From Citrus sinensis (Eukaryota; Streptophyta; Magnoliopsida; Sapindales; Rutaceae): a stretch of DNA of 64,000 nucleotides. Shown piece by piece: positions 1 to 64,000 of this stretch. The translations under genes and the position numbers were made by a program. The DNA lies in the NCBI RefSeq assembly GCF_022201045.2, contig NC_068562.1, forward strand, positions 558,001 through 622,000, written 5' to 3'. Positions within the stretch are counted from its first letter, which is position 1, and every line of letters begins with the position of its first letter. The notes beneath the pieces were generated by a model, which was not told where the DNA came from, did no database searches, and saw only the letters and a program-made list of their open reading frames with translations.

Positions 1-614
1 TAGGTGCGTTATCACCCCCTTGAAAATGCGAGCTTGGAGCTTTTGTGGGTCATTCCCTCAGCTGCATATAACATCTCCTATCAGAACTTAGGGTTTCATT
101 GTATTGATATTCCCTTTCGTACTTTTAATCTTGATTATTTTGTTCGGTAAAAAGTATACCTATGTTCCTTTCTCTAGTTGTTCAATGCTGCTAGTACTTT
201 CAGCTTTACTAAATTCATCTGTTGAATTTTGATGTGAGATACTGGCTTGGGTTCATACGGGGTTTCAACTTCCTCATAACTTCAATTGGTTATTATGAAG
301 ACCTTCAATGAAGTTCCATGCCTTGTTAATCATGCGAATGGAGCTAGTAGATACGCGATTATGTAAACTTGCTTGGTCAGGACATGATTATTGTGCAAAC
401 AACATGCTTTCCCTTTATCTGCCTTGTTAAATTATGCACAGTAACACAACTCAAAAACTGATATCTAGCTTATTTTGAGGATCATTTGGCCATTTCGTGC
501 TTTCATCCAAATTGTTCTTGCTTTCTGTTCTGCATTTGGGGCTTTGGCATCTGGAAACTATAGTGTATACTGTATACATTACTGATTTTCCAGTGAGTGC
601 TTCTGATTTTGTAG

Positions 615-2305
615 GTTGAACATGTGATACGTGAACAGAATGTCTTGGCTGCAAATGAGTTCATTGAGCTCTTCTGTGAATTAATTGTTGCCCGGCTCTC
701 CATCATTGCCAAGCGAAGGTAAGGGAATGCTATACCCTTCATCCATTTATAGCACTGAAAAGCTGACTTACATCTGTGCATTAGTTATGACATGGGTCCC
801 AATCTGCTACAGGGAATGCCCGGCAGATTTGAAAGAAGGGATCGCTAGTGTGATATTTGCTGCTCCGAGATGCTCAGAAATTCCAGAACTAGGGGCTATT
901 AGGGATATATTTGAGAAAAAATATGGGAAAGATTTTGTCTCTGCAGCTACTGATCTGCGACCCAACTCTGGCGTAAATCGCATGGTATTCAAAGATTTTC
1001 AGCTTTTTCAGATATGTTGGGACACTTTTTGATATACATTCATTAAATCTGGGGTTCTAATTAATGTTACTATGTTTAAGTGATATAACGCTTATGATCG
1101 GATATGATTGAAATTTGCATGTTATATTTCCTTGTCACATCTCAGTACTCTTTCAGATAACTAATAGTGCTTGCCTTTTCTTCTAGTTGATTGAGAAGCT
1201 CTCTGTTAGAACCCCTACTGGTGAAGTAAAATTGAAAGTGATGAAGGAAATAGCAAAGGAGTTTCAGATTGACTGGGATACAACTGAATCAGAAATGGAG
1301 CTTCTCAAGCCCGCAGAAGAGCGTATTGTGCGCTCTCTCTCTCTCTCTTGCACATGCTCAACAAGTTACTTATTTTAAACTCAAGTTCATTGTTCCATCT
1401 GAATTTACATATTTTCTCTATGATCAGGGAGGACCGGATACGTTTTTTAGTGCTTCCAGCTTACCTGTGAAACATGTACCAGTTCAATCTGTTGAACAAA
1501 ATAGGCCACATACCAGGTGACTGCCAATCATTTTTCTTTCAGATGTCATAAGAATTGAACAGTAGAGTTATCAATTCACTACTGGTAACTTGTGTTTTCT
1601 TTTCTTTTTTGCAGATCAGTAGTAAGCAACAGAGAGAGGGGCACTATGCAATTTGAAGACACGGCATCGGCTGCTGAAGCAGCTGCTGACTCGGCAAAGA
1701 AAGCAGTTGCTGCTGCACAAGCTGCTGCCTATCTTGCTAGCAGAGACTCCAAACAGTTCACTCAAGCATTTGGTATTTCATCAAAACCAGATGCTTCAAA
1801 CAATCACGGTGGATTTGCAGCCTTTTCTGGTTCTGAAATTTCCCTGGAAAATTCCACTGCCCCAGGGAATTTTCACATGTCACAGAGTTCTTATGGATCT
1901 CATTATCTAAGCCATGAGGAGAAGAGGCCTACCGATGTTGGAAGTGGAAATTTCCATAGGAGAAACAGCTACAATGCCTCTTCTGCAAATTCAGATATAA
2001 AGTTTGATGTATGTGATCACGACCAGGATAACAAAATGGAAGGACCCCCTGGTGGGAAAGTCCTTAGGAGACATAGCTACAATGCCCCTACTGCACATTC
2101 AGATATACAGTGGGATGAATCTGACTATGACGAGGAAATTGAGGTGGAAGCCCCTTCTGGTTGCACTTCCTTACCTCCTGAGCGAACCCCACCACCAATA
2201 CCTCCATCTCTTGGTAAACAGGGTTCATTTCACCGTGTTCATCCTAAATTGCCAGATTATGAGGATCTTGCTGCTCGCTTTGAAGCTCTCAAGTATCGTA
2301 AATAA
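615..2305 (+). CDS. IST1-like protein (regulator of Vps4 / ESCRT-III associated), 3' part
   Basis: Five exons read as one frame: 615-718, 813-984, 1187-1327, 1428-1516 and 1615-2305, all with GT..AG introns. The first begins VEHVIREQNVLAANEFIELF and continues into KRRECPADLKEGIASVIFAA, the conserved Ist1 domain. The 5' exons encoding the domain's first helices lie before the window; positions 1-614 look like intron. After the domain comes an Ala-rich stretch (AAEAAADSAKKAVAAAQAAA) and a low-complexity tail with two related segments (FHRRNSYNASSANSDI and LRRHSYNAPTAHSDI), then a Pro-rich piece and LPDYEDLAARFEALK near the end. In the family, IST1 binds ESCRT-III/CHMP1 and tunes the Vps4/SKD1 ATPase in multivesicular-body sorting. 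The acidic YEDLAARFEALK end resembles the MIT-interacting motifs known in IST1 proteins (inference). The gene is intact as far as seen. Confidence 0.93.
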
Positions 2306-3197
2306 TGAAACTCTGTATGCTTGATGCGTAAGTTTTTTGGGCTTCTGTTATCCATAAATAGAATGCAACCTATTATACAGAAATTACATATAGTGCATAA
2401 TGATTTATTTTATGAGTACTGCACTTGAAAGGTAATCAGCACATATAGTTTTAATTCTCTTTTCTGTGTTATTTTTATTTGTTTTGAGTTCTCTGATGCT
2501 AAAATGTATAATTTGATTCATTAGTTTGTTGAGCATGGAATGGATAATATTAATGAAAAACTTTTGCCATCTATGCCTTAATTTCTCTCAAATTTCTCCA
2601 TAAGATGTGCACTAGTAGACACATGACTTGATCATAATGGCTTTAGCGTACATTAGTTGCACTTGCACCCAACTCCTGGAAACTTAAGCAGTTTAATGTT
2701 CTTGACGGTTAGCGGTGGCTGCATCCAGGACATGAAAGAAGCTCTCATCTCGTATATCTAGTTTTGTCTTTTGGGAATCTTTTTTGCCAAAAAAGAGAAA
2801 AAGAAAAAAGTCCGTAAAATACTTTGTACGTCTATACATGCATTGTAACATAAATCACATTTGAAGTGATTTTGGACTTTCACATATAGAATATAGATAT
2901 ATACTTGCAAATTAGGCAATGTCAATAATGCGAGGCTAATATACCTAATGTGTTAGGAGCATCCATTGCACGTGCCAAGTGGGGAAAGCAGTAAGCGTTG
3001 CATATACTCCCATATATCCAATTGTTACCTATTGGTGCTTGTCTTCTTACGGAAAGCACTCGTTCTCAGACCAAAAAAGTAAAAGCAAAGCAAATAATTA
3101 TGAAAAACATTGAAAGGGAATAGATTTCATTCATTTTGTTTGCGGTTGACTAGTCCTGATTGAGAGAAAATTGTCCCTAAAATCACCGCGTCCAGAG
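2306..3197. other. 3' UTR and intergenic DNA
   Basis: The stretch begins with the 3' UTR of the IST1-like gene, with TA-rich possible polyadenylation sequence around 2355-2420. The rest is AT-rich unique-looking DNA. I see no further gene or repeat structure in it. Confidence 0.5.
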
Positions 3198-3293
3198 ATG
3201 GCGACCACTACTATGCTGCTTTTCATACTTTGTGCTCTGGGATTGGGATTCGAGTACTTGTTATTCATGTTGCCTTCACTAGTCTTGGCTGGT
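3198..3293 (+). other. Possible orphan first exon with signal-anchor-like peptide
   Basis: An ATG at 3198 opens a very hydrophobic reading frame, MATTTMLLFILCALGLGFEY followed by LLFMLPSLVLA, and then a good splice donor (gtgagc) at about 3293. It resembles the start of a secreted or membrane protein. No following exon in frame was found before the transposon nest at 3.8 kb. It may be a relic exon or chance; I do not recognise a family. Confidence 0.2.
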
Positions 3294-3797
3294 GAGCTAA
3301 GCTTAGCCCTTAAATATTTAAAGAGTCAAGATGACATTGATATTGCAATATGATTAATTTCTTTAATTTGCTTTTTGATCCTGGTTGTGGGACATGGGAA
3401 ATAATCAGCTTGATTTTAGCATTCGTATGGTAATTTTATACTCTCTGGTTACTTGTGCAACTTCATGAATCATCTGAAACTGGAATGCATTACAACAGAT
3501 ACCTTCCAACTCTTCACTGCTGCCTTTGGTATTTAGAGATAAATTTCTTAAATTCCTCTCCTTAACTAAAATTTTCAAATTTCTTAGAAACGTCAAACAA
3601 TATTCATCAAAACGTCCGCCGGCATATTTTTGACAAAATCCTAAACTTGAAGACATTTGATGTAAATTTACCCGCTCCCAAATGCATTTAAACTGCTTCT
3701 GCAAGAAAGTTTTTCCTTTCATATTTGTACGTCACAAAATGCAAACTTGTACACGATTGTTAGCAATTCAACAGTTAACTTACAACGATATATTTAA

Positions 3798-4806
3798 GGG
3801 TGCGTTTGGGATTAAAGTTGGATAGTTGTAGTTTAAAAGATATAGCACTAAAGTATTTAGTGGACACTAATTATTGTAATTTGAAAGTTACAATATAACC
3901 TCTATAAAATTAATAATGTCGGGACCATATAAGTTTATTAATTTAGAGAAATATTAATTAATCGATAAATTAATAATTTATTAACTTATAGAGTGTGTTC
4001 ACATTACAAAGAAGTAACATTTAATTGACTGAAAATTCATTGCATTTTACAAATATAATCAATAGAATTTAAATAAATTCATTCATCAAATAAATAATAT
4101 ATACTTGATTGAATAAATTCATGAATTTTACTAAATGTATTCAATGAACTAAACTAAATGTTAGTTATTAAATTGTATAAATTGAACTAGAAGAAATTGT
4201 TGCTAACATCACTGAAGATCATGCTGAAGATGAAGTTGAGGATGACACAGTACATTTAGAGCTTATTTCGCACACTGAAGCACTCAAGTCATCAACAACA
4301 CTTCATAATTTTTTATTGCAGTACGAGAATTCAACCCCATAACTTTTAGATGCAATAAGAAAAAATAGAGATGAGATTCAACTAGATTTAAACTTCAAGA
4401 AAAAATACGTTACAATAAACTCATATTTTAATAAATTGACATAGTCAGTTATATTTGTAATTTCTATAATTATTAATTTATGATATAAATGGGACCACAA
4501 AGTTATATAGGAGTTCTCAGAAAAATTATTATTTTATTAATTTATCGAAATTATTAATTTAGCTTCAGGGCCCAAGTCGGGACTGCAAAAAATTATTATA
4601 TTATAGAGATTATTAATTTATCGAGTATTAATTTATAGATGTTATACTGTATATTAATATAATTTTTAACTTGTACAATGAAAAATCTATCATATCTTTA
4701 ATAATTTTATCAAAATTATTATTTAAAATTTATATTTATTACATATTATTAACTTTTATTTCATATTTATAACTTTTTTTCCACAACCTCAATGCCAAAC
4801 ACACCC
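3798..4806. mobile_element. MITE-like DNA element (GGGTGCGTTTGG ends), interrupted by a pogo-like element
   Basis: The left end GGGTGCGTTTGG at 3798 is matched in inverted orientation by CCAAACACACCC ending at 4806. TAA lies directly outside both ends, a 3-bp flanking repeat as expected for PIF/Harbinger (Tourist-like) elements. The inner right half (around 4680-4790) resembles the sequence at 61150-61240, so the family has another copy in this window. No coding sequence belongs to this outer element. It is split by the younger insert at 3891-4649. Confidence 0.55.
3891..4649. mobile_element. Emigrant/Lemi1-like pogo (Tc1/mariner superfamily) element with transposase remnant
   Basis: The left end reads CAATATAACCTCTATAAAAT and the right end, reversed and complemented, reads CAGTATAACATCTATAAAT, so the ends are an imperfect terminal inverted repeat of about 25 bp. 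A TA dinucleotide flanks both sides (3889-3890 and 4650-4651), the target duplication used by Tc1/mariner/pogo. Inside, 4188-4440 translates to EEIVANITEDHAEDEVEDDT, then LHNFLLQYENSTP, a stop, LLDAIRKNRDEIQLDLNFKK and VTINSYFNKL. This matches the C-terminal tail of plant pogo/Tigger-type DDE transposases. The catalytic part is missing, so the element is a non-autonomous deletion derivative. Confidence 0.8.
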
Positions 4807-5198
4807 TAACTCTCGATTGCTAAAAGTATGAGAACAACTCTACATACGGATATTGTTAATTTTAAAATATAGACTTGTATATGGAGAGTCACAAATTATA
4901 ATTAGGTGATAAATTCGGCCTTAAGAAATTTTTCAAGTGCTTAATGCTCTTGGGATTATTGCTTTTGCTTTTACGGTCCACAACCTCACACTCTTGACAT
5001 TCGGGTAAATCATCACTTTCGTATGTTACGAGATTCACGTTTGAAGAATTTAGGGTTTACCTTGACCTATGAAAAATCAACATAATTAATTCAAACTCCC
5101 TTCCTAGCTACCTACTATAAGCTTATATATATAACTGGTTTAGTTTGGTCTCATAATAATTTTGAAGGACGACGGTTAATCAATTTCAAATGTTGCAG
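4807..5198. other. Intergenic DNA upstream of the transporter relic
   Basis: AT-rich sequence between the transposon nest and the first recognisable transporter exon. The missing 5' exons of the transporter were looked for here and not seen. Confidence 0.4.
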
Positions 5199-5931
5199 GC
5201 TACCATGCCTCCCACAGAAAAGCATCCATCGCACCTGCCAATGTGGAAAAGAGTGATGGTTGCAAACGCACTTATTGCAATGAGTTTATTTCCCATTGCT
5301 ACGGGTAGCTATTGGGTTTACGGCCGTGAGGTAAATTAGAACCCCCTTGGTTAAAAATGTTAATGAATTATCCGAACTTCAGTGAAATCAAATGACTGGG
5401 GTTACCGAATTTGACAGATGACAAAGAGCAAAAGGGTGCTAACTGCTTTCTACCATTTCCATTCGCATGGGGTCTTGCGGTTTGTGTTGGCTCTTACAAG
5501 CTTGTTTGTCGTTATTAACGCATTAACCTCCTTCCCAATCTACGCCATGCCGACATTTGATGATCTGGAGTCCAAGTATACAAGCAAGAGCAACAAGCCA
5601 TGCCCACGGTGGTGCCGCTTCTTGATCCAAGCATTGTTTGGATACACTAACTACTTAGGGGCAGTGGCACTCCCCATTTGCTAAGGAATAGCTGGCTTGG
5701 TAGGAGGCTTAACTTTGCCGGTAACAACGGGATATCCCTGCTTCATGCGGCTCAATATTAAGAAACCAGAACTGCATAGCACAAATGTGGTGGCTTAACT
5801 GGAGTCTGGGGATATTGGGAATGGTACTAAGCTCTTTGTTGACTGCCGCTGGGGCTTATATTATAATCAAGAGTGAAGTCGACGACAGCTTTTTAAGACC
5901 AAGTAATAAGCTGACTGATTACTCAAATTGA
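5199..5931 (+). pseudogene. LHT-like amino-acid transporter pseudogene (C-terminal exons only)
   Basis: Exon 5199-5330 follows a good acceptor and reads ATMPPTEKHPSHLPMWKRVM..., then a hydrophobic segment ending SYWVYGRE. The second piece from 5418 reads LTAFYHFHSHGVLRFVLALT, then SFPIYAMPTFDDLESKYTSK and PCPRWCRFLIQALFGY. Both are typical of the lysine/histidine-transporter-like branch of the AAAP amino-acid permeases (transmembrane transport). After ALPIC an in-frame TAA interrupts, then GIAGLVGGLTLPVTTGYPCF continues in the same frame. A frameshift near 5793 is needed to reach WWLNWSLGILGMVLSSLL and the C-terminus. All N-terminal exons are absent. It is a relic with a stop, a frameshift and a 5' truncation. 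Confidence 0.85.
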
Positions 5932-6254
5932 AGACTGGAATTGAAGCCAACGTGACATTATTTACCTTCCAAGCAATGGAATAATATCTAGCCCAAATGA
6001 TTTTGAGATCTGTTCTGCATGCACGCATTGTGAAACCTTTCACACAAAAAACCCATCAGAATTAGAATTTTACTCAGAGAACATCTAAAGCTACAAAAGA
6101 AACTGAAAAAATCCACAAACAGATTCTACAGAACCTTTTGTGTTGCCATAAATTGTAGCAAGACCAAATGAATGTACAACCATGGGTTTCAAATATAACT
6201 CACTGTAAAATTTAGGGGAAAGCACTAAAGTCAATGATACAATGCTCCCTGATG
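5932..6254. other. 3' ends of convergent units
   Basis: Between the transporter relic and the PAT10-like stop. It most likely holds the 3' UTR of the PAT10-like gene; nothing else is recognised. Confidence 0.4.
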
Positions 6255-9200
6255 TCAACAGCAGCAACGACAGGTTAAAAAATCTAAGCATGTGTAAGGT
6301 CTAGACTTTTCTTCAATTTCCTGTGCAGTGGGCAACCTTTCCAAATTGTATACGCTAGCTTTAACACAACATAATTTGTAAAGGTTTCTGCAAACTCCAT
6401 CACTAAAGGGATACACTCGTTCAGGAATCCCCCTGCACACACCAAAAAAAAAAAATTATATTGAATTATTTATTGCTTCCTTTACTATCAATCTTACTAT
6501 GAAATTCTCTGCTGAATTCATTTTTGGCCGGCACCATAAGATTCACACTTCTTTCATCACACCCCTTTTCTTTCCATAAAGAACACTTGATAGTATGACA
6601 AGTAATATAAAAATGCACAGATGTGTAAGAAAATAAACTGACCTCAAATACGGGATGCGTCTACGTCTTACGAGCTCATAGGTAGTCTGATTTGTCAGGA
6701 TAAGATAACTGCAACAAAAATGACGTCAGAACTAGAATACACATAATCTTTTTCCTTATAAAACTAAACAATGATGCTCTCGGTCTCATAGATGGCTAGA
6801 TAAGCATCTTTTCTTAGCAAATACATGGGAATACAAAGGCCTCATACTCACCCTTATATTAGGACTTCAGAAGTGGGGTGGTAAGAATAAATAGAGAAAC
6901 GCAAAGCGAAAAACAAAAAAGTGTAAGGCTAGGCAGCTGCCCTATTCAAGTACCCTCTGCATTCTACCCATAAAGTATTTACTACTTTATTCGGACTCTT
7001 CTAGTAGTCAGTTATTTTTTGCCTTTGCCACCCAAAGCCCCATAAAGAAACAGAATAAGATGCCAGCAGCTAGCATGACAAATTTCTATACATTTAATCC
7101 AACATGAAACCCATAAAACATGGTGAACCACAATAGAATAGCGTCATTTTGCAAGTAAAATATTAAAAACCACTCATTACAGAAGTGAGCAACTTCAAAA
7201 TAACACATCAATTCATTCAATTAATAGATTAGGACCACAGAGGAAAGGCACAAAGTCATTCAAGTACAGCCAAAAACAGTGTTGTAATTACTAATTCTAA
7301 ATATTGGGGTTGAAATAGGAGGCCGAGAAAAGATTCTGCTAAAAGCGTAAATATAAGAATACAATGATGATAGTATATTATAAACAAAAGTTACCTATGA
7401 AAAAGGAGGAGGAGGAGCAAAAATATCAAGAAAATTGCCAAAATAATCAGTAGCACAATCATGATTACATCCTTCCACCTGACAATAATTTCATAAGACA
7501 AATTCAGATTTAAGAAATGATATAAACAACATGAGACTTTAAGTTCCCTAAAATATAGGTAAATAAAATTTCACAACATAAAGCGCTGCCAATTCCCTAA
7601 CTTCTTTTGAGGGTGATTTTAGCAAAGCACCAAAGTTCAGGTGTGCTTCGCAAGACACAAAATAAAAATAATGAGACTTCATTTTACAGCAAAGGAAACC
7701 TCAAGAAAGACATCATACCAAGCCAGTGCTATATTAGCCTTCAAGTATGCAACATACAAGACGCCAGTCCAAAGGCATAGTGCTGTTTCTTCACAAATGT
7801 ACCACCTAAGGTAATAAATGCAACAAGAAAAACCAGAGAAAACAGAAAGAAAGAAAGAAATCCTTATAAGAAAAGTTTATCCATATATAAAAAAGCAAAA
7901 ACAGGTAAATCATATAAACAATAAATGCGCATAATTAATTGGCGGAGTTATATAATACACAACAATTCTTATTCATCAATCATATAACCACGAAAGTATA
8001 ATTGCATGATATCAATGCTATAGAAAGGTCAAGTCAATCCAATAGATGTACCAACTTGCTTCTCATCATATTCTAACATAACAGTAAATGTGAAGCTAAA
8101 TGTGTATGCCATGTAATTCTCCATCTCAGTTCTAGCCATCACTATGAAAATGGAATATACCAAGCCTTTGATTAACATCAAGTGAGGAATTACACACTAC
8201 AGATAGCTATTATAAACATGTTTTACAATGCTGATAACATTTTTAACTCAGCAAAGCAGCACACAACTGAAAAGCATGCACTCAATCACATCTAAGTAAG
8301 GGTCAAGTCAATGATAACTTTTTCTCCAATCTCAAACCTGTTAAATTTATTAAATCTACAGCAGGAACAAGGACAATAGTTTTCAGGTGTAAGACATCTC
8401 CTCATAATGTACACTCACCAAAATCGACAATGATTACCCAGGCCAACACATGTTCCCAGCCAAACACAATGATGATCAAACTGAAGAACACATCTGTCAC
8501 AATCATGGCAATGCTTTGCCCGTGGAGGCTGCAATTATGCAGAAGAAAAATTAATAATAATCAGAGGTTAAATCAGCTGCATAATCCAGAGCTCATCAAA
8601 GTAACAGGTAAAAGAATGTCAGGTAATCAGCCAGTCAAATAACCTGCCTCCTTTTTGTGATAATATTTAATGAGATAAATCTACTATGCAGCTATGCAAA
8701 ACATAAGCTTTTTTCAGCAAGCAAAGCCAGATGCCTGAATTGTGAAATCCAAATTGCTAAAACCTTCTCAGAAAATGCTTAATTATCTCAAGGCCCCTAT
8801 CTACTGAGCAGCTTATTAGCTCATTTAAGCATTCAAATTCTCCTTTTAAGGCACAACTATCCTACTACTTTTCCCTATAGCAAAATTATGGCCAAATGAG
8901 ATATTAACTGGAAGAATGCAGATCTTATTGCACGGGATGCCTATAAGAACATATAAACAAAAGATATATACATATACCTGTTCGACATTACAGTACGAGC
9001 AAGTTAAACTTCTGCAAAAATCAAAGAAGAAACTGTTAGCATACAACATATTATTTTCTTCTCTTTTCCTTCTTTCTAGAAAATGGCAAATCATGCATGG
9101 TCTATCCCAATGTAATGATAATTTAACCCAGACTGCAACTTGCAAGCTGATAATTACAGGATTTGAAGTTGCAAGCCACAGTCAAGGAGTGAAGCCACCT

Positions 9201-11654
9201 CAAAACAATTGTAACTTATGTCACTGCGGTATTGAGCATGGAATAAAATATCTACAGCAAAGCAAAGAACTGTACTACACCAAATGAAGAATGTGCGTTC
9301 AAATACCCTACTTGCTCTAAAGCTTCCTCCCTCAAGTAACTCTGTGCTTTACATCACTGCAGACATAATCAACCTTACTCCATGCAGTTGCCAAATTATA
9401 TGACAGATTAGGGAAGGTTCTTGGTAATACTACCATAAAATTAAAAGGATTACCATATATGATGACTCTCGTGCATTGGATTTAAAATGTAAGAGACTGG
9501 TAGTATAACCATGCACGACTACTGAGTATAAACAGATAGGCATATGCATAGATTATATGAAATTCCAGAACAATATATAATGCAATCACAAACCTAATGG
9601 ATGTTCCAGGAGGATACAGGTCCAGGACTAGCTTTGTCCAAGATGTTGCATTACTTCCTGAAAAACTTCTTCCTGGCCGACTTCCCTCCATGGTAATGAC
9701 CATGTTTCCATTTTTGCTTGAAGCCGGCTGTCTTTGCTTAAACATTAAAATAATAAAATTAACAAGAAGATGAAAAAGAAAAAAGAATTCAATTCTATTA
9801 ATGTCTGAATCCCATAGCAGTTCCTGGCATTTTTCAAACAGGAAAATAGAAATTTTTTTTTTTTGAATCAGAGCTTACTTTGAGGTTGTCGAGATCTTTT
9901 GAAATAAAGCATTTCTCTCGTTTGCATGTCTCATTGCATCAAGTACATAACTGAAAGCACACAAAACAAGAATAAAAAAACTAAGGCAGAAAATGAGACA
10001 AATTACAGATGTCATGTTTCGAAGAAAAAACATCAATATCTGGTTTGAAGGAGAAAAGAATTGCATTGGCATTTACCCAGGAGAAGAACCGGAGGTTATA
10101 AAGTATTGCACCAAAGTTGCAACAAACAAAAGCAAATAAAATGTGATATACCTGTAAAATGGTAGTTGAAATATTAATTAATGCTGAAGTTATCGTAAAA
10201 TTATATGCTAAAGAAATCTGAAAGACTAGTAGGGTTTGAATACGTTTCGGAACATATATTAACACCCTCACTAAAAGCCAATTGAAATTTATTAAATGAA
10301 TTCCTAACAGAAGACACAAGGCCTAGCTAGTCCTCTCCAGAAACACGTTCGATAAACCATTTGACTATATCAGTCAACCTTTCAATAATGATATGCTTAA
10401 AATTTTAAACAAAGTTCAAACATCGTTGAAAGAAGTAGACGCCATGCAATATGCATGAACAAAGATGGACAAAACAACATTTCATCAGTGCATCTAATAG
10501 AGTGGCATGCTTTAATGTCAGAGGACAATATTTTCTGCTACACATAGATCTTTGAATTTAAATTGAAACAACTGCCTGCAGCCCTCTAAGATTTTTTCTC
10601 TGTTTACAGCTCTTAGATTGCAAGATTGAAGTGAGCACTTATTAGAGAGTTCATCACCATTTAAGCTTCACATTTTAGCATATTTAGGGCCTTCCCCGCG
10701 TCTAATACATCCCAACTTAATAATAGCTTTTTATATATCAGTACCATCTCAGTCAGTTTGTAAATGAAATAATGCCCATCCACAATATGAGTTGGTGGTT
10801 GGTTTCAAACTTCCTCAGTTTGATTATCAATCTTAAACCTCAATCCCCTTAACTAAGTCCTTAAAGCCCCAACAGTTCAGTCAGATGTAAAAGCACAAAT
10901 CCAAATCCAGTCTATGTTAACAATAAAATTCCAAATTTAAGTACACAGAAGTAAAAGAACTAACAAGCATTCTTGTCAAAGCAATGCAAAGAAACTGAAT
11001 TTCAAAATAAATCTAAAGGAAGAAAGAAACCACTATTTCAGAAATTAATACATACCATGGTTCATGCTTTGTTTTCTCTATCAATTCCGAATAAAAAAGA
11101 AATATAACACCCACAAATACCAAATGCAGTGTCACTAATGCCGCTTTTAAACCCAATGATGATCTCCGAGCTATAACCAACAATTCGAAACCGGTTATTA
11201 GAAGAAAACAAAAATAAAAATAAACTACTACACAAGTTAAAAATCAATTTTTATCCACTTGGAAGTTGAATTTAGTTATTAAAAACTTAGATAGTGTTAC
11301 CAATTCCAATTTCCTTCACTATTTATCAGGAAGCAAAGAAAAAGCTATAATCCTATGCACTTCAATCAAAACAGAAACAAAAATCGAAACGAATTACACC
11401 AGAAAGATTCAATTTTTTTTCTTTTCTAATTTAGAATCTCAAGACACAACGACCTAGTAACTTACACCTTAAAAAAGTAATTTTTTTACCATTTCAACTT
11501 TCCTTCAGCTTTTCCTGGGAACCAAACATAGCTTACAATAAAAAAAAAAAAAAAAACACGTACCAGGATCCGCAAGACAAGGAACAAGGCGGAAACATCG
11601 GTCGAGAACTGGAGCACATGAGTCGCGAATGGGGCGACTTACAGCCGACAACAT
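6255..11654 (-). CDS. PAT10: DHHC-type protein S-acyltransferase, PAT10-like
   Basis: Eleven exons on the minus strand: 11654-11564, 11170-11056, 10151-10077, 9950-9879, 9731-9594, 9011-8978, 8528-8419, 7805-7719, 7478-7395, 6708-6643, 6432-6255. They join in frame to 349 residues, close to the roughly 340 of Arabidopsis PAT10. The cysteine-rich zinc-binding domain ([20 protein letters not shown]) leads to DHHC at residues 193-196, the palmitoyl-transfer site. Two hydrophobic segments lie before it and two after, including a Leu-rich one ([12 protein letters not shown]). The end [18 protein letters not shown] carries a cysteine cluster as in PAT10. The family attaches palmitate to proteins at Golgi and tonoplast membranes. 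Start chosen: ATG at 11654, beginning [11 protein letters not shown]. Exon 6 is only 34 nt. All reading frames are open. Confidence 0.93.
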
Positions 11655-14600
11655 CGTCGTCAAATTGAAGACTTGTTATCAGATCATTTAAAGAACAAAC
11701 TGAAACAGTTAATGATTTTCTTCTTGCTGATGTTGACTCTGCCGTTTTTGTTGCGTCAGAAATTCAGAAAAAAAAAAAACAAGCGTTTTCAAAATGCTTT
11801 AGTGGGCGTGTTGTTTTCAATCGCTTTTTCTCGAGAAAGTGACGGAAAATATGGATTAAACTCTGAATGTGGATAAAAATTAATCCCCAGTTCAAGAGTG
11901 GCACTCCGAGAAGAACCTGTAGGCCGTAGCACCCAATTGATATTTGTATTTGAATAATAACATTATAGTCCCTGTTTCTTGACGAATTCACTAATTAAAA
12001 CATAATTTGTAACTTTACAGCACACTCCTCCTAGTCATGCTGTGTTCTGTCCATGGAAGTTGATAAAGTCACCTATATTCATTGTTTATCTTCTATACTC
12101 TTCATTCAAATCGCCACAATAATTACTTAGCCCTTCAAATAGATCTTATTTAAATAAAATTTTTATTAGTAAAGTTTTTATAAGTAGAGTTTTTAAGAAA
12201 AAAATTTTAGTTATTTGATTGACAATGAGAGCTTTTATTAAAAATCGTTAATAAATAAGTTTTTTTAAAGTTATATTAAGAACATAATGGAATAAAAGTA
12301 TCAAATAAGTAAATAATATTTTAAATATTTTAATAATTTAAAAAAAAAACTTTTCAACATCTACTCCCAAAATCTGTAATTTTAAGCTTCTACTAGTAAA
12401 AAGAAAATAACTAATCTACTTTTTAAAAACTCTACTAAAAATTAAAATAAATAGCAACAAAAAAACTTGAAAATAGTTTATGAGATTAAAATAAGCACTT
12501 ATAACCATTAAATAAATAATGCCAAATAGGTAAAAATAATTGTATGCTTAAAGAATCACATTAAGAAATAAGGTAAATTTACAAACTTTATATATTTGAT
12601 TCGAAGTCTTAAATTTAATAAACTTAAAATACATTGTACAATTTTAAACATTTAGTTGATACATAGTCACATAGTGAGATGTAAATGGACACTTTTTTTT
12701 TTCCTTTTATAGGGATATAAATGCACAGTTAGTACTTGATTAATTACATGGTGCGTGACATGAGGAAATCAAAATATATTCTTTCATTTTTTTTAAATAT
12801 AAATTTGAAAATATATTAAACTAAAAAAGGAAGAGTTACAAAAGTATCTCCAACAGGAGATTAATATATAAGTGATATTTGAGATAGTCTCAAATATTTT
12901 CAAATAACTTTTATAACTATTCATTAGTAGACAATCCCATCAAGTATCTAATAAACAAAACAATCCTAAATTAGCCAAGTTAACTGCCACATATTGTCTT
13001 TCTTAGAGGATATATGGGTACACTTAAAAATCACATTTTTAATTAAATTGTAACTATTGGTCCATCTATTATGAAGGCACATGGAGGAGCAAAACTTAGA
13101 TTATGAAGACAACAGTAGTTGAGTCACTTTCTAACCAACCAAACGGTACATAATACCACCTGTCACTAAATTCTCAATGCCCTGTTAATAAACATAACAT
13201 TAGGTGCTCTTGTATAAAATCTTAAACTATATCGATATTGGTAATTTTAGGAAAAAGAGAAGGTATCTAAACGTTATTACTCTTTTGAACTCGTTATTGG
13301 CCCATGAACTGTTTGGTTCTTCTCTTAGCCCAATGACCCGGTCTTTATACTGAATTGAGAAAATGATTTTTTTTTTCCAAATTGGTTTGCTCTTAATTTA
13401 CGATCGTTTATTTATTTATTAACAATAATGTTAATGTCCAACAGTTGAAACCTTAATTGTGTTTCAACTATTATGTACTATTTATTTATTAGGTAATGAA
13501 TTTTATAATTAATATTCTACTATTAAATAGATGAATGTTATATAATATATTTAAGACTTAATTATTGTAACCTCAAATATTATTCTTGTTTTTTTTATTA
13601 AAAAAAAGTCTATAAATTTAGCTAAAATTTGTCCATATATACAAATATATTAAAAGTTTGATACGCGTAATATAAGTAGTAATTGGTTTGAAAAATAATT
13701 TAAAATTATTGGTGGATTAGGTACCCATAATTAACAAGTGTCTACCGATCCACTAAAATTTAAAGAAGTCTAAAAGCCTCGAGTGATCTCGCACATCACA
13801 CACGTAAGGTAACAGCTCAAACGCAACTCCTCATGAGTCTTTGTAACAGGAGTGGTTGTCAGTTCGTAATTTAGCGCTGATCGGCCCAAAAAAAGATAAA
13901 AATTGAAAAAATCAGACCAAGTAAAGCCATCCGACAAACAATGAATGGCGCAGTAATTGTCGGCAGCACAGTTGACACCGCCTACTTATTTTATTTTTAT
14001 TTTTATTTTTTGAATTTAAACTTTTCAGCAATTCACTTGCAGGGATTGAATCTTGGGCCAGCAGCCTATTCTTTCATTTCATTCCAAGTATTAAAAAAAA
14101 AAAAAAAGTTACATAGTTCATTGAGATTTTAACTTTTCAGCAGTTAACTTTAATGAATTATTGATTCTAAGGCCACCAACTAATTCTTAATGTCAATTTT
14201 GGAAGAAATTTACCATCTGCACTTCCAACAGAAAAGAATTGTACACCACTCAGAGTGCGTATAAAGTGTTTATGCTTGGAATTTCACTTAGGAATATATA
14301 CAAGCGAGCTCTAGCTACCTCAAATGCAAAGAAATGTTGTAAAGGAGAATGAGTGCTTTATGGAATTTTCCCCAGATTCTCAAAGACATCTTTGTGGTAG
14401 CATAGGAGAAATCTAAGTTGCCACGTAAAACAAAAAATAAACTACAAATTACTTTGCAAGTAAGAATTGCGGGTGATATTACAAACAGACACAAGTTAAG
14501 TTACTGATGGCATCCAACGATTCATTGTTCTAGGTTAATTCTTGTTTTTTGTAGTCTTAATTAAACACGGAGAGACAGCGACGTTTCTTGAGCAGGCGAA

Positions 14601-15220
14601 CAAACGTTTCAACCTATGATGTATTTTTGTTGCGATACGTATAATTTTGAGATTCAAGAACGGATCGAAGATACCTGAAACACGGCATGTGTCGCCTCTA
14701 GAATATTTGCACCAACGAGTTTCTTCCTAAGGTAAAGAAATAATCGCGCAAATAATATTAATCTATATGAATTTTGTCTTCTCTATTGATTGTGGCCTTA
14801 ACTAAGCATCCAAAGATTATATAATGTTTAGGGAAAAAAAAAAAAAAAACTTCGTCAACCAATATTAAGTTAAATTAAATTAAATTATGCAGAATATTAA
14901 AAAGAAGAAGAAGAAGAAGAAGAAAATAGCTGCGAGGACGATAATGAGAATACAACTTTGACGATATTGGTGATGTTAAGCGTTATGGACTTATATCTGT
15001 TTACTAATTTCAGCAACGTGAAGTAGCATGTATCCATTTGTCGGTGCATGGATTATGATGCATAAAACATACTGTATATTTAATTTTTTTAAAAAAGTAG
15101 GGACTTTCAATAAAATCAAAGTCCTTGTTTAATTACCGCCACATAACATGCTGTAATTATGAGTCAGTGACAAAATTAATCATATCGCTACCCTTTTGTT
15201 TATTACTGTGACTTTTCATG
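11655..15220. other. Intergenic region with PAT10 promoter and diffuse repeats
   Basis: The first few hundred bases upstream of 11654 should contain the PAT10-like promoter and leader. The remainder is very AT-rich. 12130-12545 has the look of a short MITE-like insert (matching poly-T/poly-A segments in opposite orientation), but its ends are not clear. A 14-bp A-run follows a degenerate B-box-like motif at 14043-14106. A GAA/AAG microsatellite lies at about 14901-14925. No gene is supported here. Confidence 0.4.
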
Positions 15221-15228
15221 TATAAATA
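15221..15228 (+). promoter_or_regulatory. TATA box of the GDSL lipase gene
   Basis: TATAAATA lies 77 bp upstream of the ATG at 15298. That leaves room for a short leader of about 45 nt. Confidence 0.6.
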
Positions 15229-15297
15229 TCTATAAGGGCAAGTGAGTAACACAAAGATATACAGTGTACAACATAACTTGGAAAATATTTTGAGCAC

Positions 15298-16944
15298 ATG
15301 GCCAAGAAGTATACATGGTGTTTCCTTCTTGTTTTGATGTCAATAGCCATTGTGGCTGCTCATATTGGTGAGACGGCAGTGCCAGCAGTATTCATATTTG
15401 GTGACTCAACAATGGATGTTGGCACTAACAACTTCTTACCAGTGAGCCAAGAAATTAAAGCAGATTTCTATTATAATGGAATTGATTATCCTTTTTCTGA
15501 GCCCACAGGAAGGTTTAGTAATGGCTATAACACAGCTGATCGAATAGGTATGTATGTATATCTATGTATAAACCTATGGATTGAATGATTTTTCTGTTTT
15601 TCCTTTATATACGTACATTGATATTTTAGATAATTAGTGTGTTTTGTTGATCTGAATCAGTGAAGCTGTTGGGTTATAAGAAGAGTCCACCTTCATTTTT
15701 CGCTCTTTTGAACGATTCCCCCACTTTTAAAAGGAATATACTTGAGGGTGTCAATTTTGCTTCTGGAGGCTCAGGAATTCTTAACACAACGGGACTTGTA
15801 TATGTAAGCTAATTAAGCTTTCCACTCTTGCCTTACTTTCAGTTGAAAATGACCGGGATTAATTATTCAACCGTCCAATGTAGTGCAAGTGACACAAATG
15901 TCAACTTATATAAGTAAGGCTCTAGAATTTAAAATTTTAAACAAAATGAAAACAGATGTATGGGGTATAAAAGAAGTGGCAGACATAACTCAGTGTGAGA
16001 GAATCCAGAATGGGTGTGTCTGAAAGCAACAAGCTGCTTCATTATTGATTCTTTAATATTGTTCAAATAAGTTATAACCCCTGGTAAATTAAAGAATAAT
16101 ATATTAATCATAAACTAACTTCAAGTTGTACAAATAATATCATATTGCTGTTCATAAAGTACAGAACAATTTCATGTCATTGGGGGAGCAGATCAACCTA
16201 TTTGCGACTGTGCTGGGCAATATCACAGAGCTATGTGGACCAGCAGCAGCTGCTACATTGCTTTCAAAATCGTTGTTCATCGTTAGTTCAGGAAGCAATG
16301 ATATCCTCGAACAACAGCGCTCCCGCGCTCCTCTATCTCCAGACTTCCTAGACAACCTCCAGTCCACCTACGCCGACCATTTAAGGGTATCTTCTTTTCT
16401 TTTTCATATTGGCTTATTGGCTTAGGTGGCATTTATTTTTATTTTTAAATTTAAATAGACTTAAATTAGTTTGGATTTTTTTTATCCAATTAGTTTGGAT
16501 TTTGAATACATTTAAATGTCTGAATCCAAAAGACATGTTTGGTTCTTAATTTGAATATCTAATAATAAGTATTTAGTCATTTGTTTTTTCAACTCAGAAA
16601 GTTTGAAAACCTAATACTTTTATATTTGTGCCCTTACAAATTTTAAATTTTAAATGTTAAATGAATAACAAATATCTCAATAAATATAAATAACATAGTG
16701 TTTTATTAAATCATGTTCAAGTGAATAAAACCCTTAGAACATGGTAATCAATTTTATTGTAGTTTATGATGTACTATATGAAAAATATCAAATAAAATGT
16801 ATATGTGTCTATGTGTGTGTTGTTATTCTATAATGTGGATGTGAAAGTGTGGATTTCATGTGAATTTTCTATCACACTATAATAGTGTTTTTGTTCAATT
16901 AGTGAATCCACCCAAAATCTGCGATTAGGCATCCATACCTTAAA

Positions 16945-16976
<32 letters not shown>

Positions 16977-17723
16977 GCACCAATCTGTTCAGGATCTTAC
17001 ATTTTATTAAAGTGGAGAAAGTTATCAAGTCATATATATTAATAATGCATATGTACGTATATAGCGATTCCATTATATATTCCACAATAGCTATAGAATG
17101 AAAGATCTAAAGATACCCTGAAATTTATATTTATGCAGAGTCTATACAATCTGGGAGCCAGAAAATTCGCCATTATAACTATTCCTCCAATTGGTTGCTG
17201 CCCGGTAGAACGTTCTTATAATGGTAGTGAGTGCCTTCAGGGAGCAAACGAGTTTGCTCGACAATTCTACAATGCAACTGAGACCCTCTTACAACAATTG
17301 AGCTCTCAACTCTCTGCAATGAATTACTCTATTGGAAATTCATTTGGATTGACCCTTGATATCATGGGAAACCCTTTAGCCTTTGGTAACAATTAAGCCT
17401 TAAATATTAGCTTCATCCAATTAATTCGCCTTCCCTGGATTTAATTGTGCTTAAATTAAAATTGAATTTTTTTTTTGAATTTTAAATTTAAATCTCTTTC
17501 TTTAGGTTTCAAAGAAATCAGGAAAGCTTGCTGTGGAGACGCAACAACTATGTGTAATCAAACGGCCAGCCTTTGTCAAAATCGTGATGAATATTTATTC
17601 TGGGACCGATTTCATCCAACTCAGAAGACTGCAGTATTGGCAGCTCTAACATTCTTTGGAGGATCTCATCGATTTGTGAAACCTGTAAACTTTAGTACGC
17701 TGGCCGCCATTAATATTGTTTGA
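15298..17723 (+). CDS. GDSL esterase/lipase, secreted
   Basis: Five exons (15298-15547, 15661-15803, 16165-16386, 17139-17385, 17506-17723) give 359 residues, the usual plant GDSL size and five-exon layout. Residues 1-21 form a signal peptide. Block I is FIFGDSTMD with catalytic Ser37. Block II is GVNFASGGSG, block III is SSGSNDI with Asn176, and the block V dyad is DRFHPT with Asp321 and His324. All catalytic positions are present, so it is probably an active extracellular acyl hydrolase; the substrate cannot be told. Several N-glycosylation sequons are visible (NIT, NGS, NAT, NQT). The third intron (16387-17138) is enlarged by AT-rich repeat-like DNA and a TTA microsatellite at 16948-16972. 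Confidence 0.93.
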
Positions 17724-18439
17724 GATTTTATTATTCAGGCGCTGCTGCGTTGTAATTTCTCGTTTCTGAAATCAACTATGTCATAGCACAGAATAATAAT
17801 GTGCCTGCTGGCTTCTTAGGTATGAATTGTAGCTTATACCATGCATAGAGAGGGGATCTTACTTAAAAATAAAAAATAAAAAAAATTGTTAACTTTTAAT
17901 TATTTATTTAATGATTCCGTATTTCGTTCAATTCAGCATGTTTCTATTTGTTTGGCCTGTTATTCAGTGGAATTTCTCGTTGTTCTCAAGATCTTCAGAC
18001 AAGAGTGATGCCAAAAATGTTGCTATAATTCTGATCCAAAGTATCTTGCTTCATGAAACTTGGAATCTACATTGTTCGTCTGTTCTCTTAGGATTTTTTG
18101 TTTTCATCGATCGCCTTTTTTTTTTTTTCACTTATTTAACTTTTAAGGTCGAAATCTTCAGGATTGCATAGGCATACAATTAATTGACTAATTATCAGAG
18201 AGATACTGTAATTGAATTCGCTGAATATTGCCACTTGAGTAATCCGCCAATCTGCCAAAACACAACCACTCTCTGTGAGCTTTTGGTAGAATTTCATGCA
18301 GTTGGTCGGAAAAGTCTCTATCTTCCATTGCTAATTTGGATATAAATCAAAAGTAAGAATATATTTTATTTTGGCAATCAGGTTTGTAAATCTAGCTATT
18401 TGGAATAGTAAAAATTTTTGTGTTGAAAATAAGAGATTT

Positions 18440-18775
18440 AGTTTTTAAACCCGCTCACTTGGGTGGATAGAGAATTAGGTCACTATTAAACTAAAAAGTT
18501 TTTTTTTAAAAAAAAATAATTTGCACCCACCCTTTCATATGTGAATAGGCATGTATGTTTTTTTGACTTCATCATTAATTATTGCTGCTGCTTATGAGAG
18601 TAGGCATCCGAGTCAGTTAAAACATATCAAAGGCATGCATGTTTGTTAAAAAAGCACACAAAATTGACACTTATGCTGAGCATCTATATGTGCCACAAAA
18701 CTATATATATATATATATTTTTAATTTTTTTAGTTTAATGGTAACTTAATTCCCTATTCACATATGCAAAAATTT
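18440..18775. repeat. Inverted-repeat (foldback MITE-like) element
   Basis: About 18450-18505 (GGTGGATAGAGAATTAGGTC ... ATTAAACTAAAAAG) reappears in inverted orientation at about 18728-18775. The complement of the right arm reads GTGAATAGGGAATTAAGTTA ... ATTAAACTAAAAA. The arms surround roughly 220 bp of AT-rich DNA. It has the form of a small foldback element with blurred ends; no target duplication was resolved. Confidence 0.45.
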
Positions 18776-19101
18776 AATCCATTACTTGAAAAGATTGAAT
18801 AGCCAAAAAATTTAATGACGAAGTCTTCAAGATTGCATAGCAGAAAAATATAATGACGAAATCTTCAAGACTGAATTCTCCTAAAATTTTGATTTATTAT
18901 TGTCCACTAAAATTATTGACTTCAAAAATTTACCGCATGCTGGAAATGGAAACAATTTTTTTTTAGAAACGGTCATTATGAATAATATTTTAAAGAATAA
19001 TAATAAAAATCTCAGCACTTGGACTTCAATTCGTAATGGTTTATTAGTAATTTTGCAAAGTATGAAATTCATAATCCAATTGATTCTTATTAACATCTTT
19101 T

Positions 19102-19728
19102 GGGCCCGTTTGGGATTGCGGTTGAAATTTAATAAGTTGTTTATTTCATAATTTTCGATAAAAATAGTGTTTAGTAAATTTTGTAAAAGCAGTTTATTTC
19201 ATAATTTTCTCCATTTTATCAGCAGTTTTTAAAAGCAAGTAAGGGGTTGCTTTTCATAAACAGCTTATTTAATAAGCTATCATATTTTTTTAAAATTCTT
19301 ATTATAACCCTAGATTTTAATAAAAAGATAATTATATCTTATTTATCCATACACCCTAATATATAAATCATACATTTATCTTTATCATATTTTATGTAAC
19401 AGATTATAAAGTTTTTTAGATTTTTTTAATTGAGTTTTTTTTAATGTAATTTTACATATTTAAGAAAAAAGATATGTCTAAACAATTTTATTAAACACAT
19501 TCTAAAAATAAAAAGTAATTAAAACTTATGTCTATTTTGGTCATTATATAATAAAACAACACTTTCGTAATAAAATTTACCAAACACATACACTCTACTT
19601 TTCAAATTCACAGCAACTGTAATAACATAATTTATCAAACACCAAATTACTTTTTTAATTAGTAACTTATTTTATCTGCACAGCACAAACAATTTATTTC
19701 ATCAACTTCTGCAATCCCAAACTAGCCC
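19102..19728. mobile_element. TIR DNA element (GGGCCCGTTTGGGATTGC ends)
   Basis: The left end GGGCCCGTTTGGGATTGCGG is matched by the complement of the right end, GGGCTAGTTTGGGATTGCAG, with similarity continuing for about 40 bp (both include a segment like TTTATTTCAT). TTT lies outside each end, which could be a 3-bp target repeat. Length is about 627 bp with no transposase, so it is non-autonomous. The ends resemble plant PIF/Harbinger or hAT MITEs; the superfamily is not settled. Confidence 0.65.
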
Positions 19729-20299
19729 TTTATCTTAATGACCGAAACTAGCTACATTGCAAGTTAGATTCTTATTACATGGTTGTTTAAGAAGTGTATG
19801 TAACAAAAAAAGAGTATGCACAAAGTACCAAAAACGTTTTCAGTATTTGGCACACCTTACAAGATTAGACTGAATTCTATATAGGGAGCTAGCTACGGTA
19901 CAGATTCTGTAACATACAGACCAGGTTAACCAGCTCCCAGTGGTGCCATTTGCTTGCTTTGTTTTCACATGGTGGGACACGTGGAGTGCATGGAGTGGGG
20001 GATGTATGTTACAGAATCTGTAAGATAGACTTCTCCTCCATTATATAGATATTATAATTGATATTTAAATGTCAGAGTATTACATGAAAATCTTCTTGAA
20101 GTGTCATGTAATTGATTTTTCAACAAAAAAAAAAGGAAAAAAAGAAAGATTATGTAAAACAAATTCCAAACTCAAAAAAGGGGGAGGACACTATCTTCTT
20201 TGATCGTCCCCCACAAGTCATGTTATTCCAATCTCTAAAAGCCAACATAATCTGTAATCGGCGTACAATCTGTCCATATCCCAAGCTTTTACTATCTTT

Positions 20300-20560
20300 T
20301 AAGAGAGTCAAATTCAAGGGAGAGGTCTGACCATGAGTGGACAAAGCATGATGGAACATCACTAGCTACGGTTTCACAAGAGTAAATGAAGTCATTAGCG
20401 GACAATTGATAGAAAGGCGCATCCATGAATATAAAGGCTTTCATATATATACGAAACAATTGAATCAATAATGTCCCATGTGTTCCCATTATTAAATTCC
20501 ATCTCTTTGAAATCAAGTGTGTAGCAATTATATTCGAAAAAGAAAAAAAAAATGTAGCAA
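20300..20560. repeat. Dispersed duplicate A of a segment tied to the F-box/DUF295 cluster
   Basis: Shares diverged but clear similarity with 21165-21480 and 26095-26440. Anchors include GTGGACAAAGCATGAT, GAACATCACTAG and ATGAAGTCATTAGCGGACAA. No open frame is conserved between copies, so this looks like duplicated non-coding flank, perhaps promoter DNA of former gene copies. Confidence 0.55.
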
Positions 20561-21164
20561 TTTTTCCCATTGAAATTGAATGACTCGATGAGTGGTACCA
20601 AATTTTCAATCAACTTTCAACACATTCTCATATGGTCACTCTCGCATCTACAGCGTAGGATATGCGACTTCACCACAACATGCTTTTATAGTTGTTAATA
20701 ACTCCAGTTAGACCAATTTTACCCTTGTAGTAATTTGAGAAAATCGCTTCATAAGCATATCCCATAACCCTCATTTAATTTTTTTTTGTGTTCTAGTGAT
20801 CATATGCTATTTTTTATGTTATTTTTTTATGCACATATTATTCTCAAGTATATTTGTGTGCTTTTCGCAAACATTAATCCTATCTACCTCTTTTCAATTC
20901 CGACAAGCCTTGCAGTTGCAGCTAGCTCATTAGGATGCACATTAGTTAGCCAATCAATTAATATACAACCCGAGAAACTAATTAGTGGGTTAAAAGCGTT
21001 TCGCTTAAGATTTTGATCAATTAGCCAGATTAAACTTTAAAAGCTACTGTATATATGGCCCAAACAATATGTAACCGCAGAATAGAATCATCATCAAGAA
21101 TTTAAAAAAATTAACCTAATTGAATCTTGTGCAATCCTGCGTCATAAACACGCCATGATCACCC

Positions 21165-21480
21165 AGACCTTATTCTCAGTTAAGAAACTCAAATACGAGA
21201 GAGAAAATTTGAGCATGAAGGGACAAGATGGGTGGACAAAGCATGATAGAACATCACTAGAATCAAATTCACATGCACAAAATGAAGACATTAGCGGACA
21301 AGAGCGAAAGGCCCCTACTTCAATTATTATCATCACTTTCTCACCAAGGCTGCTTCCGTATGAGACAGTTTCATGTCCTATGCCCACTATCATGTATTCC
21401 ACCTCTTTCTTCACCATGTAATTGCCATTAGTCTTCTTTCAAATCAATTGTTTTTAAATTTTCCCTTTGAAATTGGAATT
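21165..21480. repeat. Dispersed duplicate B of the same segment
   Basis: Carries GTGGACAAAGCATGATAGAA, GAACATCACTAG, GAAGACATTAGCGGACAAGA and a later TTTCATGTCCTA stretch shared with copy C. It lies about 750 bp upstream of the intact F-box/DUF295 gene at 22221. Confidence 0.6.
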
Positions 21481-21724
21481 TCACACAGTGAATGCTATCA
21501 AATGTCCAATGGACTATCGGCAGCTTCTCACCCACACACTTTTAAACTTTCTTCTTCACCATACTCAATGAAATCTACAACCTAGTATGACTTCATTACC
21601 ATCATTAGCTTTTAGACTTGAAAAGATTCACTCCATCATCCTAACAAAGTGCTTTCCTACGCCCACTTTCCATATTCTTAATCTAATCAATTTTTTTTTT
21701 TTATTTAAACAAAAAGTGCCCTTC

Positions 21725-21850
21725 TAGTTTGCCCGAGAGTAGTTGGCGGAATGGGTATATCCACAGTTTGCTCTCAGAAGATCTGGACTTAAATTCTCGC
21801 TGGCACCTCTCTTTAAATGAGAATAGCCTTTAACCCGCCTCGAACAAGGG
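21725..21850 (+). repeat. Possible degraded tRNA-derived SINE
   Basis: GTTGGCGGAATGGG resembles a Pol III A box. About 55 bp later GGACTTAAATTCTC is a poor B-box match. No tail or flanking repeats were seen, so this is a weak call. Confidence 0.25.
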
Positions 21851-22220
21851 CACAAACATTTCATCCAAATTTTTCTAAAGCAACCTTAGTTAAACATCTT
21901 TGTTCAGCACCCATATCAGCTATATAAAATAGTTGGAATACATAACAAATTGTCATGTATGTTAAGTGATTCCTTATGTATTCATCTTATTGCCACTTGT
22001 ACATACAAATTAACTTAATTTGACTTTGTAAGTGTAACGTTACTTTTGATAATAAATCTCAATAGTTAAAAGAGAGAGAAAAAGAAAATACGCGAGCAAT
22101 TGCTTTATAAATCTCAAATAAGTCCAATTAATTTCACTCTCAATTAAAACTCATCTGAACCATTCTTCTTCCTCTCCTTTTACGCTCTAAGGCCGAGAGT
22201 TAGTAACTTGTTTCCCTGCC

Positions 22221-23429
22221 ATGGACAAAACCACTCACTATTGGATAAAACTACCAAAAGATTTACGAGTATCGATCACAAAACGCCTCACAAGAAACGA
22301 AATCCTTGTCCTAAGAGCCACTTGTAACAGGCTTCGTTACTTAGTCCCTTTTCCTCAAAGGCCCGTGTCTCCAAACTCAACTCTCAACATCCCATCTCCT
22401 GTCAGTAGCGCGGTTTGTGATTCGAGCCTTCTTTCACTCACACAGTCAACTCTTTACATCATTCGACCAATTTATAACACACCTGCAGTTGCAGGCTGCA
22501 CGTGCATGTGGTTGGTTAATGTTGAGGAGTTGAATTCGGGAAGAGTTCGAGTCAAGGATCCGCTCACTGGAGCTCTTTTCCGAAACTTGCCTAACAATAG
22601 CTTACCCAACTCTTTAAACCTTCTGGATTATCGCGTTACCGAAATAGCCCAGTCCTATGGTCTTGGATTAGCTAGTGATCATGATGACTGTAAAGGCCGT
22701 AATGCTTATTTTGTTCAGAAAGTGGTCGTTTCACCTTGTTTCGAAGATGATAGTTTCACAATCATGGCTATATATTCAATGAAGAAACTCGGCATTTGGC
22801 GCAAGAACGACCCGAATTGGACTCAGATACCCATTGGTGATGGTAGAGTTTACGTTGAAGACATTGCTTTTCACAAAGGCAAATTCTACGCTTTGAACCA
22901 GACAGGCCTCACTATAGCCGTAGAGCCAAAGTCTTTCGAGGTCAACGAAATTGTGGCTCCGAATCCCAAGTTCAATGGCACTGGGATCAAGCATTTGGTA
23001 AAGTCATTTCAGGATTTGTTTTTAGTTTTTAAGCAGATATATTGTCACGACAACGTCGAGATTAACTTCGAGGACGAGGAGGAATCTGAACGTTATCTGT
23101 ACCCGGTACGTGTTGATGTCTTTAAGCTTGATGAAGAAATTAATCAGTGGGTACATGTTGTTAATGGATTGAAGGACACTAGTTTTTTTGTGGACAATGC
23201 TTGTTCCTATTCCATTTCAACTAAAGAATTTCCTGCCTTTAGAGAAAATTGTGTCTACTTAATCGATACTTTGTTCATTAAAGATTATGATAACAAGTAC
23301 CCCGGATGGTGCACTGGAGTCTATGACTTGAAAGATGGTACCGTCGCACCGCTCTCAAATTTTCCAATTTATTCCAAAAATTTTTGGCCACCTCCATCTT
23401 GGTTGAATACTAATGTAAGTGTTATTTAA
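22221..23429 (+). CDS. F-box/DUF295 (SKIP23-like) protein, copy 1
   Basis: A single long frame of 402 residues starts at ATG 22221. The N-terminus (WIKLPKDLRVSITKRL ... LRATCNRLRYLV) is a degenerate F-box, expected to bind SKP1/ASK in an SCF ubiquitin ligase. The C-terminal half holds the DUF295/KIB1-4 beta-propeller region, with IAFHKGKFYALNQTGLTIAV, YPVRVDVFKLDE, YPGWCTGVYDL and WPPPSWL. A near-consensus donor (GTAAGTG) at 23415 falls in frame near the end. Splicing to an acceptor before 23521 would replace the last codons by GSRIEDEECTSS and stop at 23559 (410 residues). Either end is possible. A TATA-like TTTATAAAT lies near 22103. Substrate unknown. Confidence 0.88.
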   Translation: MDKTTHYWIKLPKDLRVSITKRLTRNEILVLRATCNRLRYLVPFPQRPVSPNSTLNIPSPVSSAVCDSSLLSLTQSTLYIIRPIYNTPAVAGCTCMWLVNVEELNSGRVRVKDPLTGALFRNLPNNSLPNSLNLLDYRVTEIAQSYGLGLASDHDDCKGRNAYFVQKVVVSPCFEDDSFTIMAIYSMKKLGIWRKNDPNWTQIPIGDGRVYVEDIAFHKGKFYALNQTGLTIAVEPKSFEVNEIVAPNPKFNGTGIKHLVKSFQDLFLVFKQIYCHDNVEINFEDEEESERYLYPVRVDVFKLDEEINQWVHVVNGLKDTSFFVDNACSYSISTKEFPAFRENCVYLIDTLFIKDYDNKYPGWCTGVYDLKDGTVAPLSNFPIYSKNFWPPPSWLNTNVSVI

Positions 23430-23520
23430 TTTACTTATTGTTATGTCTCAATTATTTGGCTTTAAAACTTAGGTTTTTTAATATTCATACTTGTGATAAT
23501 TTGAAATTTTGTTGTTTTAG

Positions 23521-23559
23521 GGATCAAGAATTGAAGATGAAGAGTGTACGAGTTCATAA
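23521..23559 (+). CDS. Candidate alternative last exon of the F-box/DUF295 gene
   Basis: TTTTAG at 23515-23520 precedes a frame GSRIEDEECTSS with stop at 23557-23559, in phase with a donor at 23415. Use of this exon cannot be decided from sequence alone. Confidence 0.4.
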   Translation, partial: GSRIEDEECTSS

Positions 23560-25290
23560 GGCAACAATGTGCACATGTATCTTCGGTCGAGTAAAAGATT
23601 TACTTTTAATTGCTTTTGTATTTGCAGATTCAAATTAGCCTTTGGTGAAATAGCTGCGGTGCTAGCTGGTACTCGTTTCGAGGTGATCTGTTCACTTCTG
23701 AGGTTGGCAGTATTGGCAACATAAAATAAATATGCAACAAAAATTTATGCACTTTTCGACTCTGGTAGACTCTGTGATTAATATATAATAATAGCAGATG
23801 GCTTATCGTGTAGAATAAGTTATCAGTTATAATCATGTGAAATAAGGTGTTGTAAATGTCTATTTTCTGTTGTAATTCGTAGTGTTTTTTAAATCCAAAT
23901 GTAAATAGTCTGAAATGAATCATATTTTATAAAGATTATTTTGTATAGTTAGGATACTATGTGGCATAACATTTAGATTACAAACTTCATATACATATTT
24001 TGTAAATGTATCATTACTCTTGTTTTAATAATAGTCTCCAACTGATATAATCTCAATGAAATCTTCAATTTTATGTATGCTATTTTTCATGTCATGTATA
24101 ACAGATCAATAATTCTACTCTTTTGAAATGATGTCGCAAAATATTTCAAGCCAAATTGCATATCTCTCATCAATATAGTTGAATGATGAAATTCTATAAC
24201 TTTGACAAACAGAATTAAATCTCATTGAAGTGATTTCACCCGAAATTTTAATTAATCGGATGATAGTCTAATGTGTGATATATATAAATTGACAGAATTT
24301 GCATAGCAATAAGGCAGGTAGAATAGTGTAATTTGCCAAACCAGTTGTGCCCTTAATTATATAAGCCGCATTTTCCCAAGCTTTCAAATTTTAACATTTC
24401 CTGCCATTTCTTCACTTCTGATATTGTTTTGTATAAATTACAAAAACAAAGTAAAGTCAAATAACTTAGAAAGGAAAAGAGACTAGGGAAGCAAATATAT
24501 AGGTGAAAGAAAAGAGGTTACAAGGAAAATTAATTCCCTTATTTGGTAGGGAAATTGACGGGGCTTGACAGTCATTTTTATGAAAATTTATCAGATTTTT
24601 AACCAACTGAAGTCTGGATAAATGTTTCCAAGTGTATGTTTACTTTTGTGTTTTCATGGATTTGCCATGACCTTGCAAAGAATCTCCCATTAACCATCAC
24701 GTTTGCTAGAGTAGATAATGGCTCTCTCTTTTTTTTGTTGTTTCAATTGTTCAAAGGTGATTAATAGTATTTTTTTTAGTGGGTTACAATCTATAGATAT
24801 TTACTATCTAAGGTCTATTAGGAGTCTAAAATTATATACTTACATTACAATTAAAAGATCTACCAAGTATAATTCAGAAATCTATTCTAAGTAAATGCAA
24901 AGATCTCTACCCCGAAGCACAGTGAGATATCCACCTCTATAACAGTTGACATGTCAATCTCTTATTCTATTAAGGAATAATTTTCCTTGATTCTATACGC
25001 ATGTAAATGACAGTGTATTGCATACTAGAACAAGTACTGTATACTAGATTATGTACTAGAATAACTCCCTATAAAATAATATTGTAGATTTTAATATCAA
25101 CAAACTAGCTCATCTGCCTTAAGGCTCGTTCTAATGATTTTTAAGTAGTTTTCTTTTGCTAATCAATTAAGTTCAAATCTTGGAAGAGGTAAGGATGTAA
25201 ATAATCAATTATAGATTTTTTTACTACTATCATTTAGCCAAATAGCAGCACAATTGGAGCTTTACCCACACCCTAACTTAAAAAAAAATA
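23560..25290. other. Intergenic DNA
   Basis: 3' UTR of the first F-box gene followed by AT-rich DNA. I see no gene, and no repeat with clear ends. Confidence 0.4.
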
Positions 25291-25292
25291 TA

Positions 25293-25592
25293 GCCATGGT
25301 CAGGGCTGCTGCCCTCCAAGTTGGAGGGCAGCAGTTCGAACCCCCACAAATGCATTGTGGGGGTATTTCCTTGCTCAATTAAATTTGAGTGAAGGCAGTC
25401 TTCTCCCTTACCCAAGTGTGAGGAGTAGACATCCCTCGAATATTTGTGAGGGTTAAAATCTGGGCAGCGCTCCATTAGCATTGATGTAAATTGGTCCCAG
25501 TAATAGTCTGATTTGTAAATATCAGTTATAGTCTCATGTAATATGAGTTGTAGTTTGAGCAATAGTCTCATGTAATAAAAAAAAACTTTAAA
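25293..25592 (+). mobile_element. tRNA-derived SINE
   Basis: The 5' part ATGGTCAGGGCTGCTGCC resembles a tRNA head with a Pol III A box. AGTTCGAACCC at 25333-25343 is a near-perfect B box at the right spacing. About 230 bp of tRNA-unrelated body follows and ends in an A-run (AATAAAAAAAAA) near 25583. The last part contains two copies of AGTCTCATGTAAT. Size, internal promoter and A-rich tail fit plant SINEs. An open minus-strand frame across it is incidental. Confidence 0.7.
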
Positions 25593-26094
25593 AAAATATT
25601 AATAATAACTAGCGTGCCTCTTTGGCTCTGTGCTTTGCTAATATACTGTAATTTATGTACAATGTATTTCTCATAAATTAACTACATATACCGCTTGATT
25701 ATACATTTTAAGTCCCAATTAATTATATGTTATTTCTCTTTCAAAATTAAGCGAATAAGAAAATGTTATTCAATGAATCCATCAGACTAATATAGGTACC
25801 ATGCTACGTGTAAATAAATTTTATAACTTCACAAATGTCACAACTTACTTTCGGGGTTAAAGCACATTTTTATTTCATACTTGGTTTTATGAGGAGTATA
25901 TTGAGGATGCGTATGTTTTTTTTTTTTTATCAAACATTATTTTCATACTGTTAAATTTCACTTAGAAAAGTCCATGCTTAAAGTTTATTAGCAATATATC
26001 CTTTTATGATTTTACAATTTTTTTTCCTTTTTGAAGAGGATTTTTACAATAATATACCGCAACTAGCATGTCATTTACAATTCAACTTTCCTTT

Positions 26095-26500
26095 TCTTTG
26101 AGAGACTCAAATACAAGAGAGAACTTTAAGTGTGGGGCCATGTAATGAATGGATAGCTGATTGAACATCACTAGATTATTTTCATATGCATAAATGAAGA
26201 CATTAAGCAGACAAAAAGATTAAAAAAGTCCCTACAAGTATTTTTATAATCGCTCAAAGAGGCTACAAAACGAGACAAGTATTATTATAATCGCTCACAA
26301 AGGCTACAAAAAGGGTCCCTACAAGTATAATTATAATCACTCGCAAAGGCTAAAAAACGAGACAATTTCATGTCTAACTCACAATGCGTATTATATTCCA
26401 TGTCTTCTTCACCAATCACCATTTACATTGCTTAATTAGACTTTAATCAGCGGTAAAGTCATTCGTTGCAAATTCCCGTTGAAGATGAAACTTTCCACCC
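26095..26500. repeat. Dispersed duplicate C with an internal tandem repeat
   Basis: Shares GAGACTCAAATACAAGAGAG, GAACATCACTAG, AAATGAAGACATTA and TTTCATGTCTAACTC with copy B. Within it, 26236-26366 contains three units of about 45 bp, each with ATAATCGCTC (or ATAATCACTC) followed by AAAGGCTACAAAA or a close variant. It lies between the first intact F-box gene and the decayed copy. Confidence 0.55.
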
Positions 26501-26524
26501 ATGAATACATGATCGTATGAGATT

Positions 26525-26720
26525 GGGTAAAAACTCGTTTAGTCCCTATATTTTGAAGTTAGTGTCCATTTAGTCCCAATATTTTTAAAAATACCACAAA
26601 CCCTCCCTACCATTAAATTATTGACACTCTTGCCATTATCTTTTGTTCCTTTTAACTTATTTTTACAATATTAACTTATTATAATAATTTAGTACTTTTA
26701 TGTCTACTAACTTTTGAGAT
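26525..26720. repeat. Single arm related to the foldback element at 53.1 kb
   Basis: GGGTAAAAACTCGTTTAGTC and the following 180 bp parallel the left arm at 53103-53290. Both have TATATTTT and later AAATTATTGACA, then TTATTTTTACAATATTA here against TTATTTTTATAATATTA there. The opposite arm was not found in the next 600 bp. AT-rich DNA to 27200 includes the end of another unclassified AT-rich insert. Confidence 0.45.
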
Positions 26721-27255
26721 TAAGTTTTCATTACTTGTATATTTAATAATTTATCAATAAAATCAACCATTTAATAATTTATTGCATTATTTGTTTGTAC
26801 TATATTTAATAATCACTAATTTAATATTAAACGTAATCATGCAAATTAATAATACCATTATTAATTGATTTTATATAATATTTTTAAATATTTGATAAAA
26901 ATTAATTAAATATTTACATTGTTTTATATATTTTTTTATTATTATATTATGACTACGCAATAAATTATTTACAGTATATTTAATTTTTTATTAATTAATT
27001 TTTAAAATTATTTTAATTATGATTATAAAATTTCATGAATAATTGATATTTATATTTAAATATCAATTTAAATATGATTTAATATTATCTAAATATAATT
27101 TAATTTAGTCTAATCTGGTATTGTACCAAACATAAGACTATATAATATAATCCAGTTTAATCCTATCCAACTTAATCCAATTCAATCTAATGATACATAC
27201 TAAACATTAGGTTTATGCACAAAAGAAGCCAATAAAGACTAAGGCTAGGGCTTAA

Positions 27256-27775
27256 TGTCACAAGCTGCTCAAATTTGCTACCAACGGAGGCTAAATTCGC
27301 TACCAACGGAGGCTAAATTCATATGCACGGGTACGCTTAGTAAAAGTTTGCCTAAAGGCGGGATGCGCTTAGCAGCGGATTGTGCTCCACTCAACAGCGG
27401 AATGCACTCACACCTTACACACTATAAATAGCCCATCACCCTCCATTTTGCTCACCACGCCAACACACACCAGCACACACAACACACCACACAAATAAGC
27501 TTTCAAGCTCTTGTAAAAACGCTCTCTTGTATTTATTCTTTTGTGAGTAATAAAATTATATTTTGCCATATTACTCTTTCTTTTCTCTAACATTGTCGCA
27601 AGCATTCTTGCTTAACTAGTTTGAGAAGATCGAAATGCTTACTAAGCAATTTTTGTGCTAGAAATTATCTAAGTGAAGTTGCTAAATGCCGCATGGAGTT
27701 GCTGCAAGAAAACTCATCCCAAGACATTAGGCTAGCTAATAATAGCTAGTATGTCCTAACGACCGAGCCATCACA
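27256..27775 (+). mobile_element. Solo-LTR-like fossil of an LTR retrotransposon
   Basis: About 520 bp starting TGTCAC and ending ATCACA. A 22-bp direct repeat (core GCTACCAACGGAGGCTAAAT) occurs twice at 27279-27320, as often seen in U3 regions. A TATAAATA box is at 27423, CA-rich leader sequence follows, and AATAAA lies at 27549. The pattern fits an isolated LTR; no internal genes are next to it. Ends and family are uncertain and no target duplication was confirmed. Confidence 0.4.
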
Positions 27776-28549
27776 TATGTTTTTTCTTTTCCATGAAATG
27801 AAAAATTTTAAGCCAGAATATTGTACCAGATTGCCAATGTGTGATCGAAACGTAAGCCCCCACCCACATGCCTTTGATGAGTGATCAATGGGACGAAGTT
27901 CCCTTCTTATCTTGTGCTTCAAAACAAAAGATTCATGTCATTATTCTTAGAGTTATATTTATTAGAGTTATATTTATTGTAACTTATAATGATTAAAAAT
28001 AAGATATTAGTCCCATTTAATCTACTTACTTATTACTCATTTTTATTAATGTGAAGTTAATAAAATTCACAGTAGAATAGAATAACACCTTATTTGTTAC
28101 AATAGAAAGAGGTTTAGAAAAGAAAGAAAACTGGTGAAACAAATGAGAAGACATAAAATCAATAACTTTGTTATGAATATGAGGCCTTTCATTGCCTTTG
28201 AACCCATCAAACATTTAATGGTATAAATAAATATATCTTCAATTTAAAGGATTAAGCAAATAGCAGCGATTGCTGAAATTTTTTATGGTCTCTCAATATA
28301 TATATATATAGAGTAATTGACAATCAATAAACGAAAGATAAAAATAAGACATTCGCCTCATCTAATTCGTTTATTTACAAGTTACTTATTTTTACCTTAT
28401 ATTTACTTTTATTGGTTGTGTAAGTACCACAATTCCACTAAATTATGTACTTAGGATTGCCATTTCTTTTTACCCATTAGAATGATTTAATGAAGAGAAT
28501 ACTTTATCTTCATCGTGCATCTACTAATCAGTAATTGAAATGGACTGCT

Positions 28550-29030
28550 AGAATTGGAATTGACTGGAATCGCAATGGAGAATGAGAATTATAATAAATT
28601 GTTTACTTTAGTTATAGTAATAGGAATCAGAACGAACGGTATTATCATTGATGTGTTTACTTTGTCTTGGAATAAAAATTATTTGGTAGAAGTTAATTAA
28701 ATGACTTTAATTGATTATTGTCATTATTTATTATATAATTGTGATTATTATTATTCAAAAAACAACAACAACAACAACAATAATAATAATAATAATAATT
28801 TATTTTAATTGAGAAAAAAATAGATTTTTAAAATTTATGTGATGGTAAAATAAAAAGTTTAAGAAATAAAAATTTAATTTCCAACTCCCTATAAAAATTA
28901 ATTTTTTATTTCTTAATTTTAAAAATATGTGGAATTCACATATTTTATTTCTATTTTCATCATTTCTATTTTAACAAGTATTATCCATCATTTCTATTAT
29001 TCCCTAGTTCAAAATACAAACGCACCATTA
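28550..29030. repeat. Probable MITE-like insert
   Basis: GGAATTGACTGGAATCGCAA and GTTTACTTTG-type motifs recall a common plant MITE group rich in GGAATCGGAATG. Microsatellites (AAC then AAT, 28762-28799) lie inside, and the right side ends near CAAACGCACCATTAG. Exact ends are not resolved. Confidence 0.35.
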
Positions 29031-29395
29031 GTTTTTTTGCGATTTACAGTGCTAACAGCATCTCTCTTCCTGCGAACGAATCAGTAATCACCAGCTGAGA
29101 GCACAGTGCCCAATAATAATGATGAAATTGACCGTATGGAATAAAATTGAACCCTTGCATTTACTCTCTCGACTCTAATCATCAATAATGCCAACCAATC
29201 ACCAAAATCGCTTCAACGTATCAAGTGTCAAGATGGTAATGGCTTCCTCATAAACTAGCTGGAATCCTGCTTCCTGTCAGTTTCCATGATGACAATACGA
29301 GGCATTTGATTTCTTATCAGTTTTGAAGCTTTGATTCATCTTGTTAATCTCATCTAGTTTCTCAATTAATTTTCGCCCAATGACCCATTACTGGA

Positions 29396-29689
29396 GAGTT
29401 GAGCAACGCAGAGAGAGAACCTCAGCCACAGTCGGTCTCGGTCCACAAAACAGGCGACAAAGCTTATGGTAAAAGACACTGGCGCGCTGTAGCTACAGGA
29501 CAAAACCCTAGCCCCAGATCTTTTGCAAATTCCTACCAGAATGAAAGTTCAGTGTCTGAAACAAATGTACGGACATTCAATAAGATTTCAAACGCAATCA
29601 GTTCCCACATGGATCCTCTGGAGTCGCTTCCCGTCTTATACGCTACAACCTCTGCAACTTTGAATGATAACACAGTCACAGCTAGCTAG
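29396..29689 (+). other. Unrecognised open frame without ATG
   Basis: An open frame reads SNAEREPQPQSVSVHKTGDK, then AYGKRHWRAVATGQNPSPRS and a Ser/Asn-rich stretch, to a stop at 29687. Its base composition is clearly less AT-rich than its surroundings and the peptide looks protein-like, but there is no in-frame ATG and I do not recognise it. It may be an exon fragment of a lost gene. Confidence 0.25.
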
Positions 29690-30430
29690 CTGCCTGCATC
29701 TGTCTTCGACTGCAAAGGAAATCTTATCCCACCCCAACGGCCCACCGTATCACTTTGTAACGCCAAGAATTGTTGTGGCCCATCAACCATCGTCTCTGCT
29801 TCGCATTTTGTACTTGGTAGTGTTCCATTTTTTTCGTATATATTTTTTCAGTGGCATTAGTGTGAAATTATTTGCGAATACACTATATTGTTGGAGAAAA
29901 ACTTGAGGAGAGAGTAGGGCGGTGAGCTTATCTGATGTTAATTGTACTATGTGGTAAAGCTGTGAAGCTTAAAGTAAGACCATTGAATTTCATTGCGAAA
30001 CTCATAAAATTTTATATTTAAAAATTTAGTGAGATATATTGTAGATCCCACGAGGGTAAAGCCACCGTATTTATGCAAGTTTCTCCACCTATTGTTGGCT
30101 TCTTATTAGTTCTTATCTAATTTCAAGCAATAGGAAAATGCTATTTGAATAACAGTAACACAATAAGAAAATAAAAATGATAATGTTATCATTTTGTCTG
30201 CTACAGTTTTTCTGTAGTATGAACACTATCCCTTTTTTTTTTCATATTATTTTACTACCATTCAAATAGTAGTGCTCTTTACAATATTAACGAATACGAT
30301 TCTTCTAATCATTTAATAAAATTGAAATAGACACTTTTTTTTTTTCTTGTGCTTCTCGTGGATAAATATTTTGCTCAAAACAACCCTCCAGGCAAGTCCA
30401 TAATAATTCCCACGTTATGATTATATCGCT

Positions 30431-30600
30431 GTAGATAATAGATAATCGTGCTACAATTTTGTCCGATGTACTTTTTATTATATAGGTCAAAGCAATCAAC
30501 TCTCTGACTTTGTATATGATAGAAAGTTGATTGCTTTGATCTACATGATAAAAAGTGAATTGGAGCGAATTACATGATTCTAACTTTGTAGATAATTAAA
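30431..30600. repeat. Long imperfect hairpin, miRNA-precursor-like
   Basis: 30470-30501 (ACTTTTTATTATATAGGTCA then AAGCAATCAACT) pairs with 30525-30556 across a 23-nt loop. Of 32 positions, 29 are Watson-Crick and two more are G:U on the plus strand. Weaker pairing continues outward on both sides to about 30431 and 30600. It may be a MIR-type hairpin or a tiny foldback MITE. Confidence 0.55.
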
Positions 30601-31299
30601 ATTTTCATAAATTTTTATAGAAAATGTTTGGTGTTGTAAAACAGAAAGATTTTGAGATTTTTTTTATAAAAAAAGATAAAGATAAAGATTTCTTCAACAA
30701 ATTCTGGTTGAGTTCACTATCTAACCACATCCTATTTTTCCTCGCTATTATTACTAAGAATGTATTTTTAACGAGTGAAGATAGAGTTACAGACTCTTAT
30801 ATAGACTTATTTTGTATAAACTAATGTCATATAATTCAATTTATTGGATTAAATAAATTTTAGCCCACATGATTTATGTTTATTATTTTAGTTTTATTCA
30901 ACCAATGAATTTACGCCACATCATTTTGTAGAAAATAAATTTATACAAGAATTTATAACTCTATCATCATTATTTATTAATTAATTGTACGAGATGCTGA
31001 ATTAATTTTCTTGGTTCTTTCTTATCGCTGCATTGGAATATTGATCACGGATGAAAATTCGCTTAAAAAGACAAAATATTATATATTTTTTTTTCCTTGT
31101 AGGATTTAAGAATTTTGTATTAGAAAAAGAAAAATGGTAGAAGCACTGATCCTGACCCTCGTCATCGGCTCATCCTATTAAATAATTAAATAACAGAACT
31201 CTAACCTAATCGTCTCCAAACAAGGGAACTATAATAATCTAATTATACAATGATGCTTTATTTGTCAATCAAATATGAGTCTTTTGTTGACAAATAAAT

Positions 31300-31978
31300 T
31301 GAACATGTGGATTTTTATCTGATCTTGTTGGTTATGATAAATTTCAAGATTTTTTTTTTTACTTGCCATTGACGGCCATGGTGTCACAATTACTGCTGAT
31401 TGTAAGATTTAGACGTTTCACGGGCTACTACTTACAACAACGCATTGAGTTCTGGGCACTTGTTGAACTTCATGGTCGTCAGAACATGTGGATTGTTGTT
31501 TTAATAATTGAGTAATCATTTATCTGATCTTGTTGGTTATGATAAGTTTCAAGATGTTGCTTTTTTATGCCATTGACGGCCATGGTGTCTGTCACAATTA
31601 CTGTTGATTGTAAGAGTTTAGACGTTTCACGGGTCACTAGTTAGAAAAGTGCATTGGGTTTCTAAGTACTGGTTGGATGTGTACACTTTTACTAGTTTCA
31701 TGGATAACTCTGATGATAGAATTTACCCCGTTCGATTAGGTACTTTTAAGCTGAATCAAGAGAATAGGAATGGGACTATTGGTCAGTGGGTAGAGACCTA
31801 TAATAGGTTTGAAGATAGGGCTATTTTTGTTGATGGTGTGGTGCCTCGAGTCGATTGTGCTCGTGCTTATCCAGGTGGACGCAGTGGGATTTTTAACATT
31901 CATGATTTTAGTGTTAACTATCTCTCAGTTTTGCCAGCCACCGGCTCCCATCCCATCTCTTCGCCACCAGCGGCTTGA
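31300..31978 (+). pseudogene. Decayed F-box/DUF295 copy with internal duplication
   Basis: 31649-31978 translates to a DUF295 C-terminal segment (DRIYPVRLGTFKLNQENRNG, QWVETYNRFEDRAIFVDGVV, then YPGGRSGIFNIHDFS) that parallels the intact neighbour at 22221. The hallmark WPPP(A/S)W end is missing. Upstream, about 31300-31475 and 31482-31688 are two copies of one segment (GAACATGTGGATT, TATCTGATCTTGTTGGTTAT, ATTGACGGCCATGGTGTC, TTAGACGTTTCACGGG). It corresponds to the DUF295 part around AFHKGKFYALNQTGLTIAV but with broken frames. The whole N-terminal half with the F-box is absent. DNA at 32080-32160 resembles the 3' flank of the next gene at 37140, so the copy kept its downstream flank. Confidence 0.8.
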
Positions 31979-34837
31979 CTGGTGTAGATTTTCATGATCG
32001 TCAGTTTTTTAATAAAAATTAATTTCGTTTTCTTTATTATTCAAAATCATTTATTTGGCCTTTCAACTTCATGATTGCAGGTCGGGTCATGGGTGCTTTT
32101 TTCTTTTGAAGATGATCTTATTGAAGAGGCTTGTGGAGATCACGCCTGCTAGCTGCTGCTACTGCTGGATCTTTATGTCCTAATTAATTATTATGTGTAC
32201 TATTGTTGCTTCCTTTCGTTTATATTTTGATTTTTGAACATGTTGGGGATATTTTCATTTCTGTTTACATCAAGATCTTGCGTCTTAATTTCTTATTGTA
32301 TTATGGATGATTAATTAACTTAAAGTTTGTAATGTTAATTCTCCTTGTTCCCGTTCATAATTTTATGTGCATCTCTTAAATCCGTCTGTACTCCGTGTAT
32401 GATGCGTACAATTATATCTTTTTTTTTTCATCTCCTTTGAAAAAATTCGCCAGTTGCTAGCATAACATCTTGCGCATAAATTAATCTTAAATACAATCAT
32501 ACATAAATTATATATGAAGGTACCTTCGATAATTAAAGTAACTAAAGAATTGAATTCTTTAAAAAATAATTACTCAATTATTAAAACAAAATTCCACATG
32601 CAATAAAAGAGTCATATTTGATTGAAAAATGAAGCAATATCATTGTATATTTAGATTAGTATAATTCCTGTATTTGGTTGAAAGTTATGGTTATTAATTA
32701 GTATGATTGATTATAGAAAACCCCACTAGTAATTTTTTTTTTCCCCAAATGATCACACGAATTCAAATTCTGAAGAAGGTAAGCAACAAAAATCAATTTA
32801 AGTCCTTTTTTTTTTGTGTGTTGTTGAGAAAACACGTAATTAATTAATTAGTTGTATTGTAATAGTTCTATCGAAATAATATATTTATTATTATTATTGA
32901 TTTCCACATGTACTTGACATTGTAACATCTTACCAATCAAAGCATTAACTTATGATGACTAATCACGTGATTGATTGTTGATAACATATTGATGCACTAT
33001 GATTGGAAGGCTTAATAGAACTTGTTTTTTAGATTCATTAACATGATTAATTCGAGCGGAGACTTCTAGTCTGGGTTGTGGTACGGGGTTAAAGGTGTCT
33101 CCCACAATTAGGGCCCTTCCCAAAATACCTCGTGGCTGAAACAAAAAAAAAAACAAAATAACATGAACTTATCCATTATAATGTAAAATATTATCTTGAA
33201 ATAATTACTCTTATGGAATATATATTATTATTTCAGAGAAAGGGTTATCATGAACTGCTTTCCGTAATTCAAAATCACTTGTGACAAAGGAAGTTGCACA
33301 TCATAATTCATAAGGATACCGTTTAGCATAAAACACCCAATGCTGCATCCATTTACCCAAAGACAGAGACATGTTTGAGTTCTGATGATCCTCGTCCTAA
33401 TCCAACCACGTACTTAGAGTAGCTGTGCCGTTTTGATATCTGAATTGGCCCGCATGAGCTAGCTTGAGCTGCAGCGTACAGGGCACCTTCCTATTAAGGA
33501 CCCCAGTGTCATCTGCTTGATTAATCTGTTAACTAACCCAAGTTAATTATACAGCTTGAAAAAAAAATATATCTACAAGTGCACAAGAAGAAGCCTGAAA
33601 AACGTGTGGAAAATGAAGTAATTAATAAGCAAAAATTATCACTAGAATTGTCTGAAGAAAAGGGGCCAAATGGCGACAGTTTTGTTGGAATATTAACAGA
33701 GTTTCCCCCGAGGAAGCAACCATATCTATATGAGACAAATAACATTGTACCAAGACTACTATGCACAAGTTGTTGTGCCATCTCATCTTTATCATCTTTT
33801 CACGCAGGGGGAAGTTGATAGTCAGAAAATTGTACTAGAATTTTAATGGCCATCCGAAACGTAGCACTCCTTCACATGGCTCCTCTGATCACTTTGAAGT
33901 TTCTTCATGTCATATTCATGTACTCCACCAATCAGTGACTTTGAATGACTACAGAATTGCAGGACTTACAGATAGACTACCTACAAGCAACTGCAGGACC
34001 ACTAGTACCTGTGTTCTAAAGTTTCTAATGAGGTGCTAAATGCAATCATGCCTGTAAATAACTATAAACATGGCTGCAAGTTCTTCATCTATGCTAAAAA
34101 TGAACACTAATGTCATTAGTTCAATTATAACCACAACTATCATTAATTAGCTAATAAGACAATGTATTGTGGTTGTGGATTCGACTTCTCTTTCAAATTA
34201 AACGTTACATTAGCTAGCGAGTTACTAAAAGAGTGTCCATAGCTATTTTTCCAACACTTTCCTTTTTGTTTTGTTTATTTATTTATTTTTTATTTTTTAC
34301 CAGAATGCAGCCTTGTTTAATCAGTAAGGTATATTTAGTTTTATGAAAATGATCCAGCAAATATAGTTTTTTTTCAATTTTTAAATTTGGGAAAGTAATT
34401 TATAAAAATGGTGTAGAATGGTTTTTCACCAATTCTCTTCTCCTAATGTTTTTTCTGTCTTAGTCTTTCTTAAATTAATGAATGGTTAATATTTAGTTTT
34501 AAATTTTGATGTTAACAATTAAGTTGGCGAGAAATATATACTTAATTAGACGCTTAATTAACCTGCTAACTACCTAAGAATTTGTCCTTTTTCTTCCGTA
34601 TTTATAATTTATTGGACGATCAAGGACATAAATTGACACATCATGACCATTCTAGTTAGGCTAGATCCATTTTAAATCATTAAATATTTCCTTGAACAAT
34701 CAACATCACAACTCACAAGACTAAAATCACTGTTAATCTCTTCCTCGAATATCCATGTAAAACAATGATTGTTTAATAAATCAAACTTATATCTATTCTT
34801 CTTCTACTTCTTCTTGTGTTTAGAGGTAGTGGTAGCC
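31979..34837. other. Intergenic DNA within the F-box cluster
   Basis: AT-rich. 33050-33140 is a less AT-rich patch (GGTTAAAGGTGTCTCCCACA ... CCTCGTGGCTG) followed by an A-run, suggesting an unclassified retroposed insert. 33820-34000 shows weak similarity (TTCATGTCATATTCATGTAC, CACCAATCA) to the duplicated flanks A-C. No gene is seen. Confidence 0.35.
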
Positions 34838-36040
34838 ATGAAGAAATCAAAAACCAAGTTATGTGATTTGCCAGATGTCCTGCTCTCATCGATAATCGAA
34901 AAACTTGAAACACAAAGTAACGGTCTTCGGTTGCGAGCCTCCTGTAGAAAATTTCAACCGTTAATCCCTCCCCTCCCAATCACCTTACTTGAACGCCAAT
35001 CTCTCAACATTCCCCTCCCTTTTGCCTCTTCCTCTTCCTCTGACAATAACCATTTTCATTACTCACTCATTGAGTCAAAAGTCTTCGCAATCCGTCCTCG
35101 AAGTGAAGATGCAAGTGCAAGTGCAACAACTTGCTGGTTCATTAAAGTTAAAGAGTCAAATTCTGGTCAAGTCAGACGCATGGACCCTCTGTCTCGTTTT
35201 GGGTTTGAAAATGCCTCCGACAAGTTGAAGTTACCCAAGTGTTTGAATATGCTTGATTATGAGGTAAAGGAACTGGCTCAAGATTATGAGCTCGAGGTTG
35301 TAGATAAAGATGAAAACAAAGTCGACGAAACTTATTTTTTAATTGAAAAAGTTGTTGTTTCTGAAGACTTTGAAATTATGGCCATGCATGACAGTGGGAA
35401 AGTGTCAGTTTGGAGAAAAGGTGACATAAATTGGACAAGCATTCGTTTAGATTTAGGTAATAACTGTATGGAGAATTCATTTGAAGACATTATTTATTAT
35501 AAAAAGAAATTTTATGTTACTAATCGCTGTGGCGTTACATTATATGTTGATTGTAAGACTTTGACTGTTATGTTTGCTGCCACTCCGGATCCACTGAGAG
35601 GTTTGAGTGATGGGTTGAATTACTTGGTGAAATCTGATAAGCATTTATATTTACTTGTTAAGTGTTGGATTCGCATGTACCTTTGTCGTGACAATAAGCC
35701 TTATCTTAAGCTTCACCCAACTCGTTTTCAGCTGTTGAAGCTTGATGAAGAGAACAATATGTGGGTTGATTTTGATTTAATAAGTGAGAATAGGGTATTT
35801 TTTGTTGGTGAGGGCTGTTGTTTTTCTGTTGGAATTGGAGTGGGTGAATTTGCTGGAACATTGAAAAGGAATTGTGTTTATTTTTCAGATTCAGCCTTCG
35901 CTAATTCTGATGATGCTTACCCTGGTTGGACTTCAGCTGTTTTTGACTTTGATGATTATGAAGTATGGCGATTCTCCAAATTTCCAAGCCATTCTCGTAT
36001 TTTCTGGCCACCTCCTGCCTGGATTGAGCTGCAGGATTAA
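34838..36040 (+). CDS. F-box/DUF295 (SKIP23-like) protein, copy 2
   Basis: Single-exon frame of 400 residues from ATG 34838. An in-frame ATG at 34769 would add a hydrophobic leader (FNKSNLYLFFFYFFLCLEVV) that does not fit an F-box protein, so the downstream start beginning MKKSKTKLCDLPDVLL is preferred. The F-box-like start is LCDLPDVLLSSIIEKLE...LRASCRKFQPLIP. The DUF295 region includes MAMHDSGKVSVWRKGDINWT, YYKKKFYVTNRCGVTLYVDC, HPTRFQLLKLDEENNMWVDF, YPGWTSAVFDF and FWPPPAWIEL. It is collinear with copy 1 but only moderately similar, so the duplication is old. It is predicted to be a substrate-recognition subunit of SCF ligases; the target is unknown. Confidence 0.9.
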   Translation: MKKSKTKLCDLPDVLLSSIIEKLETQSNGLRLRASCRKFQPLIPPLPITLLERQSLNIPLPFASSSSSDNNHFHYSLIESKVFAIRPRSEDASASATTCWFIKVKESNSGQVRRMDPLSRFGFENASDKLKLPKCLNMLDYEVKELAQDYELEVVDKDENKVDETYFLIEKVVVSEDFEIMAMHDSGKVSVWRKGDINWTSIRLDLGNNCMENSFEDIIYYKKKFYVTNRCGVTLYVDCKTLTVMFAATPDPLRGLSDGLNYLVKSDKHLYLLVKCWIRMYLCRDNKPYLKLHPTRFQLLKLDEENNMWVDFDLISENRVFFVGEGCCFSVGIGVGEFAGTLKRNCVYFSDSAFANSDDAYPGWTSAVFDFDDYEVWRFSKFPSHSRIFWPPPAWIELQD

Positions 36041-38040
36041 TTCCAACTAGTTAACTTATCCTAATGGATAGACTTGTCTCACTAAGAAGGTAATTAAGAC
36101 ATTTTGTTCATATTTTCTGCCTTACATCACTATTTTCATTTTCATACTTATACATTCAACAAGCGATTTAACCTCCTAGGCCAGTGCTAACCTATCCTTT
36201 CAACAGAAGTTGAGGAAATGGTTAGAGTCCTTGCTATTGCATGGACTCCTATTCCCCTCTCATAATTGAGTAGGGAAGATTTTATCTCTTATAAATATAA
36301 ATAAAGATGATAGATATGTCACTTGAATACTAGTGAAGGGTAGAATTTTGGTTTGTACACCAATAAATATGATTTTGATTTGTCCTGGTAATTATTTCAT
36401 TATATTTATCAGTAGACTTATGATGGTAAAGAACCTCTATCCATCATCCCAGCCGATGAAGCACCACGCAATTGATCTTCTCTTCCTCAACTGAAGTCTT
36501 TCAGTCTTCTACCTGAACCAGTCTTAGTCAAGTCTGTTGAGTCACTGTTTAATGTAACCTCTTCGGAGGATGGTCTGAAGTCTGTCCCAAATAATGATGT
36601 GTCTGTCCCGTCAGTGTCTGTTATCATTTCTGAAGTCGAGTCGGCCTCATAAATTATTAATTTTAAGTAGCGGTTGACATGAGCAATGATGTTGCTTGAC
36701 AATATTCCCTGAAATATGCTATAATTGCGTAGACTAATTAAACAACAGGTAGTCTACAAAGAATAACAAAAAATCGCCATTGGGTTAATTATCTCAACAT
36801 ATGCTGAGGGGCATGAATTCGAGCCTCACGAGGCTCACTCCATTTGAAGTAAAAAAAAAAAAAAAGTAAAGGTATATATTTTTTTGAAAATTAGCATTAG
36901 TAGTTTTCTGAGCTGATGTTTGAAGTGTATGTATCTATGTTCTTAACATAATTCAAATTGTAATATATAACAATTTAAAAAAATAAAAAAGAAGATTGAT
37001 GTAAAATCATGCTTAAAGAAATGGTGTGTGATATAAAGCTATCAATTATTTTTCTCTTTCAATTTTTCTTCCTCTTAAACTAGATTTTGCACCCTTTTTT
37101 TTCAAATATAACTAATATTTGCCTTTGAACTTGATGACTACAGGTTAATATGGGCTATTTTCTTAAAGGTCTTTCTTGAATTAATACGATGGCTTCAAGA
37201 TCTCATGGAAGAAATTTGTGTAGATCAAGTCTACTCCGAAATGTTAATTGTCCCTTTTGTTATGATGTCGTCGATTGTATATTGGGTTGTGCTATGATCA
37301 GTTAATTAAGTTTGTACTTAACAAGATAATAGTTCTGTGAGTTCAAACTCCGATCATATGTGCTTGGATTGTGGATCTGTATGTCAACGAACTTATTTAA
37401 TGGTTTTAACTTACTAAATTTCCTAATTGTTATGCATAATCTTATGTATTTTTATCTTGTTTATACTCATTGCGAATGATGTTTTGAGATTTTTTTTAAT
37501 TCATTGAGTTTGTTGTTAGCGGGGAAGTAACCGCATACATGCAAGTTGTAATCGGTAAATAAGAAAACTTGGTAATCTCACCTCTTTTGCTCAAGATTGA
37601 ATGTAGAGACAATATTGATTATTGACATAGTTATGATCAAATTAATAGTTGTAACTTCAGAACATGTTTAAAGAAAAATAAAGCATTGCCATATTCAGAA
37701 TAGTCAACTATTCTAATTATAAATTTGCTTTTAGATTTGATATACATTATAGTGAAATTTTTGTTGGACCCTTTTGCAAAAGTTGCTAAGCACATAAAAT
37801 TATCTTGTACTGGAATACTTTAAAGAAACATATAAATATCACTCTAAAATTAGAAGAAATTATACTTGCACAATCACAAGAGGAGATTTGAAGTTTTGAC
37901 TTCAAAATAAAATTAAAGAGGTGTCAACTAAGGAATAGTAACATTTGAAACATTGTATTTATTGTGAAATTAATATTTTCACACATTACGACTTATCAAT
38001 CGTTAAATCAAACCTAAAAGCCTTTTTGTTTGCGGTGTTA
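36041..38040. other. 3' flank of F-box copy 2 and intergenic DNA
   Basis: 37140-37230 (GCTATTTTCTTAAAGG ... AGAAATTTGTGTAGATCAAG) matches the flank at 32090-32150 and probably marks the duplicated 3' region of the F-box genes. 36781-36862 is a possible short SINE: GAATTCGAGCCTC at 36815 resembles a Pol III B box and a 15-bp A-run follows. No other gene is supported. Confidence 0.35.
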
Positions 38041-38490
38041 GCTCAAAATCCCACGTCGCCCCGAAAATGCAAAATTCGGCCGAAATTCGTGTGCACAGCA
38101 CATGGTTTTTATCATTTTGGCCTGGAAATTCGGCTCTAAACTCCCGCATTGTTTTCATCATTTCCTCGAGCGGTAACAATATTTACGGCGTAAAAAGGTC
38201 CTTGGGTGAATTTAGCCACAATCGGACGAATTCTCCTGGTCGTTTTGGCGCCCGTTCGTGTGTATGTACGTTTAATAAAATGGACTTAACACGAGATTCA
38301 GACCTCGTAATCAAGTTCCATTTTCTCCTATGGTAAATTCTCACCAATATCTACACGACTGGCTCAAAATCCAACATCACCACAAAAATGTGAAATTTGG
38401 CCAAAGTATGTGTGTTATAGCATACAGTTCTTGGCAATTTCAGCCCAAAAAATGCGCTCTGGAGTTTTAGCATTATTTCCTTTTTTTTGG
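38041..38490. repeat. Two diverged copies of an unclassified ~320-bp repeat unit
   Basis: 38041-38170 (GCTCAAAATCCCACGTCGCC ... AATTCGGCC ... CACATGGTTTTTATCATTTT) recurs at about 38362-38485 (GCTCAAAATCCAACATCACC ... AATTTGGCC ... TACAGTTCTTGGCAATTTC). The start-to-start spacing is about 321 bp. The first copy is CpG-rich and the second has many C-to-T and G-to-A type differences, as expected for decay of methylated DNA. No coding potential was recognised. It may belong to an LTR-type or other repetitive element, but I cannot assign a family. Confidence 0.6.
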
Positions 38491-38759
38491 TCCTATAAGA
38501 TAACTTAAGTCGAAATACAACACCTCCTACAATTTCAAATCGCGTTCGGATGCTGTTTACTGTTTTTTAAGAATTTTTGAAGTCCTGATTTCTCGATATT
38601 CGATAATTTTTTAAAAAAATTTCGGTGGCCAAAAAATGTTCCGTTTCCTTCTGTCAATCCATCTTCCAATGATCTGCATCCTTGTGAAAAATCAAGGCCA
38701 AAACAAATCGAACACTAGGGTGGCGCCGCACCAACCAAGCTCTTCTTTTGGGTATGTCC

Positions 38760-39065
38760 ATTTCTCACACAACGAAGGTTAACTGTGGCTAGGGGGTTTG
38801 TCCGTTGCGCCATTCGCGCACAATAAAAGGTGATTGTAGCCTCAGGCATGCACGTGCCTGTTGGGCCATTTCTCACACAATGGAGGTTAATTGCATCCCT
38901 AGTTGCGCATGCATCCACCGGGGTGTGGCGATTTTTCGCACAAAAGAGGATAATTGCGCCCTCAGGCGTGCAGGCGTCCGCTGGGTGTGGCCATTTCTCG
39001 TACAATGGAGGTTAATTGTGGCCTCTGGCGCGTGCCCATTTCTTGCATGAAAGGAGGTTAGTTGT
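38760..39065. repeat. GC-rich minisatellite, about six units of 44-62 bp
   Basis: Each unit starts near ATTTCTCACACAATGGAGGT (variants ATTCGCGCACAATAAAAGGT, ATTTTTCGCACAAAAGAGGA, ATTTCTCGTACAATGGAGGT), goes through TAATTG(C/T), then a GC-rich variable part (for example GCATGCACGTGCC or GCGTGCAGGCGTCCG). Units begin near 38760, 38812, 38868, 38930, 38992 and 39036. Open frames across it on both strands are by-products of the repeat. It stands out sharply against AT-rich surroundings. Confidence 0.7.
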
Positions 39066-39222
39066 GCGGGAAGCGGCCTGGCCCTGTCTGCACGCTTCCT
39101 GGTCCCTCTATGCGCCCTGTTTTCCTGAAAAACACACGTTTTCGCGTGTCTTCAACTTCTTTACCTGTGCATCATTTTTTTCGTCCCATTCCAACCGATT
39201 TTCACATTTAATGATTAAATGA

Positions 39223-40560
39223 CTTGTATGCCCTTAATGATTAAATTAATTTGATAATTTTACTTTATAACAGCAAGATAATGTTATATGAAAAAAGTGA
39301 AATTTTGTTAACTAAATTGAAAAGTATGCACAATGGAATATTGATGGTTACAAAAAGTTATTATAGTTTTATGGTTACAATTGTAAAATAGAAACAAACG
39401 TGTGTAACAACGGAAAATGATTTAATGTTGACTTGAGTTTTTGCTAAACATTGAATCAATGGTTCGTAGGCAAGATAAATAAAAAAAAAATTAAAACAAT
39501 CCTGACTATTGATGATTTAGTGCTCAACAAAATCTGAGCTTAGCCCTAAATCCTAATCCGTGTAACAACTCTGAAAGCCAACATCCATAAACCTTCCATT
39601 AAAAGGTAGTCTGTTTTGTTGGATTTTTAAGAACGAGAGGAGCAGTTCGTGGCTGCTTTTCTTTCCACTGAGTGGATTTTATTCTTACCCCAAATATGCT
39701 ATTGCATTTTGTTAACAGCGTTTTGTTTATTACCTCATATTGTTTGTGTGCTGGAATTGCTACAAATCTTTTGAGTTATTCTGGGTTTAATTGCTCTGTT
39801 TTTCCTTCACCTTGGCTGGAAAAACACCAACCATGGAGGTAAGAGTGTAAGATTAAAACTAAACGCTTTATCGAAGTAGTTTCGCATATCAAATCATCCT
39901 AGAAGCTAAAAGGTTTGTACTAAAAAACTTCGTAAACGCCCCCCCTGAATAAAGGAAAAACGTGTTTAGGCAACAAGCTTGGCAGGATTTGTATTTCTGC
40001 TGACAATCTTATTGTTTGTTTATCAAGTTTTAGTGGAAGAAAAGTCAAAAACAATGAAATTATCTATTTTAGCACCTCTGCTTTGGGTATTTATAATCTA
40101 AAACCAACACTAGCATACACGTGCTTAGGACATAAACATGATTTGTGGCTTAAACATATAAACACACTGCTATTCTCCTCTTTCTTTCTTTATTTTGCAT
40201 CAGATTTCTTCTTCAGGATAAATATAGCTCCATCATTCCTTGATCACACTCAGAGGAGCAGATACACACATTCAATCACACATTAACCAATGATTTAATT
40301 TACATGTAGTTCATAAACCATGGGAAATTTGGAGGAATGTGGGATGGTAGGAAATTCAGGGAATCCTGACCAACTTTGCACTCGTGTCGAGAATATGCTA
40401 AAATTAACAAATAACAACCAGTAAAATTAACAAATAACAACCAGGCATAAAAGGCAAGCAAATGACACATCTTACAAGGTGGAGTAGAGGCTTTTATTTT
40501 GCCTTTTATACCACAACAAAATCATGAACAATCTAAAAACTAATTATTTTCCATTGTTTC
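39223..40560. other. Intergenic DNA
   Basis: AT-rich. A candidate ATG followed at once by a donor (ACCATGGAGGTAAGAG near 39832) looks like a possible first exon of a lost gene, but no continuation was found. Confidence 0.3.
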
Positions 40561-40563
40561 CAA

Positions 40564-40930
40564 CTAATTGTCCAATAGTTGCTTTGCATGAAGTTCAAGC
40601 AGGTTCCAATAAGCATCATAATAACATAGCTCTTTAGTAACAAATCGCAGAAAAATAGTGATAATCACGGTACCAATTGACAGAAATGACCATGTAATTT
40701 GTTGGCAGAATAGTTGCTTTGTGTGAAGTACTGATGGAATATCTTCCATGCAGATCACAATCATGGGGTAACACAGCAATCAATGGGAAAGACACAAAAG
40801 TAACAGAGTGAGAAGATCACGGTAGCATAGACAGATAAGAGCATGCATTCAGTTTGAAGGATTCTAATTACCTTGTGTAAAGTGCTGAAGGAGAAAAACT
40901 TCCATGAGAATCATAAACATGGGGTTAAAA
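40564..40930 (-). other. Possible gene relic with a duplicated exon-like segment
   Basis: On the minus strand, 40779-40564 reads PMIVICMEDIPSVLHTKQLF, then QQITWSFLSIGTVIITIFLR with one hydrophobic segment, to a stop. A related sequence at about 40925-40870 reads NPMFMILMEVFLLQHFTQ and ends at a donor-like GTAATT. The two look like diverged copies of one exon. I do not recognise the protein; it may be a relic. Confidence 0.25.
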
Positions 40931-40938
40931 ACAAGCCA

Positions 40939-40942
<4 letters not shown>

Positions 40943-40980
<38 letters not shown>
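40943..40980. repeat. AT dinucleotide microsatellite
   Basis: About 19 uninterrupted AT/TA repeats directly next to the palindromic element at 40981. Confidence 0.9.
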
Positions 40981-40984
<4 letters not shown>

Positions 40985-41137
40985 CTTCTCCAGTGCGGGC
41001 GCCCTTATTTTTTTCACGCGGACACACTTTAAAACTGCGGGGTTTAAGAGAGTTAATTTTTAACTCTTTTAAACCGCACGGTTTAAAAATGTGTCCGCAT
41101 TAAGAAAAATGCGGGCGTCCGCACCTGAGAATGATTA
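40981..41137. repeat. Near-perfect 157-bp palindrome (foldback MITE)
   Basis: The left arm from 40981 (AGTCCTTCTCCAGTGCGGGC, GCCCTTATTTTTTTCACGCG, GACACACTTTAAAACTGCGG) is matched by the complement of the right arm (AATCATTCTCAGGTGCGGAC, GCCCGCATTTTTCTTAATGC, GGACACATTTTTAAACCGTG). The arms meet near 41058 with almost no spacer (TTAATTTTTAA). It is GC-richer than its surroundings and is inserted in an AT repeat that continues on the right side (TATATATATGA). It has no coding capacity. Confidence 0.8.
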
Positions 41138-41241
41138 TATATATATGAATAATATATTTCTAGGGTAACAAAGATGAATAACCCAGATGTCTTCATAACA
41201 TTTGACAGATAAGAATATATACATATGCAATGTACATGAGG

Positions 41242-42655
41242 TCATGAAGCAGTCAAATGTTTCTTAACTGCATTCACAGACTGATGAGCAAAATACTTTT
41301 GCCTAAGTTGTACATATGGGTATCCAATAAATGACAGGAAGTCAGCTGGTTTTGAGAAGGAAACTATTTCATACCATACTTGGTTATTTTCATCCAGCTC
41401 TATAGAAAAACGTTCTTCGCCAGCCTGCTTCAAGCAGTTGTCATGTTAGTACTGGCCAGTGCTTCTCCATTTTAAAGAATTAAATTGTCTAGTGAATGCT
41501 AAAAGTCAAACATTTTTTTTCCTCGTTAGGTGAAGAAACATTATCCAAAATATCTAAATGTGAGCAAAAAATATAAACAAAACCACAAATTTTATGCATA
41601 GGCAACATTCAACAGCTGAGATAGACTTTTAAATAAAAATATATCAGCTGCCACATGGATTCTCAGCTAACCTCTTAAGCTATGGAGTTTTTTCTTGTTT
41701 TAATGTATGTAACTACATTGACATATTGATCTGAGTTTGCATTAAAAAAAAAAAAAGAAGTAACTTCATGTTTTGCTTAACTATGACAAGATGAGCCATC
41801 TTGTAGCATTTAGTTGTGTTTCTTTTGAAACAAAATATTGAAAAAACCAAATAAAATGACAGTACCAGGTTTAGATGACAGGAAGAGTATATTATATATT
41901 AAAGTATCTTTTTTCTAACTCTGGCTGCAATCTCATTTCTCACAACTATGAAAATTTTCATAGTAACCAAACAACTTCATTTTCTAGAGAGAATTTGCAA
42001 TTATGATATGCAAACAAGTACTCACCAGTAAGTGACCTTGAAGGGTTCCACTGCCAAAACCAAAAGAGGCTGCAGTCTTTTTCTTTCTTATGCTTTCATT
42101 AACATAAACAATCTGAAGAGGCAACGTAACCCAAGGCAGAAACTCCTTGACACACACACAAAACTTCACCCCATTTTGTATAGGAGTCTTGGGATCAACA
42201 AATGCCCAATTTAATCCAAAATGCCTGCAAATTGAACCAAAGTCATTCTAATATGATCCCACTCTTAATAATGATTAATAAATATGGAAAAACAAATCTA
42301 TAAACCTCCATGTCTTAAGAGCTGTCTTGCCCTTTTCATAGGTCTCAAGACCTGAACCAACCAAAACACGCGCATGATTGAGTAAGAAACCATCTTTTGA
42401 GAGCCCTTGATCTTCTTTGAGGCAAGCAACAGGCTTGGCAGTAGCTCCTTTGTACTTAGTATCATAGTTGAAGACACCTGACCTGAAGATTGTTAACAAT
42501 TATAAGCATATATAAACATGCATTCAACAGCCAGTTTAAAAGTCAAGATGAGAGAGAGGGGAAGAAGCAAATCAAATAAGTGTCAATTCTTATTACTTGT
42601 CAATACAAGCTTTCTGTTCTTGAGGAGTTGGTCGACCCCAGCTCAAGAAAACCAT
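41242..42655 (-). CDS. UPF0548 (DUF1990) protein
   Basis: Four exons on the minus strand, 42655-42597, 42482-42306, 42224-42026 and 41424-41242, give 205 residues, the same length I recall for Arabidopsis At2g17695. Landmarks in order: MVFLSWGRPTPQEQKACIDK, GVFNYDTKYKG, DGFLLNHARVLVGSGLETYE, HFGLNWAFVDP, LPWVTLPLQIVYV, FGFGSGTLQGHLLAGEERFS and WYEIVSFSKPADFLSFIGYP. The family is conserved from bacteria to plants, but its biochemical role is not established. A 5' UTR intron (42998-42658) appears to end two bases before the ATG, which supports this start. The gene is divergent from the RecQ helicase gene and the two probably share a promoter region. Confidence 0.92.
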
Positions 42656-42657
42656 CC

Positions 42658-42998
42658 CTGTCAACATCATCAATAATTTTCACTGTCTTAGTTAACATCG
42701 ATGGCAAAATTGAACACTATAGTTAATTTCCTTCCAAAAATGCTAATCAAAGATCAAGACAAGTCCAAAAATATTGCAAAATTCATGCTACGGGGAAAGT
42801 CTAATAAACTCAAACAAAACTGTCCAAGTAATTCGAACAGTGAAATAAAGCTTTAATGGCGAAAGCCGAAAGATGATCGAAAATAGAGCAACTAAATTCA
42901 ACAGAAGGCACCGGCGAGGAGAGGTCTAATGAAACTATATTAGCAAAAAGAAAACAGACAGATAAATAAAATATAAAATTTACACAAATATATATTAC
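42658..42998 (-). other. Predicted 5' UTR intron of the UPF0548 gene
   Basis: On the minus strand a donor TAATAG|GTAATATAT lies at 42999/42998 and an acceptor TTGACAG at 42658, two bases before the start codon. This puts the untranslated first exon between about 43000 and 43120. Confidence 0.55.
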
Positions 42999-43374
42999 CT
43001 ATTAAAACGAAGAAGAAGAAGTAGTTAACAAAATTCGAAATTGGCCGACGAATTTGATAAAGCTGTGATTTTTATGGAGTTTGAGAGAACTACTAGTGGA
43101 GACTTGAGTAAGCGAGTGAAAGCATAAAGTTTTGTCAGTAAGTTATCGCTAATCGTCCAGCGACGTCGTTTCTTATGGAAACCTATTTTTGTCATTTCAT
43201 AATTAATTAGTATTAGAATTTCAAATTTGTCATTCTTGTATCATTTGTCAAACTGATAATAAAGAGTTCATGTTTGTCGTTATTTTTCCAGTCTCTCTTT
43301 CTGTCTCGCAGGGACTAAAATCCGTGCCTGCTTGCAAATGAAGCAAAATTAGGATTTTATTCGTAAATCAAAAA
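42999..43374. promoter_or_regulatory. Divergent promoter region between UPF0548 and RECQL3-like genes
   Basis: Only about 375 bp separate the predicted UPF0548 leader exon from the helicase ATG, so the two promoters overlap or are bidirectional. There is no clear TATA box. Pyrimidine-rich stretches (CTCTCTTTCTGTCTC near 43294) lie on the helicase side, as is common for TATA-less housekeeping promoters. Confidence 0.45.
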
Positions 43375-46300
43375 ATGAAGAAATCACCGTTGGCGATGCA
43401 AAGTACAAGTCAGACTCAGAGGAATAAGCCACTACACGAAAAGGAAGCTCTCGTGAAGCTGTTGAGATGGCATTTTGGCCACGCTCAGTTTAGGGACAAA
43501 CAGCTTGACGCAATACAAGCTGTTTTATCAGGTCACAATCAAATTTATAAAATTAATTATTCATTTAGTTACAATTTGATCAAAGCTATTATTAATTTAT
43601 CGTCATTTTCTAGGAAGAGACTGCTTCTGTTTGATGCCAACTGGCGGTGGAAAGTCAATGTGTTATCAAATTCCTGCATTGGCCAAACCTGGAATTGTAC
43701 TTGTTGTTTCTCCTTTAATAGGTAAAGTAAGAGATTATTAAATCCTTATTATTTTAATTATTAGTTTCTGTTGTAATTAGCTTAATCATTTTGATTTCCT
43801 TTTTCTTTTTTGCAGCTTTGATGGTCAGTGCTCTTTAACTCTGCATTACCTTTTTTTTTCCCCTACCTTTTAAGGTAATTTCAAGGTTTGAGGTTTTGGA
43901 ATTCTTGTTCATGCTTGAAAAAATTAGGAAAATCAAGTAATTGGATTGCAGGAGAAAGGAATTGCTGCTGAATTTCTCTCTTCAACTCAAACGATGCAAG
44001 TGAAAACTAAGGTGAATGTACCCTTTTGGTAGTTAGTTTTCCTACATTGTTTCAGTTAGTAAATGAGGTATTTATATACCTGGGGTATTAATGTTTCATA
44101 GACATGTAACTTTTAGATATATGAAGACCTTGATTCTGGAAAACCATCCTTGAGGTTGCTATATGTAACACCAGAATTGACTGCAACACCTGGGTTTATG
44201 TCAAAGCTGAAGAAGATTCATTCAAGAGGGTTGTTGAACCTTGTGGCCATTGACGAGGTGTGACCTCACACAGTGTGTATTAGATAATATAGTCTTTTGA
44301 CTTATCTTCTGGTGTAATTTTCTGGTTTTGTGTAGTTTCTTGGGAAACTTTTTCTTTTTTGACTTTCTGCATAGAATTTCATTTATTTTATTATTTTTTT
44401 ATTTTCAGGCACATTGCATCTCATCATGGGGCCATGATTTTAGGTTTGTGATCAATTTTAGTAATGAGCAATAACTAAATTTCTGATCCCACTTCTGTGA
44501 CAGCATTTTTGTATTTGTTGAGAGACTGGTTTTTGCATTTGTGACAACTCTTGTCTAATTTTGTCTTTGTTTTAACTTCTATTGAACAGGCCAAGCTACC
44601 GTAAGCTCTCATCTTTGAGGAACTATCTTCCAGATGTTCCTATATTGGCATTGACAGCAACTGCTGCTCCTAAGTGAGTCTGGCTAACAGCCCTGTGCAA
44701 GAATAAAAACTGATTGCAGTTATGGTGGTTCTAGAGTCTGAAAAGTCTTTGTGATTCATGCCAATTCAATTCTATGTTCTCCTTTTTTCTGTCTTTGAAA
44801 GAGCCGGAATCCAGAATCGGATTTACATTTTACGTTTAAGTGCGGAGAGGTATTAAGATCTCTATTTCCCTTTTGGTTCTACAGAGTGCAGAAGGATGTT
44901 ATGGAGTCCTTGTGCTTGCAGAATCCTTTAGTCCTCAAATCTTCTTTCAATCGTCCTAATTTATTTTATGAAGGTTGGTTCTGGGAGATTTATTGCATCC
45001 AGTTTTACAAATTTTGTGACTGTTTTAGAAAACTTCATATATTGAAAGTTTGAATGCATTGCTTGGTTCTGTTGTTTAGCAATTAGTTTGTCATTCTGGA
45101 TACAACTGTGCAAGCATCTAACAAGGTATTTCTGAGATGCAGTTCGATACAAAGATCTTTTGGATGATGCCTATGCCGATTTGTGTAGTGTACTCAAGGC
45201 TAATGGAGATACCTGTGCAATTGTTTACTGTCTTGAACGTACAACTTGTGATGAGCTTTCTGCTTATCTTTCTGCAGGCGGCATTTCATGTGCTGGTAGC
45301 CAAATGTTCTTGAATTCTCTCTTTCCCTTATGAACTTCAATCTTTCCAAGTACCAAATTACGTACTTTGCTCACTCTGGTGCATTTGCAGCTTATCATGC
45401 AGGGTTGAATGATAAAGCAAGAAGCTCCGTTTTAGATGATTGGATTTCTTCTAGGAAACAAGTTGTTGTCGCTACAGTGGCTTTCGGGTATAGTTGAATC
45501 TGGAATTTCCCGCCTTTTGTCTGTTCATTTAAATTAACAACTGCAATAGCTTGCTCATACTCCTACCAAATTACCTACTTTTTAGTAACTGAAATAGCTT
45601 GCTCATGGCCTCATAGGTTTGTAGTGATGCCTTTAATTGGAATGTTTAACTCACCTTTTAAAGAAATATTATCTATCAGGAAACAGGTGTATTTGCTGAC
45701 AGTTTTTTGTATGTTTCTCCGAAATGGTTTATGTTGCACAGTTTAGTCTCATCTTATTTCAAGCACTTCATGTTTACCTGAGATTTGATGATTTTCTTTC
45801 TTTCTTCTGCTTTGAGCATCCTGGTTCGTGCACGGTTATTGAGCTAATGGTGTTCTTTCAGAATGGTACTCAACTAAATTCTCAATGATCTTTGATGAAT
45901 TCAACAAATTTTTCTACATGTCTTACTGTCTTTAAGCAGATGTCATATGTCCCTAAAGACTTGCGATCTGTATTTCTAGGGTATAGATAGAAAAGATGTC
46001 AGACTGGTTTGCCACTTTAATATCCCAAAGTCAATGGAAGCATTTTATCAAGAGTCAGGTAGAGCTGGTCGTGATCAGTTGCCCTCTAAAAGTCTACTGT
46101 ATTATGGAATGGATGATCGTAGAAGGATGGTTGGTCTGCTAGCCTTAACAATGCCCTCTCTACTACTTTTAGATTGTCTATTACTTGGTGGAATTTCATG
46201 CTAATTATCTAGAATTGCGACAGGAATTCATTCTAAGCAAGAATCAAAGCAAGAATTCTCAGTCCTTCAGCACACGAGAAAGGTCATCAAAAAAATCTAT

Positions 46301-48180
46301 ATCTGACTTCAGTCAGGTCATATCCAATCCTCTTTTCCTTTGTGTTACTTCTCTGTGTTGCTGATATTGTTTGAACACTGAACTCATACTACCTCCAGAT
46401 GGTTGATTACTGTGAAGGTTCTGGATGTCGCAGGAAAAAGATTCTCGAGAGTTTTGGGGAACAGGTATTGGGATGTGTGGCCAGTGTTACCCATAGGGTG
46501 GTTTCTTTCATTAGTCCTTTTATACTACTCATTTCATCTTCTAAAACAGATGCCTGTATCATTATGTAAAAACTCATGCGATGCCTGCAAACATCCAAAC
46601 CTATTAGCCAAGTACTTGGGGGAGCTAACTTCTGCTGTCCTGCAGAAAAATCACTTCTCTCAAATTTTCATAAGGTAATTTATCAATTTTTAAGCATGTA
46701 ACTTATTAGATTATTTCTTCAGTCTTGAAATTGATAATTGACCTCAAGTCAGAGTGATGCAGAATGTCTAGCATGAACTTGCTCCACATCCAACTTAACT
46801 ATACACCATGCTGGCATCGGGGCTATTCTTTAGATATTGTTTTTGCTTTAAATTTTTGAAGTGAAAAATTCGAGAAAGTTACTGTTCAAATTGCTTCAAC
46901 TGAATGTGTGCTTGCCAAACTAGCATGAAGACATTGTTGGTTTAACTGGTGGTTTCTTTTTTTAAGAATAAGTCATCATTGATATGCACACTAAATGCTG
47001 ATGGACACACTGGTCTTTGAACTAAATCATTTCTTTTAACATGTCAGCTCCCAAGATATGACCGATGGAGGACGGTATTCAGAATTTTGGAATCGTGATG
47101 ATGAAGCCAGTGGTTCTGAGGAAGATATATCTGATTGTGATGGTAATATCAATCTTGTAATAATTTCACGTTGCTAGTGGTGTATTAAAATATATGCAAT
47201 GGTCTTATTATCTAATGAGCTAAGTCTCTCAACTGCTAGATGGTATTGAGGTTGTCAAAAAGGTAGCCAATTCAAAGTTACCAACAAAAGCAGGTCTAAA
47301 TGAGAGGATTAACTTCTTGCAGCATGCAGAAGAAAGTTATTATCGGAATAAAATCTCTGATAAACAGGTCAATGTAATGTTAAACTAGTAGTTTGGTCTG
47401 CAAGCCATAATTCTTTTGTTGTTTTCACTATTTTTTTGTACTATAGTTTTCACTTTGAACCTGCTTAGCATGTATCTTCCCTCCAGAAAACCTTTTTGCT
47501 TATTTGACAACAGGTCAATAAACCAAGCAAGAATGCTGTATCTGATGTGCTGAGACAAGGAAGCAAGGAAAAACTACTAAATGCTTTGAGACAGGCTCAG
47601 CAGCGGCTTCGCAACTTAACGTAGCTTACCTATCTACTCTGCATAGTGAATTTTAAAGAATAAGCAGTCCGGTAGACTGTTCGCGTAAGTTACCATGAAG
47701 ATCCTCATTGTTTGAAGTACTTTTTGCAGCATTGAATTTGAAGCATCAGCCATTTTCCTTGAAAATGAATGCTACAACAAGTATGGGAAGAGTGGGAAAT
47801 CATTCTATTATTCACAAGTGGCCAGTACCATTAGGTGGTTATCAACTGCGAATTCCATTGAGTTGACGAATCGGCTCGGTATTGATACCGATTCCCCTTC
47901 AGTTAACTTTATCAGTAAGGAACAACCACTTGCAGCACCATCACCCTCGTTAGAGCAGCGACCAGCACAAATTACTGGCAAAGAACTTGATGGCAGCTGT
48001 GGATCAGAGAATTCTATTGGTGCTTTTCAAACAGAAAGTGAATCCCCTAGTACAAGTTTGCCTGTGATTCCATCCTTCTCAGAGTTTGTCAACCGCCAAA
48101 AAGTCAAAGACAACCAGCCGAATATATCATGTAAGGAATCGCCAAAGAAGAATTTTGACAAGAGAATGAGGTTACAGTAG
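43375..48180 (+). CDS. RECQL3: ATP-dependent RecQ DNA helicase, RECQL3-like
   Basis: Nineteen exons: 43375-43531, 43614-43721, 43816-43823, 43928-44011, 44117-44257, 44409-44443, 44590-44673, 44885-44973, 45143-45295, 45391-45487, 45862-45865, 45980-46129, 46224-46316, 46399-46464, 46550-46674, 47048-47142, 47240-47367, 47514-47620, 47730-48180. They total 2175 nt (724 residues), near the 713 I recall for Arabidopsis RECQL3. Motif 0 is [15 protein letters not shown]. Walker A is TGGGKS (62-67). Motif II is DEAH (165-168), motif V is AFGMGID (316-322), and motif VI is QESGRAGR (343-350). A Cys-rich zinc-binding segment follows ([11 protein letters not shown] ... CKNSCDAC). The C-terminus is long, Ser/Pro-rich and without an HRDC domain. 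RecQ helicases unwind 3'-5' in DNA repair and recombination. Exons 3 (8 nt) and 11 (4 nt) are unusually small. Confidence 0.93.
45862..45865 (+). other. 4-nt microexon of the RecQ helicase gene
   Basis: Exon 10 ends GCTTTCGG at 45487 and exon 12 begins GGTATAGAT at 45980. Direct joining shifts the frame. The sequence TGTTCTTTCAG|AATG|GTACTC at 45851-45871 provides four bases that give GGA ATG GGT, restoring the invariant AFGMGID motif. Confidence 0.75.
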
Positions 48181-51100
48181 TTCAAAATTTTGCGAGCTTT
48201 CTTCCCCCCCCCCCAAAAAAAAAAAAAAACCAATTTTCATGCTTTCTTTTTATCTAACAGATGTTTTATCGCCATGGGCTAATATTAAGCCACATGTTTG
48301 TGCATCTCCTTGTCCCTGTGCCTAATGTTTTGCCAGTCTCCTTTAGCCTAACGTTGAGTAAATCGTCTCCTTTGCTTGTCATAAATAGTTGAGCGGTTGT
48401 GGTGAGACTTTGACTTTCGACTTTCATATCAATGAAAAATGAACTAAATAAGTCAGTAAGAAAAAGGTAAGTACATCTGAAATTCGGAAATAAGACTTAA
48501 ACGAAGAAAAAGTGGAATGGTGTGTGACTTCGGCTTTTGTCTTTTAAGAAACAGCATATATGTGACTGCCGCCTGCCGTGCCCATCAGCCCATATCACAA
48601 AAGGAAGGAAAGCACTTGTGTAGGTAGAAAAATCTAACATATATGACCTTAAAAGAGAATCTACTCTTTTCAAAGCTGTAAGAAAAACCAATGGACTCTA
48701 CAATTCCAGAAACGCCAACGCCGCTCTCATAGATTACGAGATTAACAACCGCCATACAAAGGAAAAAGCAACCAAATTATTGCCCAGATTATGCATTGAA
48801 GAGATATATGGAATTGTTTGAAAAAAGTAACATGTTATTACCATTCTTACTTACATTCAACTTGAATTTGACCAAAGCCAAGCCTAGAAGGGGGTGGCCA
48901 GAATCGCCCGGTCGCCGCTGCCATCGACTAAATCATAATCACAAACGTGAATTGTGTAATGCTTGAACCATCTAATCTAGTAATGCGTCAAGTGTTTCAT
49001 CTCCTTCATTTGCAATACACACAAGGATTTGCATTTATTTCATTGATGCGATTCCTTGTGTGCATTAATTTTAGCCGAAAGTAACAGACGAAGAACAATC
49101 TTCCTTCCCCCATTAATTTTTGAACAGAGCTTATTCACCCAAATTATTCATCTCTTCCCATTCATTTTCCCCCTCATTCAATTTAAGAACCTTAACTTTA
49201 ATCTTAACATACCTACCCAATAGCCTAGCCTCTTTTTGAAAGCAGCTAGCTTCTGGTTTTCTCATCGAAACATGTATGATGTTTTTCACACACACACACA
49301 CACACATCATAATTTCTATTAACTAATTAAAAAACAGTTCCCAAATTAATGACACAACCAAATGCACATCAAACGCCGAGACATGAAATTGAGAATGTGA
49401 TAGAAAAGAATTTTCCCTTGAAATCAATACTGAGTTCATCAGTCGCGTTCAGTCCAATGGTAATCTTCTAAACTCATACCACATAACCGACACAAGAACC
49501 CTCCATCATAAACACAGCCAATAACATTACTTGTTGTTCTTACACATGCAAGAATACTTTTTGAGCAGAAGTTAAGTGGCTCGTTTTCTACTAGCATGTA
49601 GACACGTGTCATGAAAGTTGCCGTTCCCTTCCCTGAAACACGCAAGTATACATAATATCCAGAAAGAAACCCTTACGACGACAAGTACTTTCAGGTGCCA
49701 CTACCCACCAGGACCAGAGTCTGAGTTTTGATCAGTAATTTCTCTAATGGGCTCGAGACTCGAGACGATAAATAGTACTTTGGAGAAGAGAGATGTGCGA
49801 TGAAGTATGGAAATGCATGTTTGAGAGGGAAATGGAGGGATTTGGAAACTCATCGAGGCTAAGAGCACTTTGGGAAACTGAAACTTGTCTACTCATCTTT
49901 GTGTTTGTGAGTTCGGAAGAAGAAGGCATGTTTAAAGTTTATTGTTTAATGTTTTGGTTAAATACAGTCATTAATTAGCATTTAGAAATATTTAAAAAGC
50001 AAACAAATTTAATTATGTTACAATTGAACATACAAACTCTATATACATGCATGGAATATATTATGTAGCATCAATCAATTACTTGTGCTTCAGTTCTGTG
50101 GTAGCTCTAAAATACTAGGAGCCCTAGACGGAATTTTTTATGAGTTCTTGGCACTTTCGCCAGCCTTAACACTAAAAGAAATATAAAAGAACTCAAAATT
50201 CAATCAAATTTTAATTATATTTTAAAAATCAACAATCAATAAATACATACATAAGAAATTTAAAAAATAGTAGTAGTTAATAAGATATCTTTTTTACTTC
50301 CTTTAAAATTATTATTTTAAGAAACTATTCTTTTTTTACTTCAAAGTGAACCAATAAATTTAATAATTTTTTTTTATAGAGAAGAGCGCAAGAAATTTTA
50401 TAATATTAAAAAATTAAGATTTTTGTTAAATAGATAAATAATTTAATCATTTTTTTAGAAAAACTAATACTGAATTAACGGTTAGACAATAGTATTAATT
50501 ATAACTCTTTAACATTAAGATTATTAAACATAGAATTTGTATAAAACTTCTTAATTATAAGATAATTATCAATTAAAAAGAGCCAAAACAACAGGCTTTT
50601 GTCTTATAAGTAACTTAAAAATCTATTAATTTGAGTATATTAAGAAACTAAGAAAAAAGAGTCTTCTTAATTTATGAGGTCTAAGTGATTACAATGAGTT
50701 CTTTCTAATATATGAGGCCTTAGGCGACCGCCTATATTTAAAGTCACTCCTGCTTCAATTTATCTAATTGAATTATAGCTTCTTTACTTAATCTTGAGAC
50801 ATCATTTAATTACATAACTTAGAGATGCACCGCCAACCTACAACCTCCTCCATCAAACCTGCTGTTAGAACCAACTGCATTCGACTGAGGATTTTGGCGT
50901 ATGGCATATCGAAAGTACCACTTTCCTATTGGATTTCTATATGAAGCTTTCAATTAGTTGGGGACTTTTCGTAAACAACAGAAGAAGAGAAAGACTCTTT
51001 TCAGTTTCCACCGTTGAGGATTTTGGAATCACTCTTGAGTTGGCAGCAGCCCAATAGTGTAATTTGTTTTCTTATTAATCATTAATTAAGTTTGCACTTT

Positions 51101-51482
51101 TTTTTTTGCCTTCTTGGAATTATGTAAAAAAACAAAATATTGTTAATGTAACCTGATCCCGCCAACGGCCAATCCAAGGAGATAATCCATTTCATCAAAA
51201 GATCAGTTGCGAAATTTAGGATTTGCTTAAACATTTTAAACATGGAAGGAAAAGGCCCAGGATTGTTAAATCACAACATTGCATTCGAGTTCGATTGGCA
51301 TCTTCATCCTCTTAATTTACAATCAATATTCACAAACTTGAAACTAATGAGTAACCGAACATCTCCCTCTGAAAAAGTTATTCATAAGAAAAAGTAAAAG
51401 AAGAACACACACGTCACTAAACACTAATGGAGGCCTCAGCAAGCAAGCAAGCAAGCAAGCGGGCCATCGGACGGGATCATCA
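48181..51482. other. Intergenic DNA with repeat-like segments
   Basis: After the helicase 3' UTR (C8A14 run at 48205) the DNA is mostly unique-looking. A CA microsatellite is at 49290-49305. 50098-50760 is a very AT-rich block whose two ends (GGAGCCCTAGACGG, and GGCCTTAGGCGACCGCC near 50726) suggest an unclassified non-autonomous transposon. 51440-51459 has five AGCA repeats. Short frames at 49439-49978 show no family features. Confidence 0.35.
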
Positions 51483-52532
51483 TCAGGAGATACACCTCAT
51501 GGAGTAAATAGATAACGCTGGCGAGTCCACTGCGGGCGCACCGTAGACTCTGCGGTGATCGCTCTCCAAACCATAATCCATCATCGGACGGTACTCCAAA
51601 TCCTCATCGTGATCCATCACAAATTCTGGAATCTCGACCTCGTGCCTCCTCACGTGCTCCCACAAGTAATCAAGCCTGTTCACATACCTCAGCTTCCCGT
51701 ACAACCTAATACCACACCACCACCACCACCACCACAAACCATAACTAACTCCTTTCGCTTTCAGAACTAACCACAAAAATTAACTAACGTTCGTTTAAAT
51801 CAATTAAAACAGAAACATATTTTAATTTTAATCTAATTTAAAAGCCTACAAATGTCCTCTCTCTCTCTCTCTCTCTCTCTCTTTCAACTCTTATATAAGT
51901 TTTTCAATTCACTGACATATGATGATCCAAGACTTAATTAAACAAAAAGTAACAAAAGTCCAATACAAAAGGTTAAAACAGTAATAAAAGTTAAAGAATG
52001 GTAAAAGAGAAACGTACCCGCCGACTCCGTTGAAGAAAAGGCGGCCAAAGGTGGCAAGAAAGAGACGAGCCTGCAAGCCAGGATGAACAAAATAAACGGC
52101 CTGGAGATTTTCCTTGACATTGGCGGGAATAGCATCATAGATTGATCGAAGGGCCGAGATTCCAGCAAAGTTCTCGCTTCTCTGCACTCCTGTGTGAACG
52201 TACAACACCGTAAACGCCTTCTTCCCCAATCTTGGATACACCCTCTCCGACAAATACCTCTTCAGCACTTCAACGCTCAGAAGCCGCGCTAATAATTAAT
52301 AAATAACACCAAACACAAAATCAACAAACATCAAATGAAAAAAAATAAAAAAAGTTTAATGAGGAAGAAGGAGAAGAATACAGAGACATTATCATTATTT
52401 ATTACCGGGAAAGAATTTTCCTATGATACGAAGAATCTTGCGGCCTTGTTTGTCACGTCCATGAATCTTGAAAATTTCAAGCCTGTCGATGAGCTCTTCT
52501 TGTTCGGATTCTGATACAACTTGGGAACACAT
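51483..52532 (-). CDS. Short SEC14/CRAL-TRIO-like protein
   Basis: Three exons on the minus strand, 52532-52406, 52288-52018 and 51705-51483, give 206 residues. Segments include EELIDRLEIFKIHGRDKQGR, KILRIIGKFFPARLLSVEVL, FTVLYVHTGVQRSENFAGIS, ALRSIYDAIPANVKENLQAV, YFVHPGLQARLFLATFGRLF and LYGKLRYVNRLDYLWEHVRR. This is the divergent CRAL-TRIO fold of GDAP2/SEC14-like plant proteins such as At4g35750 (from memory). The hydrophobic YFVHPGLQAR core and the acidic tail are intact. A role in lipid binding is inferred from the fold only. Its position between RECQL3 and LTO1 matches the Arabidopsis gene order. Confidence 0.87.
51857..51881. repeat. CT microsatellite in intron 2 of the SEC14-like gene
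   Basis: A run of about 12 CT units on the plus strand, inside the intron between exons 52288-52018 and 51705-51483. Confidence 0.9.
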
Positions 52533-54391
52533 GATGCTTGAGTTATTTGTTATATCTATCAATTAATTAAATGAGTCGCAGTTCCTTTTTTTGATTGATT
52601 TTCAGTGAAAAAAATGGGGAAGCCGGGGGAGTTGATAACTAATAATAACTTTTTAAAAGAAATAATAATACAGTAGATGTGGACAAAAGTAATTATTGGA
52701 TTGGGATTGAATTGAGAGAAAGGGCACAGTGCAGCGGATATTCTATGGCATCTTCCTTTTTATCTTATTTTATTTTATTTTATTTCTCAATCAGACAACA
52801 TACGTGGTTCACTGTCGTTTAGCGTTCGTTCCGCTCTTCTCAGTCCCCTCGCTTCATCTTGATCGTCCATTTTTTCAAACTGCGACCAACTGGAAACGTG
52901 TATGTGTAAACAAAATCGTTATCTTAATAACACCTTCCCCTTTTCATATTTTAAGATGCTATTGTTAGCTAAGATTTTGAATAAATAAAGTGAAAAAAAA
53001 AAGAAGTTGAAAAGTTAAACCCAGATTGGAAGAATTCTATGGGTGGATATAGAGTTGGATAATGAAGACTAATGAAAACTCGAGATTTTTGAATAAATAA
53101 ATAGGTAAAAGTTTGTTTTATCCTTATATTTTAATATTAATATTTATTTAATTTTTATATTTTAAAAAATATCTTAAAATATTCTTATCTTTAAATTATT
53201 GACATCTTTATTATTATTTTTTATTTTTTTGACTTATTTTTATAATATTACTCTCTTATAATAATATTTCTTTTTATAAAATTAATAAAAAAAATTAAAT
53301 TATCAATTTACTCAAAAATAAAATAAAAATAAAAAATATATAGATTAATTTTTTAAAAGCTTACATGTGTCCAAAAAAAATTTATTGTAAAAATAATTAA
53401 ATTATCTTTTTTTGGACATTAGTAATAAAAAAATTAATATATTAATTCCTCAGTAATGTGTTACAAAAAAGTAACATATATTAATTTTATTTTTATTTTA
53501 TTTTTTTAAATTAAATTAATAATTATTTTTTTATTAATGTCTAAAAAAATATTGTAAGAGAGTAATATTATAAAAATCAAACCAAAAATAACAAAAAATA
53601 AGAGGAAATGGGCTAATAATATAATGTCATGAATATTTTAAGGTATTTTAAAAAATATAAAGACTGAACGAATACTAACCTTAAAATATAAGAAATAAAC
53701 GAAATTTTAACCTAAATAAATAATATGTTTACTTGGTTGTCCAACAATATCATGCCAACGCCGCGACAAGTGTGAGCCTAAGCCCTAAGCCTTGCGTCCA
53801 GAAACTTGATGATCTGGCCTACTTACTACAGCCAACCATAAATGTGTGTGGGCCCGGGCTCCAATCCTTGCTACACGTTACATGTTGAGTAAAGGCTTTT
53901 AACACCCTTTCTAATAGACTAATACCCTCTTTTGAATTTATTTCTTAAAGTACTCTTGATTTATCCCACAGCATGGAATTAAAATGTGTCAACGGCAGCA
54001 GATTACTCTTTCCCCACAGAAGTCCATGAAGAAAAAGCAAAGCAAATTCAGAGTCATTTTAAAGCCAATGTAGATTGATATGGTTATTTTGTATACACAA
54101 TAATGTATATGGATATATTTCACAAAATCAAAGTAATTGATAGTTGTTGGATCATCGTCCCATTCAGACATTACATTTAAATTAATGTCAACCGTATACA
54201 TACAGATGGTGACAATCTGATGTCAACTGTGTACATACAGATGGTGACAAAATTGCTCCACATTGCCTACTTTTATCCAGGCCAGACATATATAAAAATA
54301 AAATTACAGAAGGAAATACATGTTTGCTCAACATTAATATTAACCTATATTCATATAGAATGTACATGGACTAGCAGTATACCAGAATTGT
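52533..54391. other. SEC14-like promoter side and intergenic DNA
   Basis: The SEC14-like promoter should lie just above 52532. The middle is occupied by the foldback element at 53103-53713. At 54184-54245 a roughly 35-bp sequence (ATGTCAACCGTATACATACA then GATGGTGACAA) is tandemly duplicated. The last part is the LTO1 3' UTR. Confidence 0.4.
53103..53713. mobile_element. Long inverted-repeat (foldback) MITE
   Basis: The left end AGGTAAAAGTTTGTTTTATC is matched by the complement of the right end, AGGTTAAAATTTCGTTTATT. The arms remain similar for roughly 250 bp each (for example AATATTTTAAGGTATTTTAA mirrors the left arm near 53160). AAATAAAT lies on both sides, compatible with an 8-9 bp Mutator-like target repeat, but the repeat is simple sequence, so this is not decisive. 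A related single arm occurs at 26525. There is no coding capacity. Confidence 0.65.
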
Positions 54392-57072
54392 TTAACTGGG
54401 CTGACTCATTTCTGGAAAGCCAGATGCCTTGGCGAGGTCTGACAGGTCTTGCTCTCCACTGAGAACCTACAATAAAAACCTTTAGTGGATGAGAATGAAG
54501 TCAAAATGTTCAGTTACAAAAGAAGGATCAAGTATGGTGACATAAATTAGAGAATGAATTTCCCAATGCTTGGTACAAAGAAAACTCATAGGCTAAAACA
54601 AACAATATTCTCACCTGACCATTAATCACCCATGTCGGGAAACCTTCAATCTTAGCATCTGAACATGCCTTGGCTATCTTAGTTCCTTTCCTGTAACCAT
54701 CAGGGAAGCACTCCACATAGTTCAGCTGCTTCACTGCCTCGCTTCCAAACATCTGCATTGATGTCAAAATGCAAATAATGTACACACATATGCTCAAGGA
54801 TGGAAAGACAGGTTTATGGAAAACAAAGCTGACAGATGCTTACATACAAATTCAAATTACTGATAGCTGTCAATAGCAGGGAGGCCAGAGGCATGAATGA
54901 CCAAATGAAAAGAAATAAGGCCATGGTAGCCAGGTTTTCAATTTTATATTCACTAATCAGTATGAACTTGTCGTCATACTGAATTAAGCAGTGATTTTAA
55001 CTGACTCTTAATGAAATACAAAATGACTGGTCAGGAGAGTACAATTCTTGGACAGTAAACATACCATTGATGATTATATCTTAAAGCTTTTTTCTCTTTT
55101 TGGTGATAAGAAATTAAGAAAATTTTATTAATATAAGCATTGACATCTTAAAGCTTGAAAATTAACTTCAGCATTCCTGACTTGTTGATCACCCTACAAA
55201 CAAGGCTGAACAACAAGAGATAAAAAGCTCATGTCTATTTTCATTCAGAAATTGTATGTTAGAGATTGATGAAGCACCTGTTTTTGTTCTAAACAATGTG
55301 AACACCAGAAAGCCCCATACATTTTAGCTCCTATGGCATGCAAGTGTTTCGCAAGAGATAGAGCGAAAGGACTTGATGACGTTGTTATCTCAGTTTCAAA
55401 GAAAGGCAGGTTCGCTTCAGCCACGCTGTGAGTGAAGAACAGAAAAGAAAAATAGAATTAGGGGCAAATATTCTGACCCAAATTAAAAGATTGAGAAAAT
55501 AAAAGTTAAAGAGATAGCTGAGCATGCGTCTTTGTTGCAATCTAACATACTATAAAATTAGGGCCAAAAGACCATGTAGATACCCTGTATCTGCTATGTT
55601 GATAAGCCCAATAAGTTTACCATGGAGGACTGAAATTATCACATTCAGTCAAGCATTAGGCCAGATATCATGGGAAAGAGAAATGTAAACAGATGCTTTT
55701 CTCAATATGCAGAGGATTAAAATATTTATGCGAATAGAACACAATGGCAGGTGTGTCTGAAAGATGAAATGATTTGTGCATAAACTTGTTTACCTTGATG
55801 ATAGAGGTTGAATAGAACTGTATGAGGTGCTAAGAGCAGCAACCACCAAGCTCGCTATACATAGCTGTACACCCAACACCTTCTGTATCTCTTCCACACT
55901 GAACTCCTACACAAAAGACAACCTGTAATGATAATTTATGGACTCAACAACATCAACACTCAGTAACGAATCAGCAATGAAATGAGAAAAGTTTTGACAT
56001 AAGAAACACACCTTTAGAGAAATGAAAAACAAGCTGAATGACAATAAAGCTGACGTTAGACAGTATGAACATGTTGCTCCAGAAAAAATTGTGCTTAGAA
56101 TGTACAAAAAGTATGCACTAGCAGCGGCCATAGAGGTAGAGCTCCCAAGTAAAATCAAACGACCATAAGATTCATTGATTCCAATAGGAAAACTCTTTCT
56201 TGCCAACAGTAAACCAAGCACTGCAACTAACCCGTATGCAAACATTCCAATAAATGGAAGGGGAACACCTAGCAAGTCCAAACAAAACTTTATATGTACA
56301 CATCACCAAAATGCATTTCCAAATATGTAACTTGCAATGGTCATAACTAAGAAAAATTCAATGGCAGGAAAATAGCATTACTCATAATTTTTCCAAGTCT
56401 AGTGGAAAAAGTTTCTAAAAGAATGCTTTACGTTTCAGCTCTGTTGATAAAACAGTAGTCAAGATCACTTTCAAAGAAACTTTCGGGGAGAAAGAGGTAT
56501 CAGCTGAAAATACATTAGTTTCTTTCTACGAAGGCACTCCCATTCCAATAAGCACCTAAAGAATTAAATTTAAATTTATGTAAACAGCTTGTTTTATGAG
56601 GTTCTTCGCTTGAATTAAATTTGCTTATCAATCAAAAAAGAAAAAAAAAATAGAATGCTTGCTTAATGCTAATGATAAAAGTTTTAAATCAAAGCAAAGC
56701 CACAAGGACAAAGCAAAAGGGAAAATTATAAATAATACCGAAAACGACGGCGTAGTCACTATTAAGGACGTCGCCGCAAGAGGCACCACCAATTGGACAA
56801 AAGGCATCAGAATTGGTGAGCTTGAGATAAGACAAGTAGGTGGTTTCTAGAAACCCAACGCCCCCGATTCCTGCACACCAGCCGTATGGCGAAAAGCCCG
56901 AAGTCGAAGAAGGAGACGGTGTCGTTCGGAGGTCTGAGTCTGAGTCGGAATCTCGACTTTGGCGAGAAGACAGGCACTTCACGGGAAGCACTGACAATCT
57001 CGTGCGATGAGGAAGAGAAGGAAGAGATGATATCGATGATATGCCGCTGCCGCCGCGGAAGCAGCTGGCCAT
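54392..57072 (-). CDS. LTO1: Thiol-disulfide oxidoreductase LTO1 (VKOR-thioredoxin fusion, plastid)
   Basis: Six exons on the minus strand: 57072-56739, 56268-56012, 55906-55794, 55425-55278, 54752-54615, 54466-54392, for 354 residues. Residues 1-60 are Ser/Arg-rich without a defined fold, a likely chloroplast transit peptide. The VKOR domain has the loop pair Cys92/Cys99 (FCPIGGASC) and the quinone-site CSYC at 178-181, with several membrane helices. The thioredoxin-like domain has WCSHC (Cys276/Cys279), a second pair Cys299/Cys314 and cis-Pro GFPTW. In Arabidopsis LTO1 makes disulfides in the thylakoid lumen and is needed for PSII assembly. Every redox cysteine is present. Start chosen at MASCFRGG; an upstream in-frame ATG at 57135 is possible. 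It is divergent from the SEN1-type gene. Confidence 0.94.
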
Positions 57073-57346
57073 TGTTCTAACTGATGAGATAGATCGATTG
57101 ATTCCCGTCTTGTCTTTTTTTGGAATCACTAACAACCACAGCCCAAGCCCAAGCCCAATTTTAATTCTAAGATTTCTAATGGTTTTACTACCACCCCTTC
57201 ATTATTCTTTTAATACCCCACTGTTTCTTGCAACTGGAAATTACTACCACCCCCTTCATTATATATATGAGGGAGGTGACATGCTACCATACAAACAAAC
57301 AAATTGGCCACCATGCCAGCAAAAATTTCGTGCTTATCAATTAATT

Positions 57347-57575
57347 AGCTTAATCTTTAGGAACAATCTATTTTTCTAATAATTGTTTAAACTTTGTGTA
57401 CCGTATGTATATTGGTTGATTGACATAAAAATACAAATTCATATTTTGAAATATGTAATATTACTTTTTAATAATAAATAAATAAATAAATAAATAAAAA
57501 GGTGCAGGGAGAGGTAGCAGGGAGCCCGTTTCAGGATTGAATCAGAGTCGGAGTTATCCAAAATGGATGACAAAT
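57347..57575. repeat. Direct duplication upstream of SEN1-like gene, copy 1
   Basis: Block 1 (57347-57431, TTAGCTTAATCTTTAGGAAC ... TGTGTACCGTAT) and block 2 (57448-57575, TTTTGAAATATGTAATATTA ... AGCAGGGAGCCCGTTTCAGG) lie almost adjacent here. Both recur in the same order and orientation at 58388-58855. Confidence 0.8.
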
Positions 57576-58387
57576 GTTAGAAAATGGATTAATTATTTTC
57601 TAATGCCTAAAAGATTTATAAATTTAACAGAGGCGTCTAAATAGCACCACTTTAAAACATACCCCCCCCCAAAAAAAAAAAAAAAAGTTTGTACTCTGGA
57701 AATATGTTTAATAAGCCAATAGAATTATGATACGTACATTAAAAAATTACGCATATATATTATGATTCTTTCGTTGGTTGACAACTTTTTTTTTTTTTTT
57801 TGCCCCTCTCTCTGTTCCTTGTGTTAGAGAATAACAAGTTACCAACAAACAATATAATCAAAAGGAAGAAGCAAAGAAGTGGCAGCATCATTTCAATTCC
57901 ATTAATCGTTCCTGGTTCGGTTCTGTCTAGGCAATGGCGGCCCAATAAACACGTTACCATCACCTCCCATTTTAAGTGAGGCACCTTTTTTTTTTTTTTT
58001 TTTTTTAGCTCGCCGAACTTGAAACCCTCCCTCGCGATATAAAATTCAAGTACAATGATTAAATATTATTTGGCATGTAATTGATTTTAGGGTTGTGAAA
58101 CATCCAAATCAATCAAGACTCCTCATTTAAGATATGATTTTGTTCATGCAAGTGATCCATTTATAGCCTTTTCCATGTTTACTTATCCAACCGACGTCAC
58201 CATTTATATATACATTTTAATTAATTTCTTTATGACAAATACATACTCACACACACACACACACACAGACATATATATATATATATAATATTTTTTTTAT
58301 CCAAGATTAAAGTTCGGGAAAATTTAAGAAAACGTTAAAATTATAATATTTAAAAGATTTAAAACTTACAACACACAAATTACATAA

Positions 58388-58855
58388 ATTAGCTTAATCT
58401 TTATGAACAATCTATTTTTCTAATAATTGTTTGAACTTTGTGTACCGTATATTCGATGATTGACATAAAAATAATTGACATTCAAAACATTTATCACCAA
58501 CAAATTTATCCTAACTTGGGATTATATTTGCACAAAGTCCTGCGGTTCGTGTTTTAATTTTTAATTTAAATATTTCTATAAACTAGTTAAATTTATGATG
58601 TGAGATCCTAAATTAGCACTCCCTACAAGTACAACTAGTCACTAGTGATATAATAGAGTAATGAATGATGGCGGATAATTTTTTTTTTTAACTAAATTAA
58701 TTGTATTAAACTTATTATCCGAATAATAAACAAAATTTCAAGACTTTTGAAATATGTAATATTACTTTTTAATAATAAATAAATAAATAAAAAGGTAGCA
58801 GGGAGCCCGTTTCAGGATTGAATCAGAGTCGGAGTTATCCAAAATCGATAACAAA
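58388..58855. repeat. Direct duplication upstream of SEN1-like gene, copy 2
   Basis: Block 1 is at 58388-58472 and block 2 at 58745-58855. They are highly similar to copy 1 but separated by about 270 bp not present in copy 1, so one copy gained or lost DNA. The (AATA)n tract differs in repeat number. Copy 2 ends about 270 bp before the ATG. Confidence 0.8.
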
Positions 58856-59123
58856 TGTTTGCGTGCCAAATCCCATGCTAACTTGTCCTTGTCCTCTTTT
58901 TGTATTTATCCCAACCCCCCTAACCCACCACAACTATATACAGATGTGGATGAGCATCAAGTGAGAAACTGCAGCGAAGTGATGTGGCAGCCATGCATGC
59001 TCCTTCGTTAAATAATCACCACATCGTATCACAACTATTCCCCCATCGCACACAAACCATTCGAAATTCTTCTGACAGTTTAGAATTTAATTTATTACGA
59101 GTTAAAGCAGAAGGAGAAAAACC

Positions 59124-60680
59124 ATGGAAGCAACCTCATTGATTTCTTTGTCTAGCTTTGCTGCTGGTGCTTCTTCACTTCCTCCAGTTCTCTGTCCTCA
59201 TGGTAACAATCGGAGGTTAGTTAGCTTGTTCTCACATCTTTTGATTTCAGTTCCTTTTATAAATCTCAAATTTTAATGTTTAGACCCATTACTCGTAGGG
59301 GTTTGCTGTCATTAACTGTAGATCAACAGAGATGTGACAACATCGGCTTCATCAGTAGCAAGATTTTGAGCTTCTGGTACTTTTTTCTTCTTTTCTTTTT
59401 TTGGGGTCTCCACCTTTTTTTTTTTTTTTTGGGTGAATTGATGTTTCGGCAACATTTTGGTGCACGTATTTATTTTTTATTTTTCCCAAAAAAAAACTAT
59501 TTGATTACCAATCTATATATATATATAGCCCAAAAGCCAGTCTCAGAGGAAATTTGGAGGCTGTTGGAGTTCCAACTTCGGTGCCCGTAAGAGTGGCACA
59601 TGAGCTGCTTCAAGCTGGGCACCGTTACTTGGATGTCAGGTAACGCAAAAACTTCATATTGTTCATATTTAGCTACTGTAAATGTTTTTGGTTTGTGATA
59701 GAAAGTTGAAAAAAAAAAAAAAAAAAAAGGAACTAACTTTTTGAATGTTTCACGATCATTCTTTTGTTTAATATAACGGTCGGTCTTTTGTTTGATATAA
59801 CGTTTTGGTGATTCTGTAGAACTCCTGAAGAGTTCAGTGCTGGACATGCCACTGGAGCCATTAATGTGCCTTACATGTACAGAGTTGGTTCAGGTTTCCA
59901 TCATTCATTCTGTTGAAATTTATATCCGAAACCATGGCCCAAAAAAAAAAAAAAAAAAAAAAACTCAAGAGCACTTTAGTTTTATTTTCCAACTTGTTTC
60001 TGGATTCATATATAAGACATGGTTTCTTTTCTTTTGTAAATTTATGTAGGGATGACAAAGAACCTGAAATTTGTGGAGGAAGTATCGACTCGTTTTCGAA
60101 AACATGATGAAATAATTGTTGTAAGTCCCTGTATCTAATAATCTTGTAAATCTTTTATTAGCTTCAAAGGATCAATAACTAATTTGCTTCGCAATGTAAG
60201 ATAATAATTTAAATCTTGGTTGTACAGGGTTGCCAGAGTGGGAAAAGGTCTATGATGGCAGCTACAGATCTTTTAAATGCAGTAAGCACACATGCAAATT
60301 ACCCTTCAAAACCTTTAACTTGGTTTCTAAGCAATCAGCTTCTTACAGAGGAGAAGTTAAAATCCTAGTTTGTTGTAGTATTAACATCAAGTACAACTTG
60401 TACTGTACAAGTAGGTTTCTTGTTGTACTTCTTAAAACTCAATTCAGAAAGGTTCCTCCTGTCCTATGTGAATGGGCATTTTTCAAGATAAATAAGTTGC
60501 TTTTCTTTCAATCTATGCCCCATATATATATATATATATTTTATTTGGGGTTCCCTTTGTATAATCGACTTGTTGAATCTTATTAGAATTCACTATTTTC
60601 TTCAGGGTTTTGCCGGCATTACGGATATTGCTGGTGGATTCGCCGCCTGGAGGCAGAATGGACTCCCAACAGAACCTTAA
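59124..60680 (+). CDS. SEN1: Rhodanese-like protein, SEN1/STR15 type
   Basis: Seven exons, 59124-59215, 59284-59376, 59529-59639, 59820-59893, 60050-60120, 60228-60281 and 60606-60680, give 189 residues (Arabidopsis SEN1/DIN1 is about 182). The N-terminal 60 residues are Ser-rich with few acidic residues, a probable plastid transit peptide. The rhodanese domain runs from PTSVPVRVAHELLQAGHRYL and DVRTPEEFSAGHATGAINVP to GGFAAWRQNGLPTEP. The active loop is GCQSGKRS with Cys149, so sulfurtransferase chemistry is possible. SEN1 is known as a dark- and senescence-induced marker gene. The substitution of arginine in the loop differs from CESGQMS of the Arabidopsis protein and is closer to active single-domain rhodaneses. 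Confidence 0.93.
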
Positions 60681-62221
60681 CGCTTTCATTCTGCAGCCGG
60701 GAAGCTACATAATAAAATCTATGTTCTGTTGTGTAAAGCCGGGAAGCTTCTCGCCAACTGCGGTCCTTACAAATCCTGCTAGGAATAACAAGTATATAGA
60801 TATGTGTAAATGAGGATGAAATCTATCAAAAGGCTGCACATAATTTGTGTAAATCAGAAAATAATAAATAAATTAAACAGATTGTCAACTTGATAAAACA
60901 TTCTCCTCTTCCTTTAGTTTAATGGTTGTGCAATTTGTTAGGTATCCCATTTTTTAATATTCAATGTTGGATTCCGATTTTATCTTACCGGCACAAGTAT
61001 CAAACCAATTTTTTATTTTAAATACACGCGTCAATGCCAAGATCAGTCTTTGCTGATAGATAAACAAACTATGCCTTATTTGGAATTGAGATTCGATCGT
61101 TATAACAGTAAAGTGTTTGGTGAATAGCTGTAACTTAAAAATTGAGTTGATTTTATTTTATGTTCTTTAATAATTTTATCAAAATTAGCATTTACTATAT
61201 ACGATTAACTTTTATTTTATATTTACAGTTTTTTTCATAACAACTGTTACTTGAAAGTTGTAGTATTTCAATACTAAACAGGACCTGTATCAATTATGAA
61301 GTTGGCTTTTTCATGATTTAATTCATTAAAAATTATCAGAAATAATTAAAATCAATTAAATAATAAGGAAAACTACAAAGAAATTGAAGGAAAATAGAAT
61401 GAATTATTAAATTGTATTAAATCATACAATTTTATAATGTTAATTGATTATTTTGATCTTTTTCTCTTAAGTTATATAAGTTTACAATTAATACTATCTT
61501 CTTTTTGTTTAAATAGTATCATTAAAATAATAATACTCAGTAACAGTAAAATTGAAAAGTAAAAACTCCTCGACTTTTTGTTAGACAAAAAATAAAATAA
61601 ATTTTAAAATATTTCAGAGGTAATAAAATTAATTAATATATTTATGATATATATAATTAAATTTAATATAATCACTATTTACATAATAATTTTTTTAAAT
61701 ATATATATATACACACACATACATATCTCATAGTGTGCTTTTATTGTTGTGTGACTATCACAACATGTCTGATATATTTTAAAATTTCACAAAGCCGAAA
61801 GAGCCAAGTGACGAAATGATCAATGTTGTTGGCTAGGTCCACAAATTCTTTTCTTGCAACATACGAGCTCAGCAATCGACAAAGTCAAATTCCTAACCAC
61901 CAAACAGTGGCCCTCATTAATCAGTAGAATTAAATTTTCTGTTTTTTTTTTTTTAAATTTTTGGTTATGCTGTGCAAATGGAATGCTTGAACCACATACA
62001 ACCAGCGCCAAGTAATTCACCCTGCCACGTTCTAACTTCTGACAATATTATTGGCAAAGGAAGGAGCGGTGATCTCTCACTCACAAAGCAAACATGGAGA
62101 GCATACCTCTATCTTTACGCGTCATCTTCCTGTTACTTCATTTTCCCAGTAAATTAAGATGAAATAAAATCCCAAGCAGACTCGGCCCAGAAAGAAAGCA
62201 AAACTCAAGAAAAAAAGAAAA
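60681..62221. other. Intergenic DNA with an MITE-like copy
   Basis: 3' UTR of the SEN1-like gene, then AT-rich DNA. 61080-61285 resembles the inner right part of the element at 3798-4806 (TTAATAATTTTATCAAAATTA, ATTAACTTTTATTTTATATT). It is bounded by TTATTTGGAATTGAG and CAATACTAAACAGG, weak inverted ends. The last 200 bp should contain the IQD promoter. Confidence 0.4.
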
Positions 62222-62748
62222 ATGGGGACGTCCAGTAACTGGTTCAATGTACTTAGAAGAAAGTTTCACCGGAAATCTCGTAGACACATTACTATTCGCC
62301 ATAGCCCCACTCCCAGCCAAGAAGCAACCATTAGAAAAGTCCCAGAAGAAGCAGCCAATTGTATAGACAACAATACCTTCGTTTCCTCAACACTACTGCC
62401 TCTGAAGAAAGAATTAGCCAAAGAAGATTCAGCAGCCATCAAAATCCAAGCAATTTTTCGGGCTCATCTGGTATGTTATCCAAGCCATTACGCTTCTACT
62501 TTTTAAGAACCTCGGGTTGATCAAATGAACTAATAGTCTAATTTTTGTGTTTTGGTGATGTGCAAAAATTTATTTAGGCAAGAAGGGCATTTAAAGCTCT
62601 TAGGAGTCTGGTTAAGCTGCAAGCGTTGGTACGTGGGGTATGTGTGAGAAGACAATCACGCGTAGCCATGCACGCAATGCACGCACTTGTTCGGTTGCAG
62701 GTCAGGGTCCGCGCTCGGCAGCTATTAAGCAGGTGCAGTAATGACTGA
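62222..62748 (+). CDS. Short IQD (IQ67-domain) calmodulin-binding protein
   Basis: Two exons, 62222-62470 and 62578-62748, give 139 residues. It starts [20 protein letters not shown], typical of IQD proteins. The IQ67 core is [20 protein letters not shown], then [20 protein letters not shown] and [15 protein letters not shown], with the intron splitting the first IQ motif as is characteristic of the family. It stops soon after the third IQ-like motif, so the long Ser/Pro-rich C-terminus of most IQDs is missing. Arabidopsis IQD20 (At3g51380, about 100 residues from memory) is similarly short, so this is probably natural rather than a truncation. The family binds calmodulin and microtubules. 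Confidence 0.9.
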
Positions 62749-63435
62749 GACAGCATATCTCGACCATAATTGCTGTTCCTAAAATTACAAAGATTTGCTT
62801 TCTTGTCTTTCCTGTGGTTAACAATAACGTGGCGAAGTATTTCATTGAACGGTGTACTACATATTCGATTAATAGCCAAATACTTAAAAACGAAAAAAAG
62901 AAAGAAAAACACACACACACTCCTTCTAGCAGTGAAAATCTAACCGTTTTAAGGCAAGCATCTCAGCTAGAGCTATGATAATAACATAATATCCTTAGTT
63001 ACTAAACTTCTACCTAAGAATGAGAAGTGCAACTGAATTTAATAGAAAAGAGCATTAGCAATGGCTAATTCTTCACTACATAATGGTCGCAACAAAGGTT
63101 AATGTCTATTAATCATCAGTCATTAACAGTGAGAGATGAGCACACCTACAACAAAATGGCGACTGGAAGCACTACCAAGTTTTCCAACCTAAATCACATA
63201 GTACACATTGCAAGCACTAGAACGCCAGCATTGCATGCACTGGACAGTTGGGTGAACGAAAGGACAGCGTACATGGATGAAAAAGCACGCACAAGAGAGA
63301 TATAACTGCTAATTATTAGGAGTTAAAATGCTATAACTGGGTAGAGCTATTGACTATACACTTGAAAAGGCAAGTATAAATTTTACAAGGTGATTAGTTC
63401 ACACATGTTATCAACAGCATTTTCTCCTCACAACT
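62749..63435. other. 3' flanks of convergent IQD and kinase genes
   Basis: No gene or clear repeat is seen. A CA run (62911-62919) and ordinary AT-rich DNA fill the gap between the convergent IQD and kinase 3' ends. Confidence 0.4.
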
Positions 63436-64000
63436 TCAGTGAAGGCCCCTTCTGAGTGATGAGAAAAAGCTGCCACCTGATTTATTGCTGTGATTATGTT
63501 CCCCTTCACTAGCAACCTGTTTTAAAGTTCACCATTGTTCATATCTAGAATATTAATCCATAAAAAGAAAAAATAATAAATGTTTGTATGTAGATTGTAT
63601 ATTTGTATTAATCAAATTTGGACTCAGCCAATAAAGTACCTCCTTCATCATCTGCTTAAGGATATCCGTGATTTGTGAGAAGTTGGGTCTTTGAGTAGGG
63701 TCATGCTGCCAGCATCTCTCAAGCAGTTCTGCAAGTCTTGGGTGAGCGTGCTTCGGGATTGTAGGGCGTAGACTCTGACAACAATGACATTAAGGAATGA
63801 CTGAAACTCTTCTCTTTACTTTTTCTTGTTTATCCTTTGTACATTTATTTTCATTTTCCAATTTTTGGGTGGAAGATGAGGGTTATGGGAGAGAGGCATG
63901 GAGATGCAAGTGACATGTTATAAACTAGAGGGGGAAAATAATTGCAGCTTTATGTTAAAATGATGGAATGGATGGATACCTTCTGCACTACACCAACTGC
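63436..64000 (-). CDS. Protein kinase C-terminus, STY17-like (Raf-type, ACT-domain family)
   Basis: Three minus-strand exons: 64000-63980 (partial, AVGVVQK), 63774-63640 and 63516-63436. The middle exon reads SLRPTIPKHAHPRLAELLER, then CWQHDPTQRPNFSQITDILK and QMMKE. This is kinase subdomains X-XI with the invariant RP. The last exon reads VASEGEHNHSNKSGGSFFSS followed by LRRGLH and the stop, like the SGGFFS-type tails of plant STY kinases. The rest of the gene lies beyond the window. STY8/17/46 phosphorylate chloroplast transit peptides in Arabidopsis; assigning that role here rests on the family and on position (At4g35780 = STY17, from memory). Confidence 0.87.

Follow-up and report, generated by a model that had tools for sequence, protein, structure and literature searches.

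A 4-nt coding exon as the best reading of a frame gap in a RECQ3-type helicase gene of Citrus sinensis

The window analysed here, 64,000 nucleotides of Citrus sinensis contig NC_068562.1 (positions 558,001 to 622,000), carries a RecQ-family helicase gene, which we modelled from window positions 39000–49500 by reading frame and GT–AG borders. The model gives a single open spliced frame with GT–AG introns, comprising 724 codons and a stop over 19 exons. The Pfam families DEAD (PF00270), Helicase_C (PF00271) and RecQ_Zn_bind (PF16124) all lie above cut-off in the predicted protein, which thus has both the helicase core and the zinc-binding domain of the RecQ family, and NCBIfam TIGR00614 (recQ_fam) scores 472 bits against a cut-off of 219.8, the sole family above cut-off among the 19 listed. 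The chains that rank first among the solved relatives of residues 1–539 bear the name ATP-dependent DNA helicase Q5, which we take to be the human RECQ5 protein. When the protein was searched against its own genome (299.7 Mb, 11 contigs), the best 7 of 41 matches fell at this locus. We label the gene RECQ3-type because both microexons reported for plant RECQ3 are present; orthology to plant RECQ3 is probable, given the family membership and the 8-nt phase-1 companion exon. The features are as follows, in window positions:

43375–48180, + strand: RecQ-family helicase gene, 19 exons as modelled, 724 aa (gene model, Pfam, NCBIfam, solved relatives)
43816–43823, + strand: exon 3, 8-nt microexon CTTTGATG, phase 1, giving A-L-M of SPLIALM in SPLIALMENQV (gene model; size and phase of Cluster 18)
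45391–45487, + strand: exon 10, ending ...GTG GCT TTC GG, phase 2 (sequence, gene model)
45488–45861, + strand: upstream intron, 374 nt, GT–AG (gene model); stop at residue 322 if retained
45862–45865, + strand: exon 11, 4-nt microexon AATG, completing Gly and giving Met of AFGMGID (frame, uniqueness, protein fit)
45866–45979, + strand: downstream intron, 114 nt, GT–AG (gene model); stop at residue 324 if retained
45980–46129, + strand: exon 12, starting GGT ATA GAT (G-I-D) (sequence, gene model)

The original prediction, made from the letters of the window, held that exon 10 ends in phase 2 with GG, that exon 12 starts with GGT and that the frame breaks and AFGMGID is lost unless a further segment lies between them. 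The two borders stand at 45487 and 45980. The gap between them (45488–45979) is real, but measures 492 bases rather than the 490 first given. If exons 10 and 12 are joined directly, the junction reads GGG GTA TAG, so that ...VAFGV runs into a stop at residue 321, and this solution was rejected. With AATG included, exons 10, 11 and 12 read AFGMGID, the stretch that we take to be RecQ motif V; the exon would supply the third base of the Gly codon and the whole Met codon, holding the frame open. AATG is bounded by AG and GT, as proposed (...gttctttcag before it, gtactc after it), and its inclusion gives the predicted mature sequence TTTCGGAATGGGTATAG. Across the three exons the spliced mRNA is predicted to read TTTCGGAATGGGTATAGATAG, with AATG sitting between TTTCGG and GGTATAGAT, and the predicted skip product has four Gs at its junction, TTTCGGGGTATAGATAG. 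Skipping the exon or retaining either flanking intron brings in a stop within a few codons.

An 8-mer, GGGTATAG, straddles both ends of the exon 10–12 gap, at 45486–45493 and 45979–45986 (+); the window holds these two copies on the + strand and one on the – strand, at 730. Such a repeat could mislead RT-PCR via template jumping, and a product with three Gs that continues into exon 12 (TTTCGGGTATAGATAG) would suggest that reverse transcriptase had jumped between the copies of GGGTATAG rather than that splicing had occurred.

To the claim that AATG is the only suitable piece in the gap, enumeration gives a divided answer. Single-exon solutions were counted if they kept the frame open, had a GT donor and left no fewer than 60 intron bases on either side; there are 22, three of them 4 nt long, so that 21 pieces besides AATG also open the frame. 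Three of the 22 end in Met, AATG being the one of 4 nt. What does hold is that AG-N-ATG-GT occurs a single time in the 492 bases. Of 20000 simulated gaps, drawn as first-order Markov sequences matching the gap in composition and length, 1.57% contain it in a valid position, and 0.095% do so with both acceptor and donor scoring no lower than observed. AATG is also the best in protein fit of 28 solutions, namely the skip and 27 in-frame single exons with GT or GC donors, compared with four peptides from other RecQ-like loci of the genome and one helicase Q5 peptide. AATG scores 541, followed by GL (AFGLGID) at 526, GF at 516 and a GC-donor solution, GD, at 501, with the skip at 193. The margin between the first three is small because they differ only in the residue at the place of Met. 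The GL and GF solutions are two other AGNNNNGT pieces in the gap, which replace GM, and AATG was chosen over them because it gives Met and has the better acceptor (6.3 vs 0.7 and –0.9, respectively). The flanking AG and GT prove nothing alone: in a control on the 14 introns of the gene that do not adjoin either microexon, 8 contain an AG..GT piece of at most 15 nt, whatever its coding content; the four that do adjoin one were left out. The case for AATG rests on frame and protein rather than on the flanking dinucleotides.

The other RecQ-like loci of the genome carry the motif undivided. AFGMG is unbroken in one frame in six of six, a count biased towards motif-bearing loci because the script looked for AFGMGID and close variants, at loci picked from protein matches rather than by a family scan. 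Three read AFGMGID and one each AFGMGII, AFGMGIN and AFGMGLD, and at none of the six is the motif split as in the present gene. Four of these loci served as the references for protein fit; the two omitted are L031, which diverges after AFGMGI, and L033, which has AFGMGIN. FGMG is likewise present in the four printed alignments to helicase Q5 chains. The spliced junction (33 bases, at most 3 mismatches) has no match in the citrus genome, so a genomic record of the mRNA is absent. A pattern scan of bacterial and archaeal contigs returned 57 fitting stretches, none of them confirmed, and a degenerate pattern run against the window had no match, a result irrelevant to the question.

A 4-nt exon in plant RECQ3 is not new, as it was published in 2022. 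Drawing on 990 RNA-seq sets from 10 species and predictions for 132 plants, which the database MEPDB serves (PMC12409088), Yu et al. (PMC8831610) describe two microexons of the RECQ3 gene (AT4G35740.1, for example) that are conserved among plants, Cluster 5, of size 4 and phase 2, and Cluster 18, of size 8 and phase 1. AATG resembles Cluster 5 in its length of 4 nt (45862–45865), in having two codon bases (GG) ahead of it, i.e. phase 2, in GT–AG borders on both flanking introns and, probably, in the kind of gene, and the 8-nt phase-1 companion elsewhere in the published gene is found here too. We found no difference between the two, judged from the main-text description rather than from cluster sequences; size and phase fit the AATG, GL and GF solutions alike. 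The phase conventions appear to agree, since Cluster 7 (size 5, phase 1) and its neighbour Cluster 28 (size 12, phase 0), as printed there, fit if the 5-nt exon comes first. Combining frame, protein fit and this published counterpart, we give a probability of about 0.96 to the reading that AATG is Cluster 5, a true coding microexon of 4 nt in a plant gene for a RECQ3-type helicase.

The same paper bears on whether orthologues in other plants keep the exon, a point raised by the original prediction; the conserved RECQ3 cluster reported there answers it. Cluster 5 is probably older than the flowering plants, because only Clusters 4, 12, 39 and 43 are named there as specific to them. Citrus is not named in the main text of either PMC8831610 or PMC12409088. 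A 4-nt rice microexon in LOC_Os02g54020 was checked by RT-PCR, in a passage that does not mention RECQ3 (PMC8831610). The 9-nt AP2 and invertase microexons named in that paper are, like AATG, tiny plant exons coding part of a protein motif, but skipping them keeps the frame, as their length is divisible by three. RECQ and AT4G35740 do not occur in the main text of the GRP20 paper (PMC10808074), and searches on RecQl3 introns and on 4-nt exons with RecQ helicase brought up nothing closer among titles and abstract openings.

The splice signals around AATG are not strong, contrary to what had been said of its polypyrimidine tract. Sites were scored with a matrix trained on the 16 other introns of this one gene, which flatters those 16 when they are scored by it in turn. 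On that scale the microexon acceptor reaches 6.3, with one of the 16 others (4.5–11.0) below it, and the donor 1.4, below all 16 (4.9–9.3); the exon 10 donor (1.9) and the exon 12 acceptor (4.1) are each under all of the training introns. The richest windows hold 14 T in 20 and 4 G in 10 in the upstream intron, and 11 T in 20 and 3 G in 10 in the downstream one, so neither has the motif of Yu et al., whose rule asks for T at more than 80% over 20 bases or G at more than 80% over 10 (PMC8831610). Within the last 60 bases of the introns, a branch-like YTNAY lies at –18 before AATG and another at –58 before exon 12.

How so small an exon might be recognised is suggested by analogy. Guo and Liu (2015, PMC4674806) consider the 1-nt exon of the Arabidopsis gene APC11 so small that exon definition is very unlikely, and they prefer a model in which introns are defined and removed step by step. 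AATG is likewise a tiny plant exon; it has 4 nt rather than 1, and is known from sequence, whereas the APC11 exon was tested by GFP fusion constructs. If their argument extends to 4 nt, AATG is likely to be spliced by two-step intron definition, in which the 114-nt downstream intron would often leave first. AATG would then head an exon of 154 nt, and removal of the upstream intron, 374 nt long, would follow. The order is carried over from plant microexons generally, for which Yu et al. describe upstream introns tending towards detention and, in many cases, more downstream-intron than upstream-intron splicing reads (PMC8831610); the short downstream intron and the longer upstream one suit it.

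We expect that AATG is spliced in constitutively in citrus. Its inclusion might instead be regulated, with a skip or a detained intron yielding stop-containing RNA that lowers RECQ3 output; this would add to the microexon reading rather than exclude it, and we hold it unlikely. The early stops after a skip or either single retention would suit such control, as would the weak site scores and the figure that, of 69 constitutively spliced microexons in Arabidopsis, 50 have a delayed intron on one side or both (PMC8831610). Against it, the same effect would be expected of most exons with a length not divisible by three, and the model of Yu et al. has co-transcriptional splicing for the majority of transcripts and, for the detained remainder, splicing before cytoplasmic release (PMC8831610). 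A little less likely still is a splicing checkpoint, in which RECQ3 protein would arise only after slow post-transcriptional splicing around AATG is complete; if that were true, helicase dose would track splicing capacity or stress.

Much less probable is the use of another small exon in the gap in place of AATG. The strongest such candidate by splice sites is the 7-nt GAAACAG at 45680–45686, whose combined score tops the 22 GT-donor solutions (5.4 + 7.1, vs 6.3 + 1.4 for AATG). It would give AFGKQGID, adding one residue and dropping Met, and its protein score falls to 461 against 541; moreover, the AFGMG of the six other RecQ-like loci speaks against it, as does the size of 4 of the published plant cluster, and it was rejected. 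Least credible is a decaying pseudogene or a misassembly whose gap holds no functional exon, for although exons 10 and 12 joined directly do meet a stop, the model runs through all 19 exons and their GT–AG introns as a single frame of 724 aa, three Pfam families and TIGR00614 lie above cut-off, and the best 7 of the 41 protein matches in the genome fall at this locus.

Judged by frame, by protein fit and by the motif at the other RecQ-like loci, the 4-nt phase-2 microexon giving Met, as originally proposed, ranks first among the solutions, and it agrees with the published Cluster 5 in size, phase and, probably, gene kind. It illustrates that a conserved helicase motif can depend on a 4-nt exon. 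The remark that gene finders miss such exons is also the thesis of Yu et al., who state that annotation overlooks them (PMC8831610); a gene model joining exon 10 directly to exon 12 would here end the protein at residue 321. For annotation, both RECQ3 microexons are to be placed in this genome.

The second of these, the 8-nt CTTTGATG, was absent from the original prediction and has the size and phase of the published Cluster 18. If 40 or more intron bases are required on either side, the 206-base gap around it admits five solutions that have a GT donor and stay open and in frame; apart from exon 3 itself, one of them also ends in ALM, a 59-nt exon at 43765–43823. The pattern derived from exon 3 occurs in 0.045% of 20000 Markov sequences. 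Exon 4 contains a possible inner acceptor (ttgcag) 24 nt in and in frame (43928–43951), the use of which would remove ENQVIGLQ. Elsewhere in the window, 40966–41151 holds two nested inverted-repeat pairs with arms of 47 and 49 nt, 81% and 82% complementary, which adjoin a TA repeat and resemble a small foldback element; a third inverted-repeat pair nearby is the TA repeat itself.
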